Shown: positions 1-64,000 of the stretch, piece after piece
Layout of the letters: every line of letters starts with the position of its first letter
Position numbering within the stretch: position 1 is the stretch's first letter
Assembly: GCA_963971285.1 (NCBI GenBank)
Contig: OZ020254.1
Location: forward strand, 10,788,001 to 10,852,000
Direction of reading: 5' to 3'
Source: Astropecten irregularis
Taxonomy: Eukaryota; Echinodermata; Asteroidea; Paxillosida; Astropectinidae
DNA: 64,000 nucleotides
Translations under genes and position numbers: made by a program
Notes under the pieces: generated by a model
What the model was told of the DNA's origin: nothing
Seen by the model: only the letters and a program-made list of their open reading frames with translations
The model's database searches: none

Positions 1-20
1 AGTATGATATTACATTAAAA
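1..20 (-). mobile_element. Tail of a family A inverted-terminal element, cut by the window edge
   Basis: The window opens with AGTATGATATTACATTAAAA, which matches the outer end of the family A elements described below (consensus AGTATGATATTACCTTTAA) with one or two changes. The body would lie left of the window. The match is short, so confidence is limited. Confidence 0.4.
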
Positions 21-203
21 GTTGACAGAATTGTGCTTTTGTTTTGTTACCACCTTTGTCGATCAAGAATACTACAACCTTAAAGTTATTGACAAATTCA
101 TTTTTGTTTAACATTCAATGACACAAACTTAAATCTCATTCTATACCTTAGATTCATGCATCAATTTTTGTTTTCATTTCACATGTTTTATGTGTAGAAA
201 CAG

Positions 204-271
204 GTAACAGTACATTCAAGAGAGAAATGGTTCTGTCACCGGAATTGGCTGACATAATGGGAACAGATAAG
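204..271 (+). CDS. SWIB gene exon, start of the SWIB domain
   Basis: Encodes NSTFKREMVLSPELADIMG and then TDK. The donor is AAG|GTATGT at 271/272, leaving phase 0. The acceptor is less certain: CAG|GTAACAG (exon from 204) is preferred, but TAG at 195-196 and CAG at 208-210 are also possible. Confidence 0.75.
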
Positions 272-3200
272 GTATGTTCTTTCTAGTTCTTGTAAAGATG
301 AAAGTTCAATCAGCATTTGTAGATTTTGTGCACATAACAAAGCCTAAAAGTTATTCAACAGAAATTTTGTTTTAAAGATTTTTTTTTTTTACAAAGTTAG
401 GTTTTCCCTGTGCAGTACATTCTGTGATGTATTCATAGCACAATGCTCGGGATGTTGGAGAGTCCATAAGCAAACAAAAACCAATCATTAGCTAGTGCTA
501 AGATGGGGTTCGAACTCGGGACCTCCAGCCTTTAAGAACACCTCCAGCTAGACCACCGAACTCTAGCCAATATGAATCATGTATGATATAAACAAATCAA
601 CAGTATCAGTGCAGTCCTGTTATGTACTACTGTAATTGTCTTAGAATCTCTTCTCTTTTTCAATTTTTTATCCTAGATGTCAACGGCACAAGTCGTCCAG
701 AGAATGTGGCAGATTGTCAAGGAAAGAGACTTGAGGGTAAGTGTGAAGATCAGGAGTTGACATGAGTTCGTCATTTTGACTCCTCCAGTCCTCAACGTCC
801 AAGACTCCTTTTTGTTTTAGGTATTATCATACTTTGGTTGGAAACCAAAACAGAAATGTTCACAGATTTGCCTATAACTTACAGGGTATAAAGATGGTGA
901 TGGTAGAAACATACCGTTAATATTGTTCTACATAAAATGCTGTATTTATCCAGAAAAGAATAAGACCAATTGACCTAGAACAATTTTGATCTTCGGAATA
1001 TCAAAATAATCTGTGAAAAGATTTTAAAATATCGTGGGCTTTTTTCACTGTTTTCTCAAAAAGTGGGCACCGTGTGGACCCAGGACATTTCACAGATGAC
1101 TGTTACTGTATCTCTCTTTATATTTTTGCCCATGAATCTGCATTTCTTTGACAAAAACCAAAGTATGAAATTACCTTTAAAAGCAGCATGTCCAAACTGT
1201 ACAATGTTAATTTGAAAAAACATATCCTCCACAAAAGTCATGAAATACCGTACTAAGCATAATTTGTAATTTTTTAGATGGTGTATGTGAGTATCAATTG
1301 GCAAATTTTTATTGTGGCCAAATTCACTAACACTAATGGTTGTAGGAATCTTTTTAGCTGTAAGGAACTTCCTGCGGCAAGCTATGCAGGAAAAAATGAT
1401 TTTTTGAACAGAGATTTAAAGGGTCGAGAAACAAAGTTCAAGATCTTCTTCAGGAGAAATCCATGCATTGTTGCAGCAGAGAGTTAATGACCCTTTACTG
1501 AATTGATTTGTCAAACTTTCAGGACCCAAGTAACAAGCAGTTTCACATCTGCGACGAACAACTCTTGAAAGTTTTTGGTAAGTCCCATCTTGCAAATGCT
1601 TCATTATTTTGTGTTGGTTTGTTTCCTAAAGAGTGTTAAGGATAGATAATCATAACAATTTTGACAATGCAAGCAGTGGATTTCATAACTGAAAGAAATT
1701 CTACATGATGCCACACTCATGAAATCAGTGCACATTCACTGTTGTGATAATAATTATTGGAGTGCTGGGGTGTGATGGCGCCCTCTGTAGTCCTCTTCTA
1801 GTTATTATATTGGGTCACTGGGCCAGGGGCCTGTGAACATTGATTTTTTATCCACTACACAGAGTCATCATGCTCGGAGTTAGGGGTTGGGGGCCTGACA
1901 TTTCGATCCTAGCAGGATCTTTCTCAAAGAGTCATTATTTTGAAGGCTCTCTCAATAATGACTATCTGTAAAATGTCAGCTTAGGCTCGAATTTCAGGAT
2001 CACTTTGAGTTTCAGCTCCATCTTATATTCATTTTAAAGTGGCGGGTATGTCAAAATTGTTGATTTTTGGCCATTCACTACATTTCATGGTAGAATATTT
2101 GTTTTGAACAAGAAAACAGAGTTGCAGTTTGCAAAATACCACAAGATGTAGGCCTATTTTCAGCATTTGAATGACAGAAACATTTCATGAATCCATCCTA
2201 AAATAACGGGTATCAAAAAAGAGGCTTTTGCCTGCGGTTCGGAAGTAGCTTCTCTGGTTTGGAAAGGAAAACAGAGCTACAGTACAGCTTCAATGAAAAA
2301 CCACAACCTATCATTTTGAGCATTATGGATGACAGTGCTGGAGCCTGAGCCTGAGCCTCCGTTTCTTAAATGCTCATAGTCTGAGGCCAAGCCAAGATTA
2401 CAACATTGAAATTGTGTTATATTGAGAGACTGCAGTGTGCCACTTGAAAAGGAAAACAGAGCTACAGTACAGCTTCAATGAAAAACCACAACCTATCATT
2501 TTGAGCATTATGGATGACAGAGCTGGAGCCTGAGCCTCCGTTTCTTAAATGCTCATAGTCTGAGGACAAGCTGAGATAACAACATGGAAATTGTGTTATA
2601 TTGAGAGACTGCAGTGTGCCACTTGGAAAGGAAAACAGAGCTACAGTACAGCTTCAATGAAAAACCACAACCTATCATTTTGAGCATTATGGATGACAGA
2701 GCTGGAGCCTGAGCCTGAGCCTCCGTTTCTTAAATGCTCATAGTCTGAGGACAAGCTGAGATTACAACATTGAAATTGTGTTATATTGAGAGACTGCAGT
2801 GTGCCACTTGGAAAGGAAAACAGAGCTACAGTACAGCTTCAATGAAAAACCACAACCTATCATTTTGAGCATTATGGATGACAGAGCTGGAGCCTGAGCC
2901 TCCGTTTCTTAAATGCTCATAGTCTGAGGACAAGCTGAGATTACAACATGGAAATTGTGTTATATTGAGAGACTGCAGTGTGCCACTTGGAAAGGAAAAC
3001 AGAGCTACAGTACAGCTTCAATGAAAAACCACAACCTATCATTTTGAGCATTATGGATGACAGAGCTGGAGCCTGAGCCTGAGCCTCCGTTTCTTAAATG
3101 CTCATAGTCTGAGGCCAAGCTGAGATTACAACATTGAAATTGTGTTATATTGAGAGACAGATGTGTGACACTTGAAAACAATTGGGATTTCAAGCCTTAC

Positions 3201-6200
3201 ATCGCAATTTTGGGCAGATGACTGTGACCAGTGGTATGGAAAAAGAAATCCTTAGACCACTGGACTTCTTTGGCTTACTAGGCTAATCTACATCATCTAC
3301 TCAAACCCCTGACTCAGTCTGGCAGTGTAGTGGATGCTTTAAGCTCCTTCATTTGGTGGTTACAGTAGTACTCCCCTGACCATCACTTCATCTCAGGTCA
3401 TGGGAAATCTATCAGAATGTGTAGAGATAACTAATGTAGATTACGGATATTGAGTTGACGACTCGGATTCCTTGCAAGAACACATTTTACAAGATGAAGA
3501 GTGCATAAGATTCAAGTGTTTCCCCTTCCCCTGGTTTTTTGAGCCCTCAAGCATTATTACTCAAATGTATCATATCATATCGGCCGGTGGCTGGCTCACC
3601 TATGTCCATTAGTGCTGATGAGCGGATTGGGGGACATTTTCCAAGAGATGACCAAACAAAATTACAAATTGATGATTGATTGAAAATTGGCAATTTCCAA
3701 ACCGTGCTTTTTCTTCTCTTTTTCACAAATTTGAGTACCGGTAACCCCAAGCAAGAGGTATTGAGGCAGTGGATATGTGTACAACAACTGAGTTCTGTAA
3801 ATCTATACATTGTTACAATATTTACAATATATTAGATGGTTTATAAAAGGGCATGTACAACATTGGTAAAGGTGACAGAGCAGCTGCAGGCTGCTCTTAA
3901 TTTGATTTGTCATGGAATAAAAACAAACCTGTGAAATTTGCAGCTCAATGGATCATTGAAAACAGTAGAAAACAGCGAAAAACCTTTCTTTCAAAGATAT
4001 GGCTTTGGTGTTTGGCTTCACTCTTTTCAAAATAAATGCAGCATTTCAGGCATAAACTTGTTTACAATTTGTTTCTATCATTACCGTCTTTACCCTGTAA
4101 GTTATACATAAATCTGTGCTAGCCACCTTAGAGAATAAAAGTTAGCATCTCTCAGCAAGGAGTTAATGCCTACATTTTAGTGCTAGGAAAATTATCACCC
4201 CAAAGGTGGGACATATTTTCACAGTCTTTTCTACTCGTCAGTTGGGTTGATGATAACAATTTACATTTAATAAGTTTGATTTGTTTTAATTATGGCATAT
4301 TTGATACATAAATGGCCATTTTAGAAACTACAGTACATAAAAATTAATCAGCGTAGAAAAAAAGGCATAAATATTAGTGTGACATTTAAAGGTAATTTCA
4401 TATTTTGGTTTTTGTCAAAGAAATGCAGATTCATGGGCACAAATTAACAGTCATCTGTGAAATTTTCATTGCCATACGTTGCCCACCTTTTGAGAAAACA
4501 GTGAAAAATTCCCACAGTAATTAAAAAATCTTTTCACCATTATTTTTTAGCTTTTAAAGATCAAAATTGTTTTTAGTCACTGGTTTTACTCTTTTCTGGA
4601 CAAATTCCGCATTTCAGGCAGAATGATTATAACGATATGATTCTACTATCACCATCTGTATCCCCTGTAAGTTATAGGTAAATCTGTGAAGATTTCTGTT
4701 GCGGTATGCAACCAAAGTATGATATTATCTTTAAACCAATTACCAGGACCAGTAATTGAACATTTAAATGACCCATTAGCTGTTCAAATGGCTTGCTTAA
4801 AGAGTGCACCTGAACCCTTGTGAAAATTACACAGTGTGTCAGTGATCATGTGGATGTTTCTGGTCTTGCTGAGGCTGTGTATGTGTGCTGCAGGGATGGT
4901 TTGAAATAACTTGGCCTGTTGATCAGTGAAATTAAATTCACAGCCATGCATTATTCATCTCTTGCTTAATATCACCAAGGCAAGGAAGGGTAACCGTAAA
5001 ATTCCAGGGTACCATTTATTTTCTTGGGAAGGGGGAGGGGTTGAAGAACTTATGCAGTATTTAGCACGGGCGCTTAAAGGAACAGTACAGGATTAGTAAC
5101 ATACCCAAACAGAAATGTTCACAGATTTACGTACAACTTTCAGGGTATGGAGATGGTGCTGGTGGAAACATACCGTTAAAATATTTCCGGGTGTATTTAT
5201 CCCGAAATAAGTCAAACAATGACCGAAAACGGTTTTTATCTCGGGGTGAGATCAAAACTCCTGTGAATAGATTTGAAAATACCATTCTGAGCATTTCTTT
5301 CAATGTTTTATACAGTTTAAGATGATAATTTGCGCTGAAAATTTCACAGGTTTGTTTTTATACCATGACAAATCAAATTAGGAATACCGAAACATCATCC
5401 TAGGCTCCCATTATTTTAAAATGTACAATGCCTGCTGAACATTGTTCACTATAACAAACAACCACTAGGGGCCTATAACGAACAATTTCTGTGCTTCCCG
5501 GTGTGTTCGTTATAATGGCGTTCCACTGTATTATGCATTTAAATCTGGACACCAACCACACCAGAAAGATGAGGGCTAGTGGAACTAATACTACTAGTTT
5601 CCAATCAGAATATCTTGTCTTTTATGTCCTTACCAACTGACCTGCATAATTATGATGCTGTACACTTTGAAAGCAATGCTGGTAGGCAGGTATGCCTCCA
5701 GTATGCTACCTGTCAGTCACTCATTCCATCCTGGCCTTGAGAGTACCACCAGACATTATGGTAATAAAAACTAGGAGTGGCTTCTAGTGCCTCCAGATAG
5801 CTCAGTGCCCTCATTAGGTGGATGTATCATGCATGAATGAGCAATGACAAAATGGACCTTTAGTTCCATTAGGGATGGGTTTGGAAGGCTGGGAGGATTC
5901 GGTCAGCCTTGACCAGTGAGAGCTACCCGCAGAGTGTTCATGCAGTGCCCTGCCCTAAGACAAACAACCTGTGGAAGATTTGATTTTTCAACCCTTTCGG
6001 ACACACAGAAAAAAAATGAACAAAACTGATCTGAATTGATTAGTTTGATTTAAGGTATAATATACATGATTGGACATGGGCACAGAACAGCAGCCACACT
6101 TTGGCTTATCCAGCATGTACAAGAAATAATAAGCCTGTGAAAATTTGAGCTCAATCGGACATCTGAGTCAAAAGAAAACAGCGAAAACCCGAATCAATTT

Positions 6201-9200
6201 TTCTTATAAAACATAAAGAATGGTAATGATCTTACCCCAAGATCAAAACTGTTTTTGGTCTTTGTTTGACTAGTTTCTGGATAAATACACCATTTCAGGC
6301 GGAAATATTTTAACAGTATGTTTCTACAGGACCAGCACCATATTCATACCCTGAAAGTTATACATAAATCTGTAAACATTTCTGTTTGGGTATGTTACCA
6401 ATCCTGTACTGAACCTCTGATACATCTAAAGCAACAAGAAACACATTTTACAAAAGGTTATGTGACAGTATCCAATATTTTGCCTTTCTTTCAAATTAGT
6501 ATAATTTAAGAATATTAATTAGACTGCATTTGTTTGTCCAGTGACAAGCGGAATCATAATTCTATGACAGCCTGAATTGGCTGACATATTGGGAACAGAT
6601 AATCTGTATTTTTATTCAAAGAATTCTGAATATTTTGCGAAATGTCAGTGAACAGCGGAAAACCTCAAGTAGACTGATGCTCAAAATAAGTGCAGTATAT
6701 GCCGTTTCCAATTAAGCTATAGTCCACAGTGTCGGAGACATTTCATTATAAGGTCCGGTAACGGAACGCTAGCTGCTCTTCTCAGTTAACACAGAAAAAT
6801 GCATCATCATCGTCATTTGAAATGTGCTGAATGACTAAAAATTTCATTTACATCCATGACATAGTGATATGACCCTAACTCCTGTTTTATTCCAAATAAA
6901 TGATATTTCGATACAAAAATAGTAATTATGAACAGACCTAATATAAACAAGATAAAATTATCAAAGTAGAATTTTAACAAACTAACAAAATAGATGGCTT
7001 GGTTATTTTGGTTCCTGTAATTGTAAATTTGATGGGGCTGATGCTCAAGGATTTTCAGGAGATGTTTGTGTTGTGTGTTTGTGTGAGCTGTTGACCAGGA
7101 TAAAGCGGTCTGGACAATACAACCTTGAGAAGATAGAAGATGGTCTCAAATTGATACGTGTCATCTGGTTTCAAACAATACATCGTTTACTGTAGTTGCT
7201 CATCCCTAAAATTCCGTCTTAGGGAAAGCGAGTCCTTCAATCTTTCGCCAAAACAAACAAAAAAGACATCTTCAGAGGCCGTTCCAGTAGTCACGTACAA
7301 ACGTGTTTGTCCAAGCTTCATCAGACATTACAATCTATTAGAAAATATATTATTGGGGACTGACACTGGACAGTGAATAGGCTTTGGCTATTAATAATTT
7401 TGAGCAATTACATTGTCCAGTGGTGTGGACTAGTGGTCATTTATCTGGGCATGCTCAGTACAGCCCATTCACCCATGCCCTGAATGACCTTGTTGCTATG
7501 CAGTGATCTCCGGGAAATTGATCATGAATAACTGCAGTATTAAGCGTAATATAGCACCTTCACAGAAGGTGGTTTTTTAGGCGTTTTCAGTCATTTTTTT
7601 GTTTGTTTGAGGAAAAAGTAGATACAATACCCAACTATTGTAAATTACCACAGTCCGGCCCTTTCAAATGCATACAATATTAAAGTATTATAATGAAATA
7701 AAGGAGATTTCTTATGCTCTTCGCATACTGGATATATTTCGTGTGAGTCTGGGGCCGGTCATTTTGATCAAATGTCCAGCATAAGTGGACAATGAGTGTG
7801 GCCACTGGTCAGTTCCCTCAGGATAACATCAGGAGCAACAGCTTGATCGAGTGTCTCAACTCCGTTCTAAAAACTTGATGACGTGGCATTTTTTGGCTGC
7901 TTAATGTAATTTTCTAATTTGAATAGTTAAATGATGACAAAAAAAGAGAAAGAAAATTGTGATGATGACACCTCAAAAATAGCAAGTGTGAAAAAAGTAT
8001 AAAATTACACACACCAAAATGCATAGGTATATTTTGTATTGCTAATACTGTTTCGAATCAAAAAGGAGGCGAAATCTTCATACATGTAGGGACCTGAAAT
8101 GTTGTATAGCCAGTTGTTGTTTTTGTGCGTTGGACATGAAACGTGAATCAACACTCTATGAGGATTAAATGGAGGTTACAGAAGGGGGGAGGGGGCTGAC
8201 AGTAGTATAAAGCTTAAGTGCTGTACATGTACGTCAGCCCTAAACCTTTTGGCCTTTTTATAAGCTGAGGTTTGGGAAGCCAGAGAAATAAATGAAAGAT
8301 AGAAATTGATTCATTCCTGGAAAAAGCACATTGTTTAGCTGTTCATTTAAGGATGTCAGGTCAAGTTTGTATCCGTTGACAATTAATAGCGATGTATTTG
8401 GAGTGAAAGCACAAATTATCAATGTTTTGCATTATAAAACAATGAATGACTTGTTAAATTTAAAATGTGAGTTGTGACTCATTTTGCTGTGGGCAGTCGG
8501 GTCTCACATGTTCTGTATAATTATCACAATGACAGATTCCTCCACAAAGAAACACGTAACAAAACAAATATTTAGTCTTCTGATAATATGTTTGTACAAT
8601 TCGGGGTGAAAAGATAAATAGTTATATATACCTTTTTTGGATTGTTTTAAGCCTGTTTTGTTAAGCCTGTTTTCCATATGATGTATGGCAGCGCAGTGGT
8701 ATGGTAAAAATTGGTAATATGGTAACCAAAATCACTGAACTCAGACAACTTTTCCTCGGATCAGCTGATTTCCTAGCTCTTTTATCACTTCACTCTTATG
8801 CCATTTAAAGGTGAAAAACACTGTATAAATATGTTCAACATAGGAATTTCCTTTGATTTTTTTCAAGTCCAAGTTGCCTGTGAACTGCATATTGATCTAA
8901 TTATTCAAATTAAGTGTGTGATGGTAACCAAACATTAGAATGTTAACATCAAACTTTATGGACATTAAACACGTTTAATGATTTGGTGCATCGTTTAAAA
9001 ATTAACATAATTTTTTTTCTCAGAATTGGTCTGCTTTTAAATAGTCACCAGGATAAATTTCTTGCCGCCATAAATGTCTCCCCCACCCATTATGCAAATA
9101 AGTATTTTTGTGATGTCATTGTATGATTTCATTGTTAATCTCATTGTGACATGGGACCCCCACCTCCATCCCCTCTCAATCTGACCCCTCCTCATACGTA

Positions 9201-11817
9201 CACCCTTCCCCTTAAAGTTGTCTGCAGTAGACCTCTGGAATGTTCTGTTGGCTGTTTAAAGTCCAAGTATAGGCACTGTGGGGTTATACCAGACAAGCCT
9301 GATTAGGGAAGTGATCTGTGAAAATCAATACAGACACCGATATGATCCCAACACTAAGGCCATCATTTCTGTGCACAGTACAGTACGCCCAGGCCCAGAC
9401 CCAGCTAATCAGAGTGAACTGTAGGTCGTTCACCCCCAGCAGCCACAGCGCTGTTGATGATGCGACCTCATCATAGGCGTGTCAGGGAACAAGCTTGGTA
9501 TCACTGTGAATGCTCTGGATACTTCATAATAATTGTACACAGAGTGTAGCACAGGGATATCAAGCATCTAATGTCTGACTGTGTTTGTTCATGCTCCCGT
9601 TTAGTGTACATATTATGCACGATTAAGCCATTGACACTCCGTAACAACACAAATTGACTGCAGAATGTAAGAACCAATGTCTCACAAATTTCTCTCACGA
9701 CACAATCTTTTCTGGCTTCCCGGTTTCGCTATCCATTCATAAGAACCTCCGACTAAAGTTAAGGACACATGATTAGACAGTAAATTTACCAGCGTTATTA
9801 ATTCTACCTGATGGAGACATGGCGCGGTAGTTGATATATTTTAAGTTGAGTATAATCAGCTACAATTACAGAGGATTTTAAACAAATTTTATACTTTACT
9901 GTTGTACAATTAGTTTTGGGATGGAGACCGGATATGACACCCCTCTGACCTTGGTTGTATATATCGCTTCTGCCTGATTCAGTGTCACTCCCTAAAGCCG
10001 TGGGGATTTAGTAATCTGTATCTTGCTAGCTAGCCTGTATGGCTGGTTTGCACCAAGCCTGCATTCAGGCTGGTCATGCTTAAAAGGTGTAATACATGAT
10101 TGGTAAAGGTCACAGAACAGCACTCACACTTTGTCTAATCCAGCATTTGCATGGAATGACAAACCTTTGAAATTTTAGCTCAATTGTACATCTGAGTCAT
10201 GAGAAAATAGCTAACTTAAAACCCAAATAATTTTTTCTTTTAAATCATAAAGAATGGTTTTGATCTTACCCTGAGATCAAAAATGTTTTCGGTCTTTGTT
10301 TTTACTAATTTTAACATGTATTGCAATTACATGTATTGCAATTACATTTCACACTGCTGCTAGATTCAGAGAATATGTAAAATTCAATTTTTTATATTTA
10401 ACCGAATAATTGCTATTTTTATCAAAATTCTCATATTCCAATTTAAGAGCAAGCCTCTAGCAGTGGGCCTGGCAAATGAAATTCAAGCAGAATAAGCTGA
10501 AAGCGGTAATAAGTAAATAATTCTTAAGCGGATTACAGAGCCCCCCCCCCCCCCCCCACCTAACATCAGTGAATTCATAATTAGAGAAGCCTGTAGATTC
10601 CCTAAGGGACACTTGCGCTATAAAAACAGTGTATATACATGCATTTTGTTATTAAAACTGAGCTTTTTTTTTAAAAATAAGTATCTATGTTTAGTATGTA
10701 TATAATACGTTAGCCTTGAACAATTAAAATACAGTAATGGAAAACAAATATGACCAAATAAAGGATAGTATTAGTGTTGCTGTGGAGTAAACGTTTCCAT
10801 TTTTAGATTTTGCCATGCTTGACTTGATAAGTAATATATTTGTAGTTTGGTGAGTGAAAGAGGGTCTGTTTCCGGTTTCTTTTTTTTTTTTTAGATTCAG
10901 CGTGGAGATAAATATTGGTTTTAAATAATGAGACTTATGTATACTCTATGGATAATCAAAATTATCAGTTATATCAGGTGATGATTTCTGTCATGCATGG
11001 TTTTGTTTGAAAGCTCATGACATGCTGAAAAACAACTACTGTACATTACTATACATTTTTATTTTAAGTGTTCATAAACGAACACAGAGCTGTTCCGTCT
11101 TCATTTTAATAAGCTTTATAGGCTCTTCCAAAAACTTCAATTAGGCCTACTGAAAAATTAATGCAACAAGAAAAGTTGTAACTGGAGTCGTTAAATTTAG
11201 GCCCGAATTTAGAAAAATCTGCCTTTTTTTTATGATGTCATGATGACATCACAATCATTTTGGGGGCAGTATGGACATCTATACAGGATGTTACAAAGCT
11301 TTTACAAAAAGAAGTATTTTCATGGCCTTTGTTGTTCTCAAAATTATACTGCTAACAAAGTTTACTATTTAAATATTCAAATGAGCTGTCACGTGGCTAA
11401 TTATTTAGGAATTTTTACAACCCAGTGTCAGAAAAAGCCTTAGCGTATAAGCTTTTATAAGATACCTAATCTTTCAAGCTAATCAGACGATAAGCAATAA
11501 ACAAAATTTGGTTATTCAGTTAAAAACAAAAGCTTTGTTTTAAACCTTTAATTAGCTGTTCTGACATTTCTGATGTTGGAACAGCTAATTACGCTTCCAA
11601 TAATGTGTTAATTTTATTTCCTTTCTAAGCCTGGAGGACCAGCACCATTCTCCCTTTGACATTAAGCAGCAAATTGTGCGGTGGATTAAAGTTTTAAATT
11701 ACATTGTTTTTTTAATTATTTTTTCTTAAAACAGGCACAAGAAGAGTGCGTACTTTCAGCATGATGAAGTATCTGAAAGTGCACGTCAAGGACCCGGAAC
11801 TACTCACAAATTCTTAA
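204..11817 (+). CDS. SWIB-domain protein, 3' part of gene (four exons: 204-271, 677-736, 1523-1577, 11735-11817)
   Basis: Four plus-strand exons with GT/AG borders join in frame to about 87 residues ending at TAA 11815-11817. The product reads LSPELADIMGTDK, then MSTAQVVQRMWQIVKERDL, then DPSNKQFHICDEQLLKVFG, then RTFSMMKYLKVHV. This follows the SWIB (SWI/SNF complex B / MDM2-like) pattern seen in yeast UAF30, fission yeast Spp27 and plant SWIB proteins: an LSP-L-A start, a VV-xx-MW-xx-VKE helix, DP-xx-K with ICD-E-L, and a final M-KYL helix. Family members act in chromatin remodelling or RNA polymerase I upstream activation. For this protein only a nuclear, transcription-related role is inferred. 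The domain lies at the extreme C-terminus, as in UAF30-like proteins. The 5' exons are outside the window. The last intron is unusually long (10,157 bp) and full of repeats. The gene converges with the MXI1-like gene. Confidence 0.85.
501..570 (-). repeat. tRNA-derived SINE head in an intron
   Basis: On the minus strand this 70-base stretch has a box A-like GTGGTCTAGCTGG and a box B GAGTTCGAACC at the spacing of a tRNA gene. The acceptor stem does not close well, so it looks like a pseudo-tRNA or SINE head rather than a working tRNA. It lies in the intron between the first two visible SWIB exons. Confidence 0.5.
677..736 (+). CDS. SWIB gene exon, central helix
   Basis: Exactly 20 codons, phase 0 at both ends, from acceptor TCCTAG to donor AGG|GTAAGT. 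Encodes MSTAQVVQRMWQIVKERDLR. The VV..MW..VKE spacing is the hallmark helix of SWIB domains. Confidence 0.85.
819..1180 (+). mobile_element. Family A inverted-terminal element (MITE-like)
   Basis: About 360 bp, with left end AGGTATTATCATACTTTGGT and right end ACCAAAGTATGAAATTACCT followed by TTTAA: imperfect terminal inverted repeats of about 20 bp. It has no coding capacity. Similar copies lie at 4385, 12390, 53981, 57257, 58000 and 59454. This one sits in the SWIB intron between 736 and 1523. Confidence 0.8.
1523..1577 (+). CDS. SWIB gene exon, DP-ICDE segment
   Basis: Acceptor CTTTCAG, donor TTTG|GTAAGT, 18 codons plus one base. Encodes DPSNKQFHICDEQLLKVF. The one leftover G joins GC of the last exon to give glycine, as expected for the LF-G position of the domain. 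Confidence 0.85.
1866..1930 (+). repeat. Half copy of hairpin family F
   Basis: Holds a GGAGTTAGGGG... start, then GGGGCCTGACATTTCGATCC and TAGCAGGATCTTT. This is related to the left arm of the complete hairpin at 13796-13923. The right arm is not recognisable here. Confidence 0.45.
1978..3180 (+). repeat. Family G element with an internally amplified tandem array
   Basis: The flanks resemble family G (GAGCCT-rich ends; interior with GCCTGCGGTTCGGAAGTAG at about 2229). Short relatives lie at 16820-17050 and 20471-20712. Between 2261 and about 3160 the interior repeats five times. It sits in the 10-kb last intron of the SWIB gene and has no meaningful reading frame. Confidence 0.75.
2261..3163 (+). 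repeat. Five-copy satellite with a two-unit (364 bp) higher-order period
   Basis: The word ACAGAGCTACAGTACAGCTT starts at 2271, 2456, 2635, 2820 and 2999, so the unit length alternates 185, 179, 185, 179. The difference is one GAGCCT hexamer (three copies in odd units, two in even units). The odd/even pattern is matched by ACATTGAAAT versus ACATGGAAAT. This implies that a dimer was duplicated as a block. Confidence 0.9.
3842..4125 (-). mobile_element. Family B element, 3' truncated
   Basis: Starts AAGGGCATGTACAACATTGG and contains the family B body (dispersed words CATGGAATAAAAACAAACC and GTGAAATTTGCAGCTCAATG). The copy fades after AAGTTATACATAAATCTGTG near 4115, so the second terminal repeat is missing. 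The closest full relative is at 62594-62979. Confidence 0.7.
4385..4735 (-). mobile_element. Family A element, reverse orientation
   Basis: Left end TTTAAAGGTAATTTCATATT, right end AGTATGATATTATCTTTAAA. The interior includes GTCAAAGAAATGCAGATTCA and the internal palindromic GATC segment. Both ends carry TTTAAA, compatible with a TTAA target duplication. Confidence 0.8.
5073..5385 (+). mobile_element. Family B element, truncated
   Basis: Begins TTAAAGGAACAGTACAGGAT and passes through AACAGAAATGTTCACAGATT, the GATCTCGGGGTGAGATC mini-hairpin and CATGACAAATCAAATTAGGA. The closing terminal repeat is absent. Confidence 0.7.
6050..6412 (-). mobile_element. Family B element, near full length
   Basis: Left end TTAAGGTATAATATACATGA, right end TTACCAATCCTGTACTG. 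The body includes GTGAAAATTTGAGCTCAATC and GTTATACATAAATCTGTAAA. It is a reverse copy relative to 15328-15710. Confidence 0.7.
10080..10312 (-). mobile_element. Family B element, truncated
   Basis: Begins AAAAGGTGTAATACATGATT, continues with GGTAAAGGTCACAGAACAG and stops after the GATCTTACCCTGAGATC internal hairpin. The second half of the element is missing. Confidence 0.65.
10542..10557 (+). repeat. Poly(C) run, 16 bases
   Basis: Uninterrupted C16. Similar long G/C runs occur at 43043, 46481 and 59076. Confidence 0.9.
11549..11591. repeat. Perfect 13-bp inverted repeat with TAATTA ends
   Basis: TAATTAGCTGTTC at 11549-11561 and its exact reverse complement at 11579-11591, with a 17-base loop. 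It lies about 145 bases upstream of the last SWIB exon. The arms start with homeodomain-type TAATTA, so it could be a paired binding site or a small hairpin; no function is shown. Confidence 0.6.
11735..11817 (+). CDS. SWIB gene terminal coding exon
   Basis: The acceptor AAAACAG follows a T-rich tract. Encodes TRRVRTFSMMKYLKVHVKDP, then ELLTNS and TAA. The phase agrees with the previous exon (G|GC). FSMMKYL is the last conserved helix of SWIB domains. I did not find a convincing AATAAA in the next 500 bases, so the 3' UTR end is unknown. Confidence 0.85.
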
Positions 11818-12389
11818 GAGAGAAAGGCTCGACGTGAGTACTGAGCGTTTCAACTTTTCAGCCCACGGAATGGTTCTGCAGCAGAGCTTGGCTGGTACTA
11901 TGCCTCAATCCAAGCCACTGTGATAGATAGAACACGGTCTGCCTTCCCAAGTATATGCAAGGGATGCATGATCGGTGATTCTATGATTCTACCTGTGAAA
12001 GGACGTTTACAAATCATTAATTCAAATTGCAGACCTGCACTTTGAAATGTCATTGGTACCCATCTTTTATGAGAAGTTATTCTGATGTCACTTTTCAAGA
12101 ACAACGTCCAATTTCATCCGTTTTGCTTATTATGGATAACAACGGACAATTTGAGTTCAATGCTGGTCTTACAAGGCCAGGTTTTTTTTTAGTCAAGTTT
12201 CAATGCTGATGTTCTGTGCGATCAGTCATTCGTGAAATGGCTAATTTATCATCAGCCAGACTTGCCAAGCATATTGAATTTTATTTTTTATTTGGAGACA
12301 TTTCATTTTGATACCACAGCATATTTTTGATGAAGAAACACAAGCCATTTGCAGAAAACCAGTTTCATGTTTCTTTTTTTTTGCTCAAG

Positions 12390-12761
12390 TAAAGGTACTA
12401 TCATACTTTGGTAGAATACCAAAACAGAAATCTCCACAGATTTACCTATAGTAACTTACAGGTATAAAGATGGTACTAATAGAAACATACATGTACCACT
12501 AAATTCCTTTGCCTGAAATGCTGTTTTTCTCTTAAAAAGAGTGAAACCAATGACCAAATACAATTTTGATCTTTGGAAGATAAAAAATAACGGTGAAAAG
12601 ATTTGTTAAATACCATGGGCATTTTTCACTGTTTTCTCCAAAAATGGGTACCGTAAGTGACTGAAAATTTCACAGATGATTGTTACTGTATCTTTCTTTA
12701 TATTTTTGCCCAAGAATCTGCATTTCTTTGACAAAAGCCAAAGTATGATATTAACTTTAAA
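12390..12761 (+). mobile_element. Family A element
   Basis: Left end TAAAGGTACTATCATACTTT, right end AGTATGATATTAACTTTAA. The full internal order of family A is present, including GATCTTTGGAAGAT and CAAGAATCTGCATTTCTTTG. It lies just downstream of the SWIB gene. Confidence 0.8.
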
Positions 12762-13795
12762 CATGAGCCTCCCTAAATGGCAGATGTTCTCAGGTTTGTT
12801 TTCAGAAATAGTTATTGGGATAAAGATTGTCATTAATTTTGAACGGCCAATCACCTCATGGTTATCGATAAGTTCCAAAATAAGACCTAATAGGTGACAT
12901 CATGTCCAGATGCATGGGTAAACGAACTTGTATATTTTTATACGATTGTAAGTCTTAGATACTTTACAAAGATATTTTGTGACAAATGTGATAACAGGGC
13001 AATTGTGACAAATATTTTGTATTCGACGTTACCCAAAAGCATTTAAAACTTCACTTAGAAGAGTTATTCTTTGTCAATCTGTCAGTGTGATTTTTTTGTT
13101 AATATTAGCATTATTTAATATGAAAAGTAAATTATAAAGGAAATTCCAGCAAGTTAAGTTATATATAGCTTGTTACTGATAAATTATATCTACACTAAAA
13201 GTTTGCCAAAAGCAACAGACAGCGTACCTTTAACCTTCTCCGAGTTTTTATAACTCTGGTGGAATTTTCTCTGGCTGTGTGCTGATTTGGTGGTCAGGAA
13301 TAAACGTATCGCAAGTTAAGACGAAGAAAATCCGAAAACAGTAGGAGTTCAATAGGTACTGTTCTATACTGTGCTACTGGAATTACATCAAGTTTTGTCA
13401 TAAAATGAAACAGGTTATGTTGCTAAGTTTATTTTTAAGAGGCTTTTCCAGTAGAAAATCCTCTTTTGTGTTCAAAGATTAATAAACCAGTGCAGAAGGC
13501 ACAGAAATATAATATAAGCTGGGAATATGTGGATCGGTTTGCGGAAACACCATGTAATAATCGTTCGTACTTTCGCACTTTTATATCGTTCGCACTTCTC
13601 GTAATTAGGTCTCAAGGTTTCGACTAGCCTGCTCTAGTCCTCATCAAGCTGGGAATAATTTGAGCCTCTGATACAGTTTACTGGGATAAGGTACAAAATA
13701 ATGGCATTTGAATAAAAATTACACAGATGAAAGAATATACAAGTAATAAACTAATGCAAACTGCTCACCAGCCAAAATAATGACCTGAAATCAAA

Positions 13796-13923
13796 TGCTT
13801 GGAGCTAGGGCCTGTAGCATTTCAATCCTAGCAGGATCTTTGTTGAAGGCAAAAAGCCTTTTAGTCTTCGATAAAGATCGTGCTAGCTAGGATCGAATTA
13901 GGTCAGGCCCTCAACTCCAAGCA
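13796..13923. mobile_element. Hairpin family F (128 bp, MITE-like)
   Basis: The left arm TGCTTGGAGCTAGGGCCTG... and the right arm ...CAGGCCCTCAACTCCAAGCA pair imperfectly over about 45 bases. Inner arms are CCTAGCAGGATCTTT and AAAGATCGTGCTAGCTAGG. A related half copy is at 1866-1930. Confidence 0.65.
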
Positions 13924-14581
13924 GATAAAAGTCTGTTCACAACAGCAAAATAAGGATTTTTCATTCATGTCCGTCGATTGTGTTGAAAAAACGGCTTCTG
14001 AATTGATTATAATACATTATGCGACCTTTAAATCTTTCAAAAGGGAACAAAAAAAATCTGCATAGAATTTGCAACAGATTTACAACTGTGTTTTCATCTA
14101 AAGTAGGTCAACATATTGACCTGCCATTAGTGAGCATTATACAAAATTTATTCTCAGTACTTTGTGTTGCAAGTCAATGACTTTGCTGGATGGAGTGTGG
14201 CATATTGGAATGAAGTTGAAGGGCCCTTTAGCCGCTTTGAAGAGAATTTTAATTAATGACTTCTTCAGCCTGGGCTTTGTTTTGAAGTAGGTCTGTTCTT
14301 TTTTTTGTGCAGGCTGGCCATATGGACTGGTCAGCTTTTTATACATGTGTATGTGTGGATTTTGATGAGCTCTCCAACACTAGTTCCGTTATGCAGCTGT
14401 TACTAGAATTTGAATTATAATGGTAGCTCGATTGAGTCACACCATTATGTGTATTGTATAACTTGTTCGTACTGTACCAGCAAAAAGATGCTCGTTACAC
14501 GATCTATGGCTTTATGTTCTCTCTACCCCCTCTTGGTACAGAATCAGTAAGGACCAAAATAGTGGACTGATTATAAACAAG

Positions 14582-14704
14582 GGGCCTGTTTGTTTAATGC
14601 AAAGGATCAGGGATTCTACTGATCCGGATCCCATTTTAGCGTACCCTGCACATAGGAGGTGGATCCCTAAATATCGGATCCTTTGCCTTAAACAAACAGG
14701 CCCT
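14582..14704 (+). mobile_element. Family E element (about 123 bp MITE-like)
   Basis: Ends GGGCCTGTTTGTTTAATGCA and TTAAACAAACAGGCCC form terminal inverted repeats. The interior holds several GGATCC-type words. A second copy in the same orientation lies at 21922-22042 with the same CATTTTAGCGTACCCTGCA core. Confidence 0.8.
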
Positions 14705-15059
14705 TGGTGTCTCCAGGGATGAGATTGACCAATGATAACAATGTCTGAAAACACCTGACAGGGAGCATAAAAAGTATGAAATCTGAAAATATCCTGGATA
14801 CTTTTGTCCACATATATGTTTTTTAGAATTAGAAACTGTTATACATTGTTTTTTTTAAAACATGAACACTGATTTTGACTAAGCTTTCACAAATCAGTAT
14901 TTTATATATATGTGCATTTTTGGAAAAAAATTGAAAATTAATTCTCTCTTACAAAAAACAAAACCCAGCTCGAACAGTGATGCACAGATAGGGCCACACC
15001 TTTTATATTCAGCTCCCACAAAATCGTTTCCAATAACAGAAAGCTGACATTTGCAAAAC

Positions 15060-15190
15060 AAGGTCTAATTATCTCTCCTCGTTTATTTATCATTAATAGC
15101 TGCTAGAACAATGAGACTTATTAGCATTTGGCTCAATTAATCATCTTTTGTTTGAATAGTGCTTAATGGCTGGCAATCTGGCCAACATGC
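15060..15190. promoter_or_regulatory. Possible enhancer-like cluster of TAAT and SOX-type words
   Basis: Unique sequence between repeats with TAATTATC, CATTAATAGC, AACAATGAG (SOX-like), TTAATCATC and the half-palindrome GGCAATCTGGCCAAC. Such clusters are typical of homeodomain and SOX bound elements, but short AT-rich words also arise by chance. This is a guess to test by conservation. Confidence 0.2.
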
Positions 15191-15327
15191 CACCTAGAAA
15201 TTCGCAGAAACCTTGAGGTGATCGTTGCTCTGTGACACCAGACAGGATCCACCCATTCACTTGTGTCAATAAAAAACCCAAACCAAACAAAATAAGGTGT
15301 CCCACTAACTCCTGTCTGCTGATCTGC

Positions 15328-15710
15328 TTAAAGGTACAGTACAGGATTGGTAACTTACCTAGACAGAAAAGTTCACAGAAGTTCTGTACAGCTTTCAGGG
15401 TATGAAGATGGTGCTGGTAAAGTCCCTGGTAGGAATATACCGTTAAAATATTTCTGGCTAAAATGCTGTATCTATCCAGAAATTAGTAAAACAACAACCG
15501 AAAACAGTTTTGATCTCGGGGTGAGAATGAATTCAAAACTCCTGTGAATAGATTTGAAAATACAGTGAGCATTTTTCACTGTTTCCTACAGTTTTCGATG
15601 ATGACATGAGCTGAAAAATTCACCGGTTGGTTTTTATGCCATGACAAAGTCAAATTATGAACAGACTGCAGGGGCTCTGTTCTGTCACCTTAACCAATCC
15701 TGTATTATCA
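15328..15710 (+). mobile_element. Family B element, full length
   Basis: Left end TTAAAGGTACAGTACAGGAT, right end CACCTTAACCAATCCTGTA. The internal words AGAAAAGTTCACAGAAG, GTAGGAATATACCGTTAAAA and GATCTCGGGGTGAGA occur in the order seen in the other copies. This is one of the two best full-length members in the window. Confidence 0.8.
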
Positions 15711-16479
15711 TTTAGAGGTAGTGGATGATTGGGCTATGTTTTTAGGGGGTTTTTGAAAGAGAGCAATGATGCAAATTTCAAAATACCAAGAATGCACACT
15801 ACTTGCACAGTGTAAAAGCATTCAACCTACAGGTGCATCAAAGTGGGGGTTCAAATGTTAAACGATGAATGATGATGATTACTGTAACATGTGCATAAAT
15901 AATTAATGTATGCACGTTGCTATTAGTCATAACTTCTGCGGTCATTCATGACAACCAAAATCAGCTGACGACATTTTGTTGTTTATAGATCTTTCAAATG
16001 TGTAAGTTTTATATTAATTATGATTCATTTCAGAGGGTAATATTTCAAAAGTAATAGGCTTATTGGTGCTACAATAGTAAGAAAAGTTAACCTTTAAGAT
16101 GCAAATTGTAACCGGGAATGTTTCTGATCATAATTAAAATTTACCAATCCAGCATAGCACCTTTAAACTACACATTAAAGCCACACATTAATCAGACAGC
16201 CTTGGCGATGTAAAAGTTGTCTGTAATACTGGCTCATCTGCCTATTATATTGATCCACTGAATTGTTTGTAAAAAGCTCAGCCGAACATGTCTGGGGTGT
16301 TTAACTCTTATCATTCCCTGTGACCTTACTCTGGTGGCTTGATTGGAGGATGATTGTGGAACTAAAAGGTGATGGGGGGAGGGGAAGGTTGTTTGAATTG
16401 ATGGCTGGAGTCACTGGCTTTGTATAGAGCAAACCCTTACACTCCTAGCAGTCTGGTGTCTTTATTTGCATGACATGTC

Positions 16480-16740
16480 CTTGCATTGTGTGATTTGCTC
16501 TCTGTGTTTAAATACCAACATGTGAAGATCTCAATCTGATTATCACTGGCATCAATTAGCTTGCAAAAATCTCCTCATCAGCTCAAATAGAAGGTTGTCA
16601 CGTACTCGCGTTCTATTTATTAATTGACACTAATGTGAGGTCTTGTTTTTCGGTTCCTGCATGTTCATCCAGCGATTCATTAGGAGCTATGTAAAGTGTT
16701 TGAATTGATGAGTTGGGTATCATTCTCCAATTATTCTTCA
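16480..16740. promoter_or_regulatory. Possible regulatory element, homeodomain-type words
   Basis: Unique sequence between repeats with CTGATTATCAC, ATCAATTAGCTTGC, TTAATTGACACTAATG and CATTAGGAGC within 260 bases. Composition differs from the neighbouring MITEs. Function is inferred only from word content. Confidence 0.2.
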
Positions 16741-16819
16741 ATTTCTAGTCTTCCTCTGTTTTTTATTCATCCCTATTTCTGTGTAACTGTTTCCTCCAAA
16801 GAAATTCTCTTTGCTCACC

Positions 16820-17050
16820 TAAGGCTTTTCTCAGTCAAAGCTAGACTCTAGCTCAGGCTCCGGCTCCATTTTGTGAATGCATTCTGAAGTTATCCTGGTA
16901 TCAAAATAGAGACTTTTGCCAGTCTGTGGTTCGGAAGTAGATTTTCTGAGAGCCACATATTCAATGAAAAAGTACAACCTATAATATTTTCAGCATATGG
17001 ATTACAGAGACGAAGCCAGAGCCAGAGCCGAGCTTTGAGAAAGGCCCCTT
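16820..17050 (+). mobile_element. Family G element, single unit
   Basis: Ends ...AGCTCAGGCTCCGGCTCC and ...GAGCCAGAGCCGAGCTTTG are inverted repeats. The interior holds GTGGTTCGGAAGTAGATTTT and AATGAAAAAGTACAACCTAT, matching the interior that became a tandem array at 2261-3163. Confidence 0.75.
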
Positions 17051-17435
17051 GCCAGTATGTGCTACCCAGCTAAGAAATCAAGTTAAGCAGTCGGGCGGGC
17101 GTCCTTCAGTTTATACTGGTGTACGTGTTTGATATCTCAAAGGGTTAGTTCAACCACTGACCACTCCCATCTTGCTCTGAGCAAAGAGAATTTGTCTGAA
17201 GAGGATTACTTTCTTCCCACTTTTCTGTTGCTGTACCCACTCTACAGGCTACCCATACCTATTTTAGGGACCCTGGATGGGGGAGGAGGGGTGGGGGCAA
17301 AGCACCTGCCAGAGGGGCACATCATGAGAACAAAGCCAATGGTAATTGGGGTACTTGGTCCCCTGAGTACCTTTTTACATTTTAAGGATACAAGTACTTG
17401 TACACTGTATTTAGGCCTATATCAGTCAAACAAAC

Positions 17436-17646
17436 TTTAAGAAAAATTTGCTTAAGCACCAAAAACCTTGCTACATAAAATCTGTATGCCTGCCAAAAGT
17501 CCTTGTCAATGTTATGCTCAGCAAACAATGGCTGAATACAAGTCAAATGCACTAAACATCACATGAACATTTGATTGGTAATCCTGTTGGATTAAGGAAA
17601 ACTTGTCATGCTTAAAAGCAAATTTTGTGCTTAAGCAGCTCTAGAT
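17436..17646 (+). mobile_element. Family C element, 5' shortened
   Basis: Begins near AATTTGCTTAAGCACCAAAA and ends TTTTGTGCTTAAGCAGCTCT. The interior includes ATGTTATGCTCAGCAAACAA and GTAAACATCACATGA-like words shared with the copies at 26176, 26752 and 29870. The left GGGCCAATTTC end is missing. Confidence 0.75.
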
Positions 17647-19002
17647 TACTAGTGATAATATACAGAATTTGAATTATATAGGCAAGCACCTAATTATTTA
17701 AATAGTTTCTAAGCACTTTCCGGTTGTTTTCTGTGTTAAGGGTAAAGATGCCTCAGCAAACGGTAACTTGGACTGGTGATGGAATACAGGGATGTTAAAT
17801 AACATAATAGGCATTGGAAGATATGTTTTACCAAAATATTTGATTTTCAGTATAAATGGTGGGTATGCCCCTCCCTCCTTCTGAAAAGTTGCTGTAGGAT
17901 ATCATGGCCTGGATTCCCAAAATATAAACTCAAAGAGAAGCATATTGCACATTAAAAAAAAATGTTTTGAGGATGCATCGCATGGTTAGCAGCTGGAATA
18001 ATTCCATTGATCAATACAATGTCCTACATGCCTGGCCTTACATGTCCCGTAATTTATTATTGCACTCAGGGTTATGATAATATTCACTCAATTGATATCA
18101 TCCCTAATTGTAGCCTTTCCAACATTTATAACCCAATAATCTCCCCATTTTTATTGGAACTGCTCTCTAAAAATAAGAAAAGGACATCATGGATTCATGG
18201 TCACATGGCACGTATCATTATTTACATCTGCCATCTGGTATTTACAGAGGAGACGGAGAGCTAAGATCATGGGGTCTACGTCTGGGCAACCAAGCCTTGG
18301 TCTATCACCGTGGACTCATAATGGATGTCTTATGCATCGCTGATTAGTTCCAGGTTTTTGTTTCTGTCTTCGTCTTCCTTTTTTTTTTCTCCCCTCCTCC
18401 TGATTATTAAGCACTCACATAGCGACAGGAGGCATTTTTGACCCCTTACTGAATGTGTACAAAGGTCTCAAGATGCTAGAACCTGTGGACTGGACACAAG
18501 CATCTTAGGGTGATGTTAAGTTCAAGGTAAATTGTTATCATCTGAGCTCATCTTAGCAGTCCACAGTTTAACTAGATTAAAGATTCATTGTTCATATTAT
18601 GCCTTTCTTGAGTCTGAGCATTGTGTATTTTTTAGATCATTTGTTGCGCATGGGTTTATGGGCAGTTGGCAGCAGTTTATGATTTGTATTGAATCCTGAA
18701 ATCTAATTTGTCTGTCCAGTTTTCCATTATCTGAAAAGAGGCAAATGCACAGAAAAGCTTGTGAGAAGCACTTGGATCTGCCGAGCTGATGATACCTGCA
18801 CCTGACAAGCATGGACTTGTCTTCTTCCCTGCCCCCCCCCCCCCAATCTATATCCTCCACTCCTTCATGCCTTTCAGAAAACCAAATTTGTCCCTACCAT
18901 TATTGGTCCACTCAGTAGCAATATGACTCAGCTGAGTTTATTCAATTAATGTGGACTAGTTCTGTCCAGAGCAAATTCTACCTCACAATAATCCACCATG
19001 CA

Positions 19003-19358
19003 TGTAATAATAATAACGGGCATTTATGAAGCGCCTTTCCAAGAAGATCAAAGCGCTGTACATAATTATTATCCCTGGTCATCGGGCCAAAATTTACATT
19101 CCTGAAACCATCTCAACTTCCTGGGGAGCATACAGGCCCGACAACCATAGGGTGCACAGAGGCTAATCAAACCACAAAGACATCTCTACCCTCGCAGGTA
19201 CCCATTAACACCTGGGTGAAGAGAAGCAATATGTGACAAAGCGTCTTGCCCAAGGACACAAGCCCCACTAGCCCATGGCTGGATTCGAACCCACAATCTG
19301 CAGATTGACCACAGGATCTTGAGTTCGACATGCCAGACCACTAGGCCACGGTACTCCA
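19003..19358 (-). mobile_element. tRNA-derived SINE
   Basis: On the minus strand it starts with a tRNA-like head (GTGGCCTAGTGGTCTGGCAT, later GTGGGTTCGAATCCAG) followed by GGGCTTGTGTCCTTGGGCAA and a body ending AGCGCTTTGATCTTC...AATGCCCGTTATTATTATT. Boxes A and B are correctly spaced. The AT-rich microsatellite tail is on the + strand left side. A second copy follows at 19735. Confidence 0.8.
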
Positions 19359-19734
19359 TGTGTGGTGTGCGATTGACAGTACTCTCTACAAATAATTTAA
19401 TGGGCCGTGAAAATACGGTGAAAATTCAAATTTTGTTATGACAGAAAATGAACAGATATATAGCTATTAAATGTCATTTATAAATACTTTTTCTGCAATG
19501 CTATAATTTACAAAGAGTACATGTGTCACTTAGCTAAAATAGAGTGCAGGCTTGCAGGAAATACAGAACAGGGATAAAAAGAGTAGAGATTCGGAGAAAA
19601 AGAGAGGAATTAAGGTTCTTCTGGATGCAGGGCGAGGAGAAGATGCACCAGAAATGAAATTCCAAAGAGATAACAGGCCTAATTACAATACCTTCTTACA
19701 TGTATGTAGTGCATAATAATAAAATATTATCTAT

Positions 19735-20056
19735 GCACTTAACATATCATTATCCCCTGGCAATCGGGCTTTAATTAAAAATCCTGAAACCATCTCTACT
19801 CCATGGGGAGTATACAGCTCCCCGCCCCTACTTTAAAGCATGCAGAGGTTAATCAAACTGTATAAAGTCATCTCTACCCTCTTAAGTACCCATTTGCACC
19901 GGGGTGAAGAGGAGCAATATATTGTGACAAAGCATCTTGCCCAAGGACGCAAGCACCACTAGCCCATGGCTGGATTCGAACCCACAATCTGTAGATACTA
20001 GATTGACCATAAGACCTTGAGTTCGACATGCCCGACCATTAGGCCACAGCATCCCG
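19735..20056 (-). mobile_element. tRNA-derived SINE, second copy of the same family
   Basis: Same orientation and body as the copy at 19003-19358, including CTTGCCCAAGGACGCAAGC and GGCTGGATTCGAACCCACAA on the + strand. The far end (the AGCGCTGTACATAATTATT part) is shortened or diverged. The pair may reflect nested or local insertion. Confidence 0.75.
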
Positions 20057-20107
20057 ATGTGGAATGCTTTGTCAGTATAATATACATGTAGGCTTAATTA
20101 GGTTCTA

Positions 20108-20270
20108 CAATAGCGCTCCGCACTTGCACTAAAAATAGCACAGACCTCAGACAAACATTGCAACCATGCACACGTGTGTGCGTGTGCGCGTGCATGTACA
20201 CTACGCATGTGAGTCAATGTTTGTCTGACATCCGGGTAGTTTGTGACGTCATTAGTGTGGAGCGCTATTG
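20108..20270. mobile_element. Family H foldback element with a Z-DNA-prone centre
   Basis: CAATAGCGCTCCGCAC (20108-20123) pairs with GTGTGGAGCGCTATTG (20255-20270, one mismatch). The inner arms TCAGACAAACATTG (20147-20160) and CAATGTTTGTCTGA (20215-20228) pair perfectly. The centre at 20165-20201 is 37 bases of strictly alternating purine and pyrimidine. A consensus CRE, TGACGTCA, lies at 20244-20251. No coding capacity. Confidence 0.7.
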
Positions 20271-20470
20271 ACAAAATCTGAGGAGAGCTATACTGGGAGC
20301 CGCCATGGCAGGGGGCCTCCGCGTAGAGTTGCAAATGGGACATTAATCTTTTATGATTTTATCTCCCAATTTCTATTCATTGTATACTCACGCATGGTTA
20401 GAAACAAGGTTAGCATATGGGACATTAGTATGATGGCCTTTGGCTAATGGCTGGCTAATGGCTGGCTGAG

Positions 20471-20712
20471 GCCTAAGACCTTTTCCAAACCTCGGCTCAG
20501 GCTCCGGCATCATCTCTGTCATAAAATATAAGGTTTTTGCATTGAGCCTGAAGCTCTGTTTTTCTTTTTCAAACCAGCGAATCTACTTCTGAACCGCAGC
20601 CAGCTATTTTGTTATCCTTATATTTATTATTTTAGAAAGGATTCCAAAAATGGAGCCAGAGCTAGAGCCGGAGCATGAGCCAGAGCCAAGGTTTGGAATT
20701 TACTAGGTCCCT
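20471..20712 (-). mobile_element. Family G element, reverse orientation
   Basis: Ends CCAAACCTCGGCTCAGGCTC and GAGCCAGAGCCAAGGTTTGG are inverted repeats, outside them CTAAGACCTT and TACTAGGTCC. The interior carries GAATCTACTTCTGAACCGCA, the reverse complement of the GCGGTTCGGAAGTAG core. Confidence 0.75.
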
Positions 20713-21921
20713 GTTGATATGTCTTCAGGATTGTTTTCTTTAAAAGAATTAAAGAAGAGGTCGGAGCTCAATTCAAACACCATGATAATGAGAAAAGCCA
20801 AGTTGGACACAAGAGTTCAGTAAGTATCCAAGGCATAGTTGAGGGCAGAAACCCTCCAACAGACCCACAGTGTATAGGAGTGATAATATCATAACGACAA
20901 GTCCAAATGTACAATATTTAAACAATGCACTCTTGTATCCCAGGTAATGATGATGCCACATGATGAGTATTACACTCAGCAAATAGGATGCCCCCCCCCC
21001 CCCCACACACATCATCAGCTGCCACTAGATGATACTTCAGATGGGCTTATTACAGTCATACAAATAGAGCTGCCACCATATAATTGAGTGAATTATGAAA
21101 TATGCATTGTGTGTTTATAAAAACACTTGAAGGGCAAGGATGATGAATAGGCTACACGATCCTTTTAGTGCGGGAATGATTCCTAAAGTGGCTTTTTTGT
21201 GAGGGTGTCTTGGACCATGAAATGAAATAGGAAACTGCTGCTATAGGACTTACAGTAGGTCAGTCGAGCTGGCCACTATAATGTGTCTTCACAATGGGCT
21301 TTGTTTTCCAGTCCTGGGGGAGGGGGTTGGGGAAGGGGCTTGTAATGAAAGGACTTCAATTGTTCGGCCTGCCCTTGCAGTCTGTACAATTTAATCTTCT
21401 CAAATATGAGACCAATCTTGTTTTCAGTCTCGTTCATCATACAGACTGAGATGTGTGGTCGGAAAATCTTCACAACAAAAAATTGTCTTTGCCCTACAAT
21501 CCTACATCCTTGGAATTTTTGTTATCTAATTTAAACATCATTTACATAAATTACCTGTCAGGCTGTCACTAGTTTCCGTGCAAATGTTAATCTCACATGT
21601 ATTATGTATGCACTGGATGCAGTATGACGTACAGCACTGTGGGGCCAAGATTATAATGATGTACGTATGATGATACCATGTGGCGTAATGGTCAACAAAG
21701 CCCATCCACTCTGCATGATCACTCTCGTTAGCTTTAATTCTGGAGAATTTGCCAGGGCAGGAATTTCGTTCATGATCGAGGCCTGACGAATGCATCAAGG
21801 GCTTGGTGAGATGCTTGGCTATGTGGACTAGGTACGTAGGCCTATACTGACTGCTGCACTGTAGTTTTATGTGCATTGTCCAAATGTATACTCATTATGA
21901 CATCATCATCTTGATTACTAA

Positions 21922-22042
21922 AGGACCTGTTTGTTTAATGCACAGGATCACGGATTCCACTGATCCGGATCCCATTTTAGCGTACCCTGCATAGGAGGTG
22001 GATCCCAAAATATGGGATCCTTTGCACTAAAAAACAGGCCCT
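21922..22042 (+). mobile_element. Family E element, second copy
   Basis: Ends GACCTGTTTGTTTAATGCAC and GCACTAAAAAACAGGCCC. The core CATTTTAGCGTACCCTGCAT matches the copy at 14582-14704, which is in the same orientation. Confidence 0.8.
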
Positions 22043-22189
22043 AAGATACGTGAGTGGTCATTTTGAGGCCAGATTCTGCATGTATCAAAAGGCCCAGGTT
22101 ATATCAACATAATGACTTGCTCAGTGGCTTAATTTTTCCCTTGTAGTTGACCAGCTGAAGTGCCCCTTTAACGAGGTAAATGTTTCACT

Positions 22190-22330
22190 CTGAAAAGAGC
22201 TAATTACAAGAGATTGGGAGTGTCCACATTGGAATAGTGCTCTTGCTAATCACCTCCGCATCAATGCTCTCCTTGGAGCTTAATTGAGACCCCGGTCTTG
22301 CGCTGATTAAAACGCGTAATAATAAATGCC
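22190..22330. promoter_or_regulatory. Possible regulatory element, homeodomain-type words
   Basis: Unique, lower-AT sequence with GCTAATTACAAG, TTGCTAATCACC, GAGCTTAATTGAGACC and GCTGATTAAAACG. It is flanked by repeats but belongs to none I recognise. Support is only word content. Confidence 0.2.
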
Positions 22331-22649
22331 CAGGTAGGCTAAATTGTCCTCCCCCCCTGCAAATTTGTTCTGTCGAGCCAGAATCCATGCAATGCATGCT
22401 CTCAATAGGCCGACAATGGGTCTATAGTACCGGCTACATCATCTCATACCGTACGAGTGCACCGGACTGAGTTCGACCCGCACCGCAGGTGATTAAATTT
22501 AGCGGACGCATTACTGAATCGACCCAGGATATAGTGCAACTGGGTGGCAGAGTAATTACTCTAAAGCAGAATTCATTCTTAAGCTATTTCATTTTCATTA
22601 CTATATAATTCTTTCTTTTGGTTTCCATTTCTTTCCTTTTTAAATAAAT

Positions 22650-23031
22650 ACTCTCATACTTTTGTAAAGTTGAAATGAACAGCGCTACAGCCTGCTCATA
22701 ATTTGATTTGTAATGGAATGATGACAAACCTGTGAAATTTTTAGCTCAATTGATCATTGTAAACAGTAGAAAACAGCACACAAAAAATGTTGCAATTGTT
22801 ACGAGAAATTGTGAGGTAATTGTAATTGTGAGCTTTTGATCTCGGAGATCAAAACTGTTTTTAGTATTTTGTGTCACTGATTTAGTGATTTCTGGAAAAA
22901 TACAAAATTTAAGGCAACATTTTTTTAAGTTATGTTTGTACCAGGTCTTTCTTTATACCATGTAAGTTACAGCTAAATACATGTATGTGAACATGTTTGT
23001 TTTGATTTAAGTATGATAGTACCTTTAACTT
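22650..23031 (-). mobile_element. Hybrid element: family A-like ends, family B body
   Basis: The left end CTCTCATACTTTTGTAAA and right end AAGTATGATAGTACCTTTAA resemble family A ends. The left half of the interior (GCCTGCTCATAATTTGATTT, CAAACCTGTGAAATTTTTAG) is the family B body. It links the two families. Confidence 0.65.
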
Positions 23032-23820
23032 GAATTTCAATTTGCTTGCATTCCTTTTGAATTGAAGCATCCTTGCTATGACTCATAACATGAGTAGATA
23101 GACTGATAGAATGCTTACAGTCGCTGAATAAAAAATGAACATTTTAGAACTGACTGAATCTTTCCAAGTATTGAAATTGACATCATGAAATTAACAAACC
23201 ATTTTCCCCCTGAATTTGAGGCTAACTTTAAACGGTCCACAATATTTTTTCCTTTCAAATGATTCAATTGCTTAACTAATTTAATTAATTATGAAATAGT
23301 CATTGTTTCTAGTGTGGTCCACAAACAGTTGCTGGTTTTTTTCCGTGAAGATAATCAGGAATTTTACTAATAAGGGGCTGATCTTTGACATGCACAATCA
23401 CCCATAATGAGCAGAGAATTGGTTGTCACAGAAGATGCGTTGTCGTCGGCAGCACAGATGGTCATAAAACTCATCCAATTAAGATTGGATGATTTTTTGT
23501 TGTAAATCCCTTGTATCACATGGAGACTGCCAGATTTTCTAAATTTCTAAAAATTGCTCACGCTTTTGAAAAAGATCCTGTTTGGATCAAAACATCAGGG
23601 GACAATATCACAGCCCTGCTTAGCACAAACAAATTTGCTAACCATGACATTTCTGTCTGAATAAAAACAGGTTGAACAACCAACTGTCAATGTGTTGTGT
23701 ATCCCTTGTGATTGTTCTTTGGCTGTTGTTCACTGACCATGAATAGGCCTAACAACTGATTTTTGGTGAGTAGTTTTTTTATAATTGAGCAAGACATTTT
23801 GTGCTGAATAATTGTTTTGC

Positions 23821-23998
23821 TTAAAGGTACAATACATGATTGGTAAAGGTCACAGGACTGCACTCATACTTTGTACATATGTACATGAAATAATAAACCT
23901 GTGAACATTTGAGCTCAATCGGACACCTAAGTCACGAGAAAATAGCGAAAACCCGACTCGATTTTTCTTATAAAACATGAAGAATAGTTTACTTTATG
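23821..23998 (-). mobile_element. Family B element, truncated
   Basis: Begins TTAAAGGTACAATACATGAT, then GGTAAAGGTCACAGGACTG and GTGAACATTTGAGCTCAATC. It ends near ATAAAACATGAAGAATAG, so less than half an element remains. Confidence 0.65.
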
Positions 23999-25024
23999 AT
24001 TGTTCCAAAAATCGTTCGGACGAACGATCTTTGGAAAAGACACTAAATCTTGATTTGCTTGAAAAACCCAGCATCTGATGAACCAAGATTTCCCATGGTG
24101 ACTGTTTGCACTGTTCACGAGCTGTTGAGTCCATTTTCTGTTTCAAACTCAATAAATTTGTTTTTGAGGCCTTGCAAATCCTATATATGCTCCCTTTAAT
24201 AGCTCCATGAAATTGGCCCTGGCCCTCCTCATAGTTACATACATGTATGTAGTTCACACTAAGCCATTACCTTTTAGTTGATGAGCAGTTAACAGCAGTT
24301 TATAACCTAAATTGTAAAAAAAAAAAATTTATAAAATAAAATCATCACCAGCTTTCTGCCTGAGTCTGTTTGGATCAAAATCGCCATGCCCTCCCACCAA
24401 TTCAGTTTTTTACTTGTTTATTTTGAGTTAGTTTGGTATTCTTTAAAAACTCCTATGCTGAATAATTATGGGAGAAGCCAAAAAAAAGAAGAAGATTGCA
24501 GCAAGATAAAATTGAACTAAGCAAGTGGTGCATGCATATCACATACATGTTCAAGAAACAAAGTCATTGCCCTTCATAATAAATTGAATTGGGATGAATT
24601 GGAGCAGGCACTGCGAAGAGAAAATATGACATGGGGGGGGGGAGAAGGTCGGGTAGCAGTTGGAGAGAGGTTAGCGCCAATCACATGGTAATTGCATCAA
24701 TGAGGCCTACTATTTTCATCTGATCAGGTTTTGATCCACCAAAACAATCTCTGCTAGCCTACTGGTACGTACTCGGTCACAGTCCCCGGATGGACGGTCT
24801 ATGGCAAGGACGCTTTTCAGCTCGTCATTAAAGCAGTGGGCCGGGGATAAGAACTTGGACTGGGAAATATGCAAGTCATCAGGACGAGATATGTGGAATG
24901 TCAGTGCTACAATTATTGAAAATTTTATCTCGTTAAGTTGGAAATGCGAAGGAAGTCAATGGCCTTCCATAGCCCCCAACCCCCACAAAACATTATTTTT
25001 TAAAATGAAGTTTACAAAATGAGG

Positions 25025-25310
25025 GAGAGAGTCAGGTTGGTGTAGAGGTTCTTTCCTCGCCTTTCACCTCTACGGACCGGGTTCAAGTTCAGCTCGGTCA
25101 ACAAGTGGATTGGGTTTTCAGTCCCTATCTGATTTTGTGGGTTTTACCCAGAATATTACTCTGGGGTTTTCCTCCCACCTCTAAAACTGTATCTTCTTCT
25201 CATCATCTTTCCATAAAAGGTTTCATCAGGCTTTCGAGCTACAGTGCCTAGGGTGCTTTTGAGGAATCCTTGGTGTCATAACCAGAAATAAATACTGATA
25301 ATTATGCTGA
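25025..25310 (+). mobile_element. tRNA-derived SINE, different family
   Basis: The head has GTCAGGTTGGTGTAGAGG (box A-like) and ACCGGGTTCAAGTTCAG (box B-like) about 50 bases apart. A body follows with GGATTGGGTTTTCAGTCCC and a hairpin-like ACCCAGAATATTACTCTGGGGT, ending AGAAATAAATACTGATAATTA. Confidence 0.55.
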
Positions 25311-26175
25311 GCAACTGAGGGACAACCAGTTGAATGCAATTGTGCAAGGAAGTGTAAGTTTCAATGATAACCCAGGCTGTGAAATTGTTTGCGTGAAAAA
25401 GAGGAGACATTGTATGGGTAATTTTCCTTTTAAAAGATTATAATTTTAAAGCAGACTCAAAGATGCTGTCATCATCACTGGTTGCCTAGCGCTGTTGCCT
25501 AGATACCCGTGCAACGGAGGAGAGCATCTTCCAAGTGTGTGACATTGTGTGACACCTGTATGTGTCGTACGACAAGCGTGTGACACACCCGACGCCTACC
25601 ATGCAGCGACACCCTTATGCAACACCTAGTGCAGCATGTGCTTCTAACAGCGAACAATGCTGTGTTGATACATGAAGTGTTAGACTGATTTGAATGGTAA
25701 TCATGTGTGTAAAAAGGACATCTTCTGCACTGCACATTCATAAGCCTTACGCATAACAAGTAGGCCTATACTGTCAGGTTTTCACACCGTCATACATACA
25801 TACATAAAGGTATTTAATATACCGCCATTCCATCTAGATCACAGCGGTTATACGTTGCGAAAATAAGCTAGTCAGAAACAGCGCTAGTCCGTCGCATGAA
25901 AAACCACATCACAGACGACCAACCAACGCTGCCCCGACCAGCCCATTTTCACAGCGTGTGAAGAGGCAAAAATATATAATTATATATACTCGCAGTAAAA
26001 TGATATAGCGATTTAAATGCGGATTATTGCACTCCTAGATTCAAAATCATCAAAATTCTTCAGCAGTTCAAGAATAATGTTCTTCTCTTCACTTCTTTAA
26101 CAACTCAGCCAGCTCAGCAGAAGAGTACAATAGCCATGGAGCAAGGAAGTGTACACATGACATAGGTACACACAT

Positions 26176-26408
26176 GGGGCCAATTTCACAGCTCTGCTTT
26201 ATAAGCACCAAAATTTGCTTCGATCAGCACCAAAATCCTTGGTAAATACTAAATAAAATCAGTATGCCAGCCAAAACTCCTTGTGAATGTTATGCTCAGC
26301 AAACAATGGCCAAATACAAGTCAAAAGCAGTAAACATCACATGAAAATTGGGTTGGTATTGGTAATCCTGTTTGATTTGATCAAAGGCAACTCTATGAAA
26401 TTGGCACA
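26176..26408 (+). mobile_element. Family C element
   Basis: Left end GGGGCCAATTTCACAGCTCT, right end AACTCTATGAAATTGGCAC, an imperfect inverted pair. Body words CCAAAACTCCTTGTGAATGT and TATGCTCAGCAAACAATGGC are shared with the other copies. Confidence 0.8.
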
Positions 26409-26751
26409 ATTCACGATATAAATTAAATAGGCCTAAGGCTATAGGCCTACATGGTATTACAATTTCCATACATTTCCTACACAAGAATTCATTCCTGTAT
26501 AAACAAAACATGTTAAAATTGTAACTCAAGAAGACTGTCGAATTTCACAATATGACATCGCCAAATATTCAAATAAAGAGCTTAAAATCTTACTTGATAT
26601 TGTCCTCATATCAGGTCCTTCAAAGACGGTCACTAGTCGTTGATCAATCCCTTGCAACTTGCACAGTTTGCCGTACGTACGTACACGTGTCCATATTGCC
26701 TTCAAGATGGCATCTAAGTCAATGCATTAATAATATGTAGTATAGTTCCAC

Positions 26752-27015
26752 ATGGGCCAATTTCATACTCATAGGAGCTTATAAAGCAACAAAATTGCTT
26801 ATAAAAGTATGAAAAGTCTTCCTTGATCAAACAGGATTACCAACCAAATTTTCATGTGATGTTTACTGCTTTTCACTTGTATTCAGCCATTGTTTGCTGA
26901 GCATAACATTCACAAGGAGTTTTGGCTGGAATACTAATTCTATTTACCAAGGTTTTTGGTGCTTATCATTATTAAGCAAATTTTGGTGCTTAAGCGGCTC
27001 TATGAAATTGGCTCC
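26752..27015 (-). mobile_element. Family C element, reverse orientation
   Basis: Ends CATGGGCCAATTTCATACTC and GCGGCTCTATGAAATTGGCT. The body is the reverse complement of the 26176 copy (GCCATTGTTTGCTGAGCATA). The two copies form an inverted pair 344 bases apart, which could fold back. Confidence 0.8.
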
Positions 27016-28269
27016 TGGTACCTTGATGAATGTACCTTCTTGCAAAGGAGATAAATAAAGAGGCATGCTTCATATTTTGCCTTTTGGCTGGCAGGGGAGG
27101 GGAGGGGGCTGGATTATTTAGACAAAAATGACTAAAATGGAATCAGCATATTGTATATCTTCTTGAAATAGAACTTTTATTTTCAGTACAAGGAGAGACC
27201 ATATATTTAGTATGAAGTATCATTTCAGAAGTTCCTTAATTCTGTTATGTACATAATATTTTTGTGATATCTCTCTCCGTGTTTATCTACAATCTACAAA
27301 ATTTTTGTCAGACACGACACAGTTTTTTTTTTTAATTAATTAATTTTTTTCTCATAAGAACAAACCATTTTCTCTAAAAAGTTCCCCCTCGTATAAGATC
27401 AACGTTTACTAAATGAACTTTACATCTCAAAAAGTTTGGTTCCGCCGAAACGGAACCACATCCATCTCTCATATCAAAATTACATTTACTGGAGGCAGCC
27501 ATTTTATTTCATTGCTTTCTGGAAAAAAAAATTCATTTTTGTTTTGTTTAAATCATGCCAACATGTTCCCCTCTTACTCAGCTCAGAGGGCATATTCCTC
27601 TTCTTTTAATAGAAATTTATCTTTTTTAATTTATACTCTTTTGAAACAGCTTTCCATATTCCTCAATATATTAATTATTCCAATCTAATTTCTAAAGATT
27701 TTTAAAAACAAAAAACAAAAACTGAAGCCGCTACAATTAATACACACAAATTTAAAAACACAACTCCTATGAATTATTTGTCTAGTTTCACCACATAGAA
27801 CCATATACTCCAGAGAATTAAATTGTTTACAAACATGCTAATAAATTATAATTACATACAGCAGATAAAAAGCATAGCCAGTTGTCAAAATAAAAATGTT
27901 TAGGTTGTCTGTCCTTAGCACCAAACCTTGTAGAACAATGGCATATTTGTTAGGTTTTTCTTCTTTGTTAATTTTTCTTGCAGAATTACCGTTAGTGTCT
28001 TAATACAGCCAAAGATATTTCGGACGTGAACATTCTGTTATGAATTTTATAGACTTAATTTCCACGAAGGAAAATAAAAAGCCAATAACATTTTTAAAAA
28101 TATATAAAAAAGAAAAAGAAACAGGAAGAGGAGGAAGTATCACGGATTGCATTTGAGGACTGAGGAGGAAGACCGAGACCCAAAACCACATGGACATTTG
28201 TAATAATTTATCCACATTCCTAAACCCCTCGAGACAAGACCGTTTCCAAGATGGTTTCCAAGCCAATGG

Positions 28270-28520
28270 TGATTATAGTTCCCAACTCCCTTTAGTCCCC
28301 GGCAACCTTCGTTATTTAATTACATGACCAGGAGCAAACCGTTGTGGTAAAGAACCCCGAGGAATTCATGCAAATTACTCGTGTTCAAAAAGAATTCGCT
28401 CAGAGAATTAAGCGCACCCAAATTAGAATTATTTCCCCCTTCGCCATGAAGGGATTATATGAAAATGGAGAGCGAGAGGGCGAGTCATTTTCCAATCAGC
28501 TCCTTCCAAACATTGTATAA
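28270..28520. promoter_or_regulatory. Possible regulatory element with a POU octamer
   Basis: Unique sequence with an exact octamer ATGCAAAT at 28368-28375, repeated GAATTC and AATTAG words, and a CCAATCAGCTCC near 28491. It is free of the dispersed repeat families. Function is guessed from word content. Confidence 0.2.
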
Positions 28521-29869
28521 AGACCAATTGCAATGATGTATGTCACATCTTCAACCATATTTATCTTGTATTCTTAAATCTATTTATTTTTTAGTAAATT
28601 GGATTATCCATCTGCTTTACAACTAGCATTATGCAACAGCAGGTTCTCACAGTTGAATAAAAATGGCAGTTGAAATTTGCATTTCTCACATGTCTTCTTT
28701 AAAAAAATCTTTGTAGCTGATGTGACCTGCAGATACTGAATAGATATATTTTTTCACAGCATGGTATAAATCACCATGTCTGTCTGTTTGTTTTTAAGGA
28801 CAAGTTCCGTGTGTCTGGTTTTTTTTAATCTTCTTCTTCATTCAATTTCAAATCCCTGGATAGAATATGACCATGCCCTCAACTCTATGAATGAAATAGA
28901 CTGAGATAGGTTGCCTTGGACTGCAGCTAATGGATCAGGGAAGGCCACCGTAAATCACCATCACTTCCTACAGGGTCAGGGCAGGACAGAGAGCTATGAG
29001 GAGGGAATTCAGGGTACGGTCAGTTTACAAGGACAACAAGGTGTGACCTCATATGACCAACTGACCACTCTCACTGCAGTTGACCATTGGCCATGGATGA
29101 TGACGTGGCCAGCTAGCTAGCTACACGTGCCTCCGTGACTAAGTCCAGTCAAGCCACAATCCTCTGCACTGCTGGCCAGCAGAGGCTGGATAGTAATTAC
29201 TCCTATAGCCTTGGAGTGAGGATGTGGCTTTTTTTTCTGGATATTCAGAATTTCTGATGGTCTATGGTCTGACAATGTACAAGGCTTCATTACCAGCAGA
29301 AGATCACAAACAAGTATTTTGTAACCTTTGATGCTGGTACTGCCCAAATTTCTGTTTTTGTTTTTTATCCTCTCAGCCTCAAGGAAAAAGCAATCCATTT
29401 CTAATTAAACACGTACATATATCTTTTTCTCTTTTTCTTTTTTGGTCAGCCTAATTTTCATCTGAAGTTAAAAATTACGCCGTTTTTTCTCAAATATGCC
29501 ACCAATTATAAATATGTACCAGAAAAAAGGGAACTGTTGAGTTAAATTTAAGCAGAGACGTTATTTGTTTTTGTTGTTTAGTGCAAATGCTTATTCCCAG
29601 TACTCAGATATTCCCAGTACTCGGATATCATCCATGTGAGTGCATGTGCAGTACTAGATGCACCTTGAAATGTACATCATAGGTGCAGGGTAAGTCCATG
29701 AATTCACTGGAAGGGGAACATTAGGGGGGAGGGGATCAAGGGAACATATTTATCTGTTGAATTCAGTGCTAATTAATGGGTTTGCTTGCATGGTGCCAAG
29801 GCAAGGAGGAAGTTTGAGGAACTTAGGAGAGAGTAATTAGTGAACATACTGTAGAATCTGGGTGGATTC

Positions 29870-30121
29870 AGGGTCCAATTTGATAGAGCTGCTTTAAGCA
29901 CCAAAATTTGATTAAGCACCAAAAAACCTTGTTAAATAATACCAGTTTACCAGTCAAAATGCCTTGTGAATGTTTTGCTCAGCAAACAATGGCCAAATAC
30001 AAGCCAAAAGGAGTAAACATCACATGAAAATTTGGGTGGTAATCCTGTTTGATGAATGAAGACTTTTCATGCTTAACTTGAGCATATTTTGTGCTTAAGC
30101 AGCTCTATGAAATTTGGCCCC
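29870..30121 (+). mobile_element. Family C element, near full length
   Basis: Left end AGGGTCCAATTTGATAGAGC, right end CAGCTCTATGAAATTTGGCC, with inner arms TGCTTTAAGCACCAAAATTT and ATTTTGTGCTTAAGCAG. This gives the clearest view of the family C terminal inverted repeats. Confidence 0.85.
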
Positions 30122-33100
30122 TAGTTTCAACACCAGTAAAGGCGTTGCGGCCTACGAACAGACAAGTTCCAAGTTGTTGCTATGCCAAATCAAACTCTTA
30201 ATTGTGTGCATTATAAAACAATGTTAAGCTTGGAAATAAATAAATACAACCTTTTTAGTAATCTCAGATTAATGAAAAAGAACATATGAAATATTAGCAT
30301 AATTTAAAATTAATTAGCTTTGAATCAAACATTTTGAGGAATTTCTGCCATGTAATTCTTATCCTTTTGCGACACATCTAGAGCCTTTTTAAAACACATC
30401 ATAGAGCGAAACAAATCAACACGATAATGAACTGCCTCCCTATTCACAATAAACAAACAATAGTCTGCCATTCTCTTTCCTGGGGGGAACTTTTGACAGC
30501 TACATAACACCCCACTTTGAACAGGGAGTGTATAACCAAACAAAAATGATAATGTAAACCCAAACCGAAATGGCAACGGATTGGCAATGGGAAAAAAACA
30601 ATAGAGAACCAAAATGTAAAAAAAAATAAGGTGATCAATTAAATAAGTGTGCTTAGGTCTAAATTATTTCTTAAAAAAAAAAATCAACTGTGTTTAGTGT
30701 GTGTGTGTGTACCTCATGGTCTTAAAAAAATTAAGACATAATATAATGCAGCATTTATTTTGGTTAAATTGCCGTGCATATACATTAGGACCACACTTTT
30801 CCGGGTGTCGTATCGTTCTCCAGTATACTCAGTGATTCACCGCAGAGCAAACACAGAGACCATTAAAATTATTTTCTTTGTTTGTTTGTGTTTAATCTCC
30901 CTGGGAGAAATTCTGCCACTAGTTGGTTGCCTGCGCACGGATGCTCCACATCCACAAGTAACTCAATGGCGACTCAATCATATCCAGTTTTGGGATCAAT
31001 TGAAAACCGTTCTGTTTGTGTGATGTAAGTGCTTTTTCATCACAATTCATCCAGCCAGGGCCCTGGAATTTAAAGGTTGACCATGGCCTCTTGTTGCCCT
31101 AGTCTATAGGCCTTCAAGTTGGTGCAAGCACATCCTCAGAATTGCAAACATTTGGGATTTACCAATCGAGTCCTACATAATGGTAGTACCCCATTAACCT
31201 TTCGGAAAGCTACCCTAAAATTCCAGGCCTGCTGTGTGACATTAACCAAAAACACAACCAGAACAGTTCTCAAATCTTCAACAGTGGTTAATACAACAGA
31301 AAAAAAATCTACACACAAAAACAACTGGAAAAGACTGCAGCTTTTGAAAAATACATTTTTTTGTTCTATGTGTTGTGCACATACCCTGAGACATGAAAAG
31401 GGTGCTGAAAAGCACCGACCCTAAACCACCACGGTGAATTTGGCTTAATTAGTGGAATGGATGCCACTTGCCAACATGACTTGACCTCAAAGCACTGTCC
31501 CACTCAATCCACCCTTTAAGAAGAATAAAAACAATGCAATACACAAGAAACACTCAGGCATCAGCTGCCATTTTCAATCCTGTGATGAGTGCATGACTCT
31601 GCACTCGATTTACGGATTAAGCAATGGCGGAAGCTTCTTATAGCCCAAGGTCCTGAACAGTGGTAAAAAAAAATGATAATAAATGAATGGAATTGTAAGA
31701 CAAAAATGAAAAAATGAGGTCGTGGAGTCAAGTGGCATCCATACATGTAGCTCTTCCTGTTAACGTTTGTTTGTTTTGTTTTTGCTTGCTAGATTTCTTA
31801 AAACGATTGTACAGTCTATTTCCATCACATTCCATGAAATGATTTTTCTCGCTTTTCCTTCTTTCGACACAGGAGGGATTGTTTATGCAAGGAAACGTTT
31901 TGGCTGGAAAAACCGTGCAGAACCAGCTGCGAATCCAACAACGTGAATTAAATTTTTTTTAAATAATTAGAATTATTCATTAGGGAGTCACACTTGCAAT
32001 TTCTCTGGTATGACCAGTAATTTGGTTTTTGAAACAAAATGAAATTTTAAAAAACCTGTACTTCCTTGGTGGTTTGGGGCAACCAAAGAAGCAGAGGCAG
32101 CTTTTCAAGCACATTAAAAAATTGAAATAAATAAAGCCACAAAACAGAACCAAAAAACAAACAAAAAACCCCGAAAGATTTGTCTGGTGAAAGATCTTGT
32201 AACTGAGGTAAGGTATATTGTTCATTCACCTATGAGAGAGAGAAAAATTGATACACGCTAGGAAAAAGGGAACATTTTCTTCGAGTCCGTTTCAAACGTT
32301 GATATCAATTTGTTTATATTGGTCTCTTCCTCCAGAGGCTGAGAAAGATTTTCAGAAACAAACTAGATTCTGAACCAAAAAACATAAATCATGAGGTGTT
32401 ATTTTGTTTTCCATTCCAAAGTGCAGTATCCTGAACAGGCAGAACTCCCTTTTGTTGTCTACCCATTTATAATCTACCTTCGGAGTAGACAATGCTCGTG
32501 TTATATCGAGCTGTGTTACAGACACAAAATACACCGGAAGTGCTATATGACACCAAGGTAACAATGGAAATTGTGACCATGAGCTGTAGACGCAAGGACA
32601 CTGCCACCTGGACAACAACAAAAGCAGGGAGCCGGCAGAATAGGGCTTTGGGGAGAATCCTGACACAGTATCTGAATGGAATTGTGGCCTGTAAAATGCT
32701 TGCACTCTCTGCATTGGTGCTGTCTGCCACACCCTAGCTAGGACTACACACCAACTGCTGAAGCTATGTCGGTAAAATACAGCAACAGCAGCAGAAGCAG
32801 AGATCGTGACATGTGGTGTTCAAGTGCAGGTGCTTCATTCCTGGCCAAACCAAAACAAATACTGCATGTGTGCAAACAAAATGCATACTTTATGCCGGCA
32901 CAAACTGCATGTTCCAACCAGTGATTCAGTCTTTTTATGCAAATAAGTCCTCACTCAGGCTTGCTAACAAAATTCAGCAAAGCCAAACAGGCCCATGTCC
33001 TTGTGTGCCATTTTCTGCCAAAATGGGAAACAAATTCCACAAATGTATCAATTTTGTTCCTTTGTCCTTGCCATGGGTGCAGGATATCATTTTTCACAAA

Positions 33101-33879
33101 AACCTTCAGAAATCTTGCCCCAAGCTGCGACATCATGAAAATACCTCCTCTGACTCACATGAAGAGACTGAAGAGTGTAAGATGTGTATTTCCCATTCGT
33201 GTATTTTATGCACTGTCGGACTATAAAGTGCATTCCTACTCGACGGCACACAGACACTTTTATTAGGGTCAGTAATTTCACGCTTGGAACTTGATTGGAC
33301 AAAAAGACTGCGCTCTCTGGCCTGGCCCAAATGCAGCGCTGCTTCATACAAAGCAATGCTCCCTTCTGTCCATAGTCAGGCTGCTTTTCATGATGGCTGG
33401 TAAAATTTGATAGAATGGTTTTCAGGATCATCGTTCTAATGAACCGGTCATGTACGGGTCTGCTATTGTTTGCATCAGGGGCTTCAATTAACCAGGACTA
33501 TCTGGTTAGGTCATACAGATAATATCCCTGGATGTCATTACACTGCACTTAGAAAAAAGAAATCAAACATACATGTTTTCAAGCTGTTTCCTGTTTCGCT
33601 CTCTCATAAGGTTTGTTTTTCCTGTACCACATTCAAGTTAATGGTTGTACTGTATAGTCTTAATTCTGCAGTCTGGGTTGCATCTTTCTCCAGACTGTAG
33701 TATAAAGGCCTCCTTTGTTTTTAGCTTGCAAATCTACACAAATGTAATGATCAGTTCATCTTTCTTTTCCATTTTTTTTTAAGTTCATAAATAAAATAAA
33801 TATAAGTAACGATACAAATTGATTAATTGCTGGTCATACCTGTCCCTGTGCTTGCTCTGCGACATCACTTTTCTACCAT

Positions 33880-34235
33880 ACACCTATTCCCCTTGGCTCT
33901 CTTGAAATATGGCTGCCACAACATGAATATTCATGACATCGAATCACAACATGTTAATGTAATTCATGAATATGCAAATCTCAGTGGCTGCTGATGAATG
34001 GTAACCTCAAACATCTGAGTTTTTTTTCTTCTTTTTACATCAAACGCCTACATGTGTGCTACTGCTTCCCCGGAACTCTTGTTAAAAAAAACCGGCATCA
34101 TCCAACGACACAAATATTCATGGACCGAATCGCTGTGTTTCAAACGAGCGGAGAGAGAGAGAGATGGCCGCGACCCGTTCATGGATATTTATGACGGTTG
34201 ACCTCGCCGGGGCTCAATATTCACGAGACTCTTGT
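33880..34235. promoter_or_regulatory. Cluster of ATATTCATG words and an octamer downstream of the MXI1-like stop
   Basis: The likely 3' UTR or downstream flank holds CATGAATATTCATGAC, TTCATGAATATGCAAATC (octamer ATGCAAAT at 33972-33979), CAAATATTCATGG, TTCATGGATATTTATG and CAATATTCACGAG within 350 bases. The repetition is striking for unique DNA. It may be a bound element or a structured 3' UTR. Confidence 0.25.
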
Positions 34236-34242
34236 AGATCCT

Positions 34243-34367
34243 TCAGAAAGTTTGTTCCACGATGATGATTTCCTTGGTACTTACAGCAAGGCCCCCGTCG
34301 CTCCCTGTCATTTCAGATGAACTCCTCTCGTCGCTGTCGCTGTTATACCCAATAACATCAACATCGT
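34243..34367 (-). CDS. MXI1: MXI1-like exon 6: acidic tail and stop
   Basis: The acceptor CATCTGCAG joins to give [20 protein letters not shown], then [21 protein letters not shown] and TGA at 34245-34243. The (D/V)DV, SDSDER and GSD-G motifs occur in the same order as in vertebrate family members. A strong GTAAGT lies within the exon after GGCCTTGCT (about 34288-34283), so an alternative C-terminus from a downstream exon is possible. Confidence 0.85.
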
Positions 34368-37300
34368 CTGCAGATGAGGAAAACAAGAAAAGAGACAACA
34401 TTTTAGGAGATTGATTTCCAGTTCATTGCTATGTATTACTCTGTGCCCGTCCATGTTCATCAAAATCTGAAAACTCCCTTTAAAACACAATCTGCAAATG
34501 GAACACAGGTATTTACAGTATTTACATGTACATGTATGTAAACGTACATCAATATGTACACTAATACAGCTCTTCTCAAAACAGAATCTTAAATATTAAA
34601 TTTCCATACTGTAACTTGTAAGCATGCATTTGCAGATGAGAGGTGGATGCTATCCACTATGGTAAATGGACATGGAAATGTCATCTGTTTTCATCCATGG
34701 GGGCCAACATACATACTGTATACAAGATGTGTATACATGCAGAACAGCATGTATCAAAGTTTGTTGAACTTCAACAGCAATTCTATCATGTTGGCATGCC
34801 TGCCGGATGAGACAGCCCAGTCACTATGTTCTTCATACATATGTACTGGTACATATGTAAATAATGCAACGTATGTTATTTATTGAACAGTTTAGCAAAT
34901 GCCAAGATGATACTGAACCAGAAACCATATCAGACATGGATACAGACAACACGAGCGTGCACCAAATACATGGATGAATCACATGGGTTGGGAGAGGGGG
35001 AGGGGGCAGCGGGCAGGGGGAAGGGGAGGAAAGACACAGGAAGATCAGTAACTGTGCCATATAACCATTGCCCTGGGAATGAAAGGGTACATATACACTG
35101 TACATGTAGGCTATATTATGACTATCCAAGAGAGACAGCGTTGAATCAATTTCCTACAGTTCCTGTTTGGCTGAGTCTACAGCCTATAAATATCACAGAC
35201 CATATCGACTGGGTTATAAAAAAAATGCCACAGTACAGTTACATGTAGCATAGTGTTTGGTAAGCAGCACCTCTTTCCTCATGTAAATAAAGTTATGATA
35301 CAGCCCACTGCCTGGATGTCGAGGTCATGTGTTCGCTGGATATTTTTGTTGTTATTAATAAGTCAAAAAGTGTCGTTCCGGTCCCCAAAAATAGACCTGA
35401 CAACTACATGACACAAGACATTTTTTGACACTCTGATGGAAGAAAACTAACATTTCCGTTGGAAAAACAACAAGAAAAGAAAGGAATTATTCAGCGCCAA
35501 AAAAACAACAACAACCAATTCGATAAATTCTTTTTCTTGAGATCTCTCGGAAATTGGGTAATATCTCAAGTGACCGGGGTTATGATGCCGGACAGGTGGA
35601 ATGAAACGTGACGCCGAGGTAATCGGAAACCCAGATACTAGCAGGGCTAGCTTGCTGAATATCAGTTGGTCAAATCCCACAGGGTTCCCTGTCAACTTCT
35701 TCACAGATTTCAACCATCATGGGAGGAGATCGACCAAAGGAGAAATCAAATGGTGCATCTATATGAACTTGGTTCATTCACACCCCATCATTTAAAAGCC
35801 CCCTCTTTCCACCCCCCCCCCACCCCCCTTTCCATCGGTGCCATCCCTTAGCCCCGAGGATGTCTGATTGACAATCTTCTACTGAATAGTAATCCCTTAG
35901 CAGGTCGTGCACTTTACGGGGGGATATAAATACAATTGTGCGGAGGGCGCCTGCATGGCTTCCGCCCGCTCGCTCCTCAACCCGGTTTTAATGTTTGGGT
36001 CTGCACGGTCACACACACACACATACGTTCCTTACGGTTGACACGGCGGAATATTTCCCTACAGTAAAACACACAGCTGCAAATTATTGAGGCGAGATAA
36101 TGGACTTGTATAACTGACCAGGCTTGCTCCTGGTACAGATGCTGACGCACAATTTTAGGAGTGAATTCCAGATGGGTATTTCAAATGAGTTCTTACAACA
36201 AGACAAAATGATAATAATAATAAAATAAAGGGGGGAAAAATGGATGCAACGGTGAAACAGACTTAACTCTGATTTACATCCAGTTCACAAACTCCTCTTC
36301 GGTAAAAATGAAATTCAAGTTGAAATTTACCTTTGTTCAAAAATTTGTATCAATTAAAAATGTATTTATGATTTCAAAATGATTCTGCACGACTCAATCA
36401 AAATATCAGACTTTCGTCAAAGTTTAGGTGTAATTTCTACATTTCTGGCAATGCCGTATCACTTGAAAAGCAGCATAATATAAAATGCAAAAGAATTAAA
36501 TTTTTACATCTTGTCTTTTATTTAATACTCAGGCATGGCTGAGTCATTGTCTTGCAAAATTTCATTTTACATGTTGACCACTTAAATCAGATCCCCAAAT
36601 CTCCTGCATCCCGAAGAGAGAAAAAAAAACTTGTTTATCTTTAATATCAAGTTCATCTCCAGCAGGAAGGCTCAAGGCCAACATTTGGCTGCTCTGCTGT
36701 GCGTGTATGTGAGTTAGTGTGCGTGTGTGGTGCCCAAGAGATGGTCGGCCTGGAGAGCTTGATGATGCACATGGAATGCATCCGCTCCGAGCCAGCGCAG
36801 GACAATTTGCAATAAACACCAAGTTGCAATCATATCCTACCTATACCAACGCTCCCGCACCTTTGTTACTGACCCTTGGCTATATATAGCAGCCTGGCCT
36901 GAACCACACTGACCCAGTATCAATATCGATGACCCTCCCTCCCCCTAGGCCAGTGGGGCTATAATATGCAGCATGACCATTATCAATCCGGGCCCATGTG
37001 TGTGTGGATATGTTTGACCAGGGGAGTGGCCAGTGCATTATGGATTGATAGTGTGTGGTTTCGGAGGAAGGAAGGAAGAGAAATAAAATGAGGCCTGCAC
37101 TGTGTGATAATGCGCCTTCGCTGTATAGTATTGCATAATGCAACAACAGTGCCCCCTTCTGAAGAATGTCAATGAACCACAAAATGATTGGCCTGGTGTG
37201 TTATTAAAATCCAATGTATACAATTGTGCTTATCTCTCCCCCTTCCCCCTCCCTTCATTCCAGCCGCCAAATAAAATGAACACAAAGGTCTACACACCAA

Positions 37301-40300
37301 TTCAAGTGCTCATATTATTATTACTCCCCCTTTTTTTCCTCCCCTTTCTTTCTTTGGCAGTTCGGTTTACATAGTGTATACACTGTATAATCCCACTGTG
37401 TGGTAATGCATGGCAAGGCTTATCATAACACTGGAATGAATATGGCAGTGTGTCCAGGCTTAATGAAGCAGGGCACATGTTTCAACCTCCCTTGCCTAAT
37501 ATTGATTGGCACGCTCATATTTTCTTAATTAATATCACCTTGGACAGATGGTCCCCATGTTTTTTTTGTTTCTGTTTGAATATAAAACTAAAGAATGGCA
37601 ACTTTCAAATACTTCATTAAAACCAGCTTAATACACTGTGTGTACAAAATATGTATGCCTATATCATGCTAAAAATGTCAAATCCGCCTTTGAAGTCTTT
37701 TCAGTTTAACATACTGTATGTAGGCGTAGCATGTGCATGTACGTCATCATTCTCCTTCAAAATTATTTGGAATGTAAAGCAATGAGATGAATAATACCTG
37801 CCATTTCTCTCATGTACTGTATATCAGAGTACAGTACATAAAAGGTAAACATTTTAATGGCTACCAGAACACTTCACTTATCTCTTCCAATCCCGGACCA
37901 AGGATAGATTAACATTTCTAATTCACCACAGCAACAACCTTACAGGAAATTCATAATTTTTGTGATTTTTTTTCTGATCTCCGGCGCGCCATGACAATGA
38001 GCTACTAATTTTTTCACCCCAAAAAAACCATTTAAACAAAAACAAGATAAAAAAAAGAAAGAAATAGAGATGCAATCCAAGAAATCTCTTACCTTTTTCT
38101 GAATCGTCTGACATTAACGACGAACTGCCAGTACTATCTTGCCTTATCTTGTGTCTTCCCACTCGCAGCTGATCCAATCTTCTCTTGAGGAACCGCTGCT
38201 CTCTGGCCAGCTTGTCTTTGTGTAACTGGTACTTTCTCTCCTCCTTCTCTAGGTTCTGTGAAACGGGCAAGGAGAAGAAAATGCGTTGAAATCTTAAGCC
38301 TTGAGGTGAGACCAGTAGCAGGTTTTAATGCCAACTGCGGTGCGAGGGAACTCAAAGGGGAACAGTCTTGCCTCAAGACTAATTTCAATGCAGCAAGCAA
38401 AGTGCTTAGAAATAAAACGAAATGTCACATGAACATGTACACATGATGAGGTATAACAAAATTAACACACAAACAAACAAACAAACAAACAAACAAACAA
38501 AGCAAACCCTTCAAGTTTGATATTGACAAATCAACATCCAAGAAACAACTAAACAACCAAACAAAAGACAAACAAAGAAGCAAAACGTCCCGGTTTGACA
38601 TCTGGACAAGATTTGTTTTAGGTCACACAGTGTTTGCCCTGCTGGAATACCATCAAGAATCAATAATGAACTAGTTCTAATTACAATGTACACGTAGTAG
38701 GTCAGTCAATTTACTGCACACGCAATCAAATCTGCCTTCTGAGTTGAATTTGGCTCTGAAAACAACGGACCGATGTCACGACAAAATTTCATTACCTCAT
38801 CAACCGGCGAAACAAAATAAAATTCTAAATTGAGTTTTGTAACGTGTACAATCAAAACAATCATGAAAACCAGCGGAATGCACATGATAAACAAATGGAA
38901 TAAATGAATACAGGCCTATATAATAATGTAGCTATTAAATTATGCATGGCGTCATACGTACATGTATGGCTGCAGTAAAAGCAAGACAATTTTTGTATTC
39001 AAAATTATGATGGTAACATGTGAAAGTATACTGTACGTATATAAATGTACCAATGCAGCGTGTACACCATACAAGCACGCTCAAATACTGACCTAAAATT
39101 AGACTGAAAAAAGGTTAAATGCACGCTGCTCCCCTACTTCCCTCCCCCCTTTACCCCAAGTGCCAGCAGCACCAGCTGACCAACTGTAAACAATCTGGAG
39201 AACCTGACATAGCAGGGAGGGTTACCGTAGGCCATTGCAACATATTTCACATACTCCTATATATCCATTATGTGTTGAAGGGGAGATAGGACAACACTAC
39301 TGAGATTTTGACAGCCAAGACTGATTTGGTGAATTGGAAATGGTACCCTTGGGCAGATTTTTGTTTTGTTAGGATCAGTGTCGTTCCATTTTTATTTCTT
39401 CTTTCTGTCTTCTTGACAACCGGTCAGTTTTGTTTAAATAGGCCAAGTTGAAGAAGGGGGGGGGGGATGATGGAGGGCACGTACATGTAGGAAGGGGGGT
39501 GGTAAGGAAAGAGGGGCGATCTTGTGATTATAAAATGTATTAGGTTTCCAGGGCAATGGCAGCCATGATGGAAAAAATGAGAAAATTTTTTTTACACGAA
39601 ATCAGAACAAAAACGAATGTAACCAAAAACAAAGCACCAGATGTCAACAATGAAAAACAGCGTAAAACTGGGAGAGCGTCTTTTTTCTTGGTCACACTTA
39701 CCGCAATGAAATCCTTGGCATTTGTTAGTAAGCCCAACGTTGTGTGGCGTGAGGATTCCGTTGTCAGAGGTACAATTTCTTTTAACCGTTCCAGACAGTT
39801 TCTCAAATGTGCTCTCCTGCAAGAATTTGTGTGTAAATAAAAAAGAGAAGGGACTCATTATTAATTCAATTCCTTTGAACTCGGGGTGCATGTAGCCTAC
39901 ATCATGCAATCTGATTTTGACTACAGGCTCAATTTTTGAAAAGGAAAGAAGGAAATCTTGAATAGAGGAGAAGACAAAGCGGGAATTCTACACCTTTTGA
40001 CCAAATCCTTTCAGAAGCTTATCTCAAGGAAATCGCCTTTCAGGAAAATAATTGGATTTGTGTTTTCTGCTTTTTGTGCGAGTTTTTTTTTCTCAAGGTT
40101 TTTTTTGTGTTGTTGAGGGAAGGTGGCTGGATAGGTCTTACATAATTATATTGTCATTCAATCATTTCATACATGCTCTAGAGACTTTAAATCCTTTGAT
40201 GCTGTATACTGCAAGAAGGGATATGGCCCACCTACAACAATTGGCATGCCTTTCAACTGATGTCACATGCAATCTGATTGCTGGAGATCGGCTTGGGACT

Positions 40301-43300
40301 TACTACTTCTACGACCTGTCACGACTTGTTAGGACAGGGAAGATGTGCTGAGATAGCTAGGGCCAATAAAGAGCTCTTACGTCACTGCCCCCCTTTATAC
40401 AAAGTGTGCACATAACCTGTCAGGACTAGCAAGCAAGAGAGACTCTTGCCTGTGAACACACATGTTGGTAGAGCAGGTATTAAAAAAATCTCCAGTGTAC
40501 TTAGAAGGCAAAGTACACAGAGATTGGGTCAACAAAGACTGACAGCATTTTACATACATCTGTACAGTCATAGAGAGGTATTAACTTGAACAAAAAAAAC
40601 CAGTGATTGACACAATATCCATGGGCTGTATTATCATATAGGGCAAGCTGCTCTATATGACTGTCAGGGGATGAAAGTGAAGTGAACCTGTATCAGTGAG
40701 CGTTGACTACGTCAAGTTACTTTTCCAATTGGTCCATCTTATACTTGGGATATGACCAGTGAATAGAAAGAAACCCAGGAACAAAACAAGAAATGACATG
40801 AGTCAACTGAGAATGGTGGTCTAGCCCACTGTCAAAATACCTGTGGGTTACCGCAACATGAAAACACACGTGACACGCACCCCCTCCACAATCTTGTGGT
40901 CTGACACTGGAACCCACTGCCTATTATGGGTAATTTATACATTGCTGAACCACAACATCCTCTTGCTTCAGACATCAGTATTCATTTACTAAAATTGTTG
41001 TAAGAATATTGATGCACTGCTCGTGACTATTTGAGAAAGTTATAAAAAACGAAGTTGAGAAAATACACCAAGTTCTAGACAGGTTTAACAAATACTTTAT
41101 GATGTATGTAAGATTTTTAAAACTTTTGCCTGCTAATTCAAGTTCTGCCATTAACTAATCACCAATTATTTGAACCAACTATACATTTTAAGCCAGGGCA
41201 GTGTATTTTTGACAAAAACGTGTAAGCAGACGTTACATGGGCTAAATCAAATGTCCCCACAAAGTAAAAATCTCCAAACAAGACCTAGCATGAACGAGAT
41301 CCACGCTATCTAAACGTACTTTGACCACACCTTTTCATGAATCAGGGATTAGCTGGGACGTTTTCTTTCTTTGTTCATTAAAATATTCCAATGCCACGTC
41401 CCCACAGCAACTGATATCAACCAATCAGGCGATACCTCCCGCTTTCCAGGTAATACACCTGAAGACGTGTTCGGACATGTTTGGACTTGATCGCTGTCGT
41501 CAAATTAAGTCGGCACATGTACAACTTTTGTCATCTTTTTTTTTTTTTGCTCCCTCAAACAAACGTTTGACAGAGGTGAAACGGTCAAATTTCTGTCAAA
41601 CCATCGAACGACCTCTTTTACATGTATATAATGCAGGAGAAATTGTGTCGTCTTCGTTAAATTTTTAAATTATGTTTCCCTTTGTGGCCAGCCAAGTTGA
41701 AAATAAAATCTTGTTTCCTACACCTTGAGAAGAATGTTTTTGTTCTCGGTTTTAATTTTTTGACACTTTGCAAGTTTGTCATCATTTTTCGAATATTTAA
41801 CTAAATTACTGCTAAAATAATGGTCGTTTTAAAAATTTCAATATTCTCTTCTTCTTTTTTACATGTACATGATTCATTTGTACTTTCTAATAATTTCTAA
41901 GTTTGCAACAGTTTATAACTTGTATTAATTGTTAAGGTACATAGGGGATTAGGGCCTATATTCTACATTTTTTCCGATGTTTCTTTTCTCTACAATCATG
42001 TATGAGACATGTGTGTTTTTTCATAATATTGTCACCATTCGTCTAAAAAACTGTCCATAACAAAAGCCAGAGTGATTTTGAAAAACGCAGTCCCATATTA
42101 CATTACATATTGTGTGTGCTTTCCATTAAAGCATATCTTTGCTACTCACTGATGAATATCGGACAATAGAACAGAGCCAACAAACCAAGTAAACCTAATA
42201 CTGTACATTGTACACTGTAATGTAATTTTATTGCGCACGTGACTATGATGTGTGTAGGGCCTGTACAGTACATATCCGCAATGCCTGCATTCAACGTTGC
42301 CACCAAAGAACTTGTTGGGATATGAAAGCTAGCCTGGCAACTGGAAACGAAGGAAATGATTTATCATGTGTTGTTTCCTAGTAGCGAGTACAACATCTGT
42401 GCTGGTACATTGTACTATGTGCACACTGACTAAAACTTGGATATCTTCCAAAAATCACTGATGCATGATACACTATGCAACAGTACAGTGGTGAACTGTT
42501 TTCCTTTGGCACAACAAGTGCAGTATGTATTAACTAAACACAAAATAATAATAATAGTATTTATCTACCAGGTCAGAACTGGGGGGGAAAATGGGAATGT
42601 TTGTATAGAATTCCAATTAAATCCCAGGGTACTAACTGAGAACTACAATGTCGCATTGAACATTAAAGTTGTTGTTCGTATTCAAACACATCTGTAGATG
42701 TAGCTGATTGCAACTGTTGCTTCTTTAAAAATTGCGTAGCATGTCTTTGGGAGGTGTTTTCATACATGTACATTAACATATTGTCACATCAAGACAGCAT
42801 GCTACTTAGTGCATTGATCTAGACTTCAATTTCTCCTATTCTTTTTTATCAGTGACAACACTGTAATAATTATGTTCATCCAGCTTTGGACTGCTCCACA
42901 AGAACTGCAGTTTTCCCGCAAACCCTCTGACCTAAATGAGGTTAGTCAGCATGAGGTTATCAATTAGGCTTGGGAGTCCAGCCAGAAGCTGTCACTCTTG
43001 TCTGCCTCAAGGACAGCCTATGAGCCACTCCCAGACAATTCACCCCCCCCCCCCCCCCTGTGAAGTAGTTACCCCTTCAATCTTCTTCACACTTGTGAAA
43101 ACTCCCACCCTGGGACCATCAGCAAGGTTTTGAGCAAGGAGGAAGGACAGGACTCTAGCATGAGTTCACAGAGCAAGGTGGAGCTGAGACAAATAAAAAG
43201 ATCCAGCAATGACTACTTCCAAGTGACCCACTGGCTGAAGCCAAGGACATGTACCCCCAACCTTCCACCACCTTGTTACCAAATGGGGCCATTTAAAACT

Positions 43301-46300
43301 CCATTATGAGTTCAATTCAATATAATTGGTACCAATTGGGCTAATGTGAATTTTACAGTCCCTAGTGATACACACATGTACATGTTCCTGAGTGTGTACA
43401 TGGCCAGTTGTAGTACCAGCCAAACAGGAAAGCATTTTTCCTGTCACTCACGCCCAGCCACACATGCCTGGAAGCCCATATGGCACCCACTCTCTCTGGC
43501 AGGTTGAAGGGGCCCAGGCAATCATCATAATCATGACGACGAATGACAGGGCCATGTAATGTCTAGAGTCTGACCATGGTGAAGGAGGGAAAGCACAAGG
43601 GTTAGATCATCCCAGTCAACAGGTGGAACTTGTGGATGTCCCTGACAAGCAACCTTCTCCTCAGACAACCTCAAATGGCCTAAGATGGCCTCAAGCGAGG
43701 ACCCCCAGTTGAGGCTACTTCAGGTCTCACTGAAAAAATGGAATGCACAGATTTCTTGAAACTTGAAAAGCAAGCTCAACTACTGTACCACTTTTTTCCC
43801 CTCTCAACTCTTATTGTTCAGCAATTTTTGAGTCAGGGGCAAAGTTGTATTGAAATACCCCCACCCCTCCCCCACAAAAAAAAAAAAATCTAGGCCTACA
43901 TTTTTTTCCAGGCCTAAAAACGAACAACAATTTCAAATGAATAGTTTTGCTGACAGAAGATCCACATTTTTTTACACTGTTTCTTGGGTTTGCAATTGTA
44001 TGCAAAACATTCCCACTTGCCAAGTACTTTATCGCTTTTGTTCTTAAAAATCACACCACATACACATGTACATTGTACATGACAGTCTATGCTTACAGCA
44101 TGTCCCTTTTTGGATGTGTTTCTGATACAGACCGTGAACATCACGGCATTCAATAAAATCAGTAAAGTAACAAGTAAAGGCAAACAGATGTTTGACACCT
44201 TCAAGCACGCCGTCTTTTTTTCAGCGCACACCGCAATCGATATGAATTAATCCTATCATGCTGACTGACCAACACTCCTGATATCGGGCGACAATTGTAT
44301 AAAAAACAAATATATATTTCTTTCACACTTAGGGCATCAACAGATCTATTCTCTTATAGGTCTTTGTCACATTTCAATGACAGATATTGTTCTGTTTTCA
44401 TTTAGGATCTCCATCAAACAGAGGCACTGTTAATCACAGCTCTATAGGCCTATCTTAGTGTGCAAAATGCCAGTTTGTACTGCTTTTAAAATCTGTTCAA
44501 GCGTTTACACACAACATACGAGTACACAAACATGTCACTGATGTAATGGTGAGCTACTTCCCTACCAGTACCAGGGATATATAAAAAGACCCAACTACAC
44601 GCTCATTTCATTTCTTTCCACTCCACTACCAACCAGCCAACTACACCACACTCAGAGCCAAACCATGTAAACAGTTCATCGTTGGGCAGGGGTCAAAGAG
44701 CACCAGAATCCAGGGTGTCCAATCCTCAACAACAGGCGTTGTCAGAGTTGCATTGTGCTGGCAGTTATGAAGCAACCAACTTTGCTTTGCTTTTTCGGTA
44801 AACAAGTCCCACAAGGACAACAGACTGTTAGGTGGAAGTGGAAGAGGGGGAGGGGCCGAAGATAGGGAGAGAGGGGGAGGGGGAGGCAGTGCTTTTATAT
44901 CAGTTTGTTGAGTGCCTCGACTCCCCTTGCCCAATTGTGGGTCAATTCCACGCAACTGTTAAAGTAATATTAGACAGCGGGTAAACATCGCAGCCATGTA
45001 TTATTTGAACAGGCTCTTCGCTGCAGGAATGAATACTGAGGAATAGGATACACACGGTAAACGGGATGACAACTTCGCCGCCGACTCAGTTTCCAACATG
45101 TTCATTATGTTTGTCCTCTCCGCATGATTTGAACATTCTGGATCTCTGAAGTATTTTTTTCACCAGCTATTGCTATAAGGCCTGTAAGAGCACAGGACAT
45201 ATGTATCAATGCGTGTCATGGACTCTAATTGGAGTTGCATCTTGTGAAATGAACTGTATCCCTAGCAGGTAATGAGGCCAGGAAATTGAACCGGAAATGC
45301 TCAGTCTAGGACTATTGGTGTCTCCGGTAAAATGTGTTACCAAGAAGGGAGTGCAACTGCAACCTTACACCCTCTCCACCCACCAAACTTCTTCTTCCCT
45401 ATTTTGCTAACTATTGGGAAATCGGTCAGATAAAATACAGTACTACAGGGGACAGGCCACTAATTTTGTTTTCAAAACCTTGATTCAATTTTCAATGACT
45501 TAAGATTTTGATTGGGTCAGACTAGGTCCCTTATCCAAATTCCCCCCCTCCTTTCCAGATTTTTTACAGAAATCTCAAAGCTTTTCAGAGTCCATCAACT
45601 ATCAATGGATGCAATGGAGGCAGATTTTGCTATTAAACCTTTGGTCTTTCTCGATGGCTTAAACATTTGATTGGGTCAGACTAGGTCCCTTATCCATAAC
45701 CCCCCCCCCCCCTTTCCAGATTTTTACAGTTATCTCAAAGCTTTTCAGAGTGCATCAACTATCAATGGATGCAGAGGAGGCAGATTTTGCTAAACCTTTG
45801 GTCTTCACCCCCTAAGCAGAATCCTTCAATGAGTTGGCACCAAAGGCCATAATGATCAAATAGGGTTTAATGGGGATTGGGGGGAGGGGATATGTGACCT
45901 GTAGTAGTTGTACAAGCACTGCACATTCAAAACAGGGGAGGCAGTACATGTATGTGAATGCAGAAAGTTTACTACAATGGATCCGGCCTTTCCCCTCTTG
46001 TTCACCTGTACCATGGGGGCTCTGTAAATCAATAAAGAAACTTGGCAGATGGCCAAGAGTCCTCCTCCCCCCTAGCTAGTGATCCTCTCAGGCAAGTGTT
46101 AGGCCTACTACCACATGGGAATCGGATTACGTTACTGCCTTGGATTAAGACTAAGAGGTCCTTTTAAGAATGATGTTGACTGGGCCTAGTCTCCGTCACC
46201 AGCATCAATTCAATTGTATACCATGAACACTATCCCAGGAATCTCAGGGAAACTTTTGGCCAGTGATCATAGATCAGTGGGAACCCGTTAATCGGTGTGA

Positions 46301-49300
46301 ATCTGCCCACTATAATAGTATTATCATCAGGTAAACACCAACCTGTGCTATGTGCAACTCAGGCTCAGGCTTGTTCTGAGTGGGACAAGACTAGATGCAT
46401 CACTGAACGAGTGTATAAATAATCCCTTTCCAAACCATGATGGCACATTGCCAAAATCAACAAAACACTTTTTATTCAAAGGGGGGGGGGGGGGGGGGGA
46501 GGGGGTCCGTCTTTCTTGAGCCTGGATTGATCACAAATCAATTTGAATAGAATGGGCCCTACACACCCACACAGGGATAGCAGGCACTGGGTAAGTTACC
46601 TGAGCAAAGAGTACTGGGCCAGTTGCTTTTGAAACCAAAACAAGTTGTAACAAGTGACGCTGCTGCGGTTGAAAGAGCAAGCAGTCAACAAAACTTCCAC
46701 CAGCCAATGGGCGTGTAAAGCGTGGGTATGATCCAATACTTTTATGTAGTGGGGAATTCTGTTCACTGCCACGTTCACCAGTGTGGTTTCACAATCAGGG
46801 AATTCCACATTATTAGTATGCATCTAAATATATACATAATTTACACGTTCAACCTTGGGACTTTTAATAATTAGGCGTACATGTGTAAATTCAGAGTTCG
46901 GGCAAATTTGGATTGCAGGTGTCATGCATAATTTCCTAAGAATTACATGCAGACTGAAAATGATTAGAATCTCCATTTGCAATGACAACAAAAAATGCTT
47001 CTTAAAGTCATTTCACATTAAACAGATTATGTTTAAGTCATTTCATCTAGGGCCTACAATATGTACATGTATGTCATGCAATTTTGTTTCTACATTTTAA
47101 GTCACAATATTTATATTTTTAGGTCAACCCACCAAAATGAGTAGAAACCGTTTTCTCATAGGCTTACAAGTATTATGAAGAACAGGGAACTTTCAAAAGT
47201 GCCAGAAAATGAATTGTACCACAGTTCACTGCCGGAAACATCACCAATTTCATCAACTATTTCCTTAATTCGGTAAAAAATCTAAGGAAGTTAAATTTGT
47301 TCATTTGAAACAATTTGGGCAGTAATATATTTTCAAAAACTGCATTTCTTTTCAAGTACACATGTAGGCCCCCCTGTAGAATTTTACTTGGGACATTAAC
47401 AAACTGACTAATGTTATGTCAAGCTGTCGCATAAAAGAAAGAGTCAGAAAGAATAGTTGAAATGATTTCTGCCGCATCTGAAAGTTTTGCTATCCGGACA
47501 TTATTTCAAAACACTACGGACATTAGGCCTATTTCAAGGAGCAATTGAAATGATTTTGATAATTTACTACAAATAAAATTTCATCTGTAATTTCATACCA
47601 ACATATAGGCCTAGGCCTATTTGTCAAAAATACAATTTCACGTGTATTTCATCTGGTCCCAAATACTCCCAACGTACAATTGTATAACCATGCCGACTGC
47701 ACATCTTCAAATACATCAAATGATCTTGAGTAAAATATATATCAAAAATTTGTATCTTCCTTACAACTTATGTTCAACAGTACTTGGTTCATGTGTTTCT
47801 AACACAGAAAATCTAATGGACATTTTACTGATTACTATGAACACGTATACATGTTTTCTGATATTTAAGAGTCAATGAGCTTTTGATCAAATTATCATAT
47901 TCTGACACATACACTCTCTTTTGCTCTTGAATCAGCCCCCCAAAAAAACTGGGCGCAGAATATTACAACATGACATGGAAAAAACCAACATGAAAAACCC
48001 CAACAACACAACACTTGAATCACGAGGCTACCTTGAGCCCACAGCAAACATTGTTGTGCTGTGTGTAGAAAAAAAAAATATCAAGAGCTCACAAGGACAG
48101 GGCCCTTTGACATCACCATAACCAATACGCATGGGTGATGAGGCACGGATCAATACTTATGCATTATTCATGAGGAAAATGGAGGGAAGGACAACAACAT
48201 ACCAACGGCTCTGTGGTTGCGTTGGCCAAGTGAACTGTACATGTACACAACACAGCTGGGTGTACACATGTACTGTACATGTGTGTAGAAACCAGAGAGA
48301 GAGGAAAGGGTTGCGTGTGTAGAGTAATTCCATGATAGTGCAGGCAATGAACAGGATATGAGGTAAATCTGGCGTACATGACACATTTACACATGTATGC
48401 ACTTACCTATTCTTCTCAAGTTCATTGTGTGAAGACCGACTGGAAGAGGAAAAAATAAAATAAGACAAACGTTTATTTAGAAACAAATTACATGCCGGTT
48501 TGTCTACGAACAATGAAGTATTGTCTTTTGTCGATGAGATTGGTAATTAGGCATAAAACATTATAAACAGTTAGTCTCTACTTCAAAGTCAAACAATGTA
48601 GTTGTTAGAGAAAGTCAAACAAAAGCAGAACAATTCACTTTTTTGTTTCATGGTGTAACTAAACACAACAATGAATATCACTCACATCAGTCAACAGTTT
48701 TCTGTAGGTGTGAAATACTTCGACAAAAACATGCTCGGGTAACAAAATACGCACATTTCAGATAATTTGTAAACACTATTTACATTACAATTTCCTTTTT
48801 ACATTTACTTTTAAGAGCTAGGCTACAAAAAAAATAACACAGATTCTACAAGTACTTGGAACCATAAAATTATTGCCTTAGAATGTGCTAACAGTAAAAT
48901 CCAATTTTACTAAATTCATGCTTGTTTTTAACCATAGACAGGGACAAAATGGCTTTGAAAGCAACCACACCACAACATTGCTTTGTTTTTCCCTTTTTTC
49001 AACAATGTGTGGAAATATTGCCCGTAGTACTTAGGGTTTTTCCCAACATGTGGCCATAAACCTGCCTTCTCTTTAATCAGTGTTCAGTGGAAAGCACATG
49101 ATCTGGCAATGATCCAACTTGTAAATTTTAAGTACTCTTACTGTGTTAGTGTGATTATGTTTGGAATTTAGATTAAACCAACGATGCCCATTTATGATTT
49201 AGCAAAATTCTAATCTACAATAAAGCAAAACTGCCTATTTATTTTGAGGAAATTGAATATTTCTCTATGACGAAAAGGCAGATTTTTGACTCTGATTTTG

Positions 49301-49998
49301 ATTAGTCAGATCATCAGATTTATATTACAAGAAGGCCTAACGTTAGGCGGCCTATAAGTTACACATTGTTTCTCATGTTATTTTTAATTTAACGACAAAA
49401 ATAGGGCCAACAATTTTTGTCATGACATCACCTTGTCTTTCTTCATATTTTAAAAGCCTAGTCAAATAAACATTTTCATGTGTCTCACTTATCCACAGTT
49501 ATACTGAGTTAGAACTAGAACTTCTAACGTAGTTCTAACTGAGTTAGTTCTAAGGATCGAGATCGAGGGGGGGGGGGTTAAAACATCTTTACTTTATGAT
49601 AATAATAAAATGAATCTAGCGTTTGCCTACCTGTTCGAATGAAGCCTCTTTACTTTAAGTTTCCTTCTCGACGATTCGGGGTTGTATGGCATTGTCGAAG
49701 CGTACCCGTGCTCTGTAGAAACAATTGTACCAAAATTCGAGAATGAAAATGACATCGAATGTTGATTTTAATCCAGAATAACGACAGCAAAGTTGACACA
49801 GAATCTCAAAAAAAATGGCGCACGTGACATCTGTCAAAAAATTTTCAAACCAAATTTTCTATACGTATCGAGTCCGATCGCCTATCATCAATCATTTCCA
49901 AAAATCTGCCTTTTCACCAGCTTACCTCTTTCTCTCCTCTCGAGAAATTCTGCAGCTTGCAGAAGCTGTGTGATGTTCGTCATAGTCACCGCTGCCAT
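34243..49998 (-). CDS. MXI1: MAX dimerization protein, MXI1/MXD type (six coding exons, 196 aa, complete)
   Basis: The coding exons on the minus strand are 49998-49926, 49712-49631, 48439-48407, 39816-39702, 38255-38093 and 34367-34243. They sum to 591 bases and are in phase at every GT/AG border. Residues about 5-24 ([16 protein letters not shown]) form the Sin3-interaction helix, which recruits the Sin3-HDAC corepressor in this family. Residues 53-68 ([15 protein letters not shown]) are the basic region with the H-E-R residues that read CACGTG. Helix 1, a short loop and helix 2 follow to about 101. Zipper heptads fall at L103, Y110, L117, L124 and L131, for pairing with MAX. The tail has DSTGSSS and acidic DSDER and GSDGG motifs. 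The product is a nuclear repressor antagonising [27 protein letters not shown] and EQRFLK favour MXI1 over MXD1, MXD3 or MXD4, but invertebrates may have one gene for the whole group. Introns are 213, 1191, 8590, 1446 and 3725 bp. Confidence 0.93.
34368..38092 (-). other. MXI1-like intron 5
   Basis: 3.7 kb without a recognised dispersed element. It holds a GC-rich pocket near 35900-36060 with TATAAATA at 35925-35932 and a C-rich run near 35810-35829. No further exon is supported. Confidence 0.6.
38093..38255 (-). CDS. MXI1: MXI1-like exon 5: leucine zipper
   Basis: Acceptor CGTTTCACAG, donor GAAAAAG|GTAAGA; 54 codons plus one base. Zipper residues lie in [20 protein letters not shown] and FLKRRLDQL. 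The stretch ends [18 protein letters not shown], matching the (M/T)DS-(I/T)GS segment after the zipper in vertebrate MXD proteins. Confidence 0.93.
38470..38500 (+). repeat. (AAAC)n microsatellite
   Basis: About eight uninterrupted AAAC units in the fourth-to-fifth-exon intron region, just upstream of exon 5 on the minus strand. Confidence 0.9.
39702..39816 (-). CDS. MXI1: MXI1-like exon 4: helix-loop-helix
   Basis: Acceptor TTCTTGCAG, donor ATTGCG|GTAAGT. Encodes [20 protein letters not shown] and then [18 protein letters not shown]: helix 1, loop and helix 2. The 8.6-kb intron upstream is the gene's largest. Confidence 0.93.
43043..43058 (+). repeat. Poly(C) run, 16 bases
   Basis: Uninterrupted C16 inside MXI1-like intron 3. 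Confidence 0.9.
45497..45812 (+). repeat. Two-copy tandem duplication, period 159 bp
   Basis: ATTGGGTCAGACTAGGTCCC occurs at 45511 and 45670, and AGCTTTTCAGAG, CATCAACTATCAATGGATGC and GGCAGATTTTGCTA recur at matching distances. Copies differ by small changes and by the length of a C run (C7 versus C13). It lies in MXI1-like intron 3. Confidence 0.88.
46481..46499 (+). repeat. Poly(G) run, 19 bases, followed by another G tract
   Basis: G19, then A and G6. It is guanine-quadruplex prone, in MXI1-like intron 3 on the strand opposite to transcription. Confidence 0.9.
48407..48439 (-). CDS. MXI1: MXI1-like exon 3: 33-base micro-exon with the basic region
   Basis: Only 33 bases, between acceptor TTTCCTCTTCCAG and donor AATAG|GTAAGT. 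It encodes [12 protein letters not shown] across both junctions. The DNA-contacting H56 and E60 are here. It cannot be found by reading-frame length alone; its phase on both sides proves it. Confidence 0.92.
49631..49712 (-). CDS. MXI1: MXI1-like exon 2: EHGYAS motif and basic linker
   Basis: The acceptor TTTCTACAG joins G|AG to give [20 protein letters not shown] and then VKRLHSN. The EHGYAS motif after the Sin3 helix is a family signature. The linker is shorter than in vertebrate MXI1. The donor is AACAG|GTAGGC, phase 2. Confidence 0.92.
49926..49998 (-). CDS. MXI1: MXI1-like exon 1: start codon and Sin3-interaction domain
   Basis: ATG at 49998-49996 opens [20 protein letters not shown] and continues with RRER. 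The donor GAAAGAG|GTAAGC leaves phase 1. The start is chosen because it matches the usual N-terminus of the family. A second ATG five codons in would keep the whole interaction helix. Confidence 0.92.
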
Positions 49999-50340
49999 GA
50001 TGGATGAAGTAAAAATTCCAGGCTCTGGAAGCTACAAAACTGGAAGAAATTGTGGTTGTTCATGTACTGTGTGTTACAGTAGTGCGTGCGTTCAGCAGAC
50101 GATCGTGATCGCGTTCTGTTTTTTCCAACGTACACACACACGAGACTCGCGATAGTGCGCCAGCGCACGTTGAGATGACATGCAGAGGTCAACATGCAAA
50201 CAAAACCCCAAGTCACGTGCTAAAAACCCCCGCCGGTGATTGGCCGGCAAGACTAGGTTACGCTGGCTATTTTTAGCCGGCCAATCAGCACTTTGTTGTG
50301 TTGAAGAGGAATGACATGTGAAGCACACGTGGGTACCGCC
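49999..50340 (-). promoter_or_regulatory. Likely promoter and 5' UTR of the MXI1-like gene
   Basis: Immediately upstream of the start codon. Exact E-boxes CACGTG lie at 50214-50219 and 50326-50331, with a third at 49821-49826 in intron 1. A perfect inverted pair, GATTGGCCGGC at 50238-50248 and GCCGGCCAATC at 50276-50286, places two CCAAT boxes in opposite directions. The region is CpG-richer than its surroundings and free of repeats. I see no TATA box at a fitting distance. The binding of MYC, MAX or NF-Y is inferred from the motifs. Confidence 0.6.
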
Positions 50341-53300
50341 ACGCCCAGCTGTTAGCACCAAAACATCAACAAACCTGCAACGTGCTCGCTGCTGTGATGT
50401 GGACGTGTATACTACATACATATTGCCATGCTGGCCTGTTCGTTTTATTATTATTGCGTGTAAAACCAATGGAGTTCAATTCCTCGCACGCGATCCATTC
50501 GTATCAACGTTGTATTTCAACGTGCTTACGTGTCAAGGGTATTTACATACAAAAAACTGCGTGAGAGCTATATTTCATTTAATGTGGACCCGTACCCCCA
50601 AACATCTAGCTTTTGTGGACGAATTGAACCATTTCCTCTGCCTAGCTTGCAATTTCATAGAGCTATTCGGTCACAGCCATTTACGGGTAAATAAATATTT
50701 TATTAGACGGCGTTTTTGTTACGTTCGTTCGTATGGCGCAGCGGTTTACAGATCATAAACAACACTGGGCTGAATTAGCTTGAATTAGCTGAATTGTTTT
50801 GGCCAGTGCATACATTGTTTGCTCATGCCCAATTTATGTGAAACTGATCGAGTATTTCTGTAAATGTGCACTACGAAATTATAGATAAGAGGGGAAAAGG
50901 TGATCAAATAAGTCACGCGATTGTCGTGTTGCTGGTATAGCGACATTTCGGCTGCTGGAACTGCTAGCCTTTACTACAATTCCCTTAATCGAGAAATTTT
51001 AGGCCTATATGTACATATTGCAATCCCAACCTCTATTCGTTCTCAGCTATGCAATGGCCCTGACCTTGGTTGCAAAAAAAAAAACTCCACAAAAATACCA
51101 CGTATTATTGTACCCCCTGTTGGGCTTTCACATTGCAAAATACTTCATTCATAAAACATGCCGATCTCGACTGTATATATCACACTCAGTGTACAGCGCA
51201 ATAATACCACACATGACCATGACAGCGCTATGATTGGATTCACCGGAGTTGATACAATCCGCTATAATGGGCATCGAATATGTCATTGTTTCGAAAATTA
51301 GAAAACAGGTGTCCCGAATTAAGCACATGGTGTAGTTGATGCACGCGATATCGAACCACGACGGTCGTCAAAAAACGTGGTATAATCGATTATTTATTGG
51401 TCGGTTGCTGATGATCGATTTTGTACCATTTTGGCCAATTAATATGTTACTGGTAACATATGAATTTTTTTCTTTACATAATTCAAAGTCTTATCATGAC
51501 ATGGTCTTCTGGTTCCAAACTAAAAACATGCAAACGGAGAGGAAACGAGTTTTACCATAATGTAATGCCATTGCAGCACTGGGTAAATGCAACATTTCCT
51601 CAGAGACAAATGTACCATTCAATTTTAATTTGTCTATTTTGTCAAAAGGTTTTTTGCTTTAATTTCACACTAGCATTGGAAGATTTCAATTCTGACCATT
51701 ACACACTATATATATTGTCCCCCACCCCATAAAAGAAATAAATCTTTAGGCTGGATGTAAAACAAACAGAAATCGTTTCTGTGCAACCTATAATAAAACT
51801 GCAGGGTTAAATTGACGAGTCTCCAAAACACAGCATCTACAAAGGTCAATGCTCCACAACTTTCATTTACAAGGGTAATTTTGTGTCCCCCCTTGAAGTA
51901 TATCTCATCTTGACCCCTGTGTCAGGTGAAAATTATGAAGAGCAATCTGAAGTATAGACGCCAGTTTGATGTTCGCCGTGTAAGCATATAAAGTCGTTTT
52001 ATTTGCGAACGTGACTTCACCCAGTGGCCGACAAATAAACCGGCATTCAACATAAATACAGCGAATCGATATGAGCAGCAAATAAATATATGCGCGGCCT
52101 TCTGGCGGGATTACTACATCGATTTCAAGGAGATTTTTTTTTTGGTAACCGGTTTGACTAGGCCTACTTAGAGGATAAAAAAATATAATTATGGTTTCTC
52201 AGTTTAAGACTGTAAGCAAACCGTCATTTTGCATAATGATGGGTCAGGCAGTAGTCCTCCAGCCAGGTGACGGCTGGCATATTGGTTCTCACGTGTCTGT
52301 GGTTCGAATCCCCCTATGCCGTCGATATTATGTTAGGCTCCGATCGCCGGAACACGGTTTTGAGTGTATTTTGTCATCTTCAATGAAAAACAAGATAATC
52401 GATTTCTTCATTGTCCACAGCGCCCCCCTGCGTTGGTGAGGGTCATCGAAATTTTGCACACGTGCACGAAACAAAACAAGACAAGACAAGACGGTGAAAG
52501 GGGGGGGGGCAGTCTCCATCCAACATGGTGACTGAGTGATAATGAAGTATTTATATTATATCAACCGTTATGTAACGCGTGGGATCATAATGAAATTCAA
52601 TTCATCAGCTCACAGTTCCTTCGACGCCATACACACGTGAAAAGATGACGTCATTATGTGCTTTACATACGCACTAAAACCTACAAATCAAAGGTCATAT
52701 AGCTATTATATTAAACACACACTCACTAGCCACCTGCAAAATGTGTATAATTCTCCGCTCCGGTAATTATAACAGCGGCATAATGTCACGTTTTAGTCAT
52801 AATACAAACACAGGCCTCATTATAGTGGCCGAGGTTTCTTACCTGTGAATTGCATTTTATGAACCGGGTATAGAGGACAAACTGGCATATATGGCCTACC
52901 TAAAATAAATTTCATTGAAAAGTTTTCCCTTGTGGTTATTTCACGAATAAAATAAATTTCATTAAAAAGTGAACACAGAAAAATGTACTGGGCGGGATTC
53001 GAACCGGCGACCTCCTGAATATCACATACAGCCGCTCTACCAACTGAGCTCCAATGGAGGTCGCCGGTTTGAATCCCGCTCCAGTCAATTTTTCACTTTT
53101 CAATTACTTTAATTTCAGTCAGTTTCCATTGTGGTTATTTGATGCTTAAAATAAATTTCACAAGAAATTTCATGCACATGAGAAAGACAGTTCAATAATT
53201 GGAATGTACAGCCGGCCCCCTTGAAGAAACTTGAATTTGCACCAAGGCTCAATATATTGAAGCTTGTTTTGTTTTCCCATAGAAGTTCCCTCTTTCAAAA

Positions 53301-53980
53301 CTCGGCTCCAAGTCCACATTTTATTAAGCAGGTACGTACTCAAATAGCATGTATCAGCCTCACAATTTCTCCATTATAAAAATCGCCATTGCCTTTTTTT
53401 CTCCCATTTCGAAGAGAGCCCTTTGGTAACACTGTGTCCTGACAGGTGAACAGTCTGAACTTGTTCGCCATATCAAGGACGATATTTAAAGCGACCGTCA
53501 CCTGAAAAAATGCTCATCCATTCCCCCCGGCGAGATCCAGAAAGAGAAGCCGACCGGACGAAATGTCGATACGTCCCTGCCGAGGACGCGGTGACTTACA
53601 TCCAACACTAGCAGGTCGTGCGGAAGAAATTGAGGTCTCGCTCTCGAAGACTACTTGTATAATGAATCCTGTTTGGGGACAAGGCACGCAGCGACCATGC
53701 GGTATACATCAATAAAATATTTCTGTCCATTAATAAAAAACAAACCTATACGCAACGATTCTCATTGGTGGAAGGTCACGCTCAAATTAGGAACCATAAG
53801 GGACGCATGAGGTACACATGTTTCCAAAGACGTGCATAATAAATTATCATTATCTCGGGTAGATTTGCCGGCACGCGTGATCAGACCTCTTTTATAATGG
53901 CATCACCCCCTCCCCCATACCTGACAACGGCCATACTTGTTGAAACCGCCGCAGTGCCGTTAATTTTGTTTATCAATTAG
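50341..53980. other. Upstream flank of the MXI1-like gene
   Basis: No supported exon. Contains a degenerate tRNA-like stretch near 52273-52314 (CTGGCATATTGG and GGTTCGAATCC), a tRNA-related palindrome at 52902, a consensus CRE TGACGTCA at 52646-52653, and a CpG-rich stretch at 53460-53720. The 146-codon open frame at 50318-50758 has no recognisable domain and I treat it as chance. Confidence 0.5.
52902..53160. mobile_element. tRNA-related palindromic element with direct repeats
   Basis: GGGATTCGAACCGGCGACCT at 52993 and GGTCGCCGGTTTGAATCCC near 53058 form an inverted pair around a tRNA-like AGCTCAGTTGGTAGAGC (minus strand). AAAATAAATTTCA recurs at 52902-52914, 52949-52961 and 53148-53160, like target duplications of two adjacent insertions. 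The words CTTGTGGTTATTT and AAAAGTGAAC are shared with the element at 62088-62478. Confidence 0.7.
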
Positions 53981-54345
53981 TTAAAGGTAATATCATACTT
54001 TGGTTTTTATCAAAGAAATACATATGGGCAAAAATATCAAGAAATCAAGACAGTAACATGCAGTCATATGTGAAAATTTCAGTCCCATACGGTGCCCACT
54101 TTTTGAGAAAATCGTGAAAAACAGTCACAGTATATTTCTTAAGTCATTTCTCTTTTATTTTGGATCTTTTAAGATATCAAAAAGATTTTCGGTTGTTGTT
54201 TGATTAATTTTTGGATAAATTCACCATTTCAGGCGGCAGAATTTCAACGGGCACCACCGTCTTCATAATTATCGCCTGTAAGTTATACATAAATCTGTGA
54301 ACATTTCTGTTTTGGTTTCTTACCAAAGTATAATACTACCTTTAA
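53981..54345 (-). mobile_element. Family A element
   Basis: Ends TTAAAGGTAATATCATACTT and AGTATAATACTACCTTTAA. The interior order matches 4385-4735 (GTTTTTATCAAAGAAATAC, CATACGGTGCCCACTTTTTG). TTAA at both edges. Confidence 0.85.
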
Positions 54346-56039
54346 GTTTCGTTTAGCAGTATGCCATCCGATTATGATGGTTCTATCTACTGTATATACG
54401 GGCAAATGACAATTGTAAATGAAGTGGGTGCCCTCCCTGAATAATATAATGACGTTACTTTGCCCAAGGGAGGATCGTCAAATCTTAAGGGTATAAACAT
54501 ACCTGCATGCTAACATAAGTACTATTCACAAGTGCATTTCACCGGTCATTTTATCAGCTGCTTCTTATCTGTCAACAAAAGCCTTCATTGTACTTAGGTT
54601 ATGTACTGGTAGCAGTATATATGCAAGCATGACATTTAACAACGTAAATATTCGTTCAACCGGATGGACATTACATAATAAAAGAATAGGGTACGTTTTT
54701 CTTGAATCAATTAATAATTTCCGCTCAGAAATGAGCCCTCTTTGTATTCAAGCTATTGTATTCAAACATCACAGAGATGCGATGTCTTTTATCTCTATAC
54801 TACTACATGTATTAACCTTTCGACAACCAAAAGGCTATAAATTACACTACAGCATAAATTTCCGGTTATGGTTTTATATTAATTGAAAGCGCTTGATTTG
54901 GGAACAACATTATTGTGGGCACTTACCACTGGGGGGCATGAAATCCCTGGAGCATGATAATGGGAAATTCTGAGCTGAACGCACCACAGCTCATCAATGC
55001 TTCACTCTGACCCCACGCTAACAAGAATATCAGATAAAACAGTACAGGTGTATTCCCCAGCAACGCTTGGGGTCCAGTACCGTGCCCCAATCCTGCCTCC
55101 CACTTTACGTGCCAACGCACATCACAAAAAGATGATGACGCATGCTTGTTGATGATATTTACAATAGAAGGTGCTTTGTTACAAAGTTTTGTGGGACGAA
55201 ATATCATTTTACTCTCTTCATTCCACCGACCTCCGTGAATCGTGATCCATACTCATTAACCGTTCCGCTTCATAAAGTCATCTGACGTTTGTTCGTGAAA
55301 GGCTTCTAACCTCTACAGCCATGCAGGCATTATACTGTAACTATACTGATTCACAATATTAAGGGTATCACTTGGCAATGGTTCAAAGTCATAAATAAAT
55401 AAATCAGGCAAAATATTGAATTCGTGGAAATGGTCATCGCAATCAAATCAAATCACACGCCCATTTTCGAGGATTAATCCTTCATTAAATTATTCATGAA
55501 ACTTGAAAGAAACCAAAGTCTCTTCAACCTTCATAAGTTCAGATAATTTATTATACACGTATTAGAGCTTTCGCCCCGGATTATACACGCTCCGAAAAGT
55601 TGAGCAACAACCGCAAAGTTTCCGTTTACGTGGATAACTGCACGAAACTCGTGACTCTTGACCTCCAATGCATGGACGAGTATTATGTGAATTTTACATT
55701 TTCCCAAATGATAAATTGGAGTTTTAATGATTATAACGTTCGAAATCAGGACTTTGGTAGGAGCCTTTTTTTGTCTTTAAAATCAGGTTGAACATCATAA
55801 TAATAATTTTATTATGATATTTAATACAATTATGTAACGATATAGCAGAATAGCTGTCGCTGAACTGTATTTTTTTAATACAGAGATAGCATGCATTGTT
55901 AGACGAACAGGTTGGTGAAAAACTGACTAAATATGATTAAAAAACGAAACAAAAACACGAGCATTAGTGGTCACGACCACTGCTCCATCTCACGAATTAT
56001 GCTAGGAAAGCGTTTGCAGTTTTTCCACGTGGTATTCAT

Positions 56040-56342
56040 TTAAAGGCATAATACAGGATTGTTAAATATGACAGAACAGCTGCAGAATGTTCATATTTTA
56101 ATTTGTCATGGAATAAAAACAAACCATTGAAATCTTTAGCTCATATCATCATCGGAAAATGCAGTAAACACTAAACAGTGAAAAGCGTTCACGGTATTTC
56201 TAAAATATATTCAGGAGTTTTGATCTTACCTCGAGATCAAAACTGTTTTCGGTAGTTGTTTTACTGATTTCTGGATAAATACAGCCTATCAGGCGGAAAT
56301 GATTATTTTAACAGTATATGTTTCTACCAGCACCATCTTTAT
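56040..56342 (-). mobile_element. Family B element, right end missing
   Basis: Starts TTAAAGGCATAATACAGGAT, then ACAGAACAGCTGCAGAATGT, the GATCTTACCTCGAGATC hairpin and GTTTCTACCAGCACCATCTT. It loses similarity after 56342. Confidence 0.7.
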
Positions 56343-57256
56343 GGTCGGAAAAAAGAACCATGCAAATAGTACTTTTGAAATAAATAAAGTTCATAAAATA
56401 CATGTATTGCACATTACCGGAATGGCACACAGTCATTATTGTTACGTTGATAATTTTGGAGCGTCAATAATGGTACGTGTTTCCCAAAGATAACATCGAT
56501 ATAGGGCATCCCCATTACGTAACAAAGTGACCTATACATTGATCTTTTACCAAGTGCAAAAGGATTTTCTCGTAAGTGAATTATTTAGCCGTGGTTTTCA
56601 AGGGAATCAGTTTTCAAAAGGATCAAATAGAAAATTATGACCACGAAACTCGTAAACAAACTGTATAATCATATTTGAAATACAGCAAACATCACTAAAG
56701 CAATAATTGGCTTCAAGTAGAATTCATCAATGAATTAAACTTTGGAAATGCATGAGACCTACAATATCTTGTATCATTTCTGCACTGAATGTGCATTTCG
56801 TGATTAAAGGTGTCCGCTTCTCCTACAGTATTCCGTGCATGTTTATGATGCAATAATTCCTAGTATTTTTTCATACACATCCGAGTCCGGCTACATCAAT
56901 GGGAAAATGATACATAAAACACACACATCCTCAGTGCATAATAAAGGTATTATACTATATACATGACACAACACGGAACACTTTCCCGGTGACTCCCGCT
57001 TCCTCCTTCCGTGACCCATATCCCGTAAACTTGTCACTTCTTTCCTTGAAAACCATGGTCCAATGATTATCTATCTTTATTAATTTCTTTTAAATGGAAT
57101 GTATTTTAAAATAATTCTTTAAGTTTTTCGCACTTATTCCCAATTAAAAAGAAAAATTTACTGCGATTTTGGCTCACGAACCGATTATGCACTGAACAAA
57201 AATTTAAACCAGCACATTAACAATTAGCTCAAATTTGCGAGAGAGTGCGTAAAACA

Positions 57257-57602
57257 TTAAAGGTACTATCTTGTTTTGTTTGCGTACCGAAACAGAAATT
57301 TACAGGGTATGAAGGTGGTGATGGTATTAGAAACAAATGTTTCTGCCTGAAATGCTGTATTTATCAAGAAAAGAGTCAAAACCAATGACTAAAAACATGT
57401 TTGATCTTCGGAAGATCAAAAATAAAGGTGAAAAGATATTAAAATATACCGTGGGCGTTTTTATTTTCAGTTTTCTTAAAAGGTGGCCACCGTATGAGAC
57501 TGGGAATTTTGTAACTTCATCTTCAAGTTTCTTTATATTTTTGTCAAAGAATCTACATTTTCTTCGACACTGAAACAGAAGTATATAGGAAATTACCTTT
57601 AA
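57257..57602 (+). mobile_element. Family A element
   Basis: Starts TTAAAGGTACTATCTTGTTT and ends GTATATAGGAAATTACCTTT plus AA. Both termini are more diverged than in other copies. Internal GATCTTCGGAAGATCAAAA and GGTGGCCACCGTATGAGACT identify the family. Confidence 0.75.
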
Positions 57603-57999
57603 AAATGGTATTTGCATTATCGTGAGGGATAGGCTCAATGAAGATTGCTTTTTTAACTTGAAAGAAAAAAGAAAGACAGAAGATTTTGAATTATGAACAC
57701 TGCATGCTGCGCTCAACAGGAATTAGTGTATGAATGCCATCTCTGATTGAGGTTCAAGTGCATTATTTCCAAAGAAATGTTTATGGCATATTTCTTTTTA
57801 AACGTATTATGGTTGTGGTTTATTGGTGGTGTGACTTTTTTGTGCAAATTGTGCTTCCGTTCGCACGTTCTGCACGTACAAGAAACATTTTAACTTGGAA
57901 GGTTGCTACTGTAAATTGACCGACTGGAGAATATAGCACCACTTCCTTCCTCCATAAATAGCACAACGACAGCATCTTTCGGTTGAAAAACATGCATTA

Positions 58000-58359
58000 T
58001 TAAAGGTATATACTTATCATACTTTGGTAGCATACAGGAACAGAAATCTCCAGAGAATTACCTATAACTTATAGGGTATAGAGATGGTAGAAACATGCCG
58101 TTATTTTTTGTTTTATGTCTGAAAGAGTAAAACCAGTGACAACAATTAATTTTGATCTTTTAAAGATCAAAAATTAAAGAGAAAAGATAAAAAAAAAAAA
58201 TACTGTGGCCGGTTTTCTCTGTTTTCTCAAAAAGGGGCAACGTATGGGACTGATGTGTTTTTTTACAGATGACTTTTACTGTATCTTCCTTGACATTTTC
58301 CCCCATTAATCTGTATTTCTTTAACAAAAAAACAAAACAAAGTATGACATTAACTTTAA
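58000..58359 (+). mobile_element. Family A element
   Basis: Ends TTAAAGGTATATACTTATCA and AGTATGACATTAACTTTAA. Internal GATCTTTTAAAGATCAAAA hairpin. TTAA at both edges. Confidence 0.8.
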
Positions 58360-59075
58360 CCATTGTGGCCAAATCGAAATCTACGTCCAAAGGCTACAGG
58401 CCTAGTGGCCAGGTTCTCAAGACAATATAACGGGGTTTCTATCTCCATCTTTCCCCTCTGCAGTAAATCACCCGATAACAATTGAAACAAACGGTGAATG
58501 GCAAGTCGTCATAATAAATGTTGACCCATTATTATATAATAGATGGATTTCCCTATTTTGAGGGGAAATGAATACCGACAAACCCAGCACGCCATCGTAT
58601 ACACAGGGAGGACAGGATCCCTGAAATCGGTTGATAACTACACGGATACATCACCAGAAAAAACTGGTTGGTATAACACTACACACCCATATAGCCACCT
58701 GACATCATACTAGATCAAGTTTCCTTCTGTCATGTCCCCTACGGCCCAACAATATTATGCAAATCAGGCCGTTGTGTAAACTGCGTCATCACTACTATTC
58801 TGCAAGGCCGCACACAGTACACCAAGTCCCCGGATGACAACGTAAACATTGGCAGCGTTTCAAGAATGAAGGGCACTCGATCTCGAGCTAGCTACAGCTA
58901 GCATGATATGCACGAGACGGACCGTACCGTGGCCGATAGCCAGGTTGGGCCAGCGCTTAACTAGTGCTGGGTCAGCCCTGCGTTTTTCCCGGAACAGTAT
59001 ACATGTAGAAATTGAACGAGGCTCTCTGTGACGTCAATAAAAACACGGCCTGATAACAAACGGGACAGAGAGAAA

Positions 59076-59096
59076 GGGGGGGGGGGGGGGGGGGGG
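59076..59096 (+). repeat. Poly(G) run, 21 bases
   Basis: The longest single-base G run in the window. Confidence 0.9.
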
Positions 59097-59453
59097 CTGA
59101 CTTTGACCGGCTCGCTCCCCACGGGAGCCCAGGGCTCGCACGTCAGTCAGCGTGTGGGGTTACCAATATGGCATGCAGGCATCATCATCATAATAATACT
59201 AGCACTAAAGTTGCATATGCTGTTGTAGCTATAATTTGCTTCATGCCCTATTCATTAATAGCTGAAGAACATGGTGGATACATTAATTATGAGCACGACA
59301 CGGTAGATAGAGGTTTTTGACAGCAGGGAAACTCATGTTGGCCTATGTAATATGTGCAGGTTATATAAAATGCCACACTTTAGGTAGTCAATATAGGTCC
59401 ACGTTGATGTTTAGAGCCGAGGTAAATATTTACCAGTACTAGTACTACTACTA

Positions 59454-59820
59454 CAAAGGTAGTATCATACTTTGGTAAGACACCAACACAGAAAAATTCA
59501 CAGATTTACGTATAACTTTCAGGGTATGAAGACGGTGCTGGTAGAAACCTACAGTTAATGTTTTTCCACCTGAAATGGTGTACTTATCCAGAAATTAGTA
59601 AAACAACGACCGAATTTTTTTTATCTTTTAAAAGATCAAAAATAAAAGAGAAAAGACATAAGAAATACTGCGGCCGTTTTTCACGATTTTCTCAAAAAGT
59701 CGGTGGGCACCGTATGGGAATGAAATTTTCACAGATGACTGTGACTGTATCTTCCTTGATATTTTTGCCCATGAATCTGTACTTCTTTGACAAAAACCAA
59801 AGTATGATACTACCTTTAAA
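59454..59820 (+). mobile_element. Family A element, well preserved ends
   Basis: Ends AAAGGTAGTATCATACTTTG and CAAAGTATGATACTACCTTT are perfect 20-base inverted repeats. The interior has the family order. The best-preserved pair of termini suggests one of the younger copies here. Confidence 0.85.
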
Positions 59821-60270
59821 CCAAAGCGCAATAAGCGTAAGATTCATTTCACCTCAGCCTAATGCACTAACCTCGACCAATAACTGCATGTTACTCTGAA
59901 ATATTATTATACCCTTTCTCAACTTATTAATAAATAAAAAGAACTGGGTGGGAAAAATAATCATAAATGAATGTAAGTAAAAATACAATAAAAACCAATA
60001 AATCTTAGAAAAAAATGGCCTGATTTTTTTTTGTGGTTAATTAGATTTCAAGAGACTTGATTTGCAAAAACCTCCAAGATCAAGAGATATAAGATAAAGT
60101 AATCGAAGGTAAAGATGATAATTATAGTAGAAAATGCGTTCGGTAATGTAAATAATAACGCTAAAAGCCTGGCCGGGGGTATGGCCTATACTGTAACATG
60201 ATGGACTAGCATAATAAATGTGGATTGACACTTTTGATATACATGTACTGTACTTCGTAATGATTTTAGA

Positions 60271-60724
60271 CCTGGGGCCGATTTCACTAACGCTTTGCGA
60301 TCATCGCTAAGCCCAAATCCATCGCTAAACGGGAAATTGATCGCTACTTTGTGTAGGAATTTTCCGTTTAGCGATGGATTTGGGCCTAGCGATGATCGCA
60401 AAACGTTAGTGAAATCGACCCCTGGGGCCCATTTCACTAACGTTTGAGATCATCGCTAAAGCCCAAATCCATCGCTAAACGGAAAATCAATCGCTATTTT
60501 GCGTAGCAATTTTCTTTTTAGCGATGGATTTGGGCTTTACGATGATCGCAAAGCGTTAGTGAAATCGGCTCCTGGGGCCGATTTCACTAACGTTTTAGAT
60601 CATCGTAAAGCCCAAATTCATCGCTAAACGGAAAATTGCTACGCACAGTAGCGATCAATTTCCCGTTTAGCGATGGGTTTGGGCTTAGCGATGATCGCAA
60701 AGCGTTAGTGAAATCGGCCCCAGG
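60271..60724. mobile_element. Family D: three tandem 150-bp palindromes, third centre inverted
   Basis: Units start at 60274, 60424 and 60574, exactly 150 bases apart. Each is a long hairpin whose arms read GGCCGATTTCACTAACG..., GATCATCGCTAAGCCCAAAT, CCATCGCTAAACGG and back. Units are joined by CCTGGGGCC. The loop reads GAAATTGATCGCTAC... in unit 1, similarly in unit 2, and as its reverse complement in unit 3. No coding capacity. Confidence 0.9.
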
Positions 60725-61233
60725 CGCTGTACTTTTTTCCTTTAATGTATAGGATTCGGCAAAAATTCCAAATTCAATCTAGATTATCATTTAATCACTT
60801 CACTTGATGTCCACTGTAAGTGTAACGCGAAGGTCGAACTTGTTTTTGCTACGAATTTCCATATCATATCCTTTGGGCGTAGTTGGTAACTTGCAGTTGT
60901 TCGCCAACGTGGAATCGACTTATGAATTCAACACTCCAACAAAGGCAGATTCAGGGCAATTTATTTGGGGCATTAATTTTGATGCAGTTGTTATTTCAAC
61001 GGACAACAGGAGGCAGTGGTCAAAATAATCGTTATCACGTCAGGGAACATCTGCTGAATTTCCAACTACTCCAGATCTGTCCCTAATCGCAAAATCACAA
61101 CAGGTCGATATTACAAACTGACCGCTCACACATGAGTCACTGGGCGAGTCGGCGAGCTACCTGTATTATTCCCAGGGAACACTCAGCGGTCGACGCGAAG
61201 GGCGCCACCGCGCGACAGGTATTGATTTAGGTA

Positions 61234-61306
61234 AAATTTAAGGAGATTTCTGTAACTTCGGTATATGCTACCAAAGTATGATACATGTTACATGTAATAC
61301 CTTTAA
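61234..61306 (-). mobile_element. Family A fragment
   Basis: Terminal piece with AGATTTCTGTAACTTCGGTA, CCAAAGTATGATAC and an inserted TGTTACATG before TAATACCTTTAA. Only one end is present. Confidence 0.55.
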
Positions 61307-62087
61307 TATAAAAGATGAATGTATCACACAAACCTTTCTTCACCAAATGAGAGGTTACTGTCATATTATATTCTTTCATTATATATTCATAGATATTAAA
61401 TTTGGTAAATTATAAAGATATAAAATTGCATAATATTAAATTAAAAGTACAAAATTATAAAAGTACATAAATATTCTGTTAAATCACACAAAATTCACCC
61501 CAAGAACATTTTTCATGGTGGCAAGAGTTAATCACATTATTGTCAGTGTATATTCACTATAAATTCATCTTTTTATCGGAGTGTTGTCGGAGATGCAGCT
61601 AAAATCCCTAAAAAAAATGATGAATTTTTTGTACACTATAGCACATTTAATATTCTGGCTTTGATATTATAACCAAAAAGTGAAAACGGTTGTACCCAAC
61701 TAATAAGGAGGTTGGGGGGGATTTTAAACACCCAAGTGTGTCCAGCCGCCCCCCCCCCCCCAAAAAAAAACCCACAAAATCCCTCCCAAATGTGTCCCCC
61801 CAAAAAATGGTGGACAAAAACACTGGATCTTTTTAGTTATTTTGCACCAATTATTTGAAAAACACACTGTATAGGTATAGGTTGCTTTTCTACTACTAAT
61901 AAAACATAGTAGATGCAAGTGTAAGAAGATGACGTCATATGCAAAAGGTCTAGCTAGGCTAAAATATTAGCTCTTCTAGTGCCCCAAAATATATTCCATT
62001 TCTTATAATTATAGGCTTTGTAGACAACAAACTACCTTTATGATAAGAATGTTGAGAAATGTTGAGTTTTTCCAGTGTTAAACTAAT

Positions 62088-62478
62088 TTATAATAAAAGT
62101 CATTGAAAAGTGAACAAAGAAAAATTGAATGGAGCGGGATTCGAACCGGCGACCTCCTGAACACCATACAGGCGCTCTACCAACTGAGCTGTCCAGCCCT
62201 ACGTTGGTGGTGACCCCAATAGTCAATTATCTTTGTTCGTTTGGCAGTCAGAAGCCATGAAACCACGCACACACCGCCATACCCCAGGGATCGCAACCTG
62301 GGAACGGTACATGGGGGATCACTCAAAGATTAAGAGGATACGGCTTTTTAATTAATATAATCATCAAATAACCACAAGGGAAACTGACTGAATTTTTCTT
62401 TGTTCACTTTTCAATGACTTTAAATTCAGTCAGTTTCCCTTGTGGTTATTTGATGATTATATTATTATAATAAAAGTC
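62088..62478 (-). mobile_element. tRNA-related SINE-like element with perfect hairpin and 14-bp flanking repeats
   Basis: TTATAATAAAAGTC occurs at 62088-62101 and again at 62465-62478, flanking the element like a target-site duplication. Inside are a tRNA-like cloverleaf (62127-62198, minus strand) and a perfect 43-base inverted repeat (62353-62395 with 62422-62464, loop 26 bases). Another inverted pair joins 62099-62126 to about 62391-62418, so the loop of one hairpin is an arm of the other. Related sequence lies at 52902-53160. Confidence 0.75.
62127..62198 (-). tRNA. tRNA-like 72-mer, probably SINE-borne pseudo-tRNA (anticodon position GGT)
   Basis: On the minus strand the 72 bases run GGCTGGA (acceptor 5'), CA, GCTC-loop-GAGC (D arm), CCTGT/ATGGTGT/TCAGG (anticodon arm, last pair mismatched), AGGTC, GCCGG/TTCGAAT/CCCGC (T arm, one mismatch), TCCATTC (acceptor 3'). 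Six of seven acceptor pairs can form. Anticodon GGT would be threonine. Its place in a repeated element and its mismatches argue for a pseudo-tRNA. Confidence 0.4.
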
Positions 62479-62593
62479 TTTGGTGCAATTTTCATGTGTG
62501 TGCATAATTTACAGCCTTTGTCAAATCACTGAGTTGCGTGAATTCGTCTGTGAACACAGCGGACAGGTACTGGAGAGTGGTCAAGGGCTTCAC

Positions 62594-62979
62594 TTTAAAG
62601 GGCATGTACAACATTGGTAAAGATTAGAGAGCTCAAAATCCACTTTGTCATGGAATAAAAACAAACCTGTGAAATTTTCAACGCAATTGATCATTGGAAA
62701 CAGTACAAAATGACCCCCAAAACAATGTAAATGTTGCGCCAAATTGTGTGGGAATAGCTGTCTCCTTTTTTTTTTTATCTTTCCACGAATAGATAAAAAA
62801 TCTTTTGGTGTTCGGTTTTACTCCTTTCTGGATAAATACAGCATTTCAGGCAGGTAAATGTTCACAGTACAATGCATGTTTCTACCATTGCGTCTTTAGT
62901 ACACCCTGTAAGTTAAATGTAAATCTGTGAACGTTTCTGTTTTGGTTTGTTACCAATGTTGTTGTACATGCCCTTTAAA
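62594..62979 (-). mobile_element. Family B element, full length, best preserved
   Basis: Left end TTTAAAGGGCATGTACAACA, right end GTTGTACATGCCCTTTAAA; the right copy has one extra GTTG. The interior holds CATGGAATAAAAACAAACCT, GATAAATACAGCATTTCAGG and GTGAACGTTTCTGTTTTGGT. It lies just downstream of the metallophosphoesterase stop codon. Confidence 0.85.
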
Positions 62980-63105
62980 CTTAAATATGCTGGGAATTCA
63001 TTCTGATGGCAAAAGGCTCAGTCTGAACAAGCAGGCTGCGTACTGAATGAATCATTTGAGGTCATTTGGTCAGTTGTTTATGATACTTGGATAAAGAGAC
63101 TGGGA

Positions 63106-63815
63106 CTAGACCTGTGGCCAGACCTGCTTGGGTCCCTTCCACTGGGTCATTCCATAGGCCAACCCTTCATCTCGCTCTTTCTTGTAGCCCAGGCAGTGTG
63201 ACACATAACGGACTCCATCGATGACGCGGTCCCTGTTCCGGTGCTGGTGCCCGTACACGTGCACCTGGGAGCCTATCTGGCGTAGCTGCTGGTCCAACGA
63301 GTTGCAGCCGGCGTAGCGAGTGAAGTTGAAGCCGGCCATGGCCCCTTGACGCTTTGGCATCTCGGCCGGGAGGCCTAGACTCCTCCTCTCTTCCCCGACC
63401 CGTTTGATGTCCTCCTCTTCTGCCCGGATCAACTCCACCCGAGGAAGGAAATGGCTGAATGAGATGACGGGTGCATCGTACGCCGCGCCCACACGATCGC
63501 TGTTGAACTCGCAGAAGTACTTAGACCGGCTACCTATCGTACTAGGCCACTTACACATGTGATTATCCAGCCAAAGGGCATTCAAGGAAGGGTCCTCCCC
63601 TGGTCCTGAGACATACAGGGAGTCCAACCTGTCTTCTTCGGGGGTCGCGTACCAGGAAAACAGCGGCACGATCCAGACAGCTTGACCATTTAGAGCCTCT
63701 ACTTTCTGGGGTCCTGTGTGCACACCTATGGATTTGCACAGATCCAGGATATGGTGGAATTTGTCAATGGATGACTCTGAGCTAGTTTTGTCTCTAATCC
63801 AGAGTTCGTGGTTAC
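63106..63815 (-). CDS. Calcineurin-like metallophosphoesterase, last exon
   Basis: The terminal exon encodes 235 residues plus a split glycine and ends with TAG at 63108-63106. The acceptor CTGTTTGCCAG|GTAACC starts it inside the motif GNHE, which in this superfamily supplies metal-binding Asn and His. Further on are SFSHFLPR (metal His, about residue 117 of this exon) and VHVYGHQHRNRD (GHxH, near residue 190), the last metal-binding site. The earlier D-x-H and GD-xx-D motifs must be in exons right of the window. Family members hydrolyse phosphoesters with two metal ions; the substrate here is unknown. No membrane segment is visible. Codon use is GC-richer than the surrounding DNA. The gene runs the same way as the MXI1-like gene, 13 kb upstream of it. 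I cannot name a specific orthologue. Confidence 0.9.
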
Positions 63816-64000
63816 CTGGCAAACAGAGCAAATATCCCAAATACATGAAGGAAACAAAACATATGTTGGATCATTTGAAGAGGCACCATGGCTATAACCT
63901 TTGTCACAATTATACCTGTTTAAATATGAAACTGCGCCATGCTGTGGCCTGGCATGTCGTACTCAAGATTGTGTTGTCAATATACATATATACAGATTGT
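63816..64000 (-). other. Intron of the metallophosphoesterase gene, cut by the window edge
   Basis: AT-rich sequence upstream of the last exon, with a pyrimidine-rich tract before the acceptor (TATTTGCTCTGTTTGCCAG). No further exon is seen to the window end. Confidence 0.7.

What the first reader, a model, noticed from the sequence alone, without database searches (positions are those of the whole stretch)
62088..62478. tRNA-like body plus a perfect 43-bp hairpin between 14-bp target duplications
The arms 62353-62395 and 62422-62464 are identical in reverse complement, which implies recent origin or active repair of the palindrome. A near-canonical tRNA cloverleaf lies in the same unit. The loop of the hairpin also pairs with 62099-62126, so two alternative folds are possible. 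A SINE that carries its own palindrome and can switch folds would be unusual.
Basis: partly seen in the sequence, partly recalled or inferred. Interest (0 to 1): 0.7.

Follow-up and report, generated by a model that had tools for sequence, protein, structure and literature searches.

The report
Penelope-type tRNA retroposon, hairpin by-product
The perfect hairpin is a scar left when one copy of a very common, tRNA-containing jumping sequence was written into the chromosome from both sides of the cut at once, most likely by a Penelope-type retrotransposon enzyme; it is not a built-in folding switch.

Summary
In detail: perfect 43-bp arms, a tRNA-like sequence and 14-bp duplications. The interpretation changes. 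The unit is a ~320-bp tandem-type retroposon (tail 30-mer in 8,285 places of the 476-Mb genome). Of 136 RNA-3'-side outer ends in 104 inserts, 129 fall at two sites ~43 nt apart: A, with a 'tail', and B, without; RNA-5' ends are scattered. 38 inserts are inverted; 24 of these have A at one end and B at the other, as here. That is the Penelope-like element (PLE) signature: two internal RT start sites separated by a tail, both target strands extended (PMC11167929; PMC3846280). The genome holds many PLE copies with two-site ends of their own, and unit inserts are enriched at PLE 3' ends. The hairpin is thus an integration by-product: the tail was copied from each side of the break. The 'alternative fold' has the same cause. 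New would be a high-copy, tRNA-Thr-like, non-autonomous PLE-type retroposon. A second copy at 52962-53146 was missed. PLE mobilisation is inferred; no sequence shared with the sampled PLE was found.

The parts
62088..62101 (.). left 14-bp target duplication TTATAATAAAAGTC; its last 6 nt coincide with unit positions C1-C6 (possible microhomology)
62096..62395 (+). one full retroposon unit (C1-C320 of the family consensus, with a 26-bp gap and a 6-bp insertion); left border is 'end B'. RNA sense is taken as the minus strand
62126..62198 (-). tRNA-like part (family consensus tRNA-Thr(GGT)-like, with A and B box sequences)
   Evidence: Rfam RF00005 45.1 bits; ARAGORN on the consensus; box counts
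62120..62124 (-). run of five T just after the tRNA-like part in RNA sense: would be a Pol III terminator
   Evidence: sequence; T5 in 28 of 36 aligned units; terminator function recalled
62353..62395 (+). direct copy of the 43-nt 'tail' (C278-C320) = left arm of the hairpin
62391..62395 (.). AATTT shared by the direct and inverted parts: 5-bp microhomology at the inversion joint
   Evidence: coordinates of I1 and I2
62391..62421 (-). inverted copy of C1-C31, containing the hairpin loop; the source of the 'alternative fold'
62422..62464 (-). inverted copy of the tail, right arm; its outer border 62464 is 'end A' (C278)
62465..62478 (.). right 14-bp target duplication
52962..53146 (.). second, more diverged copy of the same family: B end left, inverted part, A end right
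52915..52947 (.). 33-bp miniature insert (start of the unit joined to an inverted tail) next to the former; TAAAATAAATTTCA stands three times, 52901-52914, 52948-52961, 53147-53160, so one target seems to have been used twice
13734..13922 (.). PLE 3'-end fragment pair, ends outward, in the same long-end/short-end arrangement as the unit

Best explanation
A high-copy, non-coding, ~320-bp tandem-type retroposon with a tRNA-Thr-like part, moved in trans by Penelope-like elements (PLEs) of the genome. RNA of more than one unit is bound by the PLE protein, which cuts an AT-rich target on both strands and starts reverse transcription inside the RNA at either of two sites ~43 nt apart (A and B). Here the right-hand target end was extended from site A (62464 inward, through the tail and C1-C31) and the left-hand end from site B (62096 inward, one whole unit including the tail). 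The two cDNAs were joined at 5 bp of microhomology (AATTT), leaving a tail on each side of the joint: the 43-bp palindrome. Gap filling made the 14-bp duplication. Shown here: copies, ends, inversions, duplications, PLEs with two-site ends, enrichment at PLE ends. Inferred: the PLE protein as agent, priming from both target ends, the order of steps, the source of multi-unit RNA.
For: Outer ends: of 136 RNA-3'-side ends, A 69 (C262-297), B 60 (C304-C32), other 7; of 72 RNA-5' ends 23 lie in those windows, as chance would give. Inversions: 38 of 104 inserts; of the 30 with A or B at both ends, AB 24, AA 2, BB 4. Duplications: 26 of 104 against 6 of 2,059 controls; in L053 the unit sits in a PLE with AGACTACAAAAG on both sides, once in the uninterrupted L066. 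Passes over the unit within an insert share non-consensus letters more often than passes of different inserts (22% direct, 14% inverted, 8% control). PLEs: 60 GIY-YIG matches over the cut-off (30 loci fetched); 25 of the 29 fetched loci other than L066 are 95-99% alike to L066; its frame has RT (E 9.6e-7) and GIY-YIG (E 5.5e-6). Of those 25, 15 end at q2172-2192, 8 at q2237-2243, 2 elsewhere. Four of 104 unit inserts lie within 13 bp of a PLE 3' end; expected 0.07 from the genome count of PLE ends or 0.16-0.24 from their density in the same flanks. Literature: PMC11167929 reports two adjacent internal RT start sites with the tail between them, and cleavage and extension of both strands; PMC3846280 reports inverted pLTRs, a tail on one of them, and TSDs.
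Against: No sequence shared between unit and the sampled PLE family around the start sites: local score 27, reached by 195 of 500 shuffles. The PLE that would move it is thus not identified. RVT_1 scores just under Pfam's cut-off (29.1 vs 29.6). No RNA data. The A and B windows were set after seeing the data, so their probabilities are descriptive. In vitro, Frangieh et al. saw no difference in start site between strands, which does not predict the AB excess. 78 of 104 inserts show no duplication at the threshold used. LINEs were not surveyed. Loci were chosen as best matches or exact motif matches, so old copies are under-represented.
Confidence: 0.82

Rival explanations
1. Ordinary tRNA-derived SINE moved by a LINE; the inversion is L1-style twin priming (second primer anneals inside the RNA).
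For: TSDs of 10-14 bp, 5' truncation, inversions, microhomology at the joint; twin priming is known for L1 (recalled).
Against: No common poly(A)-like run at the ends of the 31 loci printed; two discrete RNA-3' ends in about equal numbers, 69 and 60 of 136; tandem units with a constant junction; the tRNA-like part lies some 25-70 nt before the RNA 3' ends, not at the 5' end; inverted share 38 of 104; enrichment at PLE 3' ends. LINEs were not surveyed.
Confidence: 0.1
2. Retrozyme-like cycle: a ribozyme cuts multimeric RNA, monomers are circularised, and an RT (perhaps that of a PLE) runs round the circle. This may overlap with the best explanation as to the enzyme.
For: ~300-bp non-coding tandem monomers: one segment longer than 1.05 units in 28 of 40 loci (chosen by similarity to a full unit) and 3 of 16 (chosen by body motif); passes within an insert share variants; Cervera and de la Pena 2020 name PLEs as strong candidates for moving retrozymes.
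Against: No hammerhead from Rfam in 61900-62600 or in 4 unit loci; but Rfam also gave none in PLE locus L066, and my own descriptor failed its PLE control, 0 of 30: inconclusive. Internal RT start on linear multi-unit RNA explains the data without a circle.
Confidence: 0.18
3. A fold-switching SINE that carries and maintains its palindrome.
For: Perfect arms and a second 31-nt complementarity.
Against: The unit lacks the palindrome; inversion breakpoints differ between inserts; arms of other inverted inserts are mostly imperfect; the minimum-energy fold keeps the hairpin and not the other pairing.
Confidence: 0.02
4. Fold-back DNA transposon, satellite, or assembly artefact.
For: Inverted ends and tandem units.
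Against: Variable RNA-5' ends; target duplications far above control; the same architecture at dispersed loci; an insert inside a PLE with an uninterrupted PLE copy as empty site.
Confidence: 0.02

Closest known systems
Penelope-like elements, GIY-YIG Penelope/Poseidon type (Arkhipova 2013 PMC3846280; Frangieh 2024 PMC11167929)
   Same: Tandem units; direct plus inverted terminal part; an optional tail on one end; two RT start sites; TSD; insertion at PLE junctions among other places
   Different: No ORF seen in the unit; ~320-bp unit; tRNA-like part; tail ~43 nt against 30-40 reported; no sequence shared with the one PLE family examined
Metazoan retrozymes (Cervera and de la Pena 2020, PMC7229834)
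   Same: ~300-bp tandem units, non-autonomous, PLEs proposed as movers
   Different: Hammerhead ribozyme is their defining part and was not found here (test inconclusive); tRNA-like part is extra
tRNA-derived SINEs moved by LINEs (recalled)
   Same: tRNA-like sequence with A and B boxes, TSD, thousands of copies
   Different: tRNA-like part near the RNA 3' side and followed by T5; no poly(A) seen; tandem units; two internal 3' ends
L1 twin priming (recalled)
   Same: Inverted insert made by priming from both target ends, with microhomology at the joint
   Different: Here both priming sites are fixed positions of the RNA

Membership tests
PLE-type (non-autonomous) retroposon | two discrete RT start sites separated by a ~30-40-bp tail | tested here: met
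   A 69 and B 60 of 136 ends, ~43 nt apart; compare PMC11167929
PLE-type (non-autonomous) retroposon | inverted terminal parts with the tail on one of them | tested here: met
   38 of 104 inverted; AB in 24 of the 30 with both ends classed
PLE-type (non-autonomous) retroposon | tandem or partial-tandem units | tested here: met
   28 of 40 loci; 3 of 16
PLE-type (non-autonomous) retroposon | target duplication and 5' truncation | tested here: met
   26 of 104 against 6 of 2,059 controls; scattered RNA-5' ends
PLE-type (non-autonomous) retroposon | shared sequence with an autonomous PLE partner (usual for such pairs, not a strict requirement) | tested here: inconclusive
PLE-type (non-autonomous) retroposon | movement by PLE protein | not testable with these tools
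   needs protein and RNA assays
Retrozyme | hammerhead ribozyme in each unit | tested here: inconclusive
   positive control failed
Retrozyme | circular RNA | not testable with these tools
   no RNA data
LINE-moved SINE | 3' tail shared with a LINE, or poly(A) | not tested
   LINEs were not surveyed; no common poly(A)-like run at the 31 loci printed
tRNA-derived SINE | tRNA-like part with A and B boxes | tested here: met
   Rfam; A box exact in 24 and B box exact in 21 of 36 units

The most novel reading that the evidence does not exclude
A tRNA-containing retroposon family parasitises PLEs without sharing their tail sequence, and its inserts show that the PLE complex uses its two start sites in a coordinated way: one target strand is extended from A and the other from B (24 of 30 inverted inserts with both ends classed), a one-tail rule not predicted by the published in vitro assay.
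Probability: 0.45. Interest if true: 0.68.

Novelty: new variant of a known kind. Interest (0 to 1): 0.5.

Why it matters
How PLEs, described as a third class of eukaryotic retroelements, complete an insertion is unsettled. A short family with thousands of non-coding copies is a natural record of PLE-type priming: fixed start sites, extension from both target ends, microhomology joints and reuse of one target can be counted. It would also be a case, beyond hammerhead retrozymes, of a small RNA that PLEs move in trans. For this locus it replaces an exotic reading (a folding switch) by an integration by-product.

Tried and rejected
Fold switch: rejected. Hammerhead: Rfam and two runs of a home-made descriptor gave none in the unit's RNA sense; one weak antisense match appeared at 3 mismatches and 5 of 76 loci had unrelated one-mismatch matches. 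The descriptor found the PLE's own motif in 0 of 30 loci at each setting, so nothing follows. Consensus RNA structure: RNAalifold gave 25 pairs, 3 with two-sided changes, covariation term -0.11: no good evidence for conserved structure. MicroRNA-family matches on the hairpin are all below gathering score. Similarity of the unit's A/B region to that of the PLE: none beyond chance. A PLE with the unit's own tail: of 20 loci chosen by the tail, 19 had unit sequence behind it and one (L122) the tail alone. The count of the C295-C17 junction, 2,785, is probably too low because an extra T is common there and the pattern search allows no indel; the tail count (C287-C316, 8,285) is used instead; body C132-C174 6,252, C267-C309 1,132; positions. 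These counts use different lengths and mismatch limits and are not strictly comparable. A wider search for duplications also caught repeats inside the element and is replaced. Rows dropped: inserts under 80 bp or within 12 bp of a locus end (L115 and L122 gave none), under 90 bp. Loci came by similarity to the window copy (39, best matches), body motif (36, exact) and tail motif (20, exact), plus the window; the tail choice favours A ends, and without it AB is 17 of 22. A lowered-threshold ARAGORN run was full of spurious calls and not used. Papers: PMC11167929, outline and parts 1-2 of 4 of the text; PMC3846280, 12 passages; PMC7229834, 12 passages and the Discussion; all others only as search listings with starts of abstracts. 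Searches for a PLE-moved tRNA SINE in print; the listings showed none, but the papers listed were not opened, the library lacks most subscription papers, and Repbase was not available.

Full report
What is there. The hairpin, the second complementarity, the tRNA-like sequence and the 14-bp duplications are all in the sequence at or very near the stated places. The 43-bp perfect inverted repeat is far beyond chance: ten shuffled windows give 11-13 bp.

What the unit is. The window lies in an unnamed 475.7-Mb eukaryote assembly. Searching that genome with 62088-62478 gave 179 matches from 40 scored of 4,193 candidates, so lower bounds. Many covered about query 9-308, that is 62096-62395, and several stood head to tail. 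This is one unit of a family; a consensus of 41 copies is 320 bp, 45.6% G+C. Coordinates C1-C320 refer to it. RNA sense is taken as the minus strand, that of the tRNA-like part. The tail 30-mer (up to 2 mismatches) occurs 8,285 times and a body 43-mer (up to 3) 6,252 times, with none for the reversed controls. ARAGORN reads the consensus tRNA-like part as Thr(GGT). In four sampled unit loci Rfam gives seven full-length tRNA matches of 28.7 to 52.8 bits, one of them just under the cut-off of 29, and one partial match of 24.5.

How copies end. I dissected 95 fetched loci and the window; 94 of these 96 gave 104 inserts. Ends on the RNA-3' side fall at two places: A, C262-297, 69 of 136, and B, C304-C32, 60 of 136; 7 lie elsewhere. 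Ends on the RNA-5' side are scattered (23 of 72 inside the same windows; chance 0.18). The stretch between A and B, about 43 nt, is the hairpin arm of the finding. Thirty-eight of 104 inserts contain an inversion. In the 30 whose two outer ends are both A or B, one is A and the other B in 24, with 2 AA and 4 BB (P 0.0007 against an even choice; 17 of 22, P 0.008, without tail-chosen loci). The window insert is of this kind: B at 62096, A at 62464.

Target duplications. With 22 bp of flank and 7 bp of the insert on each side, 26 of 104 inserts reach a score of 10 against 6 of 2,059 swapped-flank pairs. L053 is a clean case: the unit interrupts a PLE, with the 12 bp AGACTACAAAAG on both sides and once in the uninterrupted L066. 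At 52901-53160 the window holds a second insert of the family together with a 33-bp miniature one, and the 14-mer TAAAATAAATTTCA stands three times, so one target seems to have been used twice.

Why Penelope. The genome has 60 GIY-YIG matches over the cut-off, and a PLE 3'-end 43-mer in 2,372 places. Thirty loci were fetched; 25 of the 29 other than L066 are 95-99% identical to L066 over their match. Translation of L066, as it stands, has RT and GIY-YIG domains, the RT just under Pfam's gathering score. Of those 25, 15 stop matching L066 at q2172-2192, 8 at q2237-2243 and 2 elsewhere: two end positions about 60 nt apart. Among the 100 places listed, I count nine pairs of PLE 3' ends pointing outward at 61-113 bp spacing and none pointing inward within 150 bp. 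One such PLE pair, with one long and one short end and AGATGAAAG/AGATAAAAG beside it, lies in this window at 13734-13922. Four of 104 unit inserts lie within 13 bp of a PLE 3' end (L027, L097, L088, L126). The expectation is 0.07 from the genome count, which misses old PLE ends, or 0.16-0.24 from the density of PLE ends in the same flanks (P 0.0001 or less). Two of the 30 PLE-search loci have unit sequence within about 12 bp of the PLE 3' end (L052, L071). In L052 and L126 the unit's duplication abuts the PLE end. Frangieh et al. [quoted passage not shown] they propose that the complex nicks its own pLTR or other AT-rich sites. Arkhipova et al. 2013 (PMC3846280, passages) describe inverted pLTRs, a 31-bp tail optionally on one of them, and TSDs. 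The unit's copies fit this description.

How the palindrome arose. The left cDNA runs from B (62096) through a whole unit and ends with the tail; the right cDNA starts at A (62464), runs through the tail and then C1-C31; they join at AATTT. The tail is thus present once in each direction, and C1-C31 likewise, which gives both the hairpin and the 'alternative fold'. Identity of the arms fits a single RNA copied at one time and little time since; most other inverted inserts have diverged arms, though L023 and L112 keep stretches of 31-32 nt identical. Priming from both target ends and its order are inferred.

Tandem units. Within an insert, passes over the unit share non-consensus letters more often than between inserts (direct 22%, inverted 14%, control 8%); part of this may be subfamily membership. 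It fits one template RNA of several units, or a circle; I cannot tell them apart. The T5 run after the tRNA-like part (28 of 36 units) would be expected to stop Pol III before sites B and A (recalled), so it is not clear that the tRNA-like part drives the retro-RNA. Five of the 60 B ends lie at C25-C26, at the edge of that run.

What is known and what is new. The priming mechanism is known for PLEs, and retrozymes are a proposed non-autonomous PLE client (PMC7229834, Discussion). I saw no report of a tRNA-containing family of this kind in the listings, which do not cover Repbase or most subscription journals. The weak point is the partner: no sequence shared with the one PLE family examined. 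I therefore say that it works like a PLE client and very probably is one, with the partner not identified.

Noticed in passing
window 52901-53160: Second copy of the same family with a 33-bp miniature insert beside it and the same 14-bp target sequence three times: the same target apparently used twice.
   Followed up: yes
window 13725-13931: Short PLE insert made only of two outward 3' ends, one long and one short, with 9-bp flanks alike in 8 of 9.
   Followed up: partly
L027, L088, L097, L126, L115, L052, L071: Unit copies sit at or inside PLE 3'-end junctions more often than chance; in L115 a PLE 3' end stands between two parts of a unit.
   Followed up: partly
G000:C8:20019856-20035896: Six PLE 3' ends in a row on one strand, the last four 2,629-2,630 bp apart: looks like a PLE tandem array.
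   Followed up: no
window 60271-60721: Tandem array of a 150-bp unit (3 copies) in a region rich in perfect inverted repeats of 16-27 bp.
   Followed up: no
window 62816-62939 and 13 other places in the window: Abundant unrelated dispersed repeat; the copy near 62830 contains CTGGATAAATACAGCATTTCAGG. It also lies downstream of the PLE in L066.
   Followed up: no
window 2259-3180: Tandem array of a ~179-185-bp unit, 5 copies, 93-94% matches.
   Followed up: no
family alignment A1, columns 101-168: Middle of the unit is hypervariable with many different deletions (identity to consensus 0.90, gap fraction 0.16), while the other regions stand at 0.94-0.96.
   Followed up: partly
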